Virus record (IMG/VR): IMGVR_UViG_3300010883_000007
Coordinates: 1 to 64,000 of that record
Length of the DNA stretch: 64,000 nucleotides
Direction: 5' to 3' (one strand)
Origin: a virus
This document shows positions 1 through 64,000 of the stretch, one piece after another. Made by a program: the position numbers and the translations under genes. Each line of letters begins with the position of its first letter. Position 1 is the stretch's first letter. The notes below the pieces were generated by a model. That model worked only from the letters and a program-made list of their open reading frames with translations, searched no databases and was not told the origin of the DNA.

Positions 1-36
1 CTTGTCGTCCTGCTTGTCGTCCTGCTTGTCGTCCTG
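1..36. repeat. Three tandem 12-base units encoding QDDK
   Basis: The plus strand reads CTTGTCGTCCTG three times in a row from base 1. On the minus strand each unit is CAG GAC GAC AAG (Gln-Asp-Asp-Lys), in frame with the partial gene starting at 108. The array probably continues beyond the window. Unit length is a multiple of three, so copy-number change would keep the frame. Confidence 0.85.
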
Positions 37-108
37 CTCAAGGAGGATCTGGGCTAAGGCCCAGCGGACCTGCTTTCTAATGAATTCTTCTGACTGCTTG
101 CTGCTCAT
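1..108 (-). CDS. N-terminal fragment of an unknown protein with QDDK repeats (runs off left edge)
   Basis: Only the first 36 codons are in the window. The ATG at 108 opens a charged, probably helical segment (begins MSSKQSEEFIRKQ), followed by three perfect QDDK units encoded by a 12-base tandem repeat that reaches the window edge. A GAGGAGG Shine-Dalgarno-like run lies about 15 bases upstream, which is longer than usual, with an ATATTTAG motif between it and the ATG. It follows the polymerase gene by 20 bases on the same strand. I do not recognise the family. The repeat could be a flexible acidic linker in a longer protein. Confidence 0.55.
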   Translation of the reverse strand, partial: MSSKQSEEFIRKQVRWALAQILLEQDDKQDDKQDDK

Positions 109-115
109 GACAGGT

Positions 116-123
116 CTAAATAT
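116..123 (-). promoter_or_regulatory. ATATTTAG motif, candidate phage promoter element
   Basis: The coding strand reads ATATTTAG (plus strand CTAAATAT), between the polymerase stop and the next start codon at 108. It is one of five exact copies in the window. Here it is only 8 bases from the start codon, closer than the other copies, so this site is the least convincing member. Confidence 0.3.
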
Positions 124-128
124 CCTCC

Positions 129-1352
129 TCACACCGCAGAAGACACAGATGTCATTCCAATCGGAAACTTACCCAAGGGAAGATCAACTCCCCGCCCAAC
201 CTCGTCCCGAAGACACTCCAGATCCTCAGGCGACACATCCAGCAGGAGTGCATCGTGGATCACGTAGAGGGGTATCGCGTTGATACCCAGTTCCTCCAGT
301 CGGTCTGTGAGCTGTGCAAATCCCAACAGGGCCACATCAGCAGCAGTCGACTGGATATAGTGACTCACCAGGATATGGGAGGTGGTGGTGTCAGGACGGA
401 TGGACCTTCCCATCGCGCTGGTTATTGACCCCAACGCGGACAGCTCGTTCTGCAGTTGACTCTCAAGACGTCCCACCGAGAAGTACCTCCGAATCTGACG
501 AATCGCAGTCTTGGCGCTTGACTCACTAGTGAGGAGATCAGTCAGACGACGGCTGGACATCCCGTACAAGGCAGAGATAGTGGCCAACTTGACCTTGTCC
601 CTTGTCATCTCCCCATCGAACAGCGCGCCGCACATGTGAGAGTAGATATCAGTTGGTGCCTCATCCCCCGCCACATAGCGAGCGACCCGAGGCTCCAGTG
701 AGACGAAATCCACTTGAACAACACTGCCGCCCCTGAATCTACTGGAGAGAATATCCCGATATCGGGCGGGGAGTGTGAGGATCGATGGGCCGGTACGAAC
801 AGTCAGCCTGCCTGTGACAGTGGCTGCCTGGTTGTAGGTAATCGGAGGTGCGGTGCTCCCCTCCTTTGGAAGGAACGATCGAAGCGCGGAGGCCACGGAG
901 GGACCCCCCTCTGTCTCGCGGATGTAGCGGTTAATCTTGGCCTGATCAACAGTAGCGGGATTTAATCCCAGAAGCATTCCTCGAGCGCGCAGGTATGTTT
1001 GCCCATATCTGTCCTGGCCTAAGCTACAGAGAACACTCTGAGCTGCTTGAAGTACACTCTGGAGCGCAACCTGAAAGTCGCCTGTGGTCATGACCATCCT
1101 CCATGGGATTCGGACGCTGTGGTCCGGACCGAGGAGAACTTCAAAAGCACGGGCCTGGGCCATGGGGGCAATGCCCGGGATTCGGGTTCCGAGCACAGCA
1201 GCATAGGCCTCCAGCGACTGCAGTGCACTCGGGTCACCCACAGTCCAGGAGTTATCGGGAACACGAGATGACCACTGGCACTCTCCTGTCTCTGGACTGA
1301 CGAGAAGGTGCTTGCCGGCGCCAGTCACAGAACTGAGAATGCAGATTACCAC
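129..1352 (-). CDS. Compact family A DNA polymerase (polymerase domain only)
   Basis: The 407-residue protein carries the Pol I-type polymerase core. It has a TGRL motif (residues 180-183), motif A 'VDFVSLEPR' with D215 and E220, motif B with R251, K255 and Y263-G264, and motif C 'IHDALL' with H366-D367. It presumably synthesises phage DNA. The 3'-5' exonuclease domain usual in phage family A enzymes (T7 gp5 is about 700 residues) is absent. A TAA four codons upstream and the next gene at 1420 leave no room for it. The start is GTG at 1352 with only a weak ribosome site, and a later ATG is possible. Two core positions are odd: the residue equivalent to E. coli F762 is Ile259, and the Glu of the HDE motif is Ala368. 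I think it is functional because both catalytic aspartates are present. Confidence 0.85.
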   Translation of the reverse strand: MVICILSSVTGAGKHLLVSPETGECQWSSRVPDNSWTVGDPSALQSLEAYAAVLGTRIPGIAPMAQARAFEVLLGPDHSVRIPWRMVMTTGDFQVALQSVLQAAQSVLCSLGQDRYGQTYLRARGMLLGLNPATVDQAKINRYIRETEGGPSVASALRSFLPKEGSTAPPITYNQAATVTGRLTVRTGPSILTLPARYRDILSSRFRGGSVVQVDFVSLEPRVARYVAGDEAPTDIYSHMCGALFDGEMTRDKVKLATISALYGMSSRRLTDLLTSESSAKTAIRQIRRYFSVGRLESQLQNELSALGSITSAMGRSIRPDTTTSHILVSHYIQSTAADVALLGFAQLTDRLEELGINAIPLYVIHDALLLDVSPEDLECLRDEVGRGVDLPLGKFPIGMTSVSSAV

Positions 1353-1373
1353 ATCAGTATTTTACCACACTGG

Positions 1374-1393
1374 TGATGTGTGTACACACGTCA
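1374..1393. promoter_or_regulatory. Operator-like inverted repeat upstream of the polymerase gene
   Basis: A perfect 12-base palindrome GTGTGTACACAC (1378-1389) is flanked by TGA and TCA arms with one mismatch, giving an imperfect 20-base inverted repeat. It sits 22-41 bases before the polymerase GTG, in the 67-base gap after the hub gene. No T-run follows on the minus strand, so it does not look like a terminator. A protein-binding site or RNA hairpin controlling polymerase expression is possible. Confidence 0.3.
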
Positions 1394-1419
1394 TCAATCT
1401 TACTTCACCGTATTCGTCA

Positions 1420-4400
1420 CTAAGTCTTGTCTGGCTGTGAGGTCGCTGTGAGAACTGAGTCCACTGTGTCGATCATGGACTCGAACTTACCCCAGGTGTC
1501 CAATTGGATCAACTTGACGCTTGTCTTGAACTCCCCCGGTCCGATGGTGTGGTCGATTCCCACCACCGCGTAGATGTTATCAGCAGTGGTGCCTGTGCCG
1601 AAGTCGAAGAAGATCTGCTGTCCGAAGTTGAACAGTGGGCAGCCGAAGGTCTCGATGGAGAGTGATGTTGGGGACACCCTCATGGGCAGACCACTGTCGC
1701 GTGTACCCTGAGCGTCGGCGCCGTCGGCGCCGGGGCTGCGCATCATATTAATTGAGGCAAGCTGGGGATTCTGCTGGGAGGACACATTGGCAGATATTAC
1801 TCCGGAACACTGCGATCCGTATCGAACAGAAGGCACTGTCTTCATGATGTACGACTTCAGGGCATTGAACCCCCCGACTAGTCTGTAGTGTTGCTTGGGA
1901 GAGTCTGCAACAGTGTCGTCGCCCCCCTCAGCATGTTTCTGGCTGGAGTCGTCCGGAAACTTCTCCAGAAGACCGTCTCGGACAGCGCCCTCTAGAGCCG
2001 TGTTGAATGCTGCCTTGTGCTCATCACCGGCGTCGCCGACGGCTGACTTGGTCAGAAGTCCCATCGAGTTGGCATTGGAGGCCTCGAGGAGCTTCTGGAC
2101 ACAGCCGTATGTGGTATTCTGACTGTCGTATATGTGAATCCTTAGAATTGTCAGACTCTTTGCGGGAGGCATCGTGTCATCACCGTCACCCAAGTCCGAT
2201 GGCTTATCGGGCACAGCCTCTACGTGAAGCTGTATCACTGGTCGTTTAAAAACCAAGTCGGCACCGGGATCTGATGCGTAGGCATTCTTGAGAATCCTCT
2301 GTTTCTCCCCAAAGAGCGCTGTGGCCTTCTTGTACTTCTTCGCAACCTTGCGTTTCTTGAGGTTCTCCTTATCCCTTTTGCCATATATGGTCTTGAAACC
2401 ATAGGCGGTCTGTCCGGGGTCTGCTAGGAAGGATCGATTGATGAAACTCATAAATCCCTTACAGGTCATATTAAGCTTCGTCTTTGCGTGATCAGTGAAC
2501 ATCCGCTTGAAGTCGTCGATGAAAATTGGAAACTGGGCTATGTTGCGCCCCCGCATCCAGGAGGACTTGTCGTTAAAAGTGTAGAAGATGAGCTGTATGT
2601 CGTCGAAGTCCCCTGATGCTGCCAGGGATGGTCCGATGAATGTCGTTATAATCTTTCCAAGTGAGACCCAAGATCGCTTCTTGTCGTTGACCTTGAAGGT
2701 ACGTTTGTCGGTGCTGATCCCCCTTAACCAAGGATCCGGACCGGAAGACAACAGTTTAAGCTTGTTCGCAATTTCAGCGGCAATGCTCTTGTTAAGATCA
2801 GAGACTTTTCCGCCCTTTCCATTGGATTTTTTTCCAAAGAGTTTTGTGAGTCCCTCCCTAAGCGCTTTCACATCTGGGTTCTTAGTTCTCTTGGATTCTC
2901 TGAGAAACTTTCGAATGGCAGCCAGGGTCTCCTTGTCTGCACGCATGCCGGCGCTGGTGGAGGTTGCTGCAGAGAGGACATTTGATCCTCCCAGGTCGCC
3001 TGCACCTTTGGTATCCCTCATGATCTTTCTACGAATTACGCGCATTGTCTCATTGAGGGCCCGGATCTCGTTTGCAGCCTCATCAACACCTGGGCCGTTC
3101 GCTATCTTCTGGGTGGTGAATGACGTGCCTCCCATCATCGAGAGTGTCAGGTCAATCTTTACTTGCCCCACTTCATCGAAAGAGAAGGAGGAATTGACAA
3201 CCCGGTACTTCTCCTCACACTTGAGGCTCCCCAGAAAGACCCCGAAATGTGCTGTGCTGTTGGCAGGTAAACGGGACGGCGCGTGGGGGGCATTGTCGGG
3301 ATGGGACCATCCGTACTTTATCAGGATCTGCCCCTTCCCAAAGAGGTCAGGTTTAACCAGTGGGGCAACCTCGGCAAGGCGGGATCTATCGTGAAGAACG
3401 AGGCTCATCTTGGCAGACTTATAAGTCATCATGCCACCGGAGGGTACCACGCTCACACTGAAGCTTTCGAGGGACATGAAGGGCCGGAATCGATCAATCA
3501 CAGCGGCCGAGCGCGGGCCTCCGGGGTGTGCTGGAATATCTGCAGTGCCGTCGTCCTTTCCACCGGATCCGAGGTCACCCCATTCCTGATGCACCTCGTC
3601 TGCCATAACGAGGGTCTGCGGGGTTGTGAACATCTCAAGCCCAGAGGTTGATAGACCCGGCTTCCCATCTTCATCCGACTGCTGAGCGTCTCCGAAATCA
3701 GGTGGGGAGGCAGAGACCTCCGCATCGACGGAGGACAGGTAGGTGTGCTCGGCGCTTCCCACTTCAACCTCTTTTGCTCCCAGCAAGAAATTTCCCAGGC
3801 TCATTCCCTGAACCCTCTCGTGCTCGTCGTCTCCTCCTACAGCCATTGCTGGCTGTGGAAACATGAATATCACGTCGAGAAAGGGCACACACCTACTCAT
3901 CTCAATGGTGGGCATGCAGTTTAAGAAGAGCGTTATGGCGCCAGTATCCCGAGTGGCCGGCCCGACAGCTGGGTGGAGCATCTGAATGACGCTGAGACAG
4001 GGGTTTGATATCCTCTCGGGCGCATCGGTATCCTTGTTGATCTGCGAGCCCTCCTCTGTTCCCGCAGCAGCACCCAGAACGTCCCTAATAGAAAACTTCT
4101 CCGCTGACACATCCTTGTGTGTCTTACCAACACCCTGGGGTGGGTCCATTGCTGTTTTCATGAATTCATTAATCGACTTGTGGGAGTTATATCCAGGAAC
4201 CTCACCTCCCGCTGCTCCGGTGGCATTCGGTTCGTAGGTGATGCAGATCAGTGAGCCCACCTGCTTCTTAGTAGCGGGGTCGGCATCCTTGAGGAACTCA
4301 CTCATGCTACTGAGTATCTTGGGTGTTGTCATCCCACCCTCAGACACGCTGAGGACGAGGGCTGCAATCTTTGCATCAATGCTGGGCTCTGGAATCTCAA

Positions 4401-4527
4401 AGTATCCCGCCTCGCCTAATGACATCTGCTCGTCGGCAGAGAGAAGCAGCTGCATGAACTTATCCTTGGACCACACCCCAAAGAGGCCGCCTAGCATGGA
4501 AATCGCATCGTCTAGCTTTGAACTCAT
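1420..4527 (-). CDS. Baseplate hub / tail-tip protein (gp27-like, tentative)
   Basis: This 1035-residue virion protein has a helical N-terminal third. A beta-rich domain follows from about residue 345 ('MSLESFSVSVV', 'LHDRSRLAEV', 'IKYGWSHPD', 'SFSFDEVGQV'), a pattern I associate with baseplate hub proteins of contractile tails. The C-terminal part contains another compact beta segment ('SLSIETFGCPLFNFGQQIFF') resembling hub/late-control-type folds. It starts at ATG 4527, overlapping the stop of the LysM gene by four bases (ATGA), so the two are translationally coupled. Its place after tape measure, large baseplate protein and LysM gene supports a central baseplate role. The assignment is from pattern and context; the exact T4 counterpart is uncertain. 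Confidence 0.55.
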   Translation of the reverse strand: MSSKLDDAISMLGGLFGVWSKDKFMQLLLSADEQMSLGEAGYFEIPEPSIDAKIAALVLSVSEGGMTTPKILSSMSEFLKDADPATKKQVGSLICITYEPNATGAAGGEVPGYNSHKSINEFMKTAMDPPQGVGKTHKDVSAEKFSIRDVLGAAAGTEEGSQINKDTDAPERISNPCLSVIQMLHPAVGPATRDTGAITLFLNCMPTIEMSRCVPFLDVIFMFPQPAMAVGGDDEHERVQGMSLGNFLLGAKEVEVGSAEHTYLSSVDAEVSASPPDFGDAQQSDEDGKPGLSTSGLEMFTTPQTLVMADEVHQEWGDLGSGGKDDGTADIPAHPGGPRSAAVIDRFRPFMSLESFSVSVVPSGGMMTYKSAKMSLVLHDRSRLAEVAPLVKPDLFGKGQILIKYGWSHPDNAPHAPSRLPANSTAHFGVFLGSLKCEEKYRVVNSSFSFDEVGQVKIDLTLSMMGGTSFTTQKIANGPGVDEAANEIRALNETMRVIRRKIMRDTKGAGDLGGSNVLSAATSTSAGMRADKETLAAIRKFLRESKRTKNPDVKALREGLTKLFGKKSNGKGGKVSDLNKSIAAEIANKLKLLSSGPDPWLRGISTDKRTFKVNDKKRSWVSLGKIITTFIGPSLAASGDFDDIQLIFYTFNDKSSWMRGRNIAQFPIFIDDFKRMFTDHAKTKLNMTCKGFMSFINRSFLADPGQTAYGFKTIYGKRDKENLKKRKVAKKYKKATALFGEKQRILKNAYASDPGADLVFKRPVIQLHVEAVPDKPSDLGDGDDTMPPAKSLTILRIHIYDSQNTTYGCVQKLLEASNANSMGLLTKSAVGDAGDEHKAAFNTALEGAVRDGLLEKFPDDSSQKHAEGGDDTVADSPKQHYRLVGGFNALKSYIMKTVPSVRYGSQCSGVISANVSSQQNPQLASINMMRSPGADGADAQGTRDSGLPMRVSPTSLSIETFGCPLFNFGQQIFFDFGTGTTADNIYAVVGIDHTIGPGEFKTSVKLIQLDTWGKFESMIDTVDSVLTATSQPDKT

Positions 4528-4820
4528 CCGACGATAGCCCGAATGGCACCGAGGTCCTCGGGAACGAGAAGCCGAGTTCCTGGTGGGACCTGGGGGCCCC
4601 AGCCCACAGCACTAGCTGCGGCAATCACCCACCACAGAGTCCCGTCACCGTAGATCCTGCCTGCTATAGTATCCAGACGCTCGCCCTCCTTGACAACCCA
4701 CGGCATGCAGGTTATCGAACCCCGAAGGGCGGCGCGTCTGATTATCCAGTGGGCATTGGATGTCCGCTGCTTCTTTCCTCCAGCAGTGAGACCGGTTCGG
4801 CCGTATCTAGATAGTGGCAT
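4524..4820 (-). CDS. LysM-domain baseplate protein (gp53-like)
   Basis: This 98-residue protein ends in a recognisable LysM-type domain: 'VKEGERLDTIAGRIYGDG', a Trp pair, then 'PPGTRLLVP'. Such small LysM proteins (T4 gp53, Mu/P2 tail protein X types) sit in the baseplate next to the hub and may touch peptidoglycan. The basic, arginine-rich N-terminal half precedes the domain. It starts at ATG 4820, 14 bases after the upstream stop, with an AGGA site nine bases away. Its stop overlaps the start of the hub gene by four bases. The LysM call is firm; the precise gp53 equivalence is inferred. Confidence 0.75.
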   Translation of the reverse strand: MPLSRYGRTGLTAGGKKQRTSNAHWIIRRAALRGSITCMPWVVKEGERLDTIAGRIYGDGTLWWVIAAASAVGWGPQVPPGTRLLVPEDLGAIRAIVG

Positions 4821-4834
4821 TAGTTAGAGTCCTA

Positions 4835-7800
4835 TCACGGAAAGGGTGGAAATTTGGGCTTCGCGGTGTCAGAGGGATTCCCTGTTGGCGTCGCCTTGGT
4901 TATTTCGGCGCGCTTCTTAGCAGCAGCTGCCTCCTGAGCTGCCACGTTGGTCTCGAAGTCATGGTCGCCTACGAACCCATCGTAGTGTGGGTCACGTGCG
5001 ATGCCGCCGGCGATCGAACCAACGGGATACACGGGAGCCAACATCATGCCGTCGTGGTCTAGACCTGGCGCGAGGTCGTGGATCGGAGCGAAGCTGAGGG
5101 ACACTTTGAGGAAGATCGGAGCTCGATAGCCCCTATCGATCTCCCACGGGGCGTCGGCCTGATCGAAGTCCATCTGTGTTATAAATCCAGCTAGGCCACG
5201 TCCTGCGGTAGACTCGAAGGCCTTAGCTAGCGGGTTCTCCTTCAGGAATGCGCGCATTGTCTCAGGATCCTCGGCGTGCCATGTTCCAACCTCTTCACGG
5301 AACTCGAGTTTCTTTGCATTCTCGACCTTTTTGGGAATACTACAAGCAGAGTGGGGGACCATCAGGTACTGATACTCCGGTTTCCACCCGACTGGCCAGC
5401 TGGCCTCGTCAACCTTAATGACGTAAGCTGCGGCCGACTTGTGTCTTGCTTTCACTCCGATCGCCCGATCAGCGGCCGGAACATCCACCGGGATCTTGAT
5501 GCGGTGTTTCACGAGCGTCGCGTCGTTGAGCTCAGATTGCACTGTTCCCTTAACCCTTACACCTGCGGTGATTGCTATCGCCCACTCTGCGAGAGCGGGA
5601 TCCTCACCGTCGACCGGAGTTCCTTCCTCATCCACTGCCTTGACTGTGGGAGCGAGTTTACATATGACCACATGGTCCTTCGGAAATCCACATTGGAAGT
5701 CGGCGTTATCGAGAGGATCTACCAGATACTGACCGGCCCAGTTGGCCCACTTGATTCTGCAGGCATACTCATTCTTGGCATTCTCTGCCTTCTGGTCCTC
5801 TGAGAGCTCAGTACTTAGCATTCCCGGGGCACCCAGGCCGAAGAGTCGCGCCAGGCCGAACTTGGAGTAGTTGGACTTCAACCAGTCACCCAGTCTCAGC
5901 CTAATCATTGGTGAGGCGGTGGGAATCTGAGAGAAGGGCTGTATAAACTTGAACTCCTCACCATCTGACCTCGTCCCTATCTGGGCTCTTCCACGGGACC
6001 ACTGCGGATAGCACATCGTGACCAGCTTATTGATATTGAAATACATGACATCCAGGTCCTCCTGACTGGTCGCGACAAGGGAGAAGGTCATCGAAATAGC
6101 CCGAGAGGTCTTATTATAGATCTTCACGTCATCAACACGGCCATAGCCTGATGTCGACGAGTAATCAACACTGAAGCCATCAGACATCGAATCAATAAAA
6201 GCGTGGAATGATATTATCTCGTTGGTTCGCAGGTCGTGGAAGTAGAACGGCATGTACTCGCTCTCGAGTCGATTCTCAATAAACTCCACGTACTCGCCGG
6301 CTAGACGACCTGGGATTTGTGATGCCTCCCCATCGTACTCTCCGGTGCCGGCACCCAGGCCCGAATTACCACCCTCACGACCCTTCTCGTCTGCGGGGGC
6401 TGACTTCTTCTCTGGGTCTGCCTGATTATATGTGATGTTGTTAAGCTTTAAGGAGGTGGGATCTGCATCATCAAAGAATCCTGTTCCTTTCACATAAGAG
6501 GCAGGCAAGATATATCTCGCCGGTGAGGATGAGTGTCTCCAGGCCATGGCGGCGGCGCCACCAGGAATGGTTTTCTTCGACGGGTTCACTCGACTCTTTT
6601 TAATTCGGCTTGTTGCTGTCTCAGTCAGATCATCAATACCAGCCCCGGGATACATTCCCCCGAGTCTGGGATGACCTACAGAGGCAGCAAGAGAGACATC
6701 CCCCAGCTTCACCATGGTCATCAGGAACTTCCAGGTGGTTGAGGTAACAATTGACTCGATGACCTTTAAGACCTGTGTGGCAGCTCCGGAGAAACCCAAG
6801 GGATTCGCGAATCCCTTGAAGGCGTCGACGATCTGCTCCACGTCCCGGACAACTGACCTCGTGACAACAGCATAGTAACCGGGGGCCATAGCGAGATTAA
6901 CCACAACATCGAGAGCTGCCGGGCCCGGCTTCAGGTCCTTCGGGTGAATGGGCAGACCGTAGAACGCACATATGCCCTCAAACATACATTTCATGAAGTG
7001 ATTGTCTGTCCTGGGAATTCCCAGCAGATCCAGCAAGTTTCCGCCAAAGTTCGTGGGCATGTGTGCGCCCTTCTCCATGGAGTCAGGTTTGTCCGGAAAG
7101 ATTTTGAGGGGCCCCACGTCTCGATGGAAACCTCCAGTGACCAGCGACATCAGAGCTGAGAAAGCAACAAGGCCCACAATACCTGTGATACATACAACCA
7201 CCATTCCCATGGGGAGTGGTCCATCGAAAGGCTCGAGGTAAGAGTTTAGCTGACCGTAGGACTTCTGATTGTCTAGACTCAGATAGTCAGATGGGGCAGG
7301 GCCTGCGACCTTGTCAGCGCCGGCGGCATTCTGGGCACGAAGCTTATCAGTGTCCACCTTCATGGCTCCCAACTGTGTAAAGCTCGGAAGCAGCACTGTG
7401 TCTGATGTTGCGTCTGCAGGGTTACCAGCATGACCGGTGGCATTAATCATTAGTGACAGACCGATTCGCTTAAGCTCATCTTCTGCAGAGAAATCTGCAT
7501 CTGCCGTGTACTCACCCAGCGTGTTCTGAATGGTGTAGCCTAGATTCTTCTGTTCGTGATTCTCAATGAATGGGGTGTCCTTCTCTGGATGAAACCTATT
7601 GTTCTTAAGAACCATAGAAATCTTCTTCTGGATCTCCGGGGCATCATCAGGTGGGGAAATACCATCCACGTTGGGGGCACCCGGGTCTCCTCCGTCGAGA
7701 ATAGTCTTGACGGAAGGTAGGAGGGTATGTCCCTGCTTCTGTGAGTTCTTATCCAGAATCTCAGTGAAGGGATTCGTTCCGCCACCATAGTCAGATGTGC

Positions 7801-8191
7801 TCAGGAGTTCGAAGTTAGCATCTGCACCCTGGTCCTGAATATCTCGGATCAGATCCAAGTAAGTTCCTATCGTGCGGCCGGAGACAAACTCCTGACCCGT
7901 AGTACCAGGCGATGCTTCTCCCGAGGCAGGCGGAGAGATCGAGAACTTATTACCAGATGCTGTGTGGTTGCCTGCTGTCTCATTAGTGAGATAGGCCCCC
8001 AGAGTCTTAAGAGATTCCGCACTGAGATCTCTCTGTCCACTAGTATTCTCTGGAATGAATAGTTCAGCCACTTCCGCCCCGCCGGCCACATCTGCAGCGG
8101 CTGCAGGATCTTCGACTAGAGTATTACCTAAAGCGGTAGCGCTGGGAACGTTGGCGCTTGCAAAGTCTATAGCTTTATCAAGAAACCCCAT
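4835..8191 (-). CDS. Large baseplate-associated virion protein with one hydrophobic segment
   Basis: About 1118 residues. The N-terminal third is low in complexity and rich in Ala, Gly, Asp and Ser. A hydrophobic segment ('VVVCITGIVGLVAFSALMSL') lies near residues 335-355. A domain near residues 660-760 ('MPFYFHDLRTNEIISFHAFI', 'YNKTSRAISMTFSLVA') looks like the tail/baseplate proteins found before LysM genes in other myophages. I chose ATG 8191 over ATG 8197 because GGGGAG lies directly against the earlier ATG but six bases before the later one. It overlaps the preceding gene by 14 bases. Between tape measure and LysM/hub genes, a baseplate or tail-tip role is likely. No enzymatic motif is seen. 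Confidence 0.5.
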   Translation of the reverse strand: MGFLDKAIDFASANVPSATALGNTLVEDPAAAADVAGGAEVAELFIPENTSGQRDLSAESLKTLGAYLTNETAGNHTASGNKFSISPPASGEASPGTTGQEFVSGRTIGTYLDLIRDIQDQGADANFELLSTSDYGGGTNPFTEILDKNSQKQGHTLLPSVKTILDGGDPGAPNVDGISPPDDAPEIQKKISMVLKNNRFHPEKDTPFIENHEQKNLGYTIQNTLGEYTADADFSAEDELKRIGLSLMINATGHAGNPADATSDTVLLPSFTQLGAMKVDTDKLRAQNAAGADKVAGPAPSDYLSLDNQKSYGQLNSYLEPFDGPLPMGMVVVCITGIVGLVAFSALMSLVTGGFHRDVGPLKIFPDKPDSMEKGAHMPTNFGGNLLDLLGIPRTDNHFMKCMFEGICAFYGLPIHPKDLKPGPAALDVVVNLAMAPGYYAVVTRSVVRDVEQIVDAFKGFANPLGFSGAATQVLKVIESIVTSTTWKFLMTMVKLGDVSLAASVGHPRLGGMYPGAGIDDLTETATSRIKKSRVNPSKKTIPGGAAAMAWRHSSSPARYILPASYVKGTGFFDDADPTSLKLNNITYNQADPEKKSAPADEKGREGGNSGLGAGTGEYDGEASQIPGRLAGEYVEFIENRLESEYMPFYFHDLRTNEIISFHAFIDSMSDGFSVDYSSTSGYGRVDDVKIYNKTSRAISMTFSLVATSQEDLDVMYFNINKLVTMCYPQWSRGRAQIGTRSDGEEFKFIQPFSQIPTASPMIRLRLGDWLKSNYSKFGLARLFGLGAPGMLSTELSEDQKAENAKNEYACRIKWANWAGQYLVDPLDNADFQCGFPKDHVVICKLAPTVKAVDEEGTPVDGEDPALAEWAIAITAGVRVKGTVQSELNDATLVKHRIKIPVDVPAADRAIGVKARHKSAAAYVIKVDEASWPVGWKPEYQYLMVPHSACSIPKKVENAKKLEFREEVGTWHAEDPETMRAFLKENPLAKAFESTAGRGLAGFITQMDFDQADAPWEIDRGYRAPIFLKVSLSFAPIHDLAPGLDHDGMMLAPVYPVGSIAGGIARDPHYDGFVGDHDFETNVAAQEAAAAKKRAEITKATPTGNPSDTAKPKFPPFP

Positions 8192-8513
8192 CGTCATCTC
8201 CCCTCAGCGACTCGGCGCTGGGTGTTCCTGTGAGCGCATTGTAGAGCATTGAGTGCAGTTTCTCGAGGCCGCCATCTTCCTCGGATATTACCTGGAGCGA
8301 GTGCTCCAGGGCGTCAGCAATTGCACATGTGTCCTGCAGGAGTGCCTCCATAGGTGCACGATCAGCAGCCTTTATGTCATCTCCCAGGAGCACTCCCAGG
8401 ATTGTGCCGGGTGAGGTACTGCCCGACGTGTCCGACATGAGGCGCTCGAGGGTCTTTCCGGCGTTGGGGACGTCCGGGTCTGGAACTTTTCTCAGCTTGG
8501 AAGGATCACTCAT
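8178..8513 (-). CDS. Small acidic protein of unknown function between tape measure and baseplate genes
   Basis: The 111-residue protein has a helical central part ('MEALLQDTCAIADALEHSLQ') and acidic ends. It starts at ATG 8513 with GAGAGGAAATC upstream, a good ribosome site. Its 3' end overlaps the start of the large baseplate gene, so coupled translation is expected. It lies directly downstream of the tape measure gene. I do not recognise a family. A small structural or assembly role in the tail is the natural guess from position only. Confidence 0.6.
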   Translation of the reverse strand: MSDPSKLRKVPDPDVPNAGKTLERLMSDTSGSTSPGTILGVLLGDDIKAADRAPMEALLQDTCAIADALEHSLQVISEEDGGLEKLHSMLYNALTGTPSAESLRGDDDGVS

Positions 8514-8544
8514 GATTTCCTCTCTACCTTGCTAACTATAAACA

Positions 8545-11500
8545 TCATGGAGCTGACTTGTTACCAGTTGTTGCAATTCCAACATCGGCGAGGATGATGG
8601 CCTCGGCTAATTTCTCGGCAGACATCTCCACTTTAACAGAGAGATTCACATTGACATTCTCGTGGACCACGGTGAGCTTCTTTCCGTTGGCGAGACTCTT
8701 ACCGATGTCTATTACTGCCATGATCTCTTCACGACTGCCATCCCCAAAGCTCAGCATCTCTGCTTCCAGCTCTGCGAAGGAGTTTTTTATGGCCGCGACC
8801 TTCTCGCCCAGGTTGGGAGGCATCTTGTCGATGGATCCCACTGTAGTGTCGATGAACTTTCCAAAGTTAGTCATTGACTTGATATGAAAATTACCCGAGG
8901 ACTTATAGACCGATGCACCAATTTCGGCCATCGAGGTGATGGCCGACTGGATGCTAGGGACAGACTTCACGAACACCTGGGATAGTCTCGCAATCTCTGC
9001 GGCTTCACCGCCGTCACTACCACCGATGTTCTTGACTTCACCCAAAGCTGAGGTGAAGGCACCCATGGCCTTAAAAGCATCAGGTAGAGCTTTGAGGGAG
9101 TGTCGGTACTTGTAGACGTCGGAGACTCCCTTCCCCTTAACCATCGCGATAATCTTGTTTAGAACATTACCCATCTGGTCGCCTATCACATCAGAGAGTT
9201 CATTGATAAGCAATACGGCGCTAGCGACCCTCTTCTTAAATGTCCCCGGTGTGGATGCAGAACCGGCTGGGGGCATGAATCCGGCCATCTCGCCGATTGC
9301 GCCGGCGAAGTTGCCCACGACACCAAAGGCGTCCGCGATGATCTTAATCCTCGCGGTGATCCCTGCGTCCAGGCTTATGCCTTTGGCCATCTCCAGGATC
9401 GCGCCTAAAACCCGGCCCATTGCTCCGGGGGCTGTGCCTTTGCCGGCGAGAGAGTCTGTTATCTTCTCAATGAGACCACCCGAGCCGAACACAAGATCCA
9501 ACGCGGCAGTAGGCGTCTTAGCGCTCGGGATTATCTTTTTCATGTCCCCTATAACCTTGGCAAACTTTCCTAAGATACCCATTGCTTCGCCAATGATCTT
9601 GATTTTTTCTCCGATGTGTCGGTCCTTCATTCCAGCTGCCATCGTCTTTACAGCGCTAAACACCTTCTGGATATGTCCTCCGGTTCCATCCGTACCCAGC
9701 ATCGCATCCATGACTCCGCTTATAAATTTGAGCGTCGCTTCGAGGCGTTTCGAGGGGTCTCCCTTAGAAGGAACTATGGATCCGACTTCCTTCATAACCT
9801 TAGACATTTTGCCCAACAGTCCTATAGAGTCTGCAATCAGAGGAAGGACTGCCTTAAGCTGCTTGGTAGCCGCCGGGGTTAAGGTTGAGGCCACTTCCTT
9901 GACGCTGAGCATGATCTTAGCGATGCCGTCTGACATTGTCTCCATCATGCAGCTCATAAACTTCGATGTGGCATCCAGAGCCTCGGGATCGAACTTCGAG
10001 CTGAACATTCCCTCTTTCCTCAGAGATTTTAGCATCTCCGGGTCAGGCTTCATGGCCTTCAACAGATCACCAACGGGTTTCATGATCCCAGCAATTATCA
10101 TGGCGCTCTCAACCTGGGCGTCGGTGAGGGTCGTTGAGGTCATCTTGTCTATGAGTCCCTCCAGACCGCCGAGCATAGAGTCCATAAACCCTGCTGCTGA
10201 GTCCATGACTTTCACAGCGCCCTCCGCGTCGCCGCCCATATCACCCAGCCCGGTCACCATCGAGCCCAGGCCTGATATCATCTCCATCAGCGGGGTGATT
10301 GCCTCCATTTTCTCCTTGAACGCGCCAGCATCTCCCATCTCCAGGGCAGCAATATTCGCGACAGCAGGACCCAGGAACTTCTTGAGACCCTCCGCAAGCA
10401 TGAGAATAGCAGCGAATCCAACAGCTGCTACGACAGCTACCATGGGATTGAGGAATACAGCCCCCAGCATGAGTGACGCAGCACCCACACCCACCAGAAC
10501 GGCGAAGAGCAGGCCAAGGGCCTCGAGACCAGTCACCATCGAGCCGAGCTTACCGAGTGGGCCTGACATATTCTTATTGAAGGATGTGAGCGCCGGAGCC
10601 AAGAACTTGCCCACGGCCCAGATGAAGGCTGCTACTGGCAGTAGGCCTATAGCACCGATGGCTGCGATGACTCCAGCGGTGACTGCGATGACTGCCAGAA
10701 TTGCGACTGCTCCGAATATCACCACCAGCTGTAGGAATGTCTTGCCTAATTCCCCCCAGTCCAGCTTGGCTGCCTTAAGAGCACCGGTCATAACACCCAG
10801 GGACCAGATCAGGCCACCGGGGATAGCCATGGCCATTGCGAATAGGGCTATTCCTCCCATTGCTACTGCCGCAATACCTGCTGTAACCCCGGCAAAGATT
10901 GCGATGGGAGCGATAATGGCGATCGCACCAAAGATTCCCACCAGCTTCAAGAAAGTCTTGGCCAGGTCACCCCACTTGACCTTCTTCGAAGCCGTCGACA
11001 TGTGGGCGAAGGCTGGCACGGCGAGCTCTGCTAGTGCCACCGCAAAGGCAGCGACTCCAAGTGTTCCCAGGGAAGCGCCCCAGGCCAGGCCGCCCACGAT
11101 GATTGCGGCCTTTGACATCAATATCATGGAACCCATAACTACTGCAAGGGCGATGAAGATTTTGGCGAGGGCCGACCAGCTGGGGACAGTCTTGGTTGCC
11201 AGATAGAATAATGCTAGAACCAGAACTACGGCCCCTAGGGCAACAAGAAAAGCAGCCACACCTATTAGCGGAATAATCGCTATGATACCGGCAACGCCGG
11301 CAACGATTGCTGCCACTGCTGTGACTGCGATGGCGAGCATGACAATTGCCAGACCGCCGAAGCCCTTGACCAGATCCGGCATCGCTGTGACGATGAGCCC
11401 CCACGCGCTCGACTTCGCGAGCCCTTCCAGGGCGATTGCGAAGAGCACAAGGGTCCCGGCGAAGACGATGGCTCCGAGGAGACCGACGATGGCGGCGCCG

Positions 11501-14250
11501 ATGAGGGGTGCGACGAGGGTTGCTGCGGCCCATGCCATGAGAGCAACAGCAGCGACTGAAACTCCCAGTGCGATCATACCGAGGCCAACGTCCACCCATG
11601 GCACGCCCTTGAAGACCTTGGCTATCACACGGAGCGTCATTGCAAAGACGACACCCGCGGTTGCCATCAGTAAAGCCGCGCCAATCAGGCCGACCATGGC
11701 CATACCAATCGCACCCATTGGGATCTTGCTTCCCACATGTGCGACAACTGCCATGGCAACAACTGCCACTGCGAAGGCAGCCATGGCTCCCAGCACTGTT
11801 TTAATAGGCAGTTTGCTGATGATAGCTGTCACCATTAACACACCCACAGCCATTACTGCCATGGCTGGAAGGAATGAGAGGGCCAGCAGCCCCATCTTGA
11901 GTCCGGCCTGAACTATGGATTTGGCAGGAATCATGGCTATTGTTTGTACGAAGACATTCAATCCCATGGCCATTCCAGAGAAACCCGACTTGAGAGTGTC
12001 ACCCAGCGCCGATGCGCCGCCTCCGCCTCCTGGAATTGTGGGTGTTGCGGATCCCATCATCTTCCCGAGGCCCTTGCCAATGAGAGAGGCACCCTTGGCA
12101 ACGACAGCACCAATCATCGCGTTAGCAACTGCGGTGAGGATCATCTTGGCTATGATAACACCCAGGATGGCCTTGCCCGCCTTGATCAGAAACGGACTAA
12201 CCTTTATGAAAAGGATCTTGAACATTTTAACCAGGGAGGGCTGTATTATCTTCCACATTGTGACAAGAAGATTTCCGAGGGACTTCGCCAGGGACATGAG
12301 TGCTGTCTTGATAGATCCCATCACAGCGCCGCCGCCAGAGAATCCCTTCGACAGCCTCGCAGATATCGTGTCGAGGAGTTTGGCCAGACCTTGTGCTGCC
12401 CTAATCAGCAGGGCTTTGAAGATCACCGCGAAGGTCTTGATCATCGTCTTACCGCCCGCCATGATCTTCTTTCCAGCTGTGCCGCCACTCCCAAAGAATC
12501 CCATGAAGGCATTGGTCATATTCTTGATGAAGCTATCGACACCCGCTTTGGGATCACTCTTGAGGTCGAGAAAGAACTTCTTGAATATTCCCTTAACCTT
12601 CTCCATCAGCCTGGTATAGCGTGCTGGATCAAACAGGTCTGATATACCGGTCATTAGCTGCTTGACCCCGGGGAACATCTGCACAAACATCTTGCCGACC
12701 TGAATGCCCGCCCTGTGCACGATCCTCAGCGACTTTCGAATGTTGCGCATCATCTTTCGGAAGGGTGCGCTCCTCTTGATGCCTCGCTCGAAGCCCTTGG
12801 CAAACGCATCGAAGAAGCCCTTAAAGCCAGACTGGCCGGTTTGGGTCATCTTCTTGATGGAGTCAGCTAATTCCTTCGTGGCCTCCGCCTGGGTCAGTTG
12901 TTTGGACTCAGCATCCTCGGCGCCCTCCATCATCTCATCATAAGATAATCCCATGTTCTTCTGGGAAAGTGCAGTCTTTGCAGCTTCCTCAGAAAGTCCC
13001 ATCTGACTAGCTAGTAGCTTAAGCTCCTGTCGGGACATGTCCTCAACAGATTTACCCGCCTCATGGAAAGATTTTTTCAATATGTCGATGCGTTCAGCAG
13101 GACTCTGGGCATTCATCATCTTCATAGCATCGACATTCATGCCGAAGGCCTGGGAGAGTTGTGCTGCACCCGAAGCGGCGTCCTCGAAGTTATCGAACTT
13201 ATCGATAACCCCCATCATGTCCTTAATCTCCATGCCGAGCTTGGTGGCATAGATTGCAGTGGCACCCAGCTCCTTCCGGGTCATGGAACCAAAATTGGAC
13301 ACATCTCCCTTCATTGTTGCCATGGCCTTGCCAACCACCTTTGCATTAACATCAAAGGCCTTACCCATGTTGATTGCCATGGAGGCGAACTTGGTCTGTT
13401 CCTCCACAGCATCCTTGCCGGCATTTTTGGCCATCTTGAGCATGGTGGCCTGCTGTTCAGCAGTCATGCCTAGAGCCATGCGGTAGGTCATCAGGACACC
13501 CTCCTGCCCCTTTAGATCTCCCATCAACCCATTATAGGCAGCGCCCAGAGCAGTGACCATCTCCTGATTGTACTTCATGGCTGCAGCCACGCCCTCAGGC
13601 CCGAAGCCAAAGACCCTGGCTAGGGACAGACCACTGCCGCCTAGACTTGATGACTCTGATCGGAGTGTTCTTAGAGAATCAGCTGCGGCCTTGCCCTCGT
13701 TGGAAGCAAGAGAGCCCAACTCTCCCCTGATATCCTCCAGGGCCTTTCGAATGGGCGAGTCACCAGAGCCCGCCTGTGCCATCCCAATCAGACCGGAGAA
13801 GATCTTCCAGGGTGTCATAATAACAGTTGCTGCAAGGTTCGCCATGCTCTTGGTCATGGAGAAGAGACCCTTGCCCATCGCAGATATCAGACCCAGGCCT
13901 CCCTTGAAGCCCGAGAGTAAGCCCACTCCGAGGCCGACTGCAGCGCCCTTAGCGGCTGTTACCTTATCCATGAAGCCGCCGGCTGCTTCCTCGGCATCGT
14001 TCATAGCTGCTGTAGTGTCAGTACCGAACCGCTGTGCGTCTGTCGCTGCCTGCTGGAGGCCCGCCTGAACATTATTGAGGCGATCTTCCATCTGGTCCAG
14101 CTGCTCGCACTTGAGAGCCTTGCAGAGCTCCATCGCGATACGAGCCTGGCTATCCAGATGCTTCGACTGATTCTTCAGGATCGCCTCACGATCCTGGAGC
14201 GTCTTGTTTATCTCTTGCTGTATTTTAAGCTGATTGCCGAGATCTGCCAT
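8545..14250 (-). CDS. Tail tape measure protein
   Basis: At 1901 residues this is the longest gene here. The N-terminal region is coiled coil ('MADLGNQLKIQQEINKTLQD'). A very long middle (roughly residues 650-1250) is made of repeated Ala/Gly/Val/Ile-rich hydrophobic helices, and the C-terminal part is again helical. That layout and its position downstream of sheath, tube and gp26-like genes are typical of tape measure proteins, which set tail length and may help DNA enter the cell. Using the usual rule of about 0.15 nm per residue, it would predict a tail near 280 nm (inference). Its high-GC, alanine-rich codons create long open frames on the opposite strand (for example 9155-11206) that are shadows. 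Confidence 0.88.
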   Translation of the reverse strand: MADLGNQLKIQQEINKTLQDREAILKNQSKHLDSQARIAMELCKALKCEQLDQMEDRLNNVQAGLQQAATDAQRFGTDTTAAMNDAEEAAGGFMDKVTAAKGAAVGLGVGLLSGFKGGLGLISAMGKGLFSMTKSMANLAATVIMTPWKIFSGLIGMAQAGSGDSPIRKALEDIRGELGSLASNEGKAAADSLRTLRSESSSLGGSGLSLARVFGFGPEGVAAAMKYNQEMVTALGAAYNGLMGDLKGQEGVLMTYRMALGMTAEQQATMLKMAKNAGKDAVEEQTKFASMAINMGKAFDVNAKVVGKAMATMKGDVSNFGSMTRKELGATAIYATKLGMEIKDMMGVIDKFDNFEDAASGAAQLSQAFGMNVDAMKMMNAQSPAERIDILKKSFHEAGKSVEDMSRQELKLLASQMGLSEEAAKTALSQKNMGLSYDEMMEGAEDAESKQLTQAEATKELADSIKKMTQTGQSGFKGFFDAFAKGFERGIKRSAPFRKMMRNIRKSLRIVHRAGIQVGKMFVQMFPGVKQLMTGISDLFDPARYTRLMEKVKGIFKKFFLDLKSDPKAGVDSFIKNMTNAFMGFFGSGGTAGKKIMAGGKTMIKTFAVIFKALLIRAAQGLAKLLDTISARLSKGFSGGGAVMGSIKTALMSLAKSLGNLLVTMWKIIQPSLVKMFKILFIKVSPFLIKAGKAILGVIIAKMILTAVANAMIGAVVAKGASLIGKGLGKMMGSATPTIPGGGGGASALGDTLKSGFSGMAMGLNVFVQTIAMIPAKSIVQAGLKMGLLALSFLPAMAVMAVGVLMVTAIISKLPIKTVLGAMAAFAVAVVAMAVVAHVGSKIPMGAIGMAMVGLIGAALLMATAGVVFAMTLRVIAKVFKGVPWVDVGLGMIALGVSVAAVALMAWAAATLVAPLIGAAIVGLLGAIVFAGTLVLFAIALEGLAKSSAWGLIVTAMPDLVKGFGGLAIVMLAIAVTAVAAIVAGVAGIIAIIPLIGVAAFLVALGAVVLVLALFYLATKTVPSWSALAKIFIALAVVMGSMILMSKAAIIVGGLAWGASLGTLGVAAFAVALAELAVPAFAHMSTASKKVKWGDLAKTFLKLVGIFGAIAIIAPIAIFAGVTAGIAAVAMGGIALFAMAMAIPGGLIWSLGVMTGALKAAKLDWGELGKTFLQLVVIFGAVAILAVIAVTAGVIAAIGAIGLLPVAAFIWAVGKFLAPALTSFNKNMSGPLGKLGSMVTGLEALGLLFAVLVGVGAASLMLGAVFLNPMVAVVAAVGFAAILMLAEGLKKFLGPAVANIAALEMGDAGAFKEKMEAITPLMEMISGLGSMVTGLGDMGGDAEGAVKVMDSAAGFMDSMLGGLEGLIDKMTSTTLTDAQVESAMIIAGIMKPVGDLLKAMKPDPEMLKSLRKEGMFSSKFDPEALDATSKFMSCMMETMSDGIAKIMLSVKEVASTLTPAATKQLKAVLPLIADSIGLLGKMSKVMKEVGSIVPSKGDPSKRLEATLKFISGVMDAMLGTDGTGGHIQKVFSAVKTMAAGMKDRHIGEKIKIIGEAMGILGKFAKVIGDMKKIIPSAKTPTAALDLVFGSGGLIEKITDSLAGKGTAPGAMGRVLGAILEMAKGISLDAGITARIKIIADAFGVVGNFAGAIGEMAGFMPPAGSASTPGTFKKRVASAVLLINELSDVIGDQMGNVLNKIIAMVKGKGVSDVYKYRHSLKALPDAFKAMGAFTSALGEVKNIGGSDGGEAAEIARLSQVFVKSVPSIQSAITSMAEIGASVYKSSGNFHIKSMTNFGKFIDTTVGSIDKMPPNLGEKVAAIKNSFAELEAEMLSFGDGSREEIMAVIDIGKSLANGKKLTVVHENVNVNLSVKVEMSAEKLAEAIILADVGIATTGNKSAP

Positions 14251-14284
14251 GACTTATAACACTACCCACAGAACTGTTCTACTG

Positions 14285-14291
14285 TAAGTAT
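14285..14291 (-). promoter_or_regulatory. ATACTTA motif upstream of tape measure, candidate promoter element
   Basis: Coding strand AATACTTACAG, 35 bases before the tape measure ATG, in the gap after the upstream small gene. It matches the ATAYTTA consensus shared with other gaps at nearly the same distance. Confidence 0.4.
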
Positions 14292-14314
14292 TGCTGAAGT
14301 ACACTTAGCAGCCC

Positions 14315-14575
14315 CTACAGACGCCAGCGAAAACCGGTAACCTGATTAAACTCTTTGGCTGCCTCTTTCTTGACCCTCATGAGGCTAAGAATACGGGAGA
14401 GATCAGCATCTTCCTTGATGAGTTCAATATAGAGATTGCGGCTCGCATTAAGAACTGACCGGGTTGCCTTGATTCGGGCCCTTGACCCTTGAATCTTGAT
14501 TCCCGTGGTCTCGCCCAGGATGTATCTTGCTGAGGCCCTGGTTAGATTGTCCAAGAACTTTTCATTACTCTTCAT
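14315..14575 (-). CDS. Small helical protein of unknown function upstream of tape measure
   Basis: An 87-residue basic, helical protein ('MKSNEKFLDNL', 'SVLNASRNLYIELIKEDADL'). The open frame extends to 14605, but ATG 14575 is the likely start because AGGAGG lies ten bases upstream. It sits between the gp26-like/chaperone ORFs and the tape measure gene, where tail assembly factors are commonly encoded. I do not recognise the family. A tail-assembly or tail-completion role is inferred from position only. Confidence 0.65.
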   Translation of the reverse strand: MKSNEKFLDNLTRASARYILGETTGIKIQGSRARIKATRSVLNASRNLYIELIKEDADLSRILSLMRVKKEAAKEFNQVTGFRWRL

Positions 14576-14594
14576 AGAAACATGCCTCCTGGGC

Positions 14595-14602
14595 ATAAAT
14601 AT
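14595..14602 (-). promoter_or_regulatory. ATATTTAT motif, candidate promoter element
   Basis: Coding strand GATATTTATG, 20 bases before the ATG at 14575 and inside the 39-base gap after the preceding ORF. It matches ATAYTTA with T instead of G at the last position. Confidence 0.3.
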
Positions 14603-14614
14603 CATTCTGTATGA

Positions 14615-14818
14615 CTATGTGAACCTACGAAGTTTTGCCGGCACCTGGGACCTAGCTCTTCCCATCATTTCCCGAGCCTCAGGGTGGTTCGTGTGTGCTG
14701 CACGGTTCCCACCCTCTCCTGACTTCTTAAGCTCTTTATTGATACGTTCAATGAACCACGTTCGCTGCCAGATGGGTATATTATAGACTTCTACATAGGA
14801 GAACCCCATGTAGTACAT
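14615..14818 (-). CDS. Tail assembly chaperone candidate, probably reached by frameshift from the gp26-like gene
   Basis: From ATG 14818 the product has 67 residues, with 'MGFSYVEVYNIPIWQRTWF' followed by a charged helix, a pattern I associate with small ORFs near gp26-type genes. That ATG has no Shine-Dalgarno site. The frame stays open upstream for 17 more codons (GLTPTDKSYYLEHIFLL), which look like part of the same helix. It reaches the run of seven T residues (14876-14870) in the last codons of the upstream gene. A +1 (or -2) shift there would join the two. The pair lies just upstream of the tape measure, where tail assembly chaperones are normally made by frameshifting. An ATG start remains the alternative. 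Confidence 0.6.
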   Translation of the reverse strand: MYYMGFSYVEVYNIPIWQRTWFIERINKELKKSGEGGNRAAHTNHPEAREMMGRARSQVPAKLRRFT

Positions 14819-14852
14819 TAGCAGAAAGATGTGCTCGAGGTAGTAGCTCTTA

Positions 14853-15713
14853 TCAGTTGGTGTCAGGCCAAAAAAACGAGGCCCCCAGGGGGAGCCGCAC
14901 CTCCGAGTGTTCCAGGCAGGAGGGACAGTCCATCCAGGACTTCATCTCAATGCCGGGCTCACTCTTATCGATGAACGTGCGAAGATCCAGGGAATCCCTG
15001 GCAGGCATGTTTCGAATGAAGTGGCTAATCTTGGACTTATCTGTGATATTCTCAATGGAAACAATAGCATGCTGCAGCCTGGTTGTTACCAGTGTATCAG
15101 CCGTGACTCCCTGCTTCTTTCTTCGTTCCATCATAACTGTAATATTGGTCTCATCAATTCCAGTGAGGAAGCGAAATCGAATCTTCTTCTTAGTCACCGG
15201 AAGGGTAAACTCGAACAGGTTCGCGCCCTGGGCAACGGGCTCAATATCGAGGCGGCCGATCGGAAGGTCAGCTAGCTGGAACGACTGCTTGGAGCGCTCG
15301 CCACAGTCTGGGCAGTCGACCTCAACATCGTAGCTCGATCCGTAGCCTGTGATCCGGAGGGCAGTCATAATAGCATTTCTGTCACCGGAGAGCATCTCGT
15401 CCACGTTAATCTGCTTATTGACTAAACACGATTGAAGGAGGTGTGTGATAACTGTCCCCTTCTTAATCAGCGCCCGAGAGGTCAGGATGTCCTCCTCCCG
15501 TGCTGTCATAGCTCGAATCTCAACAGTCTCCTGGCCAGCGAGCGCTGAGTCAGATGGGTATACCACACCACGCGATGGTAGTGGGACAGTCTCGACCGGA
15601 ATCTCAAATCCAAAGTCGTCTCTCATTACATTGTGAGTTTTGAATCCCGCAGACTCAGCCTGTGTGGCTGTAAATACTTCGTTTCGAGATTCTCTAGTTG
15701 GTTCGTCAGACAC
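14853..15713 (-). CDS. gp26-like baseplate hub / tail assembly protein with two CPxC pairs
   Basis: This 286-residue protein resembles the T4 gp26-type baseplate family: 'VPLPSRGVVYP' near residue 45, 'MTAREEDILTSRALIKKG' (69-86), and a late helical domain. Two Cys pairs (C134/C137 in 'DCPDCG' and C263/C266 in 'DCPSCL') could bind one zinc ion. The start is GTG 15713 with AAGGGAG six bases upstream. The last codons read TCG TTT TTT TGG. The run of seven T residues is a plausible slip site into the downstream chaperone-like ORF. Its position before the tape measure fits a tail assembly role. The family call rests on motifs and context. Confidence 0.7.
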   Translation of the reverse strand: MSDEPTRESRNEVFTATQAESAGFKTHNVMRDDFGFEIPVETVPLPSRGVVYPSDSALAGQETVEIRAMTAREEDILTSRALIKKGTVITHLLQSCLVNKQINVDEMLSGDRNAIMTALRITGYGSSYDVEVDCPDCGERSKQSFQLADLPIGRLDIEPVAQGANLFEFTLPVTKKKIRFRFLTGIDETNITVMMERRKKQGVTADTLVTTRLQHAIVSIENITDKSKISHFIRNMPARDSLDLRTFIDKSEPGIEMKSWMDCPSCLEHSEVRLPLGASFFWPDTN

Positions 15714-15749
15714 TTATAACTCCCTTAAACAGATGTGAACATCTTCTAG

Positions 15750-15756
15750 TAAGTAT
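15750..15756 (-). promoter_or_regulatory. ATACTTA motif upstream of the gp26-like gene
   Basis: Coding strand TAATACTTACTAG, 37 bases before the GTG at 15713 and within the 72-base gap after the RNase H-like gene. It matches the ATAYTTA consensus in sequence and spacing. Confidence 0.4.
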
Positions 15757-15785
15757 TACAGCTCTAGAGTGCCCTGTAAAATCAA

Positions 15786-16289
15786 TTAGCTGCTGTCATT
15801 ATCCTGGGCATACACAGCCTTAGAATGTCTATCAGCCACACTGGCAGCCCACGCATCAGGCTTGACACGACAGTCTAAGCCGACACCGGTCGTGTATCCT
15901 GAGAGCATGTCCGCATATCTCGAAGTCGCGTGAGGTGTGCCCTTTGGGCTTATGTCTAGGTGCACCTCCAGATCGCTCACCCCGCAGTCAAAGAGGGTCA
16001 TGGATAAATCAATGGATTTCTGTGCTTCCAGCAGCATTCTCTCACGTAAGTTAGGTATAGACTTTGGATCAACCGTGTGTCTCTGATAGAAATACTTTCC
16101 GCCCTTGCGGAGGGACTCGTTGTAGAGACAAATAACAGTGGCAAATACACACTCGGTACTGCCAGGGAAGGAGTCAGTGCTCACGTATATCCTTCCGCCT
16201 GTTTTCTGATGCTGCCTCGCGGAATCTATAATAGACTCAAAGGGCACCCGCAGACCGCTGCCGTGACGCCAGGTCCGGTCGGAGATCAT
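15786..16289 (-). CDS. RNase H-fold protein of the YkuK/DUF458 type
   Basis: The 167-residue protein contains the acidic motifs of the YkuK-like RNase H family. 'YVSTDSF' (first Asp, about residue 39) is followed by 'FATVICLY', 'YFYQRH', 'EVHLDISPKG' (second Asp), and a C-terminal 'KPDAWAASVADRHSK' with a third Asp. The fold is that of RNase H/RuvC nucleases. The biochemical activity of this family is not well established to my knowledge, so nuclease function is inferred. It is an odd resident of the tail cluster, between the tube and gp26-like genes. A terminator lies upstream (16420-16452), so it probably has its own promoter in the 16290-16419 gap. Confidence 0.75.
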   Translation of the reverse strand: MISDRTWRHGSGLRVPFESIIDSARQHQKTGGRIYVSTDSFPGSTECVFATVICLYNESLRKGGKYFYQRHTVDPKSIPNLRERMLLEAQKSIDLSMTLFDCGVSDLEVHLDISPKGTPHATSRYADMLSGYTTGVGLDCRVKPDAWAASVADRHSKAVYAQDNDSS

Positions 16290-16419
16290 TCACTTCTCGA
16301 GTGTTGAAATCGTCGCATCATCTGCTAGTAGTTGGTCTGGTTGTACAAATTTGTAGTAACTCTGTGTCCCCTGGTCACACTATAACTATAGCAGGCGATG
16401 ATAAAGAATCCCCAGATAC

Positions 16420-16452
16420 AAAAACACCTCCTAGTTTTCTAGGAGGTGTTTT
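16420..16452. terminator. Strong hairpin terminator after the tail tube gene (probably bidirectional)
   Basis: A 14-base-pair stem (AAAACACCTCCTAG / CTAGGAGGTGTTTT) with a TTTT loop. On the minus strand the hairpin runs straight into TTTTTG, 29 bases after the tube stop codon, giving a classical Rho-independent terminator. The plus-strand version also ends in T residues. Confidence 0.85.
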
Positions 16453-16480
16453 CATAATTTGAGAGTCTAGAACTATTTTA

Positions 16481-16969
16481 CTAGTACTGGAGAACTGCGT
16501 TATCGAAGCGAAGAGTGATGGAAACCTCCGTGGGATCTTCTCCCGCATAGTCCAGCTCGCCGAAGGCTGCAGCAGTGAGGAAGCAACCCTTGAGGTCCCA
16601 GAGCTCAACCACTGTTCCAACTGGATCCAGTAGCTTAAGCTGGCAGTCACGCTTGTAGAAATCAGCATAGCCTGCACGGCCTGAGACTGACTCAAAGTGT
16701 GTTCGGACCCACTCCATTACCTGTTGTGCCCCGGAGGGTGCGATTGGATCGTGAAGTGTCACAGTGATCGCATCGAACTTCGTCTTTCCGGCAAGATACC
16801 GGGTGGAGTTCATGAAGGAAATCTCCTGCTCTGCGGTGTTAATGGTCGGCCGAGCGGCTGTCTTCATTAAGAATGAATCGAGTCCCTCAATAGCGAATAC
16901 CCATCTAAATTTGCGCTTTGGCTCAAACTTATTGGGTAGCATATCAGTGACTGAAAGTGTTTCTGCCAT
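16481..16969 (-). CDS. Tail tube protein (gp19-like)
   Basis: The 162-residue protein matches T4 gp19-type tube subunits in length and pattern: an N-terminal 'PKRKFRWVFAIEGLDSF', a middle 'TKFDAITVTLHDPIAP', 'VMEWVRTHFES', and a C-terminal 'EVSITLRFDNAVLQY'. It polymerises into the inner tube through which DNA passes. ATG 16969 has TTTAGGAG upstream. It directly follows the two sheath genes, the normal sheath-tube order, and a strong terminator lies just downstream, so the sheath-tube transcript probably ends there. High expression is expected. Confidence 0.92.
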   Translation of the reverse strand: MAETLSVTDMLPNKFEPKRKFRWVFAIEGLDSFLMKTAARPTINTAEQEISFMNSTRYLAGKTKFDAITVTLHDPIAPSGAQQVMEWVRTHFESVSGRAGYADFYKRDCQLKLLDPVGTVVELWDLKGCFLTAAAFGELDYAGEDPTEVSITLRFDNAVLQY

Positions 16970-17000
16970 TTTCCTAGTCTCCTAAAGTCCTGTGACGTCT

Positions 17001-17008
17001 CTAAATAT
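17001..17008 (-). promoter_or_regulatory. ATATTTAG motif upstream of tail tube
   Basis: Exact coding-strand ATATTTAG, 32 bases before the tube ATG in the 55-base gap after the second sheath gene. It may provide the tube gene with its own late promoter. Confidence 0.45.
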
Positions 17009-17024
17009 CAACGTCAGTAAGTTT

Positions 17025-20000
17025 TTATATCTCTGCACCCTGGTTAGTTACAACAAAGTCGAGGGAGATGAATTCAACAGCACGTGTGGGCTGGAGAAAG
17101 ATCTTTCCGCGAATTGTGTTGTTCTCAACATCAGACTGCGTTGTTGTTGTTGTGTCGATCTGTACCTTAAACCTATCAAGTCCCTGCTGGGCCTGGATTC
17201 GCTGGAGCACGGGATTGACTGCGTTGGCGAATCTGGCCAGTGTCTCCTCACGGTTCGGCTCGAAGAGCAGGGTATTGGCGATGCGTCGAACCCGGCGGCG
17301 AATCTCAATCAGCAGACGTCTCACATTGACCCGGTCCAGCGCGGACTGGGCGGCTTGGAGTGTCTTTTGACCGAAGATTACAACACCTGGTGTGTGGGGG
17401 AAGGATGTGATGGGATTCACATCGCCCTCATACAGTGCATCCATATTAGATCGATTGAGCTTCACCTGTGATTCTACAACAGAAACCAGCGCACCGCGGG
17501 TGAAACCTGCGGGAGCGAACCACGGGTGGGCCACTGCGTCATTCAGAGCGAATGCCCCAAGTACAGCAACTGAGGGTGGACACCGAACATTGGTTTTCGT
17601 TGCCGGATCTGTGATCACGACATCAGGGAAGTATGCAGCCGCGAAAGACGTATCGAGATTACGGGCCTCGAACCTCTCAACAGTGTTACTCACGTCGATA
17701 ATCTGAGCAGCTGAGGAGGTTACGAACTCATTGACTGTATCCTTCTCCTCAATGTCCATCAGCAGGAGCGCATCAAATCTGCCTTCCACAGCATCGATGG
17801 CGTAGTCACTAACTGACTCGTGTCGAATTCCAGGAATGGAGAGCAGCTGAATGTCAACGTCGGCTTTCTCCTCCATCACATCAATTGCCTTTCTATATGC
17901 AGCAATTGTTGGTCCCTTAACACCACCCTGATTAGCAGAATCTCCGAATTCTCGGCGACAGGCTACATCTAGCATCTTGGATTTCGCTACGTCGAAGTGA
18001 TTGACGCCGTTGTACCCTCCCTGGACAGGGAGTGTGAACTTCAGGTACTTCCGAGAGGGAAGGTGGTTGAAGTCCTTGGACGCGTCGAGGAATCGAGTGA
18101 CATCGCGCTGATAGACAGTACCATCAGAATCAGTCAAGGTTGTTGACTTTACTCCGGTTCTCCGGTATACCGCAGCACCCCATCTTGAGTTAATGGGCCT
18201 ATCGTTGGATCCTGTTGATACCTGGATCTGCTCGAGGGAGAAGAAGTTATTGTTGAATCGGTCAGCATCGAGAATAGTACCGCCAGAGTCCACAGTACCC
18301 TCATTATCACCCACTATGACCTTTCGCCAGGTGTCAGAAAAGTTGGGATAGTACTTGAAGTGATTCACCAATGATGGGTCGATCTTCGATCTAGCATTGG
18401 GTCTCGCCTGGTCGTCCTTGACCTCCCACTGGAGACCCCAAGTGAAGTGGGCCTTTACCCTCTTCTTGGGAGAGTCACCAATCGTGAGATGCTCACGCAT
18501 GGGAAGGGGCGGCTGAACTACACTATAAGCAATGTCAACATCCAGACCGTGGGCATCAGATCCCTGACCGGTACTGCCGGTGATAAATCCTTCGAGGTGA
18601 CCTCCGGTTAGCGTTCCGGTTGAACCACTAGTCACCAGGTGATGGGGGCCACGGAAGCCACATGGGAGCGCGGAGGGGTCTACTACAAGATTCTCAACAT
18701 CAGAGTGAACCTCAACACGTACGTAAGAAGAAGCATTCGGGTGTGAACCCTCAATTCTCAACTTCTGGGCACCTGACTTCTGATCAAAGTCGTAGTACAT
18801 ATTCATATCACCCACGACACGGGCTACATAACGCTCTGATGTGGGATCCATCTGCAGCCCACGAAAGCTCTCCAGAACCACAGGATTTCCGTCGGTATCT
18901 GAGAAATCTCGGATCAAGAGGTCGAACTTGCCGTATGTGGCGTTCTCATTATTGCTTGACTGAATGTTCTCAATCGTTATCTTGATCAGACTATTTGGGC
19001 GATCACCGTCATCCAGGGCGTGAAGCCGAAGGAGATTCTTGTTGTTAGCACCAAACTTCTGAGAGATGATCCAGGGAGACTTCGCTGTCTTGAATCTGTC
19101 CTCCCAGTTATCATAATTGGGACTGGTTGCTGTCCCCACATCTCTTCCTTGGCTGCCGGTCACCAGGAGCGCTAGCTCGTTCGCGCGCCCCACAGCGGAG
19201 TCTGCTGTAGCGGCAATTACGTTCGTTCCCGTGAGGGTGAGGTGTGTGGGGTAGACATCAAAGCTCGAGTAGAGGAGATGACCAGCCTGCTCAATCTTGG
19301 TGGGATCCCTGTTTAGAATCTTTGAGATATACTGCGGCGCGGCCGGATCTAGTGAGCACGTAAGAATGTTGGGATACGTGTCCTGCGCCTTGTGGCCATT
19401 GAGCAGCATCACAAAGTTCTGCTGACCGTTTGTGAGGTCCACCGTGCCGTGGCTCGCTCCGGAATCACCCTGGTCAACACCACCAGTAAAGGTAGACGGA
19501 ACATTAACACTAGAATTAGTATTCCAGTTTGCTGCATTACTAAGTGTAATTGTTGAATTTCCTGATGATCCTACTGTATCTTGCGTAATTGTAACTTGTC
19601 CGGATGCCGGATTTGTTGCTGTCACATCAAGAGAGCTAGCATTGATTGCGGTGAAAAGTGCTGTAGCGAAACCGGCACCTCCCGATCCATCAACGGCCGT
19701 CGCACCAGCTGTTACAACCCCGTCATTAGTATCATCAACTTCAAATACTACTGACGTTGCGCCGGCATCTACTATTGCTATTGTAGTTTCTTCATTCGGC
19801 TTGTCGCTAAAAGTAAATGTTGCAGAACCAGCTACTGCTGTAGCGTCCCCAAACACACCCTTGGCAGACTGGTTGGCCAGTGGATCATTGTTGACTGCAA
19901 ACGTTGAGGACAGTGCCAGAAGGACACCGGAGGGTGCCATCAGCACACCCCTCAAAATTGGGTGGGCTGTGTCAGTCTGAATTCCCGCATCAGCGAGCAT

Positions 20001-20465
20001 TGTGCCATTGTTCTGTTCGCAGAGTGCAGCCAAGAAGTATGTTCTTCCCTCAACACCGGTTGTGGCAGCATTTGCGCCGGCGTATACGTTGTCACCCACA
20101 AGACCATTGGCCTGCACTTGACGAGCGCCTACTACGAATCCCGCATTTACCACACGCCCTGAGTTGTTGCCACCGGATTGTCGCTGAGTGCCGTTTCCTA
20201 CACCCAGAACCTTCACATAGGTTCCAGCTCGGGCATTTCTCATCCACTCATTCATAGCGAGCGGGCCGAACTTTTCTCCATCAGTTGCGCCGAATTCGGC
20301 TACGAAGTCTTGGTATGTCGCAACAGTGATTGGGACAAATGCCCGTCCCTTCTGCGAAGTTCCGATGACACCTGCAGGTACACCCTGAGGACTTATCGCC
20401 GTGGGGCCACTAAGGTCAATTTCCCTTGTGCTTACGCCGGCGCTCTTAAAGGTCAGTTCAGCCAT
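17025..20465 (-). CDS. Tail sheath protein 2, carrying an inserted beta-rich module
   Basis: This 1146-residue sheath paralogue starts with 'TFKSAGVSTREIDLSG', 'PAGVIGTSQKGRAFVP', and ends with the sheath core: 'WFAPAGFTRGALVSV', 'GVVIFGQKTLQAAQSALDRV', 'RAVEFISLDFVVTNQGAEI'. T4 gp18 is 659 residues, so this one has large insertions. One insertion (about residues 207-338, bases 19450-19850) is a module also found two to three times in the gene at 45788-49471, and its DNA is visibly more AT-rich than its surroundings. ATG 20465 has TTAGGAGC upstream. It follows sheath 1 by 48 bases. The module would be expected to project from the tail surface (inference). Confidence 0.88.
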   Translation of the reverse strand: MAELTFKSAGVSTREIDLSGPTAISPQGVPAGVIGTSQKGRAFVPITVATYQDFVAEFGATDGEKFGPLAMNEWMRNARAGTYVKVLGVGNGTQRQSGGNNSGRVVNAGFVVGARQVQANGLVGDNVYAGANAATTGVEGRTYFLAALCEQNNGTMLADAGIQTDTAHPILRGVLMAPSGVLLALSSTFAVNNDPLANQSAKGVFGDATAVAGSATFTFSDKPNEETTIAIVDAGATSVVFEVDDTNDGVVTAGATAVDGSGGAGFATALFTAINASSLDVTATNPASGQVTITQDTVGSSGNSTITLSNAANWNTNSSVNVPSTFTGGVDQGDSGASHGTVDLTNGQQNFVMLLNGHKAQDTYPNILTCSLDPAAPQYISKILNRDPTKIEQAGHLLYSSFDVYPTHLTLTGTNVIAATADSAVGRANELALLVTGSQGRDVGTATSPNYDNWEDRFKTAKSPWIISQKFGANNKNLLRLHALDDGDRPNSLIKITIENIQSSNNENATYGKFDLLIRDFSDTDGNPVVLESFRGLQMDPTSERYVARVVGDMNMYYDFDQKSGAQKLRIEGSHPNASSYVRVEVHSDVENLVVDPSALPCGFRGPHHLVTSGSTGTLTGGHLEGFITGSTGQGSDAHGLDVDIAYSVVQPPLPMREHLTIGDSPKKRVKAHFTWGLQWEVKDDQARPNARSKIDPSLVNHFKYYPNFSDTWRKVIVGDNEGTVDSGGTILDADRFNNNFFSLEQIQVSTGSNDRPINSRWGAAVYRRTGVKSTTLTDSDGTVYQRDVTRFLDASKDFNHLPSRKYLKFTLPVQGGYNGVNHFDVAKSKMLDVACRREFGDSANQGGVKGPTIAAYRKAIDVMEEKADVDIQLLSIPGIRHESVSDYAIDAVEGRFDALLLMDIEEKDTVNEFVTSSAAQIIDVSNTVERFEARNLDTSFAAAYFPDVVITDPATKTNVRCPPSVAVLGAFALNDAVAHPWFAPAGFTRGALVSVVESQVKLNRSNMDALYEGDVNPITSFPHTPGVVIFGQKTLQAAQSALDRVNVRRLLIEIRRRVRRIANTLLFEPNREETLARFANAVNPVLQRIQAQQGLDRFKVQIDTTTTTQSDVENNTIRGKIFLQPTRAVEFISLDFVVTNQGAEI
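19450..19850 (-). repeat. Inserted beta-rich module shared with appendage proteins
   Basis: Within sheath 2 this segment encodes the order 'FTFSDKPNEET', 'VFEVDDTNDG', 'LTITQ-like' strand, 'GNSTITLSNAANWNT', 'SVNVPSTFTGG'. The same blocks in the same order occur in the LamG-like protein at 48090-48860, with nucleotide similarity (for example AGACGGAACRTTAACACTAG at about 19494 and 48118). Absent from sheath 1. Confidence 0.8.
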
Positions 20466-20503
20466 TCTTTATGCTCCTAACTGTACGTCTGTCAGTCTTA
20501 CTA

Positions 20504-20510
20504 TACGTAT
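20504..20510 (-). promoter_or_regulatory. ATACGTA, weak match to the recurring promoter-like motif
   Basis: Coding strand ATACGTATAG, 39 bases before the ATG of sheath 2 in the 48-base gap. It differs from ATAYTTA at one position, so it is listed only as a possible degenerate site. Confidence 0.2.
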
Positions 20511-20513
20511 TCA

Positions 20514-23500
20514 TTACTCAAACGAAACCCCGCTGTTGGTTACGATGAAGTCCACCGCAATAAACTCCACAGCTCGTGTGGGAACAACGACAATTCGTCC
20601 ATTCATCTTATTTGCCTCGACATCCACCGATGAATTATTGGTGGCATCACAGACAACATTGAAACTCTCGATACCTGCCTGAGCCTGAACCAGTGCTAGC
20701 AGGGGTGTTACCTGATTCACAAATCGTGCACGTGTTGATGAGTTATTCTGCTCGAACAGAAGACGATTGGCAACCTGGACCACTAGTCGTTTCACTTCTA
20801 GAAGCATCCGGCGGACATTAACCCTGTCCAGTGCCGACTTGGCCATCTGGAGAGTCTTTTGGCCAAAGATTACAAATCCTCCGGCGGGAAACACGGCGAT
20901 AGGATTAATCCTAGCGTCATAGAGTGTGTCCCTATCCGCAGAGTTTAGCCTCACGTCGACGTTAGCAACATTTTCCAGAGAGCCCCGGTTGAAACCAGCA
21001 GGAGCGAACCATGGGAATGAGACCTTGTCGTTAAAAGCCAGAGCTCCGAAAGCTGCCACAGAGGCTGGAACCTTAATCGTTGTACCGTTGACAGGATCCT
21101 TCACAAACACATCTGGGAAGTACGTCGCTGCGTAGTTGTTATCCAGAGCTCTAGAGTCTAGCTGCTCAGCGACCTCTCGAACGTCGACCTTATTCTTGTC
21201 ATCGTCGAAGAGGCGATTCTCAGCAGCATCGTACTTGAGGACATCCATCAGGTAGAATGCCATGGAGTAGTCCTTGACCCGCTCCAGGGCATGGTCTGTG
21301 ATAAACGTGTCCCGCATACCTGGAATTGCCAGGATGTTGATGTTGGATGCCATCGGATCTGTTATAATTCTTGTGGCCACGCGGAAGGAGTTCACCACGT
21401 TGTTCTTCTTGCCCTCGCCCATCTGGTTGAGTGTTGCCACAGCCGGAAGGCCGATGTCGACGCTACCCGCAGCCTGTGCCTTTCCTCCAGCATCCGAGGA
21501 GGATGCCCGATCGTTCATCAGGTGTGAGTCCTTATCTAGAATATTAAGACCGTCGAATCCGCCGTAGAACATTGTTGTGAACTTCGCGTACTCAGTGAAG
21601 CGATTGAACACTGTTGAGGACGAGTGAATCAACGTAGCGAGAGAAATACGATTCTTTCTCACACTATCATCAACAACGTACGTCGAGGCGTTGGGATTTC
21701 CGTTCCTGACGTAAGATGATTCAAGCATATGCTCTTTGGCTGTTCCCGACACATCTGTGATATGACCGCTGCTAAGCTGGTTATAAAGAGCCACGCGCGC
21801 GAGAGTGAACTTATTGTTATTAAAGTAGTCTGCACCAGAGCCAGTAACTAGGGTGTCTAGCTTCTGGATTCCGTTGAACTTAGCGTACGCAGAAACTAGA
21901 GGATTTGCCAAGCCACCCTGATTTGCCTTAAGGTTCGCGTTTGTAACAGAACCACCGGGTGCTGAAGAAGTTACTGGAAGACGCTCAAACTTTATCCCCC
22001 AGTAAAGGCGGCTGTCAGCGCGTTCATTAGTTCCCACCTCACCAAGGTAATTAGTGGGTGTTGAGTCCACTGCTCCACGTGTGCACTTAAAACGCATGGG
22101 AAGAGGTGGAACAATTGAACCACTCAATGCCTGAATCTCGTGTGCTAGGGCAGCAAAGTGTCCGGAAATTCTGTTTCGGGACTCACCAAGATTTGTACCC
22201 TTGTTGTCTGTCAAGATATTCTCTTGCAGATCCATCATTGAATCTGAAGTCTTGAGGACAGGGACACCTCGGAAACCGAAGGGCAGAGCATCAGCAGGTA
22301 TTTTCTCTTCCTCGACTGCAGAATTCATGACGATTCGAATTCTTGACGATCGATTAGGGTACTTGCCCCTAATCACCAAGCGTTGCTCGTCCTCATCTGT
22401 AGCATCGAAGTTCCAGTAGACCTTCTTATCACCAATCTTTCGAGCAACATAGCTCTCGTGATTGGGATTTAGACTACACTCTGGGAAGGCTTCTATAATC
22501 TCCTTGTTGTGATCAGTGTCACTAAACCTGCGAACCTGGACCTCGAAAATACCAAAGTCGTTATTGGGATCCACTGACGCACGGAGGTTAGCAATTGAGA
22601 CCTTAAACTTATCATTACCCCACGCGCCGTCACTAATAGTCTCGAAGTGAAAGAGATCAAACTCAGTTGATCCATAAGGCTGGGAGATTATTGACGGGGT
22701 TCTTGGTGTTGAGTACCTCGTATCAAATCTTCCGAAGAGGTCGAGGAACGATGTTGAGGTGTCCCCTCCACCAGAAGTTGTATGATCAGATCCGGATAGA
22801 ATCGCAACAGAGCTTGCCACTGTTCCGACTGAAGCAATCTCGTCCTCGACCGCAAAGTCGAGATAGAGGAGGTGATGCTCCTCCTGGAACTTGTGGGGAT
22901 CAGTGTTGAGAATCTTGCCAATGTATTGGCCGTCGTTGGGGTCGAGAGAAGCTGTATAGATTCTCACGCCAGCATACCCCTCATCATTGGCAAAAGATGT
23001 GCCCACTGAAGAGGAGATTGCTAGCTTAAAGTGTCCGCCCGCACCTGATCCTATATCAACCGGAGAAGCAACATCATCAAGCGCAGCGCTGTAATTAGCA
23101 TACTGCTGATCACCGTCGAACACCTCAAGACGAGATCCTGTTGGAGTGAAAAGTACAGCCCGAACGAGGTTAACCTTGTCGTCACCTCCGCGCTCGGCGA
23201 AACTATCATTATCGCTGAACACTGGATAGCCCGCGGGCTCACCGCCGTCTATCGTACGAAGTGCATGTGTTGCGCACAGAAACTGTACAACACCCTTGTG
23301 ACCGCCGAGGATCTTATCATCTACACCCAAAGCTGTCGACACCAGACGAAAACCTGCGTGCTTAACAGTTCCCTCGTTGTCTGTGGTTGTTATATCTGAA
23401 GTTGTCTCATTAGAACCTGCACCCAAGACTCTTATGTAAGTCAGGGATGTTTTGTTCTTAAGAAACTCACGTACAGCGTACGGCCCGAATCGATTTCTGT

Positions 23501-23681
23501 GCAGTGAGCCAAATCTGGCTTCGAAGTCTGCCAGAGATCCCAGCGTTACTGGGACGAAAGCGGGCCCCCTTTCAGCGGTGCCAATTACACCAGCTGGTGT
23601 TCCGAGAGGAGTGGCACGCCTTGCGGAAAGATCTATCTCCTGTTCGAAAAACCCAGGTGATCTGAATGTCTGCTCGGCCAT
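20514..23681 (-). CDS. Tail sheath protein 1
   Basis: The 1055-residue sheath protein begins 'TFRSPGFFEQEIDLSARR', 'PAGVIGTAERGPAFVP' and ends with the conserved sheath domain: 'WFAPAGFNRGSLENV', 'FVIFGQKTLQMAKSALDRV', 'RAVEFIAVDFIVTNSGVSFE'. It would assemble round the tube and contract on infection. It is clearly a paralogue of the next gene, sharing both termini, but without the inserted module. It is longer than T4 gp18, so it has extra exposed domains in the middle. ATG 23681 has AAGGAG 11 bases upstream and an ATACTTAT motif 36 bases upstream. It begins the sheath-sheath-tube group. Confidence 0.9.
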   Translation of the reverse strand: MAEQTFRSPGFFEQEIDLSARRATPLGTPAGVIGTAERGPAFVPVTLGSLADFEARFGSLHRNRFGPYAVREFLKNKTSLTYIRVLGAGSNETTSDITTTDNEGTVKHAGFRLVSTALGVDDKILGGHKGVVQFLCATHALRTIDGGEPAGYPVFSDNDSFAERGGDDKVNLVRAVLFTPTGSRLEVFDGDQQYANYSAALDDVASPVDIGSGAGGHFKLAISSSVGTSFANDEGYAGVRIYTASLDPNDGQYIGKILNTDPHKFQEEHHLLYLDFAVEDEIASVGTVASSVAILSGSDHTTSGGGDTSTSFLDLFGRFDTRYSTPRTPSIISQPYGSTEFDLFHFETISDGAWGNDKFKVSIANLRASVDPNNDFGIFEVQVRRFSDTDHNKEIIEAFPECSLNPNHESYVARKIGDKKVYWNFDATDEDEQRLVIRGKYPNRSSRIRIVMNSAVEEEKIPADALPFGFRGVPVLKTSDSMMDLQENILTDNKGTNLGESRNRISGHFAALAHEIQALSGSIVPPLPMRFKCTRGAVDSTPTNYLGEVGTNERADSRLYWGIKFERLPVTSSAPGGSVTNANLKANQGGLANPLVSAYAKFNGIQKLDTLVTGSGADYFNNNKFTLARVALYNQLSSGHITDVSGTAKEHMLESSYVRNGNPNASTYVVDDSVRKNRISLATLIHSSSTVFNRFTEYAKFTTMFYGGFDGLNILDKDSHLMNDRASSSDAGGKAQAAGSVDIGLPAVATLNQMGEGKKNNVVNSFRVATRIITDPMASNINILAIPGMRDTFITDHALERVKDYSMAFYLMDVLKYDAAENRLFDDDKNKVDVREVAEQLDSRALDNNYAATYFPDVFVKDPVNGTTIKVPASVAAFGALAFNDKVSFPWFAPAGFNRGSLENVANVDVRLNSADRDTLYDARINPIAVFPAGGFVIFGQKTLQMAKSALDRVNVRRMLLEVKRLVVQVANRLLFEQNNSSTRARFVNQVTPLLALVQAQAGIESFNVVCDATNNSSVDVEANKMNGRIVVVPTRAVEFIAVDFIVTNSGVSFE

Positions 23682-23716
23682 TGAATGTATCTCCTTAGAC
23701 TCATGTCATCGTAGGA

Positions 23717-23723
23717 TAAGTAT
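23717..23723 (-). promoter_or_regulatory. ATACTTA motif upstream of sheath 1
   Basis: Coding strand CAATACTTATCC, 36 bases before the sheath 1 ATG in the 79-base gap. It matches the ATAYTTA consensus and spacing. A GC-rich palindrome GGGCGCGCCC lies just upstream (23727-23736). Confidence 0.45.
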
Positions 23724-23760
23724 TGAGGGCGCGCCCAAAGTTCCCCTTCGTATGGGGTAG

Positions 23761-25125
23761 TTAGAGCTTTCCTAGATCGATATTTATTCCCTCGCGATAA
23801 ACCGTCTCTCCCTTTCTTTGATTTTGTGACTTAATCCGGATGATTGTCTTTCTCTGTTTGCCGGTAAATGGGTCCTTTTCTGACCTCACGAGATTAACCC
23901 CGGCCGGCCCAGTTTTGAAGCCTCCGAGATTTGCACCAGAAGCTTTCTCGGAAGAAGTTAAACCCCGCTGTACAGATACCTTACCACCAACTGTAGATCC
24001 CTCCTGGGCTGATGGCGCTGATCCTGCTAATCTTCCGCCGGCCAGGGAGACAGCTGCCTGACTTGAATTCGTTCCCATTCCCTGACCAGGATTGGGATCG
24101 TCTGTAGTTGCAAGATCATCCAGAATATAAGCACTCGGATCTCCGGAGGGAGGGGTGCTAATGGGAGTTCCCACAGTTGGGCCCGCTGTCTGAGTTGTCT
24201 CAAATGATACAGATGGTGCTGATATAAATCTTCGTATGGGTGCTGGCGCGCCGGAATAGTCCGGGGCTATTAAATAAGCTGCTACACGAACCTCAAAGTT
24301 GTAGCGCACGAGTCGCTCGGCATCAGTGAAGTCATCATAGTTGTTCCCGGGAGAGAGATCAGCACCAACATAAGCCACAAACCAATACCCCTTGTCTGTC
24401 ACTAGCTTGAATGTTCTACGCCTGTTGTCCTGATACACACTCATCATCGTCATGAGCATGTCATTCATCTCCTGAGTATACTGGGCCCAGAATGTCACAT
24501 CGTATGTAACACTGTAGAACTTCACCGGGGGCATTGTCAGGATCTCATATATATCGGAACCGAGGGATGGCTTCAGAAGATGGCCACGGCGGCTGCTCGG
24601 TGACTGCTGGGTGTTACCCCCTCGTCTGGCCACTGTACCAGGTAGGGATCCTGTCACCGGTTTCTCGGCGACCCTGTGGCCAACTGCAGCAACATCGTCC
24701 TGATTAACAAAACCGTGTGTATTCATTAGGCGCTGATAAACGTCGGATTCCTTCGAGATTCTCTTCTTAATTATCTGCGGGCCGCCCTGGCCCGGGCCCA
24801 TGCCCTGCTCTGGTTCCTGGGAGACTCCCGATCTTAATATTGACACAAGGGGGAGGATGAGGGCATTATTCTTATCGCGTAGAGGGCGCTTTCTCCGGAG
24901 AACAGCAAATCGCTCTCCTGTCGCGAAAATCACAGGCACACTCTTCGTCTCCTCCCGGCGCTTGTACTGGAAGGGAATCCGCTCATCAAAGAGGTGAAAA
25001 ACAGCACGATCCACATCCTCAATTGTGCAGGGGGGTACTGTGAAGTCGTCGGGTGTGTCAAAGCCCTCAAAACCACCACGAACGAAGTCCCCGGTCATGT
25101 TGGCCTTGTCATGTCTAGTCGTCAT
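23761..25125 (-). CDS. gp15-like tail sheath stabiliser / tail completion protein
   Basis: This 454-residue protein has an N-terminal block 'CTIEDVDRAVFHLFDERIPF', 'VPVIFATGERFAVLRR', 'NNALILPLVSILRSG'. The second block is 'MPPVKFYSVTYDVTFWAQYT', 'DNRRRTFKLVTDKGYWFVAY', 'RLVRYNFEVRVAAYLI'. This two-block pattern resembles gp15-type proteins that cap the tail and join it to the neck in T4-like phages. The C-terminal third is low in complexity (Gly, Ser, Ala, Thr). It lies between the gp14-like neck gene and the first sheath gene, as expected for gp15. The assignment is by pattern; T4 gp15 is shorter (272 residues). Confidence 0.7.
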   Translation of the reverse strand: MTTRHDKANMTGDFVRGGFEGFDTPDDFTVPPCTIEDVDRAVFHLFDERIPFQYKRREETKSVPVIFATGERFAVLRRKRPLRDKNNALILPLVSILRSGVSQEPEQGMGPGQGGPQIIKKRISKESDVYQRLMNTHGFVNQDDVAAVGHRVAEKPVTGSLPGTVARRGGNTQQSPSSRRGHLLKPSLGSDIYEILTMPPVKFYSVTYDVTFWAQYTQEMNDMLMTMMSVYQDNRRRTFKLVTDKGYWFVAYVGADLSPGNNYDDFTDAERLVRYNFEVRVAAYLIAPDYSGAPAPIRRFISAPSVSFETTQTAGPTVGTPISTPPSGDPSAYILDDLATTDDPNPGQGMGTNSSQAAVSLAGGRLAGSAPSAQEGSTVGGKVSVQRGLTSSEKASGANLGGFKTGPAGVNLVRSEKDPFTGKQRKTIIRIKSQNQRKGETVYREGINIDLGKL

Positions 25126-25143
25126 AATAGTCTTCCGCGTTCA

Positions 25144-25806
25144 CTAATCACCGTAGAATGACGAGTCTGTGGTCGATATACCACCCTTACTCGCAACCTC
25201 TTTTGGTCCAGTGATTGGCTTGTCTAGCTTCCCATCCGCTTGGAGTTGCCTCACGTCACCCGTCTCGCCCAGAATGTTCTCCGAAGCACCCCTCTGCTGC
25301 ACGAACGCTGTCTGTACAGCATCATCATCAGTGAAAGACTCAGACAGAGGGCCTATCGGTCTTACATTTATCTGTCCTTCCCGGGCTTGGATACCCGCTA
25401 TCTTAAATCCCGTGAGATGCTCCACCTGTCCGAATATTTGCTTGTCAGCAATCACTGATGTTACCTCAAAAAATATTGTTCCATAGCTAAAATAATCGCC
25501 CTCTTTTGCCTGCAGATCTTTATCGAGTAGATCTCTCGCGTGTAGGTATACACTTATCTTTGTTGACTCCTCGCTACCGTATCGTGTGGTCGAGAACTCC
25601 TCGGGCTGCCACTCCACCATGCCCTCCATCTCGATCGGGGGATCAAAGACCTTATCAGTAGCCTCCTCATAGATCTCGTGCACCTCCGTAAGATCCTCCC
25701 TCACGTGGTAGTAGTAGATCTTCTGCCCAATAACATCCTTGGTTATCTCCTTTGTTAGGTCGGAGATAAAATCGATCTCTCGGGGTGTTATAAAAAGTCT
25801 TGCCAC
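25144..25806 (-). CDS. gp14-like neck protein
   Basis: The 220-residue protein shows gp14-type features: 'IGQKIYYYHVREDLTEVHEI' followed by an extended middle, then 'EGDYFSYGTIFFEVTSV' and 'QVEHLTGFKIAGI'. T4 gp14 has a similar '[20 protein letters not shown]' block and a similar length. It would close the head and accept the tail. The start is GTG 25806 with GAGGAG seven bases upstream. It follows the gp13-like gene by 11 bases. Order gp13-gp14-gp15-sheath matches T4. The C-terminal 50 residues are polar and look disordered. Confidence 0.7.
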   Translation of the reverse strand: MARLFITPREIDFISDLTKEITKDVIGQKIYYYHVREDLTEVHEIYEEATDKVFDPPIEMEGMVEWQPEEFSTTRYGSEESTKISVYLHARDLLDKDLQAKEGDYFSYGTIFFEVTSVIADKQIFGQVEHLTGFKIAGIQAREGQINVRPIGPLSESFTDDDAVQTAFVQQRGASENILGETGDVRQLQADGKLDKPITGPKEVASKGGISTTDSSFYGD

Positions 25807-25817
25807 CTAAATACTCC

Positions 25818-26990
25818 TCATCCCATTATGATGGCTTTGCCATTGGGTATGGGGATCTGTCTAAGAATCCTCTGCAGGTTTTCAGAGGCTGCGGCCTCTG
25901 ACTCCAGCATTTTATCATATGTTAGCTCTGTGAGCATCTCAGCTAGCTTTGTTTTGAGATTCTCCTGCTCCTCCCGGCCCTGTGACACTAGATCTGTGCC
26001 GTTAAGAGTGAGATCAGATCCAGGGATAGGAATGCTGGAGAACTTCGACCTCACTAACCCAAGCAACTCCTTGGAGAGAGCAAGAGTGTACTGCCTGACC
26101 CACTGCCTCCCAATACTGTTAACTCTCGCATACAGTAGGTCGCCGAAGGGTACGTTGGAGAGATTGCTAACACCGTATATCGTATCATCTGTGTAGCCTG
26201 GGTGGAGAGGATCTGGCGCGAAGGCTACACGAAGCCACAATTTCTTTGGATCAGATGACACAGGCACTGGAAAGAGACGTATCTTGGTTCCCATAATCTT
26301 GTAGGAGTAGTTTGATCGGCGCACCTTGGATGATAGGCTTAACATACCTCCCCTCAGTATATCCTCGAAGACCGGAAGGACGTAGAAGATTGTCTCCGGA
26401 GTGAACGACTCAAATGAGAACTCATTGTTGAGATAGTTGATCGCCGAGGAGGTGTCGAAGAACCTATATGCCGCGTGGGGGGAGAAGTGGAACACCTCCA
26501 TTAACTTCATCTTGGTCTTTGGATTATTGGCTGAACTATCTACAATTAGATTTCCGTCCTCGTCCTTGAGTTCTGTGTAGATATCATAGTCCTGTCGATC
26601 CTTCTCCAAGGAGATGCTGCCTGATATCGTGTTGTAGGAACCTCCGAGTCCGGCCTCCATAGCATAGGGCTCGCCGCGTCGGAGCATGAACTCCAGATTT
26701 TCCCTAGGAAATTTCTGTTCTGTGCCTGATAGGAACGACCCTGTTGGCGCGCCGAGGAGATTTGCTAGTTGGGAGCGTGCCTGATACTGATTGATTATTG
26801 AGCCGTACTCACAGAACGATTCCTCGAAGCATGCCCAGACCTGCTTCTTTGTCAACTCAACGCTGAGAATATCATCACCCAGCTTCCTCTTTACAAAGGT
26901 TACCATGGCGTCAGCCTCAAGCTGAAAATTGCCGTCAGTATCAAAGAGCCCAAAGGGCGTTGGATTCAGTGTATCTGCAAATGTTGCCAT
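25818..26990 (-). CDS. gp13-like neck protein
   Basis: A 390-residue protein with an N-terminal helical block ('FVKRKLGDDILSVELTKKQV', 'ACFEESFCEYGSIINQYQAR'), and a central 'FHFSPHAAYRFFDTSSAINY', 'IMGTKIRLFPVP'. The C-terminal portion is helical ('NSIGRQWVRQYTLALSKELL', 'GLVRSKFSSIPIPG'). This arrangement is typical of T4 gp13-type head-completion proteins. ATG 26990 has GGAG six bases upstream, and an ATATTTAG motif 35 bases upstream that follows a strong terminator. It therefore appears to begin the neck-tail transcription unit. Confidence 0.75.
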   Translation of the reverse strand: MATFADTLNPTPFGLFDTDGNFQLEADAMVTFVKRKLGDDILSVELTKKQVWACFEESFCEYGSIINQYQARSQLANLLGAPTGSFLSGTEQKFPRENLEFMLRRGEPYAMEAGLGGSYNTISGSISLEKDRQDYDIYTELKDEDGNLIVDSSANNPKTKMKLMEVFHFSPHAAYRFFDTSSAINYLNNEFSFESFTPETIFYVLPVFEDILRGGMLSLSSKVRRSNYSYKIMGTKIRLFPVPVSSDPKKLWLRVAFAPDPLHPGYTDDTIYGVSNLSNVPFGDLLYARVNSIGRQWVRQYTLALSKELLGLVRSKFSSIPIPGSDLTLNGTDLVSQGREEQENLKTKLAEMLTELTYDKMLESEAAASENLQRILRQIPIPNGKAIIMG

Positions 26991-27024
26991 GTAAGTCTCC
27001 GACGTAATCCTTTATCTAACATCA

Positions 27025-27032
27025 CTAAATAT
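27025..27032 (-). promoter_or_regulatory. ATATTTAG motif starting the neck-tail unit
   Basis: Exact coding-strand ATATTTAG, 35 bases before the gp13-like ATG and 32 bases after the T-run of the terminator at 27064-27091. A terminator followed at once by this motif is the best contextual support that it is a promoter. Confidence 0.5.
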
Positions 27033-27063
27033 GTGTGTCAGAGAGCGACGTCAGAGGCCTGGG

Positions 27064-27091
27064 AAAAAAGTGTCACGTAATTACGTGACAC
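27064..27091 (-). terminator. Rho-independent terminator ending the small-gene cassette
   Basis: A perfect 22-base palindrome (27070-27091, arms GTGTCACGTAA) is followed on the minus strand by TTTTTT. It lies 37 bases after the stop codon of the 72-residue protein and ahead of the neck-tail unit. Confidence 0.88.
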
Positions 27092-27127
27092 TCCACCTGG
27101 CGATGGTTGGGATAACCCTAGAGTTAA

Positions 27128-27346
27128 TTACTCTTCGGAAGAATTATCTTGAGCTTCGTCGTCAGCGGACGACTCGTTCTCGGGCTCGGCAGAGGCCCCA
27201 GCCTCCGGAGCAGGAACAAAGACCCGGATTGCAGCGAGGGTAGCAGCTGCTTCATCAAGCGAAAGCACGCCGCGAGCCTGGGCTCGTTGTGCGACAGCAA
27301 TAAGCGTATTAAGAGCAGCTACCTGATCGTTATCTAATGTTAACAT
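27128..27346 (-). CDS. Small protein with helical half and acidic tail, unknown function
   Basis: A 72-residue protein. The N-terminal 45 residues are predicted helical ('LDNDQVAALNTLIAVAQRAQ'). The last 25 are almost all Glu, Asp, Ser, Ala and Pro, ending 'DDEAQDNSSEE'. ATG 27346 has AGGA 11 bases upstream. It is the last gene before a strong terminator, in a cassette of four small genes after the capsid gene. I recognise no family. The acidic tail next to a gene with a basic tail is suggestive of interaction, but that is speculation. Confidence 0.65.
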   Translation of the reverse strand: MLTLDNDQVAALNTLIAVAQRAQARGVLSLDEAAATLAAIRVFVPAPEAGASAEPENESSADDEAQDNSSEE

Positions 27347-27368
27347 TTTCTCAAAATCCTATCAAACA

Positions 27369-27386
27369 GAAGAGGCATGCCTCTTC
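27369..27386. repeat. Perfect 18-base palindrome between small genes
   Basis: GAAGAGGCATGCCTCTTC sits in the 83-base gap between the 72- and 83-residue protein genes. On the minus strand it is followed by a mixed TGTTTGAT stretch, not a clean T-run, so it is at best a weak terminator. An RNA-stability hairpin or protein site is equally possible. Confidence 0.5.
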
Positions 27387-27429
27387 AATTGATTTTAGCC
27401 TCAAAACGTCTAGTGTTAAGGTGATTGCG

Positions 27430-27681
27430 CTAGTCGTTGTCGACTAGACCCTCTTGGGCCAGACGCTTAGCAACATGACGAGTTCCATGGCGCATCTGGG
27501 TTCTAAACTCTGTGTGCAACACATGTGTCAACGAATCCAGACGTGCTCTGAGATCATTTACTTCAGTGCGTAGCGCCGAGACCTCCGACGCCGGTGTGGA
27601 CTTTACAGCCTTTTTGGTCGTAGCTGACTTTGTCTTGGCTGTCTTGGTTGTTTTCTTTGGTATCATGCTTTTTGCAGGCAT
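27430..27681 (-). CDS. Small protein with histone-H1-like basic N-terminus and coiled coil
   Basis: An 83-residue protein. Residues 8-30 are a Lys/Thr/Ala/Ser tract ('KKTTKTAKTKSATTKKAVKS'), like a histone H1 tail or phasin-type sequence. A short heptad coiled coil follows ('VSALRTEVNDLRARLDSL') and then a polar end. ATG 27681 has AAGGAG seven bases upstream. Such tails often bind DNA or another polyanion. Whether this one does is not known. It is expressed from the same short cassette as the predicted membrane protein next door. Confidence 0.65.
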   Translation of the reverse strand: MPAKSMIPKKTTKTAKTKSATTKKAVKSTPASEVSALRTEVNDLRARLDSLTHVLHTEFRTQMRHGTRHVAKRLAQEGLVDND

Positions 27682-27695
27682 TCTTTCTCCTTCGC

Positions 27696-28025
27696 TTAAG
27701 CGACTATTTTAAGCAACCAGATTGTTGCTGCCATACCAAATTGTATAACTGCGAACACTGTAATTGCCTTCGTCTTAAATATCTTGAGTGACTGGACCTC
27801 GTCCATTAGCTCCTTGAGCTGTGACGGTGATGCAACCTCGTCGATCTTCTCTTTCCACGATTTGAGCTCTTCAACTCGGTCTTCCTTAGCTCTCATCTGA
27901 GCAATCTCTTGCTTGAGCTCCTGTATTTCCTTGTTTAGCGCAGATATATTCTCTGCCAGGGATTCTAGTTCTTTGAGGACTAATCTAGAGTACTCGTTCC
28001 AGCCATTCTGTGCATCATCACTCAT
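27696..28025 (-). CDS. Small coiled-coil protein with C-terminal membrane helix (XhlA/holin-accessory-like)
   Basis: A 109-residue protein from ATG 28025 (the frame extends further, but AGAGGG lies six bases before this ATG). Residues 20-75 form a strong coiled coil ('LKELESLAENISALNKEIQE'). The last 25 residues form one membrane helix ('AITVFAVIQFGMAATIWLLK') with a charged flank. This is the layout of XhlA-type lysis accessory proteins, so a membrane or lysis role is plausible but unproven; no endolysin is in the window. The start overlaps the upstream gene by eight bases. Confidence 0.65.
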   Translation of the reverse strand: MSDDAQNGWNEYSRLVLKELESLAENISALNKEIQELKQEIAQMRAKEDRVEELKSWKEKIDEVASPSQLKELMDEVQSLKIFKTKAITVFAVIQFGMAATIWLLKIVA

Positions 28026-28269
28026 TATAAACCCTCTTACATCCGTATGTTTCAACTAACTCTAGAACTGTCTCTATACGTTCAACAACACACGGAATAT
28101 CAGGATCCCCTTCGGAGAGTATACTTCGAACTTCCCTGAGTGACTCTATAACAACCCAAAGGGTTTTTGCGTTCTTCTTTAGCTGGGCGTCCCTATCGTT
28201 GAGAGAGATAGTTAGCTCTCTCAGCTTCTTGAGTGATGCGCGGCCTTTCTTGGAGTCACACTTATCCAT
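28018..28269 (-). CDS. Small helical protein of unknown function after the capsid gene
   Basis: An 83-residue charged, helical protein ('SLKKLRELTISLNDRDAQLK', 'TLWVVIESLREVRSILSE') with three Cys residues. ATG 28269 has no clear Shine-Dalgarno site, so the start is uncertain. It lies just past the terminator that follows the capsid gene and is the first gene of the small cassette. Its end overlaps the next gene by eight bases. I do not recognise a family. Confidence 0.55.
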   Translation of the reverse strand: MDKCDSKKGRASLKKLRELTISLNDRDAQLKKNAKTLWVVIESLREVRSILSEGDPDIPCVVERIETVLELVETYGCKRVYNE

Positions 28270-28295
28270 ACCATATAACTATCATGTTCATAGGG

Positions 28296-28330
28296 AAAAA
28301 GAAAAGGGGTGCTTCCAAAGGAAGCACCCC
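28296..28330 (-). terminator. Rho-independent terminator after the major capsid gene
   Basis: An 11-base-pair stem (GGGGTGCTTCC / GGAAGCACCCC) with a three-base loop is followed on the minus strand by TTTTCTTTTT. It begins 32 bases after the capsid stop codon and separates the head operon from the small-gene cassette. Confidence 0.9.
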
Positions 28331-28361
28331 TGATCTGATCCGAGGATCAACTGAACTTGGT

Positions 28362-30251
28362 TTAGATGATGTTCATATCCATGAGCGTCACTGTTCCGTA
28401 GAAATCGGAACGAACCATCTTCTTGCCGTAGCGAGTCATCACGCCCTTACGAGGAGTGAAATCCTCAGGTGCGAAGATCGTCGGAGTGACGATAAGCGGC
28501 ACGTACGGAGCGTAGACGTATCCTGTCTCAAGGTAGCTACCACCCTTGTACCCAACAAGAATCTTGTTGCGTGGGAAGTAGGGGTCCTTGTAGACCGTGA
28601 AACGATTGCTCAGCGTACCAACCTTCTCGGCTCCCAGGGAGATCGGACCACTGACCTGTCCTTCACCGTCTAGGGTGTAGGATGGGCGGTAGAAGACCGA
28701 TGCCTCAAGGATAGTTGCCACATCAGGACCCACCACAATGAAGTTAGCAGAACCACGCAGCGTCTTACGGTGAATGGTGTTTGCCACGTCAATGACGGTC
28801 TCAATGAGAGTCTCGTACCACTCGCGGACAGTTCCCGTGAAGGAGGGTCCGGGAGCGAGACTGGAGCTCTGATTAATCTCAGCGCCAGACTCCTTGTTAA
28901 CGAACTTACCAGGTGCACGACTCCAGTAGAGGTTTGCACCATTCGCCTGGGTGAGTAGGTCGTTGAGAATCTCTCGGTCCAACTCTAGGGCGATCTGCTC
29001 GGAGAGGATCTGGGTTAGCTCCACCTCAGCGTCGAGGCTGTGATAGGCGTTCAGGTCCTGAGCAAGCTCTGGTGACCACTTGGCACGTAGCTTTCTGGTA
29101 ACCGCTGTCACAGCGATCGACTCAATCTTGATATCGATCTCTGGGATTGCCGGAGACGGTGTTGCAAGGAAGTTCGACTCAAAGGCGGGAATCACGAGAG
29201 ACTCACCGTTCGATGAGTTCAACGCGGAGTCCAGAACAACAGAGACCTCGAGCTTCGCACGATCTACATCATCGAGCATCGAGCCGGAGATAACAGCCAT
29301 CAGGGCTGCACCGGTGGAGTCCCGATTGATGAGAGGATCAGAGGTGAACACGTTGTTCGACCATTGTCCAATCTGGTTGAGGCGTCGCACGTTGACGATA
29401 CCAACACCACCCTGTACAGTCTTTGGAAGACCAGAGGCTGAGGAAGGCGTCGTGTCGCCGAAGTGGAGAGCAATGTCCTTCACCAGCGTGAGATCTGCAT
29501 TGGCGAAGCAGGCGTTACCCAGATTGAGGACAACTGCCTGGAACTGGCCAGTGTTTGCACGATTGGGATCTTCCTCAATCAGAGCACCGACCTGTGGGTC
29601 GAACTGAAGCAGCTTTCCATCAGTTCCTGTCGCGTGAAGCTTAGAACCATCAGACCAGTTTCCACCAGCTGAAGCAGCACCCGCATACGAACCAGAAGCG
29701 AGGAAAATATCCGCATCTAGATCTGTATTGGTATGTACGCGCGAGAATCCACTACCTGCGAGATCGTACTGACCACCGGTTCCTAGTGAACCAGAGCGTA
29801 CACCCTTGCCGGATGGGCCGTTGTAAATGGAGTCGCCCTGACTGTAGACTGCTTCTGTTGAGGAAGCATCAGCGCCACCGTCAGAACCATACTGGTAGTC
29901 AAGGTAGAATAGCAGACCGGAAGGGAGGCTCATGGGCTGGATAGAAACCAGCTCATTGGCCACCAGGCCGCCGAAGACGCGTCGGACGATTGGGAATGCC
30001 ACGTTAGTGAATCCCGCAATATCGTTAGCATTGGTTAGGGCCCCAGCGCCCGTGGACAGGGTGGAACGCTCACGGAGTAGCTGACCAGCCTGGTTTTCAA
30101 GCATTCTGGACATATTCTCTCGGTGAACACCCTCGAGGCCACGGAGGAGGCCGGTTCGGGCCCACTTCTCAACGAGACGACGGTTCTGGGAACCGAGGTG
30201 CCGTGCGCGGATACCCTCTGTTAGTTGATCAAGTGTAAAGGTCTTGGACAT
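28362..30251 (-). CDS. Major capsid protein (gp23-like)
   Basis: The 629-residue protein follows the T4 gp23 plan. An N-terminal helical prohead segment (residues 1-65) is followed by 'NVAFPIVRRVFGGLVANELV', 'SIQPMSLPSGLLFYLDYQYG', and the late 'AKWSPELAQDLNAYHSLDAE' and 'ELTQILSEQIALELDREIL' typical of HK97-fold T4-type capsids. A possible prohead protease site (Leu-x-Glu in 'QLLRERST', about residue 60) could release the N-terminal segment (inference). ATG 30251 has AAGGAG six bases upstream, the strongest ribosome site here. A terminator follows. Scaffold, protease and portal genes lie upstream. Confidence 0.92.
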   Translation of the reverse strand: MSKTFTLDQLTEGIRARHLGSQNRRLVEKWARTGLLRGLEGVHRENMSRMLENQAGQLLRERSTLSTGAGALTNANDIAGFTNVAFPIVRRVFGGLVANELVSIQPMSLPSGLLFYLDYQYGSDGGADASSTEAVYSQGDSIYNGPSGKGVRSGSLGTGGQYDLAGSGFSRVHTNTDLDADIFLASGSYAGAASAGGNWSDGSKLHATGTDGKLLQFDPQVGALIEEDPNRANTGQFQAVVLNLGNACFANADLTLVKDIALHFGDTTPSSASGLPKTVQGGVGIVNVRRLNQIGQWSNNVFTSDPLINRDSTGAALMAVISGSMLDDVDRAKLEVSVVLDSALNSSNGESLVIPAFESNFLATPSPAIPEIDIKIESIAVTAVTRKLRAKWSPELAQDLNAYHSLDAEVELTQILSEQIALELDREILNDLLTQANGANLYWSRAPGKFVNKESGAEINQSSSLAPGPSFTGTVREWYETLIETVIDVANTIHRKTLRGSANFIVVGPDVATILEASVFYRPSYTLDGEGQVSGPISLGAEKVGTLSNRFTVYKDPYFPRNKILVGYKGGSYLETGYVYAPYVPLIVTPTIFAPEDFTPRKGVMTRYGKKMVRSDFYGTVTLMDMNII

Positions 30252-30288
30252 TTGTTTCTCCTTAAAGGTCCTGTTTCAGTAGTTCGAC

Positions 30289-32046
30289 TTAGTCCCCACC
30301 GTTATTAATACCGGCGAGTACTGCCCATCGATCCACCTCATGCCCACTGTTGGTCGGTGATGCCGACCGGGTTGATCTGGAGGATGATCCGAGCGATCTT
30401 GAGCTACGTCCCTCTTGAAGGGTCTTCCTGGAGACCTTCTTGAGCGAAGAAGTCAAGCTCTTGTAAAGAAGCTTTGCCTCTCGGAGCGTCTTGGCATTGT
30501 CCAGGGCCTCGACTATTGCTCTTTGCTGCTTGGCTGTTAGGTTGCGATTTTGAATTAGCTTATTTGCATAAAGCAACTTCGCATTGAAAAGATTCATCTC
30601 GGTGAGCTGTCCCTTAAGGGCATGCACCACCTTGCGATACTCAGCGATTTGTTGGCCTCCACCGGAAGGTCGTCTTCCACCAGAGGTACGACGAGGAGCT
30701 GCTCGGCGGCCACGCTTGGCGTTGGCTCGACGACGTGCTGCCTCACGCATCTTTCTCACGCGTGCGCGTCGTCTTAAAGACTCTGGCATCGCGTCGTGCC
30801 CGGGAGGCTGTCCGCCTCCGGCGTCGGGAACTGGAGCATCTCCAAGTTCATCGGCTAGAGCATTGAGAAGATCATCCTCGTCTACCTCTACGAAGGGCTC
30901 GTCCTCGGCGTCACCGCCACCAAACGAGGAGTCTCCGGATCCGTCGACTGGATCGTTCTCATTAAGCTTACGAATCCTACGAAGCTCCCGACGAAGCATT
31001 GCCTCGTCGATCTCATAGGTCTCCTCGAGCTCAAGCTCATCTTCAGGAGCCTCGCCCTCTAGATCCTCTTCACCCTCTGCGGGAAGTACTTCGACTTCGA
31101 GACCGAGTGCGTCACCTAGATCGAGTAGAGCTTCCTCAGCTGCGTCGATATCTGGTTCCCCTAGCGGTACTTCTTCGCCTTCAACTTCTTCGCCCTCTTC
31201 GGGTGCGAGTTCGAGGTCCTCTTCTTGTTCGAAGAGAAAATCGAAGATATTCCTGTTTTTACGCCTTGACATTTGCTTCATCTCCTTAATCACAGAATTG
31301 ATGCGAGCTTTTTCTAGGAGTGTACCTCCTGTATCCTGCTCTGTAAGTATTACCTGCCGTCGCAAAATGACTGCCTCACGTGCCAGGGATTCAAAAATCC
31401 GAGCGGTACGTTGACGCTGTCCCTTTGTCGAACCTGCCCTCTTGGCAATTGGCAGGGCTTTTCTTAAAATTTTGATTCGTGACTCGAGAAGCTTAATTCT
31501 CTTCTGGAGTCTTGCTCGACCTGTTGTGCTCTGTGACACCATGTGGGCCAGAGCCTCTGCAACTTCCTGACCGAGGAGCAGATCGTCTTCGTCATCAAAT
31601 CCACCCTCCTCAGCTGAAGTGTCGACCTCGATGCTGATATCACCTACTGATACTTCCACTTCACCAGTGGGTGTCACAGAAACCGATGCTGCATCAGCAT
31701 TGCCATCGGAAGCCGGAAGTTCTAGCCCCATGGGCGCGCCCATTTCAGGAGCGAATTCAGGAATACCGAGATCGTCGGCTCCGGATTCCATCGAACCATC
31801 AACTGCCATACCATCTGCTGCAGCGTCTAGATCCAGAACCTCGGGACCGAGCTCATCGTCGAACTCCTCTTCCTCAACATCGTCTAAGGGATCAAGATTA
31901 TCGTCCTCACCTAGCAACTGGCGCTCAATGAGGTTCCTAATTCTGGGTGTCACTGCATCGATGATCTTGTTCCGCGCGTTCTCCTCAGCCATATCGGCAA
32001 GTCGGAGTGCTTCGGCGATTGCATCATCATAAAGATTTTGACTCAT
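30289..32046 (-). CDS. Prohead scaffold (core) protein, gp22-like
   Basis: About 585 residues from ATG 32046 (GGGAGG just upstream; an in-frame upstream start at 32061 is less likely). It is long, acidic and helical: acidic tracts ('DVEEEEFDDELGPEV'), a coiled coil near residues 185-230, a basic Arg-rich stretch ('RKMREAARRRANAKRGRRAA'), and a C-terminal block 'MNLFNAKLLYANKLIQNRNL' with 'AKTLREAKLLYKSL'. That last block is characteristic of T4-like phage scaffold proteins. It would shape the prohead and then be degraded by the gp21-type protease. It lies immediately upstream of the capsid gene, as in T4. Confidence 0.82.
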   Translation of the reverse strand: MSQNLYDDAIAEALRLADMAEENARNKIIDAVTPRIRNLIERQLLGEDDNLDPLDDVEEEEFDDELGPEVLDLDAAADGMAVDGSMESGADDLGIPEFAPEMGAPMGLELPASDGNADAASVSVTPTGEVEVSVGDISIEVDTSAEEGGFDDEDDLLLGQEVAEALAHMVSQSTTGRARLQKRIKLLESRIKILRKALPIAKRAGSTKGQRQRTARIFESLAREAVILRRQVILTEQDTGGTLLEKARINSVIKEMKQMSRRKNRNIFDFLFEQEEDLELAPEEGEEVEGEEVPLGEPDIDAAEEALLDLGDALGLEVEVLPAEGEEDLEGEAPEDELELEETYEIDEAMLRRELRRIRKLNENDPVDGSGDSSFGGGDAEDEPFVEVDEDDLLNALADELGDAPVPDAGGGQPPGHDAMPESLRRRARVRKMREAARRRANAKRGRRAAPRRTSGGRRPSGGGQQIAEYRKVVHALKGQLTEMNLFNAKLLYANKLIQNRNLTAKQQRAIVEALDNAKTLREAKLLYKSLTSSLKKVSRKTLQEGRSSRSLGSSSRSTRSASPTNSGHEVDRWAVLAGINNGGD

Positions 32047-32074
32047 AATCCTCCCTCTCACACGTATGTTGTGT

Positions 32075-32082
32075 CTAAATAT
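32075..32082 (-). promoter_or_regulatory. ATATTTAG motif upstream of scaffold/capsid
   Basis: Exact coding-strand ATATTTAG, 29 bases before the scaffold ATG in a 39-base gap. It would give the scaffold-capsid pair a late promoter that ends at the terminator after the capsid gene. Confidence 0.45.
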
Positions 32083-32085
32083 GAT

Positions 32086-32328
32086 TCAGCGCCTCAATTT
32101 ATCTTTCGTAGGAGCACTCTTATTACTGTCTTCTTCTCTCTTACGTCGGGCTTTACTCTGCGCCCGCTTTCTTCGACGCTTCTGTCCCTTTGTCTCATGA
32201 ACCAAGGTTTCCCTGTATTCCTGAACTATTCTTTCTTTCTTGCACTTTCGTACGAATAGCCTTATCAGCTGTTCAGAGGTTCGTATCTTTCCCCCAAGAT
32301 GTACTGAAACATTTACTGGCTTGGCCAT
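32086..32328 (-). CDS. Ribosomal protein bS21-like
   Basis: An 80-residue very basic protein. The central segment 'FVRKCKKERIVQEYRE' lines up with E. coli bS21 'FKRSCEKAGVLAEVRR' (shared F, R, C, K, E, R positions). It is followed by an Arg/Lys-rich tail like that of S21. bS21 sits on the 30S platform near the anti-Shine-Dalgarno and affects initiation. Homologues are known in several aquatic phages, where they may enter host ribosomes. ATG 32328 has only a weak ribosome site four bases after the preceding gene. It lies in the head operon between core-type genes and the scaffold gene. A basic prohead core protein is the alternative. Confidence 0.7.
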   Translation of the reverse strand: MAKPVNVSVHLGGKIRTSEQLIRLFVRKCKKERIVQEYRETLVHETKGQKRRRKRAQSKARRKREEDSNKSAPTKDKLRR

Positions 32329-32332
32329 TTTC

Positions 32333-32869
32333 TTACTTCGCGGTCCAAATCCCTGACTGGTAGGGATTATCCCAGACCCAGTCTAAAGGATCATGATCAT
32401 TGTTGACCTCAAGCTCTTCAAGCTCATCGTCAATTTTAACAGGTGGAGGAGGTGATGCCCAGCCTCGAGTCGTTCCAGTTCGACGAGATGGACCTACAGT
32501 TAAAGCTGTGTTCTCCACCTCACGAAGGACGTCGTCCGGTCTATCGAAACAATCAGAAAGTTTAGTGTTTCCGGCCGCGTAATAAAATGGAGTTGTGCCC
32601 TTGAATGCCAGGGGGTCGCTGGCCGCGTAGGGACGATACTTCCTGCTGATTACTTTCCCTGAATCACCCAAGTCTAAATCGTCGAGATCTTCAAATTCAT
32701 CAGGTGATTTATAGGGGAAGTGACTTCCTGTCTGCCTCGGCTTGAATAAACGATCGCTGGACCTGCCGTATCCCGAATCTGTATTCGCATCATGCTGATT
32801 AAGGGCTCTGATCGATTCTCTCATAGACCAGCTATTGGTATTTAGCTGTCGTTGGTCTTGGTACGCCAA
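32333..32869 (-). CDS. Head-cluster protein of unknown function
   Basis: Up to 178 residues, polar and probably partly disordered, with acidic patches ('DEFEDLDDLDLGDSG') and a Trp-rich end ('DPLDWVWDNPYQSGIWTAK'). The longest frame starts at TTG 32869, inside the upstream gene, without a clear ribosome site. ATG 32823 is a later alternative. I recognise no domain. It belongs to a run of four to five small unknown genes between the protease and scaffold genes, where T4 keeps core and internal head proteins. Confidence 0.55.
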   Translation of the reverse strand: MAYQDQRQLNTNSWSMRESIRALNQHDANTDSGYGRSSDRLFKPRQTGSHFPYKSPDEFEDLDDLDLGDSGKVISRKYRPYAASDPLAFKGTTPFYYAAGNTKLSDCFDRPDDVLREVENTALTVGPSRRTGTTRGWASPPPPVKIDDELEELEVNNDHDPLDWVWDNPYQSGIWTAK

Positions 32870-33423
32870 GGTCTCGTCTGTATCTCTGTTGAGGTGTCAC
32901 TCGGGTTCGTGAGGTCTGGGCCTGCGAATGGAGGCCTGGACGTCTTTGATGCTGTGAAGCTCTTAGTCGCTTCCCCATCCGGATTATCATCAGCATCACC
33001 GAAAGCAGGCGGTTGGAGATTGGGAATGTACGGACTTGCCAAGGGAGTAGCATCCTCTCCGGTAGTAGTCACAGCACTAACATTTGGCGCAGGAAACACC
33101 ATATCAGCACTGGAGGGGGTAAACTCATCAGACTTAGGCGCTGAGAATCCCCAGTAGCCTGCAGCGTCTGACCTGTCATTCCGCCCTGATACACTATTTG
33201 AAATTAGCTTAAGCTGCATCGAGCTTACATCATCTGGAGTATAACTTGGCTCACCCTCTGCACTTCCCAAAAGAGGAGAGTTGGGAAATCCCTTGCTTAG
33301 ACGAGACTTACTCGACTTAGCAAGACCAGCGCCCTCAACGTTTGTGGACTTAGCTGTTGGCGCTGGTCCCTGGAAGACCACTGTGCCATGGTTCATCTGT
33401 CCTCCGGCTGGTTGCTGAGCCAT
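32842..33423 (-). CDS. Head-cluster protein of unknown function, disordered
   Basis: The 193-residue protein is rich in Ser, Pro, Gly, Ala and Asn, with no predicted membrane helix and only one Trp-containing block ('SDAAGYWGFSAPKSDEF'). ATG 33423 is preceded by a modest GAG site. It is tightly packed between neighbours (five bases after the previous gene, overlapping the next). The composition suggests an extended or disordered virion component. No family recognised. Confidence 0.6.
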   Translation of the reverse strand: MAQQPAGGQMNHGTVVFQGPAPTAKSTNVEGAGLAKSSKSRLSKGFPNSPLLGSAEGEPSYTPDDVSSMQLKLISNSVSGRNDRSDAAGYWGFSAPKSDEFTPSSADMVFPAPNVSAVTTTGEDATPLASPYIPNLQPPAFGDADDNPDGEATKSFTASKTSRPPFAGPDLTNPSDTSTEIQTRPWRTKTNDS

Positions 33424-33428
33424 TAGTA

Positions 33429-33905
33429 TTACTCAGCCGAGGACTTACCCAGAATATACGCCCCCAGGGTCTGACCGGAAATCTTCTCAGAAGACGCCTT
33501 GGGCTGCAATTGTGAACCAACGCCTGAACCCCAAGTATCTGAGGGCTTTTGGCCCCAACCGTCCGGAGGGTCAGCTACATCAGCGGGGTTGTGGCTGCCA
33601 GGTCCAGGTGATACTGGGTTGGGAACGTGTGCGCTCCCTGGTAGTCCACCACCGCCAGTCTCAACATCGGCTAGATCAGGAGCATTAGTATAGGATGTAT
33701 CATACTCTCCAAACGTGTGGCCGCCGTCGTTGATTACAGCATCCAAGACATTCTCTTGGTACCACTGACGTCTCTCGTCATCGGTCATATCACCTAGCGC
33801 CATGGGAGAGGCAGGATAGGCTGTGCCCAGGTCATTGCTGGCCGAGCGTCCCATAAACCTCTCAGTGGGTGTGGACTCAACTGTTATTTGCTTGTGAGTA
33901 GGCAT
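33429..33905 (-). CDS. Head-cluster protein of unknown function, Gly/Pro-rich middle
   Basis: 158 residues. The N-terminal half is more ordered ('MALGDMTDDERRQWYQEN', 'DAVINDGGHTFGEYD'). The middle is Gly/Pro/Asn-rich ('GSAHVPNPVSPGPGSHNPAD'). It ends with 'KISGQTLGAYILGKSSAE', a short motif that recurs in the N-terminal region of the large baseplate protein at 4835-8191. ATG 33905 has AAGGAG nine bases upstream. No family recognised. It is probably a virion component by context. Confidence 0.6.
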   Translation of the reverse strand: MPTHKQITVESTPTERFMGRSASNDLGTAYPASPMALGDMTDDERRQWYQENVLDAVINDGGHTFGEYDTSYTNAPDLADVETGGGGLPGSAHVPNPVSPGPGSHNPADVADPPDGWGQKPSDTWGSGVGSQLQPKASSEKISGQTLGAYILGKSSAE

Positions 33906-33925
33906 CTCTTGATCTCCTTGTTATC

Positions 33926-34246
33926 CTACGAGAGGCGTCGAACAACTCGTGCCCGAAGCTGTCTCTTTGTCTCTTGAATTCTACGCAACTTTGAAGTGAG
34001 CTTTCTCTCCTGAATCTTGAGAGCTCGCATCCAATCAATATCCTTGGCAATAGTCTCGGCCTCGTCGCCGGCCTCTACCTCGTCGGGGTTAACCTTCTCA
34101 GGATCTTCAATACCTGCTTCTACAGGATCAGATGTCTCACGAATTCGACTTCGTCTTCGTCGTCGAGATCTTTCGAATTTAGACTTTTCCTCGAGGACCA
34201 TTCTCCTGAGGAGCGTGGGTGTCAGTCTTCTAACTCTTCGTGCCAT
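33926..34246 (-). CDS. Basic coiled-coil protein, prohead core candidate
   Basis: A 106-residue protein with a strongly basic N-terminus ('MARRVRRLTPTLLRRMVLEE', then 'RSRRRRRSRIRE'), an acidic middle and a basic C-terminal coiled coil ('KIQERKLTSKLRRIQETKRQ'). Its size, charge and place between protease and scaffold genes recall the small prohead core proteins of T4 (gp67/gp68), but I see no specific sequence match. ATG 34246 has TAGGAG nine bases upstream. Confidence 0.6.
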   Translation of the reverse strand: MARRVRRLTPTLLRRMVLEEKSKFERSRRRRRSRIRETSDPVEAGIEDPEKVNPDEVEAGDEAETIAKDIDWMRALKIQERKLTSKLRRIQETKRQLRARVVRRLS

Positions 34247-34330
34247 TTGTTGTATCTCCTACAATGATAAGCGTGTTCGCATATCATACATATCAAGTTC
34301 GCAAAAAATCTTCTGGTTCTAGATTAACCC

Positions 34331-34801
34331 TTAGGGCTTTTTTGAAGCGCCACCGAATGCCAGTGTCTCCCAATTCGATGCAGCACCCGAGAACGCTTCC
34401 ACATTGGAAACATCTCCCCCAGGTGCATCAAAAGCTTCTGTCATATCAGCGGTGGAGCCGGCGCTTCGAGGCGACCCAGCAGCGTTCTGCTCCTGAAGTG
34501 TTGTTCTCGCAGTATCCGCAAAAATATCTGCCATCATTGGATTAGTTGTTAGCTCACGGACAGCAGTGTTTACAGCATTGTCAAATTTCACACCGTCGAG
34601 ATCAGGATTCTCTGGGGTGTGGAGTGATCGATTCTCTTGGAGCCTACCACTTCTGCCGGAGACAGGGCTGACTGCCGGGGGTTCATGTCTCACTAGTGAC
34701 TCTCGAAGGACACTAGAGTTATCTGAAAGACCTTCAGCGAGAAGTTCTACCAGACACTCTTTTACCAACATTTTCAGATTAGCGCGCGTAAGCTTTGCCA
34801 T
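34331..34801 (-). CDS. Head-cluster protein of unknown function
   Basis: 156 residues. It begins with an amphipathic helix 'LTRANLKMLVKECLVELLAE', of the sort seen at the start of phage core/scaffold proteins, then a disordered Ser/Pro/Arg-rich linker and a helix 'NAVNTAVRELTTNPMMADIF', ending with a Gly/Ala/Ser-rich tail. ATG 34801 lies five bases after the preceding gene, with GGAG rather far upstream. The gap of 84 bases downstream of its stop contains a repeated GTTCGCA but no clear promoter. Role in head assembly inferred from position. Confidence 0.6.
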   Translation of the reverse strand: MAKLTRANLKMLVKECLVELLAEGLSDNSSVLRESLVRHEPPAVSPVSGRSGRLQENRSLHTPENPDLDGVKFDNAVNTAVRELTTNPMMADIFADTARTTLQEQNAAGSPRSAGSTADMTEAFDAPGGDVSNVEAFSGAASNWETLAFGGASKKP

Positions 34802-34806
34802 TGATC

Positions 34807-35241
34807 TTAACCAACTCCATCAAAACCCTCTGAACCTGTGAGGTTCAGAAATGATCCCTTAGCAATATTTGTGATTCCTGCAATCAGTGAGAAATTAGTT
34901 GCTGCTCCGCTAGCCTTGATCCAGAGCTTGTCGCACTTGATCTCCAAGCGACCTGTCTCAGTTTTACCGGTGAGCGTGAAGAAGTTCTCTGTCTCTGCAC
35001 CGTTAAGACCATTCTGTGTAAAGCCAAAGCTTAGGGTCTGCGTTGCGTGATTATTTCTAAGCACAATAAACCGAGTAACTCTAGGGAACTCAATTAGCTG
35101 GACCGCTGTACTACACAGCGATGATGTGACAAACGGAAGGCAGGAACCCTGATACTCCGAAACAGAACCGTGGTGAGTAGGCGCCCATCCGGAGCCGCCG
35201 GCGCCAACATCGGATCGATCACCTGAATAATAATTTGCCAT
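34807..35241 (-). CDS. Putative head decoration or small virion protein
   Basis: The 144-residue protein looks mainly beta: 'TAVQLIEFPRVTRFIVLRNN', 'ATQTLSFGFTQNG', 'RLEIKCDKLWIKASGA', 'NFSLIAGITNI'. It ends with Gly-rich residues. This is the size and style of capsid decoration or small surface proteins, but I cannot name a family. The ribosome site is very strong (GGGAGGAGTAGGAGG before ATG 35241), suggesting an abundant product. It follows the protease gene by six bases. Confidence 0.6.
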   Translation of the reverse strand: MANYYSGDRSDVGAGGSGWAPTHHGSVSEYQGSCLPFVTSSLCSTAVQLIEFPRVTRFIVLRNNHATQTLSFGFTQNGLNGAETENFFTLTGKTETGRLEIKCDKLWIKASGAATNFSLIAGITNIAKGSFLNLTGSEGFDGVG

Positions 35242-35247
35242 TTCCTC

Positions 35248-35862
35248 CTACTCCTCCCACTGCAGTATGTCGTTGAATATTCTATCAATTCTATCAGACT
35301 TGGTAAAGTGGAACTTCAGATCGTGCTCGTTAACGATACGACCCTCCTTCATCATGAATGCCCCGGGAGTGGAAGGCTCGGACACAAAATCCCAGCATAT
35401 CAGCTGAAAGTCGTCCTGAACTACATCGTGGTCGCCCTCAGGCTTCGTCGAGCCAACGCCGCGACTTGAGATACCCAGTGTTATGCCTGACTCAACCAGG
35501 CTCTGCAGAATCTTTCCGCTTGGGGTGTCTAGAAGCTCGACGGATCCGAACACCACATCGCCTTCCATGTGGGCCTCGCGCACAATATGTGACGCGTTCT
35601 TAAGCTCCACAACGCTCGACTCTGGATGGTCACACTCTCCCAAAGCACGATTTTCTTGAATGAACTTCTGATAGTTCCTGACCTCACGTTCCAATATAGG
35701 AAGGGGATATAGCCTACCATTCTGGTTGAGAGTTCCTGCCTTCTGCAGAACACCCTTGAGAATGATCTTGCCGGCATTGGCACCCCTCGACTCTGTTATC
35801 ATCTCCTGGGTGTACTTGAACGGTACCCACTCAGTGAGTAGTTTTAGTTTTGTATTACTCAT
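35248..35862 (-). CDS. Prohead protease (gp21-like, U9/S77-type)
   Basis: A 204-residue serine protease that matures the prohead by cutting scaffold and capsid proteins. 'NGRLYPLPILEREVRNY' (residues 48-64), 'LGECDHPESS' with the catalytic His79, and 'GITLGISSRGVGS' with the nucleophile in the Ser132-Ser133 pair match T4 gp21 family motifs. 'DFVSEPSTPGAFM' follows, as is usual in the family. ATG 35862 has GGAGGG and overlaps the end of the upstream gene by eight bases. Length matches T4 gp21 (about 212 residues). Confidence 0.9.
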   Translation of the reverse strand: MSNTKLKLLTEWVPFKYTQEMITESRGANAGKIILKGVLQKAGTLNQNGRLYPLPILEREVRNYQKFIQENRALGECDHPESSVVELKNASHIVREAHMEGDVVFGSVELLDTPSGKILQSLVESGITLGISSRGVGSTKPEGDHDVVQDDFQLICWDFVSEPSTPGAFMMKEGRIVNEHDLKFHFTKSDRIDRIFNDILQWEE

Positions 35863-36703
35863 CTTCGCCCTCCATTATCTCATGCCCCAGTTGAGCCAGG
35901 ACCAGGAATCGAGAGATGCCTGTGTCAGACATCTCGTTTAGATCTAGGGTAGTTATTTTTTCCCTAACCTCAGGAATTTTCGCTAGAAGTATCTTATTAC
36001 TACACTCGCGCGCGTAGCTACTGAGTCCTCTTAGAAGCTCATCCTTTTGACGCGTTAGCATGCCTCTCACGATATCGTCCCGGCCGGGTGACTTCGAAAA
36101 TGCATACTCCTGGATAATCTCCTTCTGGGCACTGGTTAACGACCTTCCGTACTTTTGATTGAACTTGTCTGTCATTATCTTCACAGTAAGGGGATTAACA
36201 CCTGGTGTCTTGAGCTCGTCAATTGATCTTGTGGGGTTATCTGTTAACAGCCACTCATGAATCTTTCTCTCATAGTCAATCACTCGGCCCAGACGGAGGT
36301 CGGCTCGCCAGTCATTAAGTAGTGTCTGGATTGTTGCGTACGTTCGGTATCCCTCAACTCGTGTCTTGTAAAAGTTCTTATCGTTCAGTGTGTGATTGAT
36401 ATCCCTTACAAGCGCTGCCTTTTCCTGCCGAAGTTTAAGCGCGTCGTGGTCCTTCGCAGCTTCCTTTGCTTCAGTGAGGATTCGTGTTGCTAGGGACTCA
36501 GAGGGAACAGTGGTTTTCACTAGTGCATTAAACAGCCTAAATTCTCGATAGAGTTGACTGTCTCGATCGAAATGGCGGCGAAGAATGCCCATTATCTTAT
36601 CAGCTTTCTGAGTGTCTCCTGCAACTAGTGCTTCAGAGACACGTCGCACCAACTGCTCGTATATGATACCAACATTTCTCTTTTTGTTGTGCGTCTTACT
36701 CAT
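35855..36703 (-). CDS. Conserved helical protein between portal and protease genes
   Basis: This 282-residue protein is almost all helical: 'MSKTHNKKRNVGIIYEQLVR', 'LFNALVKTTVPSESLATRIL', 'LNDWRADLRLGRVIDYERKI', 'KEIIQEYAFS'. I associate this type with the portal-protease interval of other T4-like marine phages, but no function is known to me. ATG 36703 lies inside the end of the portal gene (eight-base overlap, AAGGAG upstream), so it is translated with the portal. It may assist in portal or core assembly. Confidence 0.65.
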   Translation of the reverse strand: MSKTHNKKRNVGIIYEQLVRRVSEALVAGDTQKADKIMGILRRHFDRDSQLYREFRLFNALVKTTVPSESLATRILTEAKEAAKDHDALKLRQEKAALVRDINHTLNDKNFYKTRVEGYRTYATIQTLLNDWRADLRLGRVIDYERKIHEWLLTDNPTRSIDELKTPGVNPLTVKIMTDKFNQKYGRSLTSAQKEIIQEYAFSKSPGRDDIVRGMLTRQKDELLRGLSSYARECSNKILLAKIPEVREKITTLDLNEMSDTGISRFLVLAQLGHEIMEGEDE

Positions 36704-38744
36704 CGTCTCCTTGACTCCTTAGCTCTTCTATATCAACTTCGACGGTCTCTTCAGGATCCTCGTGTGGTATTACACCCTCTGCTTCTGTAAGTATTCCCGC
36801 GCGGTCAATACCTATTGCGCTTTGAAACTTACCTAGTATCGCCGACATCTCCCGGGTCATTTTAGTACGCTGCTCAATTTTTTTATCTAGGAAATCGTCG
36901 ATAAACTCATTCTTTGGAAGCAACCCCTCGCCGAACGGGTTTTTGAGAAAGTCATCATCGAAAGGCTTATTGGACGTGTCCTGTCTGCGTCCTGAGCGTC
37001 CAGAAGATGTCATCTTCCCAAAGTCAGGCATGTGGGTACTTTCCGGGCCTGAGGTTACCTTTCGACTCTTGGTGATGGGCTCATTGAAAATATTGCGTAT
37101 CTGATTCTGGGCCTTTGCGGGTGCCTCGAGATCCTTAATGGAGAAACTCAGATTTATCTCATCATCCTCATCCTGTTCATCATCCTCATCCTCATCCTCA
37201 TCCTGTTCTCCAGTGCCAGGAAGCGCTGTCAGTAGCTGGCCCTCGGGCTGGTCTGCTGCGAAGAGGCCTCCGGCATCCTCGCCTCCGGCATCCTCGCCTC
37301 CGGTGTCCTCGCCTCCGGGTGGAGCTCCCGCTGATGCTGCCTCTGCTCCGCCGGCTTCGACCTCCGCGTCTTCTTTAGCGTCAGCAATCTTCTCCTCGAC
37401 GAGGTTCTCAATCTCTGTTGGAGTTAGCTCTAGAATATTCTTGCGAATCCATGATCGGCTAACCAAGCCCTCCGGCGCTGTGCCGGCGATCTCAAACCTT
37501 GATCGAATAAGCTCTAACTTCTGCTGCTGTGCGATTGACGATGGATTAGAGAGCTTTATCTGGAAGTCGACAAGGTCTTCCCCCTCGTATCCGTGAGCAT
37601 ACAGGTGGATCACAGCTAGCTTATTGAGCTCCGAGATGATTGTCTTCTGTATCCGGTGAATCGTACGAGAGAATCTTATATCTTCTTGAGCAAGCGTCGC
37701 CTTAGCACCTACATCCTCATCATATCCAAGATATGCTCTAGGGATCTTGAGGGCAGCGAAAAGCTTCTTCTGAATGTACTCTACATCCTCAATTGCGGCG
37801 GTGTTTGAACCTCCAGCCAGAGTGTCGATTTTTGTTCCTGACTCTCCCCCTCGTACGGGAAGAAAATAGTCCTCATCCACACTAAGGGGATTGTACCTCA
37901 GGTCGACTTTGCCCGTATCCTTGTCAATTATCTGATTCCTCTTGAGGGCAGTCTTTGCCTGCTCGAGGTAGTTCGCAACATCCTCAGGTGGAACATTTCC
38001 CACGTCGATATAGAAGACACGCCGTTCCGGGGCGCGAATCACCCTGTACACCAGCATCGCGTCCTCTATGAGGATTAGCTGGCGCCAAATCCGCCGCGCG
38101 GCTTCAAGGACCGACGAACCGTATGGTAGGAAGGTGTCATTACCCAGAAGACGGAAGTGAGTAAGCTGCCAGTTCTCTAGGATCTGATTTCCCTGTGTTA
38201 TCCATCGAAAGCGCACAGCAGCGGGGTCGTTGGGATCAAAGCCTTCCTCTCGTTCAATCTCATTAATTGATATGGGAAAGGCATTGATGACTCCGAATTC
38301 AGGTGAGATATCGTTAAAGAGAAAGAAGTCCCCATATTTGCAGAGGTTTCTAACCCACATCGACAGGTTAAACTCGATGTTCAGAGTCTCATAGAAAAGG
38401 GCATCGAGAATTTCCTGTATCTTTCTGTTCTCAGAGTAAACGTGTAGAACTTGTCCCTTTGCGTCTGGGGAACACGACTCCTCAGAGTAGATATCGAGGG
38501 CTGCAGCAATCTCGGGAGTCGACTCCATCTCACTGAAATCGGCGTACCTCGACATTCGATCGAATGCACCGTACGATGATATCGTGCTGTTATAGACATC
38601 ACTGTGAGCACGCTTGAAGACCTCCAGCGCGGTGGAGGTGTGGGGCGTTGTCTGCTTGAATCCCTTGACCCTTCGCTTAATGATCGGTCCGGATCGAAAA
38701 AGCTTTGTGAGCCTAACGAAGAGATTTGTATTCTTTCCAGCCAT
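36696..38744 (-). CDS. Portal protein (gp20-like) with acidic C-terminal repeats
   Basis: The 682-residue portal subunit. T4 gp20 family blocks are visible: 'MESTPEIAAALDIYSEESCS', 'MWVRNLCKYGDFFLF', 'INAFPISINEIEREEG', 'LTHFRLLGNDTFLPYGSSVL', 'RAPERRVFYIDVGN', 'IPRAYLGYDEDVGAKATLAQ'. It forms the ring at the head vertex for DNA packaging. The C-terminal 220 residues are unlike T4: GGEDA-type repeats, a run of Glu/Asp residues ('EDEDEDDEQDEDDE'), then a polar tail. The start is ATG 38744; a CTACTTA sequence lies 21 bases upstream. The terminase gene is just upstream. Confidence 0.9.
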   Translation of the reverse strand: MAGKNTNLFVRLTKLFRSGPIIKRRVKGFKQTTPHTSTALEVFKRAHSDVYNSTISSYGAFDRMSRYADFSEMESTPEIAAALDIYSEESCSPDAKGQVLHVYSENRKIQEILDALFYETLNIEFNLSMWVRNLCKYGDFFLFNDISPEFGVINAFPISINEIEREEGFDPNDPAAVRFRWITQGNQILENWQLTHFRLLGNDTFLPYGSSVLEAARRIWRQLILIEDAMLVYRVIRAPERRVFYIDVGNVPPEDVANYLEQAKTALKRNQIIDKDTGKVDLRYNPLSVDEDYFLPVRGGESGTKIDTLAGGSNTAAIEDVEYIQKKLFAALKIPRAYLGYDEDVGAKATLAQEDIRFSRTIHRIQKTIISELNKLAVIHLYAHGYEGEDLVDFQIKLSNPSSIAQQQKLELIRSRFEIAGTAPEGLVSRSWIRKNILELTPTEIENLVEEKIADAKEDAEVEAGGAEAASAGAPPGGEDTGGEDAGGEDAGGLFAADQPEGQLLTALPGTGEQDEDEDEDDEQDEDDEINLSFSIKDLEAPAKAQNQIRNIFNEPITKSRKVTSGPESTHMPDFGKMTSSGRSGRRQDTSNKPFDDDFLKNPFGEGLLPKNEFIDDFLDKKIEQRTKMTREMSAILGKFQSAIGIDRAGILTEAEGVIPHEDPEETVEVDIEELRSQGDDE
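37161..37318. repeat. Simple repeats inside the portal gene (acidic run and GGEDA units)
   Basis: 37161-37205 has repeated CATCCT-type triplets encoding a Glu/Asp run. 37264-37318 has three near-perfect 15-base units (CCTCCGGCATCCTCG) encoding GGEDA/GGEDT. Both keep the reading frame and may vary in copy number between relatives. Confidence 0.8.
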
Positions 38745-38800
38745 CTTCTATTACCTTTATTCCCTAAGTAGGATTATATTCATAGAGAAAAATCCTTAAA

Positions 38801-40396
38801 CTAGAGAAGCCAGCCCAGGTCGCCCATGGGATGGTTACTTCCTGAGACAGGCATCTCGCCAATATGAAATGGTTTGAACGGATTAAATGAATTATTTTCC
38901 CAGGGTGTGGGACTGTCCCGCTCCATCTCGCGCGCGTTCACGTCGAACCCATCCAGCATAGCTTTATTCAGATCATACGCGTGTTTACTGTGAACAGGGG
39001 ACGTGTCATATAGCCAGACCCCGATGGCCAGCGACATTATGAGGTCGTCATTTCTTCCCTTCTGGGCTTGGGCCTTGTTCCCCCTCCAGATAAATGTCTT
39101 AGCCTCTTCATAGAGTCTGGATGAGTATGATCGAATCTCTCTATTCCTCACCACCTGCTCGAGCTTAGTCAGGATCTGATTTCTAGTGTGTCCGGAAGTT
39201 GTGAACCCTATCTTGTAAAGATCAGGCTCCCCCAACCCGTACATCGCAGAGAACTTGTCCTTCTCGTTCTTGTAATATAGATTACTGTACTCTAGCTCTC
39301 GAAGCTTCATGACAACAGCATAACCGTATGTGTTATTCTCCGGACAAAGAAGCGCATTATTATACCGCTTGCCGGCCTCCGCGAGGAGAGTCGCGAACTG
39401 ATCAGGTGGAATCTTTCCCTTAAACTCTGCAACAATCTCCGACTCGCCTGTATCAATTACATGAAACGCGCTATAATCACCGGAGTCGCCGCGAGAGACA
39501 TCTGCAGAGATAATGTACTGGTGGTCACTGAGACTATATTTCCAAACCCAGACACCCATGCTGGGACCCCAACGCTCTATAGGTGTTCGAATCGATGACC
39601 CCAACCACTCAATATCCTCATTGTTGAGGACAGTATCACCGGATGCTGCAAAATCGCACAGAAGTTCCTGAGCTATCTGTTTCTTGCTTAGATTTCGACA
39701 CTCATTCGAGAACCACTCATGATCTCGTTCTGGGTGCACATCCCATGGCAGTCTGGTGGGATAAAACTTATTCTCACCTGCTGTAGCATTTATCCAGAGG
39801 TCATGGTACTGTCCACCCACCCCATTAGGTGTTGATAGAATTATGGCCCGGCCGCCAGTAGACAACGTGGGATACAAACCCGTAAATAGCTCATCAAAAT
39901 TACGAATGAATGCTGCCTCATCCACAATTAGCAGAGAGAGCGCCTCGGAGCGGCCGGCATCGTCGGAGGTTGGAACTGCCTTGATTATGGATCCGTTGCT
40001 AAACTCCACTGCCTGTTTATTATTACCAATAATTTCTGGGAGGAGCAACCACTTCGGCATGCTTCGAAGGGCCACTTTGACCTTACGAATGAAGTTCTGG
40101 GCCACTGAGAGTTTTGTGGCAATAATCAGAACGTTCTTGTCCTTGTAGTAGACAGCCAACCAGACAGCATACGCGGCGGTCAGGGTCGAGATACCCAACT
40201 GCCTGGACTTTAGAATCACATTAAATCTGTGATTCACAAAGTCATGAAGGCACTCATCCTGAAAAGGGTAGGTGTCGAAATTTATGAGACCGCGGGTCGG
40301 GTGCTGGATCTTGAGATAGCGATTGCTAAAATAAACGGGATCCTTACCACACTTGATAATTTCCTTGATCTGACGCTGCTTTGATATCGGTGCCAT
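38801..40396 (-). CDS. Terminase large subunit (gp17-like)
   Basis: The 531-residue packaging motor has the ATPase domain with the deviant Walker A 'SRQLGIST' (residues 64-71), Walker B 'SLLIVDEA' (154-161) and coupling motif 'LSTPNG' (187-192). The nuclease domain has 'SADVSRGDSGDYSA' (297-310, with the metal-binding Asp) and 'GRNDDLIMSLAIGV' near residue 475. T4 gp17 has Lys where this has Ile in 'LGIST', but the form with Arg at the start, RxxGxS, fits other terminases. It starts at ATG 40396. A clear small terminase subunit is not seen next to it. Confidence 0.92.
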   Translation of the reverse strand: MAPISKQRQIKEIIKCGKDPVYFSNRYLKIQHPTRGLINFDTYPFQDECLHDFVNHRFNVILKSRQLGISTLTAAYAVWLAVYYKDKNVLIIATKLSVAQNFIRKVKVALRSMPKWLLLPEIIGNNKQAVEFSNGSIIKAVPTSDDAGRSEALSLLIVDEAAFIRNFDELFTGLYPTLSTGGRAIILSTPNGVGGQYHDLWINATAGENKFYPTRLPWDVHPERDHEWFSNECRNLSKKQIAQELLCDFAASGDTVLNNEDIEWLGSSIRTPIERWGPSMGVWVWKYSLSDHQYIISADVSRGDSGDYSAFHVIDTGESEIVAEFKGKIPPDQFATLLAEAGKRYNNALLCPENNTYGYAVVMKLRELEYSNLYYKNEKDKFSAMYGLGEPDLYKIGFTTSGHTRNQILTKLEQVVRNREIRSYSSRLYEEAKTFIWRGNKAQAQKGRNDDLIMSLAIGVWLYDTSPVHSKHAYDLNKAMLDGFDVNAREMERDSPTPWENNSFNPFKPFHIGEMPVSGSNHPMGDLGWLL

Positions 40397-40405
40397 TGTC
40401 CTGAT

Positions 40406-40786
40406 CTAGTTAAGAATCTGTAACCAGTGATCACGTCTGTAGTAAGCCACTCGACGAGGAGAGTGTACAGTTCCCGATACCATCTCGACGTTGTCTCTAC
40501 TATTGATCTCTTTTACCTTAAGGGCCTCGCCGGTGATATCCTTAAAAGCCGCTTTAACCTCTTTTAACTTGTCACCTAAAAGTTGCACAGACTCCTGTGT
40601 AACCCTATCTACCTGTAGTCTCAAACTTTGCTCCTCTGCGAAGTGGACAACAGCTACAAACTTAAGGACGAGCATATCGCCGTTCATGCTGTGGGTTATC
40701 GAAGTTGCACCTGATGGGCTTCCTTCGCGACCGAATGTGTTTGTCAGAACACTTCCAATTGCTTCAACGTGTTTCGCGCTTAACAT
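40406..40786 (-). CDS. Conserved protein upstream of the large terminase, function unknown
   Basis: 126 residues: an N-terminal helix ('MLSAKHVEAIGSVLTNTFG'), a beta strand pair ('MLVLKFVAVVHFAEE'), a long helix ('GDKLKEVKAAFKDITGE') and a C-terminal 'HSPRRVAYYRRDHWLQI'. It occupies the slot of the small terminase (T4 gp16), but the sequence does not look like gp16 to me. The ribosome site is good (CGGAGG before ATG 40786) and an ATATTTAG motif lies 27 bases upstream. A packaging or DNA-metabolism role is only inferred. Confidence 0.6.
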   Translation of the reverse strand: MLSAKHVEAIGSVLTNTFGREGSPSGATSITHSMNGDMLVLKFVAVVHFAEEQSLRLQVDRVTQESVQLLGDKLKEVKAAFKDITGEALKVKEINSRDNVEMVSGTVHSPRRVAYYRRDHWLQILN

Positions 40787-40804
40787 AGTTGCCTCCGTTG
40801 CTAG

Positions 40805-41101
40805 TCACTTTACTAAATATGACGGATGATCACTGAGATCTCGTCGTCGGTTGATAATTTCTTTCTCAGAGGGTCGCCAGCCAGTATTCCATCGACCCAT
40901 ATTGGGCTGGACGAAGTGCAACTCACAGTCCCGGCAGCACTCAACCCTATAATATGCCCTTACGTCATCTGTATCTCTCAATGCTAACTCACACACAGGA
41001 CAATCAAGGGGTACCCAATCGGTGTCTGCGTCGGCCTCGGCGATAAGAAACCCCTGATCGTGAACTCTGGTCCTTGACTCACTCACAGATAACCACAGCA
41101 T
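40805..41101 (-). CDS. Small zinc-ribbon protein
   Basis: About 98 residues from ATG 41101, which has GGGAG five bases upstream. GTG 41082, overlapping the previous stop, is an alternative. A CPVC pair and a CCRDC group spaced about 24 residues apart form a zinc ribbon. The C-terminal 'RPSEKEIINRRRDLSDHP' is basic. Its start lies inside the end of the gp47-gp46 fusion gene, so the two are translationally coupled. It may bind DNA or act as a recombination accessory, but the family is not recognised. Confidence 0.6.
   Translation of the reverse strand: MLWLSVSESRTRVHDQGFLIAEADADTDWVPLDCPVCELALRDTDDVRAYYRVECCRDCELHFVQPNMGRWNTGWRPSEKEIINRRRDLSDHPSYLVK
40813..40820 (-). promoter_or_regulatory. 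ATATTTAG motif in the end of the zinc-ribbon gene
   Basis: Exact coding-strand ATATTTAG, 27 bases before ATG 40786. It overlaps the last codons (SYLVK) of the upstream gene. The spacing matches the intergenic copies and it would start the packaging/head transcript. Confidence 0.4.
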
Positions 41102-44100
41102 TCTTCTCCCGCTGGGAGATCTCAATTATATTGTCTACAGCATCCTTCACAGCATCAACATGTGATATTACCAGAATGTGCTTAAACCAGCGTCGGAGAG
41201 AATCGAGCAGTCGAGTACACGCCTCAATATTCATCTCATCTAGAGCACCAAATCCCTCGTCGATGATGAGGAGATCTGTCTTGGGGAGGGAGCTAACATT
41301 AATAAGGGCTACACGGATTGCGAGGGATGCCATCATCTTCTCCATACCACTGGCACACTCAATAACTCTGCGTGAGTCGCCGTAATCAATGTAGATATCC
41401 ATGTCGTTCGTTCCGGCTTCAGCCTCAAGTTCCACAGTGAAGCCCACAACGCCTTGGAGAATCTTTGAGATCTCCTTATTAATCGAGGGGAGCTGAGATG
41501 CCATTATCTGAAGGGGAATGCCCTTCTTGGAAACAGCCCCCAGGAGGAGCTCGTACATCTTCCACTGTTCAACCAACTCACTGTATTTCTCCTTGTCCTT
41601 CTTATGGAGGGCCATCTCCGCGTCGAGATGGCCGATGGATTCAGTGAGCTTAATGCGTTGCGCGTCGAAGCCGTTAATCTTGTCGTTGATCGTATCCATT
41701 TCCTGCCGGGCTGCGCTGACCTTTTGGGCCTCAGTGGATGTAGAAACCCGGAGTCGCATGCCTTGGAGTTCTCTATCTGCAGCATCGATCAGATCCTGGA
41801 GAACTTTCTTTCGATTGTTCACCCTCGTCAAGTCAAGTCGCTGGTTGGAGAGTTTCAACACAAGATTGTTCTCACGGGTCAGAATCTTATCGTACCTCTC
41901 GATCTTCTCTGTAAGATTCTCCCTCGTTAAGACCTTCAGCGACTTTCTCGATGCTTTGACCTTGTCCAGCGACTCTGTAACTAAACGATCCTGATTATCT
42001 AGCCGCTTCTTGTTCTCGTGGGATGACTTGATGAACTTACAGGTGGGAAATGTGTCACCACACGGAACTTCTTTAAGCAACTTAATAGATTTCTTCTGGG
42101 TCTTGAGAAGCGTCTTTTCTCTCTCGTGAGTGTGACTCAGTTCTACCAAAACACGCTCGAGATCCTGCTGTGCGTCGCGTCGCTGTCGAAGATCGTCAAT
42201 TGGAAACTGATCCTTCACTGTACCAATCGATTTCAGAGTTGACTCAATTTCCCTAATCTTTCCTAGTGAGGTCTGGGATTTGTCTTCCATCCCGTCCAAC
42301 TGTGTTCTAGAGACTACAAGTCCTGATTCCTTCTGACTCACGTCGTCCTCAGTCACTAAATCTTTGTTAGAATGTGTGGCAAGAGCAACTGTGATCTCCT
42401 GAAGCTGCTTTCGATGACGACTGATATTTTCCTCAATCTCACGACGTTCCTTCGCATTCTTTCGCTTGAGTGTGTGCTTCTCAGCTATAAGTGTATCCCA
42501 GTCTCTATCTGGGACGTTTCCCAGGATACTCTTTAGCTCAGAGGAGTCCTCCTTGGCAAGATTTAGAACATCATCAAATATATTGAGATCGAGAAATTTG
42601 GTGAGAATGGCCTTTCGCTGGGTTGCCTTGTGCCTGATGAAGTTATTCATCTCTCCCTGACTTGCTAGCGATGTCATTAGAAAGTCGTCGGCAGTTCCCA
42701 CAATTTGTCTAAGGGTCTTTTCTGTCTCCCGCCTCTGAGCACCGTTCATGTCGACTATCTGGTTGTCTGCCTCATCGATCTCACTCAAGTTGAGGTGAGT
42801 CACTGCATTCTCGTCTCCTCGGCGGGAGGTCTTTCGAACAGACTGCCTCTCAACGAGGTATCGCTTTCCGTTCGCGGTGAGAAAGACTCTTCCAAGACAG
42901 TATCCCTTTCGCATATTAATAATGTGAAGGTTCTTGACGGGCCCGCGGTCTGTAGTATTGAAGAGGGAATACATCATAGTGCCAGGTATAGATGACTTCC
43001 CAGCACGATTCTTGCCAAAGAGACCGAGAATCCCGCCCAGGGCATCAAAGTTAATGATATTTCCCTTGCCGTACGAGAAAGTATTATCAAACTCCATCCT
43101 CTGTACTGACCACTTGATGTTTCGAACAACATCTGTCTTGGATGCGGGCATCACGTATTTAGCTATCAGCCCTTCCAGTCTTTCCCACTGCTCGTCTGAG
43201 ATATCTATTTCTGAGTAATATTCCCTCATCAGGCGAACATGGGTGTTAACATCTCGGAGATCCTCTGTGAAAAAGTCGCCGGCAGCGGTCTTGATTGTGG
43301 ACACGTCAATAGTATGATCATGCTTAAAGACTATCTCTGTGGCATGCTTCTGATTCTTGAGTGCACTGTGGAGGTGCTTTATCTCTGCCTGGGAGATCTG
43401 ACTGTCTGTGCGAACCCTAAACCTTGATAGATTGGGATGTGCCATGGCGCGCGAGACTGTGTCTTTTACATTTCCCGCCCAATCGATCGTGACAAATGGG
43501 CACGAGTGAGGAATCTCGTAGAAGGTGCTGGTGAATGTATCCTTATCCTCAATCTCCCAGAAGAGAAATCCCTTGCCTGGGTCCTCACCATAATTCTGCT
43601 GAATTGTCGATCCGGGATAGGCCACTCGCTTCTCATCGTCCAGATACTGCAGCTTGTGAATGTCGCCCAGGAAGGCAAAATCAAAGTCATCAAAGAATTC
43701 CAGGTCGACGTCACCCTCAATATCCCAATTAATATCGGTTGTTGATCCCTGAACACCTCCGTGGAAGGTGGCTATATTAATCTCACCTGGGACTGGCTTC
43801 ACGTCTGGCCATGTTTCCTCATCAAAACACGAGAAAACACACCAGTTATAGCCTGGAACACCAGTGGGATAAGCCCCGGAGGTCTTATAGAGGTGGAGAT
43901 TGGGATTATCCAGAGCATTAATAATGGGTGATATCGCATCCTGTCGGTGCTTATTCATTATCAGACCATCGTGGTTTCCCAAGATTATGTGGGTCGGAGC
44001 AATGTCCGCCATCTCTGAGAACCACCACGAGAGACAGTCTATTACCTCCGGCGAGATACCCTGTGTCTTGGAGTGAACAATGTCCCCTCCCACAAAGATG

Positions 44101-44222
44101 GCGTCCAGCTTCAGTTCCCTGAAGGTCTCGAACATCTGGCTGAAAGCCTCACGATACTCATCATGTCTCGTGAGGCCTCTCCAGTGTATATCACTTAAAT
44201 GGGCACACCTAAATGTCACCAT
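41079..44222 (-). CDS. Fused Mre11/SbcD-Rad50/SbcC recombination nuclease (gp47-gp46 in one chain)
   Basis: A 1047-residue protein. Residues 1-340 are a calcineurin-like nuclease: 'LSDIHW' (D11, H13), 'GGDIVH' (D47), 'LGNHDG' (N83-H84-D85), 'FHGG' (H154), 'FLGDIHK' (D187, H189). From residue 370 comes a Rad50-type ATPase: Walker A 'GKNRAGKSS' (403-411), a long coiled coil with a CGDTFPTC hook-like site, signature 'ASGMEKM', Walker B 'LLIIDEGFGALDE' (about 983-995) and 'ILVISH'. T4 keeps these as two genes, and here they share one frame. It resects DNA ends for recombination-dependent replication. ATG 44222 has TAGGAG upstream. Confidence 0.92.
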   Translation of the reverse strand: MVTFRCAHLSDIHWRGLTRHDEYREAFSQMFETFRELKLDAIFVGGDIVHSKTQGISPEVIDCLSWWFSEMADIAPTHIILGNHDGLIMNKHRQDAISPIINALDNPNLHLYKTSGAYPTGVPGYNWCVFSCFDEETWPDVKPVPGEINIATFHGGVQGSTTDINWDIEGDVDLEFFDDFDFAFLGDIHKLQYLDDEKRVAYPGSTIQQNYGEDPGKGFLFWEIEDKDTFTSTFYEIPHSCPFVTIDWAGNVKDTVSRAMAHPNLSRFRVRTDSQISQAEIKHLHSALKNQKHATEIVFKHDHTIDVSTIKTAAGDFFTEDLRDVNTHVRLMREYYSEIDISDEQWERLEGLIAKYVMPASKTDVVRNIKWSVQRMEFDNTFSYGKGNIINFDALGGILGLFGKNRAGKSSIPGTMMYSLFNTTDRGPVKNLHIINMRKGYCLGRVFLTANGKRYLVERQSVRKTSRRGDENAVTHLNLSEIDEADNQIVDMNGAQRRETEKTLRQIVGTADDFLMTSLASQGEMNNFIRHKATQRKAILTKFLDLNIFDDVLNLAKEDSSELKSILGNVPDRDWDTLIAEKHTLKRKNAKERREIEENISRHRKQLQEITVALATHSNKDLVTEDDVSQKESGLVVSRTQLDGMEDKSQTSLGKIREIESTLKSIGTVKDQFPIDDLRQRRDAQQDLERVLVELSHTHEREKTLLKTQKKSIKLLKEVPCGDTFPTCKFIKSSHENKKRLDNQDRLVTESLDKVKASRKSLKVLTRENLTEKIERYDKILTRENNLVLKLSNQRLDLTRVNNRKKVLQDLIDAADRELQGMRLRVSTSTEAQKVSAARQEMDTINDKINGFDAQRIKLTESIGHLDAEMALHKKDKEKYSELVEQWKMYELLLGAVSKKGIPLQIMASQLPSINKEISKILQGVVGFTVELEAEAGTNDMDIYIDYGDSRRVIECASGMEKMMASLAIRVALINVSSLPKTDLLIIDEGFGALDEMNIEACTRLLDSLRRWFKHILVISHVDAVKDAVDNIIEISQREKNAVVICE

Positions 44223-44227
44223 AACTC

Positions 44228-45196
44228 CTAAATAATTGAACCAGTTTTGATCCCATCAATAATCTCACACAGTCGGTGTGACGACTGCCACAACACTGCT
44301 TCCTGTCTTATCTTACTAAACTGAGCGCGGGAGAGATCCCCCACATCCAGCGCAGGGGGAAGGGCAGCTAGACGAACCCTAATCCCATATGACGATAGGA
44401 CCCGGGCTAAATTGTGGGCCTTAAGTCTCGCATCAGTGTCGAGGGCTAACACAATAGGTGTCTGATTTCTAATAATCTTTCGAAAGAGATTAGAGTCCTC
44501 CGCGAGATACGATCCCAGGAGACACGTCGCGTTGTCGTCACACTTCACCAGGTCGAGTGGTCCCTCGACAACTGTGAGCTCTTTATCCCACCTAATATTG
44601 AGCTCATTGAAGATCACCTGCTTCTTTGGGACCTTCGCATTGAGATACTTCATGTGGGTGGTATCGTCAATTGATCGCGCTGCGTAGTAATTTAGATTCC
44701 CTTCAGCATCGAAAGATGGTATAATAGCTCTGCGCCTGAATCTTCCTTTCGTTGTTGTGCCCACCTTGTAGTACCACAAATCCCGAATGCTCATGCCGCG
44801 GCCGCGGATGTATCGGACTGTTTCCTTCACATCCGGATCTCGGCTGCTCAAGGAGTTGGCTAGAAGCACAAACCCCTGTGGGATCTCAATATCAGGCTCC
44901 TCATCCTCGATGGGGCCCACGGTTGATCGACCTCTGTCGCTCCAACCAAAATCCTTGAGCTCCTCAACATGACTGGGTGCATACTTTCGAAAGAGGCTCG
45001 CAACCTTTCGTCCTTTAAGACCACAGACCCAACAGTGGTAACGACCATCGTCCAGCCTCACCACGAGTTTTCGCTTACTGGAACGTGCATCAGCACAATT
45101 GGGACACTTGACGGCCACATTGACCTGATCCCTGCTGATCTCCACACTACCAAAGGCACGCCGTAAGAGCGCAGCCTTACTCGAAAACAAATTCAT
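44228..45196 (-). CDS. DnaG-type DNA primase (gp61-like)
   Basis: The 322-residue primase has an N-terminal zinc site (C31, C34, C55, C58 in 'CPNC' and 'HCWVC'). A helix-rich linker follows, then an RNA polymerase core, and a Toprim domain with 'TVVEGPLDLVK' (E211) and 'VLALDTDARLK' (D253, D255). It makes RNA primers for the lagging strand. No helicase-binding domain is obvious after the Toprim fold, so it probably works with a separate helicase outside this window. ATG 45196 lacks a clear ribosome site. It precedes the gp47-gp46 fusion by five bases. Confidence 0.88.
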   Translation of the reverse strand: MNLFSSKAALLRRAFGSVEISRDQVNVAVKCPNCADARSSKRKLVVRLDDGRYHCWVCGLKGRKVASLFRKYAPSHVEELKDFGWSDRGRSTVGPIEDEEPDIEIPQGFVLLANSLSSRDPDVKETVRYIRGRGMSIRDLWYYKVGTTTKGRFRRRAIIPSFDAEGNLNYYAARSIDDTTHMKYLNAKVPKKQVIFNELNIRWDKELTVVEGPLDLVKCDDNATCLLGSYLAEDSNLFRKIIRNQTPIVLALDTDARLKAHNLARVLSSYGIRVRLAALPPALDVGDLSRAQFSKIRQEAVLWQSSHRLCEIIDGIKTGSII

Positions 45197-45215
45197 CAGT
45201 AGAAGTATACTATGT

Positions 45216-45788
45216 CTATGTATTGTTGTTCAACACGCCTGCAAAAGCCACAACATACGCGTCTGCCATATCATAACACCCGGGCTCCAGAATCTCCTGG
45301 CCTCGTCTAGGGCCGCTCTTAAGCACTTTGAGCGGCCACTGATAATCATCATCGAGACGATTGGAGACCCAGTCCAGGACCTGCTGCTTGGTTGTTTTCC
45401 CACAGACTGCTTCCTTCTGCAGACGGAGACCCACACTCTTTCTTGCAGAGTTCACATTAAGAAACTCAGGTCTTATCTTAAACGTCGATTCGCTCAAGTA
45501 TGAGACCACACCGTTAAATCTGGCCAAGGAAGCTAAGGTCTTGGCAGATGAAAAACCCCTTCGAAAACGCTGTAGATTCTCCTCAACGAACACCCGTTCT
45601 ACAGGATGTTGGCATTGCAACTCCTGGAGTACGTCTAGAACCCGCTGGGCCTTGCTGAAGGTATCTTTCCAACCACTTAGGTGTATACACCCCATTTCAA
45701 CCTTAGATACGCTCTGGTGTTCATCTGTGTATAGAACACACCAGCCAGTCTTAGAGGTAGAAATATCCAGTCCCAAACAGCATAACAT
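45216..45788 (-). CDS. RuvC-like Holliday junction resolvase
   Basis: About 190 residues from ATG 45788 (a TTG one codon upstream is possible). Acidic residues of the RuvC fold are visible: 'LGLDISTSKTGW' (D8), 'RVFVEENLQRF' (E69/E70), and a C-terminal 'DMADAYVVA' pair. It would cut branched DNA before packaging, the job of T4 gp49 by another fold. Its ATG shares one base with the stop of the upstream appendage gene (TGATG). It starts the DNA-metabolism block with primase and recombination nuclease downstream. Confidence 0.85.
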   Translation of the reverse strand: MLCCLGLDISTSKTGWCVLYTDEHQSVSKVEMGCIHLSGWKDTFSKAQRVLDVLQELQCQHPVERVFVEENLQRFRRGFSSAKTLASLARFNGVVSYLSESTFKIRPEFLNVNSARKSVGLRLQKEAVCGKTTKQQVLDWVSNRLDDDYQWPLKVLKSGPRRGQEILEPGCYDMADAYVVAFAGVLNNNT

Positions 45789-48700
45789 CAATAATCGATC
45801 CTCAACCTAAAGAGATAACCATCTGAGTCCCTCTTCACAATGGGTTGGGCCAAGTTGGCCCTCCCTATTATATTAAAACTCTCATCGTGAAGATTTACAC
45901 TTGTAATGTAATTAAATTGGGACGCTGTCTCATTGGCATAGTCTGTGGGCTTAAGCGCTTTAAACGTCGGATTGGAGGAGGAATTGACAGATCCCTTGGG
46001 ACAGGGCACGTTTATCTCCAGAACGTGCACGTTGTGCTCGCCTTCGAAACTGGTCGTCCACTCATCAGCTCCGAAGATGGGGATGTTCGGTGTCTTCACA
46101 ACAACAATACCCTCCTCGTAGATGATATTGCCCACAGCGTTCCACGTGGCGTGCTTCGATAGGGAATCTGCCCGATAGAGGCCTCCGTGTCCGTCATCCC
46201 TGAGGGTCACTGCTAAAACACCCCCAGATCCGGTTACACTAGTGTCAGTTACCTGAAACGATCCGCGCCTAATCTGATTCCCATAAAAGAGGTTCGACAC
46301 ATCAAAGAATGCCACCTGATTTGAGGAGGGATCCTTCGTCCTATTCAGGATCGTCAGGATACCAGAGTTGGCTACCCCCGGATCCTCGGGTGGAGCACCC
46401 TCCAGCGAATTGGAAATGGAAACGTCGGTGTTATCCTTTCCTCCCGTGAATGCGGTCACTGTCCTATACAGGTTTGTGAGGTTGTGAGCTATAGCAGTAT
46501 TCCCTATAGTCCCCACTGCCCGCTGATTGAGGGTTACCACTCCGGCGTAATCATCGGTGTCGGTGGCATCTCTGCTGGCCAGGATTAGTCCTGCGTGTCC
46601 GGTGGATCCGTTGACAGCAGATACAAAATTGTCGTAAACAGTATCAGCATCAGAGCTGTTGGCATTGACTAACACCTTACCCCCCTGGACATCACCGGTG
46701 ACAGACTCGACCTCGTACACGAACCGATAGACCTTCGTCACTCTGTCATATGTGTTTGTCACCGCGTTCTTTCGTAATCCCGTTAGACGTATAGTTGCCT
46801 GATCAGCTGTCTTGGTTGGTGTGTAGATAATCTCTGCAGAGGCAGCCTGAGTTCCTATTCCCTGCCTTCCGCGGTTCTCGCTGGTGATATCGATTAACCC
46901 CTCCGGCAGGGATGCAGTGCTTACCATGTTCGAGAGGTTGATGAGACCGTAGTCAACATTTCCAGCGTCATTGACAAATCGATCGATCAGTGAACCGGAT
47001 ACCGGAACTTCGGCCCGGGTGCCGGACTTGAGAAGACCGAATGATGGACTGAACCTTCCGTTGTCACACGGAAGGACTGTGAGATTTCTCTTTCTCAGGG
47101 AAGCATTTCGGTAGAGCCACAGGTTACACAGCTCAGCCGTGTTGGTGGTCACATCAATTGTCGATCCTGTTAGATTGAAGAGACGGGGATAAAGACCGTT
47201 AACAAACTCTCGGGTGAAGTTTGGAAGGTTCAACATGTGACCGCCGACGCCGAATGACAGGGCAACGTTGAAGGGGTCATCTGTGGTTGATCGAACTGTC
47301 TGGAACGGCGTCTGCATCACCTCCCGCTCCTTGGTCTCCTTCACAAAGAAAGGGGGCACGTAGAAGATCAGGTCAGTCGGAAGGGGATCAGGGCCCGACT
47401 GGGCAGACAGGGCAATCTGTTGCAGAGAGTGGTAGGTATTGAATATCTTGAGATCGTGGATCTCAGCCCTCAACGGGTGCGAGAACCTCACCTTGTGTTC
47501 TGCTATATCATTGTGTGTGGCATCCACATTGGACATGTCGTACGAGTCATTCGTGAACATGCTGGTAACGCCCTCACGGTGGGCAGCATTAGCGTTGAAG
47601 AACTGTGCCACAACTCCCGAGCCATCCAGGGTACCATTGTTGGGACCGTCGTAGAAATTACCCACAAAGACAGCGTCCGGATCACCAATCGGAGGTTCGA
47701 AAGCCTGGGGCATCACTGAAGCTGATGGTATTAAAAATGTCGCATCCTCCTTGCCGTCAATCACGAACGATCCCGTGCCGCTATTGACTGAGGCTCCCCA
47801 CCGAATGGCGACATGATGCCAGTGATTCCTCATGAGCGCGTTGTCCTTCGAGAAGAACACAAGGTCGCTGGGAACTTCCTGGGTGCTACTGCCGAGAGTT
47901 GGAAAGGGCTGGCTCACATTATTAGACGTGACCGCAGTGTTCCTGGGGGATGTCTCAGCGCTGTTGCTTAGCTGCAACATTATCCTGAATCCATCAGTCT
48001 TGCCGTTAATATCCTTCGACGAGCCCGAAATCAGGCTCACTGCGTACGAGGAAGACATGTGAATGATCGTGCCCGGATGATACACTGTTCTTCCAGGCTC
48101 AGTGCCACCGGTAAATGTAGACGGAACGTTAACACTAGTACTTGCGTTCCATGCCGCGGCGTTGTCTAGGGTAATTGCAGTATTACCCGCACTTGTTTTG
48201 ACAGCACCTTGTGTGAGTAAGACTACTCCCGCAGAGGGATTTGTAGCTACTATATCCAGGGATGATTGTGCATTAATCTTTGCAGCAAGATCTGCAGCAG
48301 TTCCCGTACCGCCGCCGCCGGCGGCAGCAATTCCACTTACAGCAATATCTCCGAGTCCCCCAGTGAAAGTTGAGGGGACATTTACACTGCACACGCTGTT
48401 CCAGTGAGCAGCGTCATTTACAGTGATTGTAGTATTACCACTTCTACCAGTAGTTGAACCTTGGGTAATGGTTATTGCAGCAGTAGATGCTGATGCTGTC
48501 ATATCTAGCGCAGACTGAGCATTAATCTTTGCAGCAAGATCTGCAGCGGTTCCTGTGGCGCCGCCACCTGCAGCATAGATTCCGTTGAGTGCAATATTGC
48601 CTGCAGAGACACCGTTGTTCTCGTTATCAACTTCAAACGTAACTGAGGTTCCATCACCATCAATCAAATTGATTGTACTGCCTTCGTTAGGTTTGTCAGT

Positions 48701-49471
48701 TAGCGTAAAGGTGGCTGCTGGTGGTTTAAGACCATTATTCTCGTTGTCTATTTCAAAAGCAACCGAAGTTCCATCGCTGTCTAGCAAGGTGACAGTGGAC
48801 TCTTCAGTAGGCTTATCTGAGAACGTGAATGTTGCGGTAGAAGAGAATTTCGAGTCGTTCGGTTCAGACGAATACTTCGGATTGATATAGAAATCGAACG
48901 TGAACTCCTTGTGGGGTGAGTACATGAAGTTGTCGACCTCATTGGTCTCCCCGGAAGAAGTGGCTGCCGGGTATATCATCACAGATCCCGTGGGAGTTGT
49001 GTCGGACGTGAAGAAGTGCAGGGTGTGGTAGTTGGGATACGCCCACTGCAAGCTTGGGTACGTGCTCCGGTACGTGGGAAAGAGGACCTTCCTCACAACA
49101 TTCTTACGAAGAGTGTTGCTGGTCAACTTGAAGGAGGGCTCGAATCGAATGACTTCCACCTTCTTCTGGCGTGCGGGTGAGGCGGAGGAGGAGTTGACTG
49201 TCTCTAGATACTGACTTAGATTACCAGAAATATCAGATGAGCCTCGGGAATCCCTTACTGTCTGGACCCTCAGTTCCTCAATATCAGCTGTTCCCCAGCT
49301 ATCACCACCGTAGTCCTCGAGGGGTTGTGCCTCCTTCTCAATAGTCGAGGCACGAGAGAAGACTTTAACTGACCCTGTCAGTCCTGAGGAAGATGATGTG
49401 AATGTCCGGCGGGGGTTGGTTGTGAGAGTAAATCGTTCAAGATTCTCTATTGGTATTGGTATAATTGCCAT
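45788..49471 (-). CDS. Large virion/appendage protein with repeated beta modules and a LamG-like domain
   Basis: 1227 residues. A polar N-terminus has 'FPTYRSTYPSLQWAYPNYHT' and 'LHFFTSDTTPTGSVMIYPA'. Then come two to three copies of a beta module (residues 204-460, with 'FTLTDKPNEGSTINL', 'AADLAAKINAQS', 'SVNVPSTFTGG'). A LamG/concanavalin-like region follows ('HWHHVAIRWGASVNSGTGSF', 'EIHDLKIFNTY'). Near residues 900-1010 lies another module-like repeat ending 'VTAFTGG'. Such layouts occur in surface-binding structural proteins of large marine myophages. It probably binds glycan or another tail part. ATG 49471 has a weak ribosome site. Confidence 0.6.
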   Translation of the reverse strand: MAIIPIPIENLERFTLTTNPRRTFTSSSSGLTGSVKVFSRASTIEKEAQPLEDYGGDSWGTADIEELRVQTVRDSRGSSDISGNLSQYLETVNSSSASPARQKKVEVIRFEPSFKLTSNTLRKNVVRKVLFPTYRSTYPSLQWAYPNYHTLHFFTSDTTPTGSVMIYPAATSSGETNEVDNFMYSPHKEFTFDFYINPKYSSEPNDSKFSSTATFTFSDKPTEESTVTLLDSDGTSVAFEIDNENNGLKPPAATFTLTDKPNEGSTINLIDGDGTSVTFEVDNENNGVSAGNIALNGIYAAGGGATGTAADLAAKINAQSALDMTASASTAAITITQGSTTGRSGNTTITVNDAAHWNSVCSVNVPSTFTGGLGDIAVSGIAAAGGGGTGTAADLAAKINAQSSLDIVATNPSAGVVLLTQGAVKTSAGNTAITLDNAAAWNASTSVNVPSTFTGGTEPGRTVYHPGTIIHMSSSYAVSLISGSSKDINGKTDGFRIMLQLSNSAETSPRNTAVTSNNVSQPFPTLGSSTQEVPSDLVFFSKDNALMRNHWHHVAIRWGASVNSGTGSFVIDGKEDATFLIPSASVMPQAFEPPIGDPDAVFVGNFYDGPNNGTLDGSGVVAQFFNANAAHREGVTSMFTNDSYDMSNVDATHNDIAEHKVRFSHPLRAEIHDLKIFNTYHSLQQIALSAQSGPDPLPTDLIFYVPPFFVKETKEREVMQTPFQTVRSTTDDPFNVALSFGVGGHMLNLPNFTREFVNGLYPRLFNLTGSTIDVTTNTAELCNLWLYRNASLRKRNLTVLPCDNGRFSPSFGLLKSGTRAEVPVSGSLIDRFVNDAGNVDYGLINLSNMVSTASLPEGLIDITSENRGRQGIGTQAASAEIIYTPTKTADQATIRLTGLRKNAVTNTYDRVTKVYRFVYEVESVTGDVQGGKVLVNANSSDADTVYDNFVSAVNGSTGHAGLILASRDATDTDDYAGVVTLNQRAVGTIGNTAIAHNLTNLYRTVTAFTGGKDNTDVSISNSLEGAPPEDPGVANSGILTILNRTKDPSSNQVAFFDVSNLFYGNQIRRGSFQVTDTSVTGSGGVLAVTLRDDGHGGLYRADSLSKHATWNAVGNIIYEEGIVVVKTPNIPIFGADEWTTSFEGEHNVHVLEINVPCPKGSVNSSSNPTFKALKPTDYANETASQFNYITSVNLHDESFNIIGRANLAQPIVKRDSDGYLFRLRIDY
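48090..48860 (-). repeat. Tandem beta-module repeats (about 249-base period) in the appendage gene
   Basis: At least two full copies lie here: a 29-base exact match at 48270-48298 and 48519-48547 is 249 bases apart (83 codons) and encodes LAAKINAQS-type residues. A third truncated unit precedes them. The same blocks occur once in sheath 2 and, more distantly, in the right-edge gene. The DNA is more AT-rich than its surroundings. Confidence 0.85.
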
Positions 49472-49509
49472 TTAACGCCGTCATCTTGAAACTTCGGTTA
49501 ACCGATTCA

Positions 49510-50790
49510 CTAAAAGTCCAAACGAACCCGGAAGGTGAGATCCCGCTCATCGTTCTTCTCAATAGGTCTAGAGAGTTTTGCAACTGCCAGTAAATTGCCG
49601 AACTCATCATGGAGGCCAATCGTTGTTGGGAAGGAGAACGATCTCTGTGTGTCCTGTCCCTGGTCGATCACTCGAACGCGACCGGATGAATTTGTGTACG
49701 TTGGGTTCGTAGAGAAGTTGAACTCATCTGCGGTCGCCCTGCAGAAGACCAGCGTTGAATTAATCATTGTGATATTCTGGAAGGTCATCGCTGTCAGGGT
49801 TCCCGAGGAGAATCGGGTGGTTGAGAGGTGGTTGATAATATCATCGATTGACGCTGACACAACAAAATCTGGGATGTACTTCGCATTAGGATTACCCGAG
49901 AAGATTGACTTTGTAGCGTCAGCAACATTCTCAAAGCCGTGGCCTATTACCATCGTTCCGGTGGCTAGAAGTCCGTCAGGTGAATACTGATTCATTGCCT
50001 TAATGACTCCGGAGACGTGCTGGGTACCCGATATCACCTTTGCGAGGTCGAGAAGCACTGTTCCATGATCGTAAAAGATCAGGCCGACTCGTCGGGCTGT
50101 GTTGGATGCGGCGACAATGTTCGCGACGTCGCCGCCGAATACTCGTCGAGTGTTGGTTGCAGCTCCAATGTCTGTAAAGATCACTGACCCCGACTCGCTG
50201 GTGATGTTCAGTGTAGGCCGAGGTGGGTGGTTGCCCGTCTCAGTGGCAGTCATCGTTCCTGTCTGATAGAAACGCATCGCAAAGGTCTCTTTCTTGATCT
50301 TGTCCCTTGCAAATAGGCGTTTGAAGGAGACAAACATGGCCTCGTCGATCCGATCACCCACGTCTGTGGACCCAACTGGCGAATAGAAGGCTGAATCTCC
50401 ATTACCCAAGAGTGCCTGAGCGTACTGCTTGTATATATCCACCTTCTCTCTCATCATTACTGAGCTCGATGCGAACAGAAGTTTTCCTGCGGAGTCTTGC
50501 CCTGTGGAAGCATTAGTTACTGTTGTTCCGGATGCATGGAGCCCCACAGTCAGGTCGAAGATTGGGTTGGCAGTTTGTAGCGAGAAGTCCTGATCATTTA
50601 CTGTCTGGAACAGCGAAGAGGTTACTCCTGGGCCCACGCCTCCTGTAACAAAGACTTGGTACGCGCGGCGCGTCTGTGATCCAGATATGTCCTCTTGAAT
50701 AATATCGACAAGCTGATTCAGCGTTGAGCGTCGGACCTTGATGTCCTCAGGTTGTATTCTCTTAAAGCTTCCACCTGTTAATTGTGGCAT
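49510..50790 (-). CDS. Virion structural protein, unknown function
   Basis: The 426-residue protein has an N-terminal helix 'DIKVRRSTLNQLVDIIQEDI', a beta-rich middle, 'DVGDRIDEAMFVSFKRLFAR' and a C-terminal 'LHDEFGNLLAVAKLSRPIEK'. That final block is similar in sense to 'NIIGRANLAQPIVKRDSDGY' at the end of the next protein (45788-49471), so the two may share a C-terminal domain. This supports a related appendage role. ATG 50790 has AGAGGT upstream. No family named with confidence. Confidence 0.55.
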   Translation of the reverse strand: MPQLTGGSFKRIQPEDIKVRRSTLNQLVDIIQEDISGSQTRRAYQVFVTGGVGPGVTSSLFQTVNDQDFSLQTANPIFDLTVGLHASGTTVTNASTGQDSAGKLLFASSSVMMREKVDIYKQYAQALLGNGDSAFYSPVGSTDVGDRIDEAMFVSFKRLFARDKIKKETFAMRFYQTGTMTATETGNHPPRPTLNITSESGSVIFTDIGAATNTRRVFGGDVANIVAASNTARRVGLIFYDHGTVLLDLAKVISGTQHVSGVIKAMNQYSPDGLLATGTMVIGHGFENVADATKSIFSGNPNAKYIPDFVVSASIDDIINHLSTTRFSSGTLTAMTFQNITMINSTLVFCRATADEFNFSTNPTYTNSSGRVRVIDQGQDTQRSFSFPTTIGLHDEFGNLLAVAKLSRPIEKNDERDLTFRVRLDF

Positions 50791-50808
50791 TGTTTATCTT
50801 ACCTCTAC

Positions 50809-51525
50809 TTACGCTGTGGGTCTTGTAATGGTCACAGTGAAGTCCTTTCGGTACCCCGACTGATTACCCACCACTGCAACAACGCTTGTGATTGTATTCT
50901 TGTCCCCGAGATTTCCGTAAATTGTAAAAATTGTGTCATCGAGGCCTGGTTGAAGAACTAGGTTAAATCTCACCTGGGCTCCGTTCTTATTGTTGACCCC
51001 GGTCTGCTCAACAAGATAGGATGATATCCTCGTTGTGGACTCAATATTAAAGGGTGACCGCCCCTCCACAGCCAGAAATCTATCAGGTGTCATAACAATA
51101 AAGGAGGTGTCTGAAACACCCTCAGGAATTCTGGTCTCGCCTTCAATTGTCTGCTCAAACACCACTTCACGGGAGGAATTATTGCTTGTATTAAATGCTA
51201 CTGTGTTTCCGGTGAGGCCCGCTGTCCCCTGCAGTGACACAGTTGGAAGGTTACGAACCGTTGGGTCAGGAAGGCTCAACATGCGAAACTTCTGCGCAAT
51301 ACCCGACTGTGTCTGGGCTTCGAAGATCGGCGTGTTCTTAATGATCTTCTCCTTACCCACAGTCCTTCCAAACTTTTCGATAATGGTGTAGTCGATCTCA
51401 TCGTCTGACAGAGAGAAGAAAGATATCATAAAGTCGCCCTTGTTAGCCGCCAAAAATTCTCTTCCGATATCTGTCAGGACAGCATCAACAATAATGTTAT
51501 TGGTTGAATGATCAAGGAATCCCAT
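50809..51525 (-). CDS. Virion structural protein, paralogue of the 60171 gene product
   Basis: About 239 residues from ATG 51525, which has AAGGGGAG five bases upstream (the frame opens earlier at a GTG). The N-terminal 'NNIIVDAVLTDIGREFLAAN' followed by 'GDFMISFFSLSDDEIDY' has the same layout as 'RVIDFIITEQGREQAANGEL' in the 60171-61112 product, so they are likely paralogues. The rest is beta-rich. It lies between an FN3-type protein and the 426-residue structural gene. Function unknown; baseplate or neck/fibre attachment by context. Confidence 0.6.
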   Translation of the reverse strand: MGFLDHSTNNIIVDAVLTDIGREFLAANKGDFMISFFSLSDDEIDYTIIEKFGRTVGKEKIIKNTPIFEAQTQSGIAQKFRMLSLPDPTVRNLPTVSLQGTAGLTGNTVAFNTSNNSSREVVFEQTIEGETRIPEGVSDTSFIVMTPDRFLAVEGRSPFNIESTTRISSYLVEQTGVNNKNGAQVRFNLVLQPGLDDTIFTIYGNLGDKNTITSVVAVVGNQSGYRKDFTVTITRPTA

Positions 51526-51683
51526 CTTATTTCTCCCCTTGAGACTTTCCTGCACTCCACAGGAGTGAATGTTTAAGTACTCTATAACCTCTTGATATCA
51601 CGCTATTCTCCTAAACGCTTGCAGATAAGTATAATGAATATTAGCTAGACCGTAAACAGTATCTGCTGATATGAATCTTATCC
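51526..51683 (-). promoter_or_regulatory. Longest gap in this block: two ATAYTTA-like motifs and a small hairpin
   Basis: A 158-base gap before the 51525 gene. The coding strand has ATACTTA (51626-51632, 101 bases before the ATG) and GTACTTA (51574-51580, 49 bases before). A perfect 6-base-pair hairpin CACTCC-ACA-GGAGTG lies at 51553-51567. There is no T-run, so it is not a terminator. A promoter region with a structured leader is plausible. Confidence 0.35.
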
Positions 51684-53498
51684 TCATCGTCGCACACGAC
51701 GCTGTGTCTGTCGATCTCTGAGGTTTATTGTCACTGTTCGAGCCTTCTGCCGGTCCACATTGATTATCTGGAATTTGTAAAGACCCTTGTCTCTGTCCGT
51801 TGCCAGAAGCTTTAAGTCCTCACCATGTTCGCCTCGAACTGTTAAGTATTCAGGATCTAGATAAATTCGCATGCTTTGATGACCGCTGTCCTTCATAACG
51901 TCCTCGGTTATCCTATTTGTCGTGATATTTTTCGAAAGAGTTGGACTCACAAACATGTTGGGATACTGCTTAGGAGCGCCCGGTCTGGATATATTTTCTA
52001 ACTTGAGAGAGTTGGTCATCCTGTCAAAGTACACTCTTGTTTGTGCACCGTAATTGGATGTAAGGCTGTGAGCATCAATTGAGCACACTGTGTAGATAAA
52101 GTCGCTGTCCCTATCAAAATCAGCGTCAATAAAGTAGGTTCTGCTTCCAGGGAGCATATGATTTATACTCTCATCGACTGATTCGTTGGTATGTGACTTA
52201 ATCTCAGAGTCATCAAAGTCAAGCTGCGCAATTATTGTAAAAGGCTCTTCTATGTTTTTTCTACGAAAAACCTGGAACTTCTTAACATCTCGCTGGGATG
52301 ATACTGGGAACTGCCAATTGATGTTTAAACCTGAGGACTCGGGCATGTAGTAGTAGAAAATGCCATCAGGCTCTGGGGGCGGCACATGTTCAACACACTG
52401 GACCACCACTTGTGGGCTTGGGCGGGACTTGACTAAAGCCCGTGCGAGATAAGTTCCTGCAGCCCTTCGACGAGTGGCATTCTGCCAATATGTTGCTTCA
52501 ACAATAAACACAGCGCTGACAGTGTATGCGTACGACATACCGTATTTTAACTTGGAATCAATTGCGCTGGACACATGGGAGCCATTCATGTACATCCTCG
52601 TCTGTCTTCCTCGTGTGCCGTCAGAAAGTATCTCGTACTTGTCAATTACATAGCCTACAGCGCCTACTTCTGGTAGGCGAGAGTGTGTCACAAGAAGCTC
52701 TTGAAAGGTCCTTAAGTTTGGATCATAATCTACATCAATGTTTATCTCAGAATTTGTATTCTGTCTGGCACTGCCCTGTCTTCTTACTAAGTAATCTGAT
52801 CTCAATCCCTGTGATATCCCTGAGGCAGCTAAGGGATTGGCATACATCTGTCGGCTTATGTCGCCCAAAAATCTCTCGTCTGATTTCACTGTGAAACGAA
52901 AGTTAGACTGACTGGCTAGTGTGTCAGTCACTATCTTCTCTCCCACCTCGTTAACAAACGCAATTCCCTGCTCCTCCCGATCCAAAAGCAGCTCAAGAAT
53001 TTGCTCCCCGGGGACCTCGTCAGGTGTTAGCGCGTTGATTGCCTCAGCGATCTCTGTCTGAGATGCACTTCCCTCTAGAGACGCATCTTTAACCCGATCC
53101 CTCATAAACTCATCCAATAGATCCTGCAGGCGGCGCTTAATGCCTGTGTCCTGAATTGTCATTCGCTTTTGAAAGGGAATCGAGATCTGATCCTCTGCTT
53201 GAATTCTGTATCTGTACTTCTGAACAAGGCCACTTCGTGCCTCAGCGTCATACCGCCCATGATTAACTCGAATGGTTGGCCAATCAAGTCGAATGTATCT
53301 GGGCACTGTCTTTTCCGTTGTTTTATTGTCTATCAGCGCTTGTCGGCTCTCTGTTACCTCTCCGTAGGCAGCAGTAGCGCCAGAATCACTTACCTTCTCG
53401 TCTTTTACGAAAAAGTTATAGACAAAATTTGCTGTTATGCGAACTGGATCCGGAAAATTTGCGACACAGATCTCTTTAGATGGATAGCTCTCAGACAT
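51684..53498 (-). CDS. Virion protein with fibronectin type III-like domain
   Basis: 604 residues. The N-terminal third is helical ('IKRRLQDLLDEFMRDRVKDA'). The middle has 'VGAVGYVIDKYEILSDGTRG', and an FN3-like domain follows near residues 380-480: 'INWQFPVSSQRDVKKFQVFR', 'FIYTVCSIDAHSLTSNYG'. FN3 domains commonly occur in phage appendage and tail proteins. ATG 53498 has AGGAAAG upstream. It sits with the other large structural genes 45788-64000, a group probably making an appendage, baseplate or neck feature. No enzyme motif seen. Confidence 0.6.
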   Translation of the reverse strand: MSESYPSKEICVANFPDPVRITANFVYNFFVKDEKVSDSGATAAYGEVTESRQALIDNKTTEKTVPRYIRLDWPTIRVNHGRYDAEARSGLVQKYRYRIQAEDQISIPFQKRMTIQDTGIKRRLQDLLDEFMRDRVKDASLEGSASQTEIAEAINALTPDEVPGEQILELLLDREEQGIAFVNEVGEKIVTDTLASQSNFRFTVKSDERFLGDISRQMYANPLAASGISQGLRSDYLVRRQGSARQNTNSEINIDVDYDPNLRTFQELLVTHSRLPEVGAVGYVIDKYEILSDGTRGRQTRMYMNGSHVSSAIDSKLKYGMSYAYTVSAVFIVEATYWQNATRRRAAGTYLARALVKSRPSPQVVVQCVEHVPPPEPDGIFYYYMPESSGLNINWQFPVSSQRDVKKFQVFRRKNIEEPFTIIAQLDFDDSEIKSHTNESVDESINHMLPGSRTYFIDADFDRDSDFIYTVCSIDAHSLTSNYGAQTRVYFDRMTNSLKLENISRPGAPKQYPNMFVSPTLSKNITTNRITEDVMKDSGHQSMRIYLDPEYLTVRGEHGEDLKLLATDRDKGLYKFQIINVDRQKARTVTINLRDRQTQRRVRR

Positions 53499-53509
53499 AT
53501 GTCACTTTC

Positions 53510-56500
53510 CTAACCCACCAGGTCAACTTCACAGTAGTATCCATTGATGTCTCCTTTCATCCAGTTTTTATAATAGTGTTGACGAACTTGCCACTGGGTG
53601 TGGCGCTGTGCGAATCCAGCGTAATCCCGAGACTCGATCATGATATTAAAGATTCTATCAAACTGAGAGGGGCTTAGGACACGTTCACGGCGGAGACGAG
53701 GTGTTAAGAGGCTTGATTTAGAAAGCATTAACCCTGCTCGAAGAGAATCTTTCTTTATCTCTGGAGGCTTTCGGGTTGTTATCGTCGTTCCAAACTCATT
53801 GCGGGTGCGCTCCCATCGTGATCTCAACATATGAGACAAAGTCGAACCGGTCTGGCACTTCAAATAGTCTACACCATTAACACGCTCTTGCACAAATATT
53901 CTATTGAATGTTGTTCCTGTAATATCCAACAATTCAGCTATCTCATCCTTGCCAAGTAACTTACTCAATCTATCTCGTGTCTCTTTGTCTAACATGGGAT
54001 TCAAGAGATTGCCCTGGAAGAGGAAATTCTTCTCATTTAACGGAAGACCTGAGACTTCGTAGATCATCAGCTCATACAGATGACTCTTCATGTGATTGTT
54101 GAGAATAGGCGCCACTGAGGGATCTTCTTTTCTTAGATCAGCCCCCAGATTAGCTGAGATTATTCTTCCTGATCGAATCCTATACCAGACAGATGTGTCG
54201 ACAATGATCTGAAGAGATAGGGCTCCCTGATTTACCCCTTGTATCTCCTCAGACACACGAATAGAATCTGGAAGAAGAAAGAGCTCAGTGTCAAACTGGA
54301 ACTCTAGAGGAGTCCACGAAGAAAGGCCGGTGTGAAGCTCACTCACCCGGTGGACACGTATGCTAACACCTGATGCATCCGGATCAGCAAAGTCAACCGA
54401 GGCACCCCCGTCGCCGTCTAATACAGGACGTCGGAGTGCTCTCATCATTCCCACAGGAAGGCCTACTGAAAGGACTATACCATCACCCGGGTATGTAATA
54501 TCAGCAACGTGTGGCCCAGCAGCAAAGTTGTTCACAGCCAATCTCTGGGCTGGTGTTAATATCAAGTCGGACTCTAGTTGAGCTGCAGTTAAACTATTGG
54601 GGTCAGACCTCATCTTATCAACTAACTTGAGGCTCGTCTGATCTGGCGTTAAATATTTGAGTGACTGACGTCCGGAAGGGCTCTTGGCTAGGCGGACCAG
54701 TGCTTCATGGACATCTGAGGTTAACTCAGAGTCCTCCTTCTGGGTAACTTCTGGATCAGATAGAGCACTGTAAACCTGACTTGATAAATCAGAGGCTCGG
54801 AGAATCTCATTGCCAGTAGCTTTCAAGAGAGACACAATCATCTTTATGAACTTTCGGTGATTTATTGCTGATGTCATCATGCTCGTCAGCTCATCGGCTA
54901 CAACCTTTTGTGCACCCTTACCCAAGAATGATGTTGTTCTAGTTACAGACGGGACTGATGCTGATTCTCCACTATCTAGCCACATTGTATCTAGAGCTAC
55001 ACCTGACTGAGTTGTTAGAATCAGGGACTCCAGAAAGTCTCTTAATTTTCGAAAACTGGGTGGGTGCCATGCAATTGTACATCGGGGTGAGTGAGCCGCG
55101 GTCAGGGTCCGTCTGTACCCATATGGGTGATTAGTCTGATAATATATCTTGAAAAAGTGGCTTGAGAGAGACATTAGAATCTCTTGAACCACAGCTACGA
55201 TCATATTATCATCCCACTTATTAAATCTCGTATAACCGCTCGCATCTAGATAAGAGGCAGAGGACTTCTCCCGCTGAGCCAGATTCATTGCCTCCCGCTG
55301 GAGCTCTCTAGCTATCTGGACCGGTGATTCCATAAGGCTCATATCATCCGGGTTGTCAGCAGATCTCATGTTTCCGACAGGAGCAAACTTTCCTGTTTTT
55401 GTCCAGCCCTTAGCTGCAGTAACGTTTGTGGTGATGGTTTGTGCAGAAACAGAGCTACCTATATTTGCTAACTGCCACTCTAAGGCATTGCCCCTGGCCA
55501 TGTCAAATATAGCTTCAATATCATTTTGTGAAGCACCTAAATCTCCTGCCTGTGTTCTATTAGGCACATAACTCTTATCAGTTAACTGTTGATCAAACTC
55601 TTCCCTAAATCTCAGTGTTACACCCAACAGGCTCTCTCGGGCGGACACCTGGCCAACAGCTGTCCTTGCTCGATATGTGGCTGAGGTGTTGGAGGAACAA
55701 TTAGCATAGAGGGCTGCTGAAGTATACGTTACGCGAGGAATATTGCCTGACTCAAATGTCTCAGACATGAATGAAGCCACTTTATGGAGCTCTGATAAAC
55801 ACCTTACTAGCACTCCCTGGGGAGTTAGCGGCATTTCTTTCTCACCCAATGCAAGAAGCTCTTCCAAGTAGTTGCTAACATCCTGTGTGGTATCAGATAA
55901 TTTCGATGCGTAACTCATGTACGAATCAACGTGATTCCCACCGGGAAATCTTAGGGGGCCCTCGACAAAGAAGTCTGCACCCGATGTTAGGGTTTTCCCT
56001 GAGGCTCTCACGGGAGCTGCTTCAAAAGGTAGTACAGTCCTCTGGGCATTATTCTGTGTCTCGTTCAGAACAATAAAGTCTGCCAAGCTTCCGGGTTTTG
56101 TTGTCATTGATGTGATGTCAATATTACTCACAGACGTCGAGATCCCAAGTGCACCCAGCACTGGGTTTTCCTGAGTTACACCAAACCTATTTCCAATGGG
56201 CATTCCAGACAGACGACCTATGCCAGCTGAGACTGTTAGCTCATTAGAGAGCAGCGTTGCTAACACAAGGGCTCTATCTAAACCAGTAAGTGGGCCAGAA
56301 GAAATATTCCCCCCTGCGGTATTACCTGTTCCAGCACCCATGGGGGACTTTATACCAGATCGATTCCCGATGTGTGCGCAATCTAACTGATGCCTTTGAC
56401 CTGGAGGAGCAATGTGCCTGCTGGATAATCTTGTAGCACCGGGATCTGTACGGTGTTGCCCATGATCTATCATTGTTGGATAGACACCGGTTATTGCAGA

Positions 56501-57172
56501 CGAAAGCTCCCGAAGAAGTGTTGCGTAGGTCTTCGAATTAGAAAAAGCCCTGACAGTCTGCCCCTGGAATCCACACCAAGACTCTAGAAGCTCGTCTACA
56601 GTGCTTGGGAAGGTCGTTGATGCTGCCTCATCCGGGTCCAATCCCTCACTGAGAATATCTTTTGCTGACGCCATCAGTGTCTCTGAGTTTCCGCGGAGGT
56701 TCAAAACCTTGACTACTTCATCAATTGCGTATCTCACTGTTCTCAGCGACTCAATCTCACTAGTGAGTTTATCAGCCTCCTGGATCTGCTCTTCTGTTAG
56801 CTCAGTGTAGATTCCGTCGGGATCTTGATCCTGAATTGCCTTGAACCCAGATTCAATCTGAGCGTATCTCAAACCGGCCTCGAATCTTCTACTGTCTAGG
56901 AGACTCAGCACAAGAGGCGCATCTGAAAATTCCGACATCTCTACAGAGGCTATTATCTCAGGTCTTACAGCAGACATTGACATGTCTAGCAGATCTTTCA
57001 CTGATGCGTTGGTCTCCAGATTTATTCTCTTGGGTGCAGTTACTGCCTGAATCTGGGCTTCCGCGGGGAACGGCTCTATTTCAGAGTTGAGTCCTTCCAC
57101 TTCGACATGTGGTTCTGGGGCATTATCCCTCTCATTCGAAACTGCACTTGAGTTTGGAAAACCTCGAGGCAT
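53510..57172 (-). CDS. Large virion-type protein, unknown function (1220 residues)
   Basis: A 1220-residue, mostly helical, polar protein with no domain I can name. Marked segments include 'VSARESLLGVTLRFREEFDQ', 'SVPSVTRTTSFLGKGAQ', 'TPAQRLAVNNFAAGPHVADI', and a C-terminal 'HTQWQVRQHYYKNWMKGDIN'. ATG 57172 shares one base with the stop of the preceding gene (TAATG), and an AAGGA site lies upstream, so the two are made together. Position between two FN3-bearing proteins suggests one assembly. Presence in virions is inferred, not seen. Confidence 0.5.
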   Translation of the reverse strand: MPRGFPNSSAVSNERDNAPEPHVEVEGLNSEIEPFPAEAQIQAVTAPKRINLETNASVKDLLDMSMSAVRPEIIASVEMSEFSDAPLVLSLLDSRRFEAGLRYAQIESGFKAIQDQDPDGIYTELTEEQIQEADKLTSEIESLRTVRYAIDEVVKVLNLRGNSETLMASAKDILSEGLDPDEAASTTFPSTVDELLESWCGFQGQTVRAFSNSKTYATLLRELSSAITGVYPTMIDHGQHRTDPGATRLSSRHIAPPGQRHQLDCAHIGNRSGIKSPMGAGTGNTAGGNISSGPLTGLDRALVLATLLSNELTVSAGIGRLSGMPIGNRFGVTQENPVLGALGISTSVSNIDITSMTTKPGSLADFIVLNETQNNAQRTVLPFEAAPVRASGKTLTSGADFFVEGPLRFPGGNHVDSYMSYASKLSDTTQDVSNYLEELLALGEKEMPLTPQGVLVRCLSELHKVASFMSETFESGNIPRVTYTSAALYANCSSNTSATYRARTAVGQVSARESLLGVTLRFREEFDQQLTDKSYVPNRTQAGDLGASQNDIEAIFDMARGNALEWQLANIGSSVSAQTITTNVTAAKGWTKTGKFAPVGNMRSADNPDDMSLMESPVQIARELQREAMNLAQREKSSASYLDASGYTRFNKWDDNMIVAVVQEILMSLSSHFFKIYYQTNHPYGYRRTLTAAHSPRCTIAWHPPSFRKLRDFLESLILTTQSGVALDTMWLDSGESASVPSVTRTTSFLGKGAQKVVADELTSMMTSAINHRKFIKMIVSLLKATGNEILRASDLSSQVYSALSDPEVTQKEDSELTSDVHEALVRLAKSPSGRQSLKYLTPDQTSLKLVDKMRSDPNSLTAAQLESDLILTPAQRLAVNNFAAGPHVADITYPGDGIVLSVGLPVGMMRALRRPVLDGDGGASVDFADPDASGVSIRVHRVSELHTGLSSWTPLEFQFDTELFLLPDSIRVSEEIQGVNQGALSLQIIVDTSVWYRIRSGRIISANLGADLRKEDPSVAPILNNHMKSHLYELMIYEVSGLPLNEKNFLFQGNLLNPMLDKETRDRLSKLLGKDEIAELLDITGTTFNRIFVQERVNGVDYLKCQTGSTLSHMLRSRWERTRNEFGTTITTRKPPEIKKDSLRAGLMLSKSSLLTPRLRRERVLSPSQFDRIFNIMIESRDYAGFAQRHTQWQVRQHYYKNWMKGDINGYYCEVDLVG

Positions 57173-60162
57173 TATTCAGAATCCTTCACTAGCTTGGGAA
57201 TTTTCTCAAATCTTCTAGGCTTCTTGATCTTTGGCATCGAGCGGGGACGACGTTTAAGATTCTCTAGAAGTTCTGGGGGCATTGATCTCGTGCGTGTGAT
57301 AGTCACAGGTTTAGACTGCTTTATTCTAGAGCAGTCTTCAAGCATTGCACCCACCACGTACTCTACCTTGCCTACACGCCCAGAGAGCCGTCTATCAGTA
57401 TACTTGAACTTATGACTACCCCCGTCATCACTATTCATAATCCTGGCTAACACACCAAACGATCCTTTATATCTAGCAAAAATAAAGAAGCACTCGATTC
57501 GTTCGACAGCACCCTGGACCTCCCATGTAATAAGATTCTGGCCCCGGGAGGTTCTGGATCCCTTGATGTTCCCAATAGTTGGAGGTGGATTGGGCACTGT
57601 AACGTCTGTGTAAATCTCAATTCCTGTCATTCCCTGCTGCATGAGGGCTGAAATACTCTGAGATGATCCTTTCTTCAGTTCTGTATCACTGGGTAACACA
57701 CCGGGTGTTGTACCAAAAGCGTATAGGAATTTTTGCGCTAACACCTTTGTTTTGTCTGGCTGCGATCCTCCTGTTCCCTGGGCATGTTGTACCGGTATTG
57801 TAGTCATAGCTTCTCTAAAGAGTGCCTCAGGAGGTCGTAGACAGAGTTTTGCAATGTATCTATACGAGTGACCTGGCCTCAGAGGAGAGTTTTTATTATC
57901 GATCTGTGTCGATGTATTGTCAACAAACTTACCTGATGAGCTTAATCCTAACATCTCTCGGCGGCCGGTCTTAAGATCAAGTCGCTCTATAACATAGGCA
58001 GCAATTTCACTAACTCTATCACGATCTTTCTTCACCTCATCAATAAATGCCTGTGATACTCCCGAAGACTCGAGAATCTTGGCAAGTGCTTCTAACCCTT
58101 CGTGTGTGGGTTTTGTAGTAATAACAAAGGAAACCTCGTGGCCACCTAACTTAGAATTTTGATTTTTGTGATCGAGTAGGCTAGTCTCTCGTATGCCAGT
58201 TTTAACCGGCACGACTATCTGTGGTCTCCTGTGAACTATTACTTCGTCTCCGGTAGCCTCGACTGAAGGTCCAAATCTCATTCGAAGCTCAGCGCAGTAT
58301 CGATACTTCTTGAGTGGTATCACATCAAGATCATCAAATCTCACACTCTTTTCGCCCTTGGGTATCATGATAACTGTTTTGTCTGTTCCATACTCCTTGA
58401 TAGGGCGGAGTGGCCTGCTACTATTGGACACGAAAGAATCAGCAGACAGGTCTTCTCTCAATAGCGTTACAGCTATAGCCGCTGATGGGAGACGAGTGAT
58501 ATCTACTACAATTCTATCATAGTCATTTCTCGCGTGGATTGATACATGGGTCTCCTCGCTAACTGACGCAGAACCGGTGCCGGCTATGGGCTGAAGGCTC
58601 TTGACTACGACTGAATTGTACTCCTCTGATATTCGTCCTGTAGGGCCTATACTACATGCTCTATAAACATTTACTGTCGTTCCCACATTGTCTACACCGG
58701 TGTCTGTTATAAGCTCTGGGCCCATGCCTACTGTGAGGTCTGCTAAAACAACTGTCTTATATTTGCCTTCATTATCAGAACCTAAATTACTCGTTTGAGG
58801 ATTGGATACTTTTCTCTGGACCAGTACTTTTGTCCCAACGGGATCCTGCTGTGTTACTGTTAGGATATTTCTGCCGCGCATGCGCGCGCTAGACACTATA
58901 TCTGGGGGTGTCACAGGTGTCAGAAGCTCCTCTGTCTGTGCCCTGTGGCGTACGCGATACACTCTGCTCATAAACGGCTCGAGTCTCTTCCGGCCGGCTA
59001 TCTGTTTAATCCTCATAAGAGTGATCTCCCAGTAGAGAACGGGAGTTATGCCAGTTGTCTTAATAGGGACTGAAACAGTTCGTTCAACCTCAATCAGCCT
59101 CGACTCAAATTTGACAATGGCGGGCGGTGGAGGAGGGGTCCATGCTGTTGACTTCGCAGTCTCGACATCCGGATTTTTTCCCCTGATTGGCTCAGGCGCA
59201 GATTCTAGCTTAGTTGCCTGCTGAACGATGGCTGCAATTGCTGGCGACCATATGGAGTTTCTTCCAGTAGAGAACTTTGGAGGTGATAAGACTGGAGATT
59301 GACGCATTAGTGAGATTCTTGGGCCAGGGCGGCCGTGCCCCTGCCTCTTTTTCCTCCTTTGCTTCGTATTCTTTCGATTCTTTCTCTCGTTTCGACGCGT
59401 GGGAGTGCTGACAGTTATGCCTCCCAGCTTACTGCCTGAAATTCCTGCGGCAGGGTGTTGTGTCAGAGCAAAACTAGAAGGATCCTTCTTCTCCTGATGA
59501 AGGGCACTAAGAGCGAGTCGGTGAAATGATCCACCATCAGTTGTGCCGGCTTTGGAGCCTCGAATCATATTCTCATCAACTTTAAGATTAGAAGCAGCTC
59601 GTCCAACTCCTGAGACTTCTTTCTCTTTTAAGTCCTCCTCAGGCTCGTCTGTAACATATGTGTACACCTCAGGCTCAGGCTCTTTTCCCTCCTCCTGAAA
59701 CCTTTTGAACTTCTCGAGGTCTTCCAGGCTTAGCTCGGCTCGAAGATTCACAACTGTCCCACCCAGGGACCGCTTTTTCCGGCGCTTCTGGGAAACTACA
59801 TGTGCCACAGGATTTTCAGCCTGATTTGTAGGGCCTGGTTCCTGCTCCTTCATCGAGCCTATCATCTTGTGAACAGCTGCTCTTGATGTGTCAGTACTCC
59901 CAGACGATGTCTCACGGTTGGGATCCTCACTGTATACTTGAATTGATATATACTTGACATTATTAGAGAGCGCCAAAAGGGAGTTTATGTAGAATTCTGT
60001 CTCATATATGAATTCCCCCTTTGCAGAGAGGATTCCCTCCCCGGGCTCTCGAGTATTGGGCTCTTCCTCGAGATCTTCAAGCATTGCCAAGCCACGTTCA
60101 TGATCAACAACAAAAATATCATCAAAACTAGCAGACTGTGCTTCATCATGTGTAAGCCTCAT
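57172..60162 (-). CDS. Large virion protein with FN3-like repeats
   Basis: 996 residues. The N-terminal 320 residues are charged and look disordered ('RKKRSLGGTVVNLRAELSLE', then a Lys/Arg-rich stretch near 270-290). After 'PPPPPAIVKFESRLIEVERT' come several FN3-like segments ('VNVYRACSIGPTGRISEEYN', 'YRYIAKLCLRPPE', and 'NLITWEVQGAVERIECFFIF' near residue 880). ATG 60162 has TAGGAG upstream. Probably an elongated appendage or baseplate component, like the 51684 gene. The repeats are divergent, so the count is uncertain. Confidence 0.55.
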   Translation of the reverse strand: MRLTHDEAQSASFDDIFVVDHERGLAMLEDLEEEPNTREPGEGILSAKGEFIYETEFYINSLLALSNNVKYISIQVYSEDPNRETSSGSTDTSRAAVHKMIGSMKEQEPGPTNQAENPVAHVVSQKRRKKRSLGGTVVNLRAELSLEDLEKFKRFQEEGKEPEPEVYTYVTDEPEEDLKEKEVSGVGRAASNLKVDENMIRGSKAGTTDGGSFHRLALSALHQEKKDPSSFALTQHPAAGISGSKLGGITVSTPTRRNERKNRKNTKQRRKKRQGHGRPGPRISLMRQSPVLSPPKFSTGRNSIWSPAIAAIVQQATKLESAPEPIRGKNPDVETAKSTAWTPPPPPAIVKFESRLIEVERTVSVPIKTTGITPVLYWEITLMRIKQIAGRKRLEPFMSRVYRVRHRAQTEELLTPVTPPDIVSSARMRGRNILTVTQQDPVGTKVLVQRKVSNPQTSNLGSDNEGKYKTVVLADLTVGMGPELITDTGVDNVGTTVNVYRACSIGPTGRISEEYNSVVVKSLQPIAGTGSASVSEETHVSIHARNDYDRIVVDITRLPSAAIAVTLLREDLSADSFVSNSSRPLRPIKEYGTDKTVIMIPKGEKSVRFDDLDVIPLKKYRYCAELRMRFGPSVEATGDEVIVHRRPQIVVPVKTGIRETSLLDHKNQNSKLGGHEVSFVITTKPTHEGLEALAKILESSGVSQAFIDEVKKDRDRVSEIAAYVIERLDLKTGRREMLGLSSSGKFVDNTSTQIDNKNSPLRPGHSYRYIAKLCLRPPEALFREAMTTIPVQHAQGTGGSQPDKTKVLAQKFLYAFGTTPGVLPSDTELKKGSSQSISALMQQGMTGIEIYTDVTVPNPPPTIGNIKGSRTSRGQNLITWEVQGAVERIECFFIFARYKGSFGVLARIMNSDDGGSHKFKYTDRRLSGRVGKVEYVVGAMLEDCSRIKQSKPVTITRTRSMPPELLENLKRRPRSMPKIKKPRRFEKIPKLVKDSE

Positions 60163-60170
60163 ATAAACTC

Positions 60171-61112
60171 CTAGTCCAGAATAACTGTGAACATGTTAAC
60201 AAATGTTGACGAGCCAAAGTGATCTTCCATAACCTTGCCCAGAAAGAAAACTCTTTTTCCCGGGGAAGCAGGATCCTCATCAGGAAACTCTCCAAAATCA
60301 ATAATTGAAAGCTTCTGAATCCCCTCGTGACGAAACTCGAAAGGTTGTATTACGATATTATTGTCCCGAGATGTATCAGTGAAATTAATGTCCACCCAGG
60401 GCTTCCCCTTGAGATCTTCCTGTAAAGCCTGCAGCGTCATGTGATTGGCCTGACTTAGGTTGACATACCTTCCCAACAATCTTCCGGTGCCTTCGCCCAA
60501 CATGGGAGGATTTCTGGGCGGTAGGTATTTATAGTTCGGAAGGTGGGAGAGACGTTTGTCCTGAAAGAGGCTCTCGATGGACGAGATTGATGCCTCCTTT
60601 ATCTTTCCCTGCTCAATGGGTGATGAATCAGTTATCTCGAATGTAACGTTCTCCTGATTAATCAGGAAATCAGTTGAGTCCGCAAAGGGATCTGTCTGCC
60701 CAATAATCATCTGATCAGTGAAATTCTTGGTCACATTGTCCACTATCTTTTCAGACAGGGACGAGTATTGGCTTCCCGTTAGGAGGGTCGATGATGCAGA
60801 GTCAGCGTAACTGAACGAGCCTGTCACTACATTTGTTCCGTCCAAATCAAAATCTGCTGTCCGAAAGGGCTTCATAGTACCCTGGGGCGTTGTCTCTACA
60901 ACTATTAGATCCTGGGCCCGGCCGGAGGCCTCGAAGAAAATACGACCATCAGCAGCTGCTGCAACACCGTCGAGATCCTTACTGTAAAAAGTGTCTCTGT
61001 CTGAGAAGGTCGCGTACTTTATCTGCAGTTCACCGTTAGCCGCTTGCTCACGGCCCTGCTCAGTGATTATGAAATCGATCACACGGGTCTTGCTGTTAAG
61101 AATTCCGGCCAT
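60171..61112 (-). CDS. Virion structural protein, paralogue of the 50809 gene product
   Basis: 313 residues. The start 'ILNSKTRVIDFIITEQGREQ' followed by 'IKYATFSDRDTFYSKD' parallels the start of the 50809-51525 product. The middle is helical and 'NIVIQPFEFRHEGIQKLSII' leads to a beta C-terminus with 'VFFLGKVMEDHFGSSTFVNM'. ATG 61112 has no clear ribosome site. It lies eight bases before the next FN3 gene. I cannot name a family; it is likely part of the same structure as its neighbours. Confidence 0.55.
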   Translation of the reverse strand: MAGILNSKTRVIDFIITEQGREQAANGELQIKYATFSDRDTFYSKDLDGVAAAADGRIFFEASGRAQDLIVVETTPQGTMKPFRTADFDLDGTNVVTGSFSYADSASSTLLTGSQYSSLSEKIVDNVTKNFTDQMIIGQTDPFADSTDFLINQENVTFEITDSSPIEQGKIKEASISSIESLFQDKRLSHLPNYKYLPPRNPPMLGEGTGRLLGRYVNLSQANHMTLQALQEDLKGKPWVDINFTDTSRDNNIVIQPFEFRHEGIQKLSIIDFGEFPDEDPASPGKRVFFLGKVMEDHFGSSTFVNMFTVILD

Positions 61113-61176
61113 GTCTAGTAACTATCCCAACTATAAAATGTCAGACCCATCGATTGTGAGATTCCAAAAGTCATCC

Positions 61177-61989
61177 CTAGAAGCCCGCGTAGAATAATAT
61201 ACCGTTCAAGCTAATATAGTCCTCGTTATCAGGCCAGCTAGCTCCTGTTCCAATAGCTTGGGCCAAAACTCGACCGTCTGCCATTACCCAGAGTTTTGCA
61301 ATGACATATGTTGTTCCAGTAGTGAAGGTGTCGCTGCCGGAATCGGTTATTGTACTCCCCGAGGAATCTTTCGCAAGGCCCGCAAAAAGAGCATTGTCTC
61401 CATCAACAGGCCTATAGCCGGTGGGTAGTGTAAAGATTGTAGTGCCTGCGGAATTATGAGACGTCTTCGCTTGGCCACGGACATGGACAAATCCCTGGCT
61501 GTCCTTCATGAAAGAAACCTGTGTCTCATCAGCACTGTAATTGGTCCAGTACTGAGCGAAGTCGTAGGTATTGCCTCCGCTGTACGCTGAGACAGCTGTC
61601 CACGAGGGTTGGGTCAGCTGCAGAACACCCGCAGTCGATACTTTGATTGCTGTGTTGTTGCTTATTGATGTTGTCCCCAGTTTGAGAGTGTCACTATCAC
61701 TGTTATCGATGCCTAAACAGAAGGTCTTAGTCTCACCCAGGGCCCAGACGATTTGTGGGTCACCAGTAGACGTATTATCGACCATTATTATGGTTGTGTC
61801 TGTTGCTGACGAGACAACCTCAAAATCATTCTCGGGACTAATCCTTCCTCCCACAGCCACCTTACCCCCTACAGTGAGGACTATCTTAACTTCAGGATCT
61901 GTTCCCACGCCTGAAGTATTTCCGCCGGTTAGAATCTTGAGAGTTGTGTCCGGGAGCGGAAGGACATTATTTACCTTTATCTTACTCAT
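61177..61989 (-). CDS. Short tail fibre / receptor-binding type protein
   Basis: 270 residues. The N-terminal 'KVNNVLPLPDTTLKILTGG' and a region of short beta repeats are followed by a C-terminal head: 'WTAVSAYSGGNTYDFAQYWT', 'FMKDSQGFVHVRGQAKTS', 'FTLPTGYRPVDGDNALFAGL', 'LWVMADGRVLAQAIG'. That last set is typical of fibre tips of tailed phages, where 'PxGYRP' and 'DGRV' motifs recur. It probably forms a trimer that binds the host. ATG 61989 has TAGGAG upstream. The call is from pattern only. Confidence 0.65.
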   Translation of the reverse strand: MSKIKVNNVLPLPDTTLKILTGGNTSGVGTDPEVKIVLTVGGKVAVGGRISPENDFEVVSSATDTTIIMVDNTSTGDPQIVWALGETKTFCLGIDNSDSDTLKLGTTSISNNTAIKVSTAGVLQLTQPSWTAVSAYSGGNTYDFAQYWTNYSADETQVSFMKDSQGFVHVRGQAKTSHNSAGTTIFTLPTGYRPVDGDNALFAGLAKDSSGSTITDSGSDTFTTGTTYVIAKLWVMADGRVLAQAIGTGASWPDNEDYISLNGILFYAGF

Positions 61990-62007
61990 TCTTATGTCTC
62001 CTAGACA

Positions 62008-62490
62008 TTAAAACTCCCCAAAGGGAGGTATACAGAGGACTGATCCAGAGGAAATGGTCACAACTTTGCCCTCCTGTATTACAATTGGACTATAGTGGAG
62101 ACCCTGGAAACCCTTTTCTATTGTGAACTCTTCACTCCCCAGAGACTTAAAAGTTCCGACCCCCACCATTCCGCTAGCTGCTGCCGGGGAGCCCTCATAC
62201 ATCAGTGTGGTACCGCTCACATACAGCAGGCTTCCAGTTGTTGGCCAGTTTGTGGGTTTATACTTTGCAGTCTCGCCGTCAACGACTCCGGGTGGGTACT
62301 CTTTGTCAGGAAAGGGTTGAAATTTCACACCCCATATAGCTCCAATTGGACTCGAAAACTCTGGTGACGGTAGGCCGACCTGCAGACCATTCGGAAAAAT
62401 CACATTTGTTACCCTTCCCGCAATATCTTTAACCACATATTTCACCCTGCGTCGAACGAAATCTGGATGATCCTTAATAATCTTAGGCAT
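62008..62490 (-). CDS. Small virion protein of unknown function near the fibre gene
   Basis: 160 residues, beta-rich: 'RRVKYVVKDIAGRVTNVIFP', 'AIWGVKFQPFPDKEYPPG', 'LLYVSGTTLMYEGSPAAASG' and the end 'GSVLCIPPFGEF'. ATG 62490 has AGGATG ten bases upstream. It lies 18 bases before the fibre gene. I do not recognise the family. The glycine- and proline-rich beta character suits a surface or connector protein. Confidence 0.5.
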   Translation of the reverse strand: MPKIIKDHPDFVRRRVKYVVKDIAGRVTNVIFPNGLQVGLPSPEFSSPIGAIWGVKFQPFPDKEYPPGVVDGETAKYKPTNWPTTGSLLYVSGTTLMYEGSPAAASGMVGVGTFKSLGSEEFTIEKGFQGLHYSPIVIQEGKVVTISSGSVLCIPPFGEF

Positions 62491-62500
62491 AAATCACATC

Positions 62501-64000
62501 CTACTCAAATGTCAGCATAACACTGGTTCCTGAGGCGTCGTCAGGGTTAGTCGATCGATCCCGGGTTAGTCCATCAAAATACGGAAGTGAGGAGGTGCAG
62601 AAAACATCTAAGTTCTGACTGTGTGTGGATTCCGGATCTACGTTAACAGCTCGAGCGCCCTCATCGTCGGGTCGAGAAGTGAATGTTACACTAACAGGAC
62701 CTGACTCTACACCGTCTTCAGTAAAGAAGCGAGTAAATCTACGGGCCTCGAGGAGATCTCTCACTTGACCGAACTTATTGTGGCGATACACAGCAGAAGA
62801 GTACATGGGTCGAATATTGGCCACTCCATACTTGAAACCTCTCAATATAACTTCAGATCCAACACCTATGTGCATACCCCCAGTCACATGGGTCGAAATA
62901 TCGCGGTTAACCGCTGTCTGGACTGTTGTATAGCCCACGGGTTCTTTAGTTTTCTCCCTCTCGCTATACCAATAACGATAGTTGTTGTTAGCGGTGTTCC
63001 ACGTGTAAGAACCCACTGGAGGAGCAATATAAGACTTACCATTGTGGGTGCCACCGTCGCGCTGCGCTAGGTACTGGTCGATGTAGTAGACAAATTTGGA
63101 GTCCGACGAGTGCGGATACCCCCACGTGATCTGGACAGTAGTTACTGTTGATACACCGGATCTCACAAAGGATCCTGAGACAGGAATGGTCGCATTGCGA
63201 TCCACAAGAATCCTCTGCCACTCAGTTCCGTCTCCCAGTAACCCTCCGCCAGTGAAGGATGTTGCTGTAATATTAGTCACAGTCGATGTGATTGTCGTGT
63301 TACTCTGACTACCCCCAACCTTCTGAGTTAGGGACATAGAGCCTTCTCCGTTGGCTGAGGGAGCTGTCCCCACAGCAATTACAGAGTCTGCGGTGTTGGC
63401 ATTGTGCCCGTTGGTGTGATTGATTGCAGTCTTTAGCAGGGTTAAATAATCTCCCTGGTCCATGGCGCCAAGATCTGTTCTTATTGCAATACCTCCCACA
63501 GCAGCATCACCCTCAGATAGGGTGAATCCGTCGCCGAAGTCACCCACTGCAAGAACATCTCCTGTTACTATTGAGTTACCCTTTCCACTTGGTCCGATGC
63601 CAATAAGCACATACTTCTTTGTTACTCCAGCAGACGAGGTGATAGTGACTGTCTGTAGCTCGTTTGCAGACGTAAATGAGTTGAGATCGCCGTCTGCACA
63701 ACCCAGGGATCCGGCTGCCCTGGAGCTATTGGGATGATCAGATGAGATCGTCATTTGAGTGTCTGAGGAGATTGCAGTGACTATTGCAAATGTGCTTGAT
63801 CCCAGCTCGCCGTACTGACTATGCGTAAAGTTAGATGCAGTAATATTCTGTGCATTAGCATCGACGGTAATAGCTGTGTTCATGGATCCTGAGGCGCCGG
63901 CGACCTGCTGATACAGCGCAAGTGTGTCTGTACCGGCGATGGCGTAAATATTAGAGACTCCATGCCCGTTGGCAGAATCTATACACGTCTTGAGCGAGGC
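62501..64000 (-). CDS. Virion/appendage protein with module repeats (N-terminus beyond right edge)
   Basis: The frame is open from the right edge for 39 codons before the first ATG at 63883, and this upstream part encodes 'LKTCIDSANGHGVSNIYAIA' and 'GTDTLALYQQVAGASGSMNT'. The protein therefore starts outside the window; 499 residues are visible. Two module-like units end 'NITASNFT' and 'NITATSFTGG', related in style to those in 45788-49471. A later part has 'VSTVTTVQITWGYPHSSDSK' and 'TRPDDEG-like' residues. The C-terminal half looks like a beta-sandwich structural protein. It is probably an appendage or fibre component. Confidence 0.6.
   Translation of the reverse strand, partial: ASLKTCIDSANGHGVSNIYAIAGTDTLALYQQVAGASGSMNTAITVDANAQNITASNFTHSQYGELGSSTFAIVTAISSDTQMTISSDHPNSSRAAGSLGCADGDLNSFTSANELQTVTITSSAGVTKKYVLIGIGPSGKGNSIVTGDVLAVGDFGDGFTLSEGDAAVGGIAIRTDLGAMDQGDYLTLLKTAINHTNGHNANTADSVIAVGTAPSANGEGSMSLTQKVGGSQSNTTITSTVTNITATSFTGGGLLGDGTEWQRILVDRNATIPVSGSFVRSGVSTVTTVQITWGYPHSSDSKFVYYIDQYLAQRDGGTHNGKSYIAPPVGSYTWNTANNNYRYWYSEREKTKEPVGYTTVQTAVNRDISTHVTGGMHIGVGSEVILRGFKYGVANIRPMYSSAVYRHNKFGQVRDLLEARRFTRFFTEDGVESGPVSVTFTSRPDDEGARAVNVDPESTHSQNLDVFCTSSLPYFDGLTRDRSTNPDDASGTSVMLTFE

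Follow-up and report, generated by a model that had tools for sequence, protein, structure and literature searches.

We propose that a locus on the - strand of a 64,000-nucleotide stretch of viral DNA (the window; the full virus record has 104,452 bases) encodes the tail assembly chaperone of a contractile-tailed phage, and that the long form of this chaperone is made by a +1 frameshift at a T7/TGG site; we put the probability of this reading at about 0.93. A sequence-only reading of the window had suggested that a ribosomal frameshift joins the gp26-like gene to the next ORF. Comparison with relatives supports this suggestion: the shift site recurs in 80/80 homologs, with the downstream frame offset by +1 in 79/79, and is thus not a product of chance, and the extension is under protein-type selection.

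The tail gene locus and its two reading frames

The tail genes of the window follow one another on the - strand in the order sheath, tail tube, RNase H-like protein, gp26-like gene, second frame, a 96-aa ORF and tape measure (Table 1). The gp26-like protein (TAC-N) is a member of PF12322 (T4_baseplate), which it matches with 65 bits against a curated cut-off of 24.5 and which also matches T4 gp51 (177.5 bits) and S-PM2 gp26 (239.2 bits); phrog_150, a second family that it matches, is labelled 'baseplate hub'. A role as tail assembly chaperone had been suggested from position, and it is consistent with both the PF12322 membership and the placement of the gene between those for the tail tube and the probable tape measure. 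As in the lambda G/GT class, two overlapping frames sit between these two genes. The product of the second frame (TAC-C) matches DUF6760 (PF20546) with 20.5 bits (E 5e-4), below the curated cut-off of 27 bits, and the two are therefore related at most.

Judged from position, length and composition only, the 1901-aa ORF probably encodes the tape measure protein, on which the chaperone would be expected to act; it had no family match, and BLASTP against the tape measure of phage immuto gave no convincing match. The PF04308 RNase H-like gene occupies an unusual place, between tail tube and tail chaperone. The sheath protein, of 1146 aa, is unusually long and ends in the sheath C-terminal domain.

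Table 1. Features of the tail gene locus in the window.
Feature	Position	Strand	Description
TAC-N, gp26-like short tail assembly chaperone	14853..15713	-	286 aa, GTG start; PF12322 E 1.1e-17, phrog_150 E 2.3e-22
Shift site TTT TTT TGG	14868..14876	-	P-site UUU 14873-14871, A-site UGG 14870-14868
TAC-C, second frame	14615..14869	-	84 codons; supported by +1 frame in 79/79 analysable relatives and by dN/dS
First ATG of second frame	14816..14818	-	Met inside TAC-C, not likely a start
Probable tape measure protein	8545..14250	-	1901 aa; position, length, hydrophobic middle part
Tail tube protein	16481..16969	-	phrog_4542 E 5.7e-31
Tail sheath protein	17025..20465	-	1146 aa; PF17482 E 3.4e-08
RNase H-like protein	15786..16289	-	PF04308 E 4.6e-23

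Read on the - strand, the sequence across the site is TCG TTT TTT TGG CCT GAC ACC AAC TGA, in which the run of seven T residues occupies 14876-14870 and the TGA that closes the 0 frame occupies 14855-14853. The second frame starts with GGC at 14869-14867, ends at 14615 and has its first ATG 17 codons past the join; the T run, frames, stop and ATG had all been placed correctly to the base by the sequence-only reading. Fusion of the two parts (TAC-NC) gives a protein of 365 aa. Followed 5' from the join, the second frame runs for 24 codons without a stop, and none of these is ATG, GTG or TTG; it therefore has no start codon of its own before 14818. Within the 14 large genes of the window an in-frame YTT TGG occurs once, at the shift site; since codon frequencies predict about two, this count is unremarkable by itself.

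Conservation of the site and direction of the proposed shift

To assemble near relatives we scanned IMG/VR, which yielded 80 loci with 52-73% identity to the gp26-like protein. All of them keep YTT TGG CC at the same place, with TTT TTT, TTC TTT or TTT CTT before TGG CC, and in all of them the 0 frame stops 4-6 codons after the start of TGG. The homologous downstream frame lies at +1 in each of the 79 loci that run far enough, and spans 71-93 codons where it is complete. In 68/68 non-redundant loci TGG is preceded by T (57 TTT, 11 CTT); elsewhere in the same genes, TTT makes up 61% of Phe codons (TTC 39%) and about 30% of Leu codons are CTT. Because the loci are related to each other, we claim no exact probability for the invariant T. 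As this T lies 5' of the new frame, dual-frame coding cannot account for its constancy, whereas P-site re-pairing can.

With regard to direction, a lambda-like -1 shift had been excluded, and this exclusion holds: the -1 frame ends immediately in the window (TTG GCC TGA), and in 64/80 loci (window included) it meets a stop after 2 codons, unlike at a canonical -1 slippery site (X XXY YYZ), where the second frame would be open at -1. Shifts of +1 and -2 had been treated as equivalent. Although both lead to the identical downstream frame, they do not stand on an equal footing. A -2 shift, as in phage Mu, would give one extra residue (SFFFGLTP rather than SFFGLTPTDK), and the T7 of the window, taken alone, permits the re-pairing that it demands. 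However, at the homologous TTC TTT TGG and TTT CTT TGG sites of the window's clade, and at the TTT CGN and TTT CAG sites of SP-15-type and Streptomyces phages, re-pairing one base forward is kept (UUU or CUU to UUU or UUC) while re-pairing two bases back is lost; among the relatives as a whole, the TTC TTT, TTT CTT and CTG TTT variants depart from the Mu-type pattern. Since the variants retain only the forward re-pairing, we take the shift to be +1 and regard a -2 shift as very unlikely. Of the two features whose conservation had been proposed as a check, the open frame is conserved, but the T run is not essential, as sites reading TTT CTT TGG, TTT TAC and TTT CGN occur.

Evidence for translation of the second frame and a proposed mechanism

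A further alternative, which we consider less likely still, is that TAC-C is a separate gene whose translation begins, through reinitiation or coupling, at the ATG at 14818. Codon 17-18 of the second frame is indeed Met, within LMYYMGF, in 73/80 near loci, and the proposed check that the ATG be unconserved is thus borne out only in part: in the remote relatives Mel-JY01, immuto and L090 (a contig binned as Woesearchaeota) the Met is gone and the frame is open to the shift site. Moreover, the ATG had been described as lacking a ribosome site, and we found no Shine-Dalgarno match at it in the window or, more broadly, in 73/79 ATG-bearing loci. The 17 codons before the ATG had been judged to read as natural protein, consistent with a dN/dS of 0.08 (54 close pairs) for codons 8-17 of the second frame, which lie past the 0-frame stop but ahead of the ATG. 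After the ATG the value is 0.07, so that selection is equally strong on both sides of it; the two remaining frames of this DNA contain stops and lack such a pattern. Only a fusion would translate these ten codons, and a separate gene would also leave the invariant YTT TGG CC unexplained. In the window's clade we found no relative with a separate ORF bearing a conserved ATG and ribosome site, and none that had lost the extension. Frameshifting is the only economical reading of the second frame. Least credible is a sequencing or assembly error, or RNA-polymerase slippage, on T7: a homopolymer of 7 bases invites errors, and transcription can slip on long T runs, but the identical frame break recurs in independent contigs and isolate genomes, the early 0-frame stop is universal in the near set, and several variants (TTTCTTT, TTTCG) share the break without a long homopolymer, which removes both as a general explanation.

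For slippage in vivo, its efficiency and the cause of the pause, we propose a mechanism in which most ribosomes would translate TAC-N and terminate at 14853, while a minority would pause when UUU occupies the P site and UGG the A site. The P-site Phe-tRNA would then slip one base forward, from UUU to UUU, skipping one U, and decoding would restart at GGC (14869) and run in the +1 frame to 14615, producing the 365-aa TAC-NC. The UGG codon, which is used 6.8 times per 1000 codons in the phage and here has a CC context, may be the slow step. In 64 loci there was no consistent signal of a stimulatory RNA structure up- or downstream (mean z -0.2 to -0.9), and a Shine-Dalgarno-like stimulator is not conserved, the upstream Gly-Ala codons being free to vary at third positions.

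The bacterial prfB gene, encoding release factor 2, contains a +1 site, CUU UGA, at which the P-site CUU slips to UUU. The TTT CTT TGG variants would re-pair likewise, from CUU to UUU; however, the A-site codon is a stop in prfB and the sense codon UGG in the window, where there is no conserved Shine-Dalgarno-like stimulator. In phage lambda, the major short form GpG and the minor long form GpGT bind the tape measure, and the C-domain links to tube subunits (PMC5009743). By analogy, TAC-NC is most likely a long tail assembly chaperone like GpGT; TAC-N (major) and TAC-NC (minor) would both bind the tape measure protein and take part in recruiting tube subunits, to which the C-domain would provide the link. 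Lambda shifts by -1, whereas the window locus would shift by +1; the likeness is one of functional class.

Homologous sites in other phages

In wider scans we called frames by openness and by an HMM of +1 C-domains. The +1 architecture is present in the isolated phages Mel-JY01 (Microcystis), immuto (Flavobacterium), RM378, SP-15, LIS04 and BRock (Streptomyces); of these, the Rhodothermus phage RM378, reached via Mel-JY01 (26% identity), has TTT TTT TGG with an open +1 frame. Among Bacteroidota/Microcystis-type contigs the C-domain lies at +1 in 77/79, at -1 in one (L172), and one is without a frame call; their sites are mostly TTT TTT TGG CCT or TTT TTT TAC CCT. SP-15-type loci are open at +1 in 29/32 cases (17 confirmed by the HMM), and the three at -1 are distant matches that group with cyanophages in a tree. 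All 15 Streptomyces-type loci are open at +1; the HMM recognises the C-domain in only two of them.

T4-like cyanophages shift the other way: 80/80 have the C-domain at -1 on T TTT TTC, at the same Phe-Phe position, and all 80 of these C-domains are recognised by the HMM made from +1 C-domains. Comparison of the +1 and -1 C-domain profiles gave a probability of 95.8%. In the jumbo phages RaK2, Deifobo and RAS14 the -1 frame is likewise open at this position. A separate observation, which counts against the generality of the +1 model, concerns L172, a relative of another clade: near position 2247, TTC TTC TGG replaces TTT TTT TGG and the C-domain is at -1, reflecting either a natural switch of direction or an assembly indel.

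A tree of 77 TAC-N proteins separates cyanophages and T4 (99/98) from a mostly +1 group that includes the jumbo -1 phages; direction labels need about 6 changes on this tree, a count that is unsure given several long branches. We think it probable that these proteins form one chaperone family in which the position of the shift and the C-domain were kept while the direction switched more than once, with the bases of the site setting the direction. Within this family reading, +1 would prevail in the majority of the lineages sampled, namely the window's clade and the Bacteroidota/Microcystis-type, SP-15-type and Streptomyces phages, and -1 in cyanophages and jumbo phages, with in-frame fusion or separate genes elsewhere, and a few bases would decide between them, UUU UGG or UUU CGN as against U UUU UUC. 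The C-terminus of T4 gp51 has a motif in register with TAC-C, but the alignment is not significant, nor is that of the fusion profile with whole T4 gp51, though both match PF12322.

One Bacteroidota genome carries PF12322 and DUF6760 in one ORF, both over cut-off, and in 396 Bacteroidota-side genomes DUF6760 exceeded its cut-off at three loci, two of them in-frame fusions. In two Bacteroidota genomes (L110, 871-1626, and L111), PF12322/DUF6760-like sequences fused in one frame adjoin a tail-tube-like gene; these loci probably belong to a contractile injection system or to the tail of a phage. At L109 (647-1194, - strand) a shorter gp26-like gene follows the tube gene, and a DUF6760 frame is then open at -1 across the stop. 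The two-frame arrangement of the window was also seen on contigs binned as Halobacteriovorax, Flavobacteriales, Methylococcaceae and Woesearchaeota genomes (L086-L090), in the Methylococcaceae bin at two places on one 306-kb contig; these are probably phage contigs in bins. A search of plasmids gave no match.

Vladimirov, Gautam and Davidson (2022, Virology 566:9-15) reportedly proposed frameshifting, conserved in several T4-like groups, with T4 using separate genes 26 and 51. Their work is cited in PMC10885494 and PMC12846349, and a later paper refers to it in connection with poly-T -1 signals. The T4-like chaperones (gp26/gp51, PF12322) share protein family and gene position with the window locus, and the cyanophage C-domain is homologous to TAC-C; in contrast to the window's clade, which shifts +1 at YTT TGG, cyanophages shift -1 at T TTT TTC, and in T4 genes 26 and 51 are separate rather than joined frames. 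Shifts of +1 have been proposed for tail chaperones of haloarchaeal myoviruses (HF1 group, HSTV-2; PMC7230728, PMC5009743). These also lie between tail tube and tape measure genes, and their TTT CGC motif resembles the Streptomyces-phage sites of the window's family; TAC-N of HF1 is only 156 aa compared with 286 aa in the window, and the likeness is one of arrangement and motif.

Frameshifting of tail chaperones is thus of a known kind, while the widespread +1 form and the switch of direction at one homologous site look new. The findings also correct annotation: public genomes name the first part baseplate hub or hypothetical protein, and omit, shorten or misplace the start of the second. In the records concerned (L082-L085, L092, L100), the C-domain appears as a 36-aa ORF in immuto, as a 39-aa ORF in SP-15, not at all in LIS04, and in Mel-JY01 as an ORF annotated from a TTG start inside the first gene. 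Our results further point to DUF6760-like proteins as tail chaperone C-domains. The site represents a deeply conserved +1 frameshift in phages, with the natural variants YUU UGG, UUU UAC, UUU CGN and UUU CAG, and because homologous -1 sites exist alongside them, the determinants of direction can be tested by swaps of short sites.
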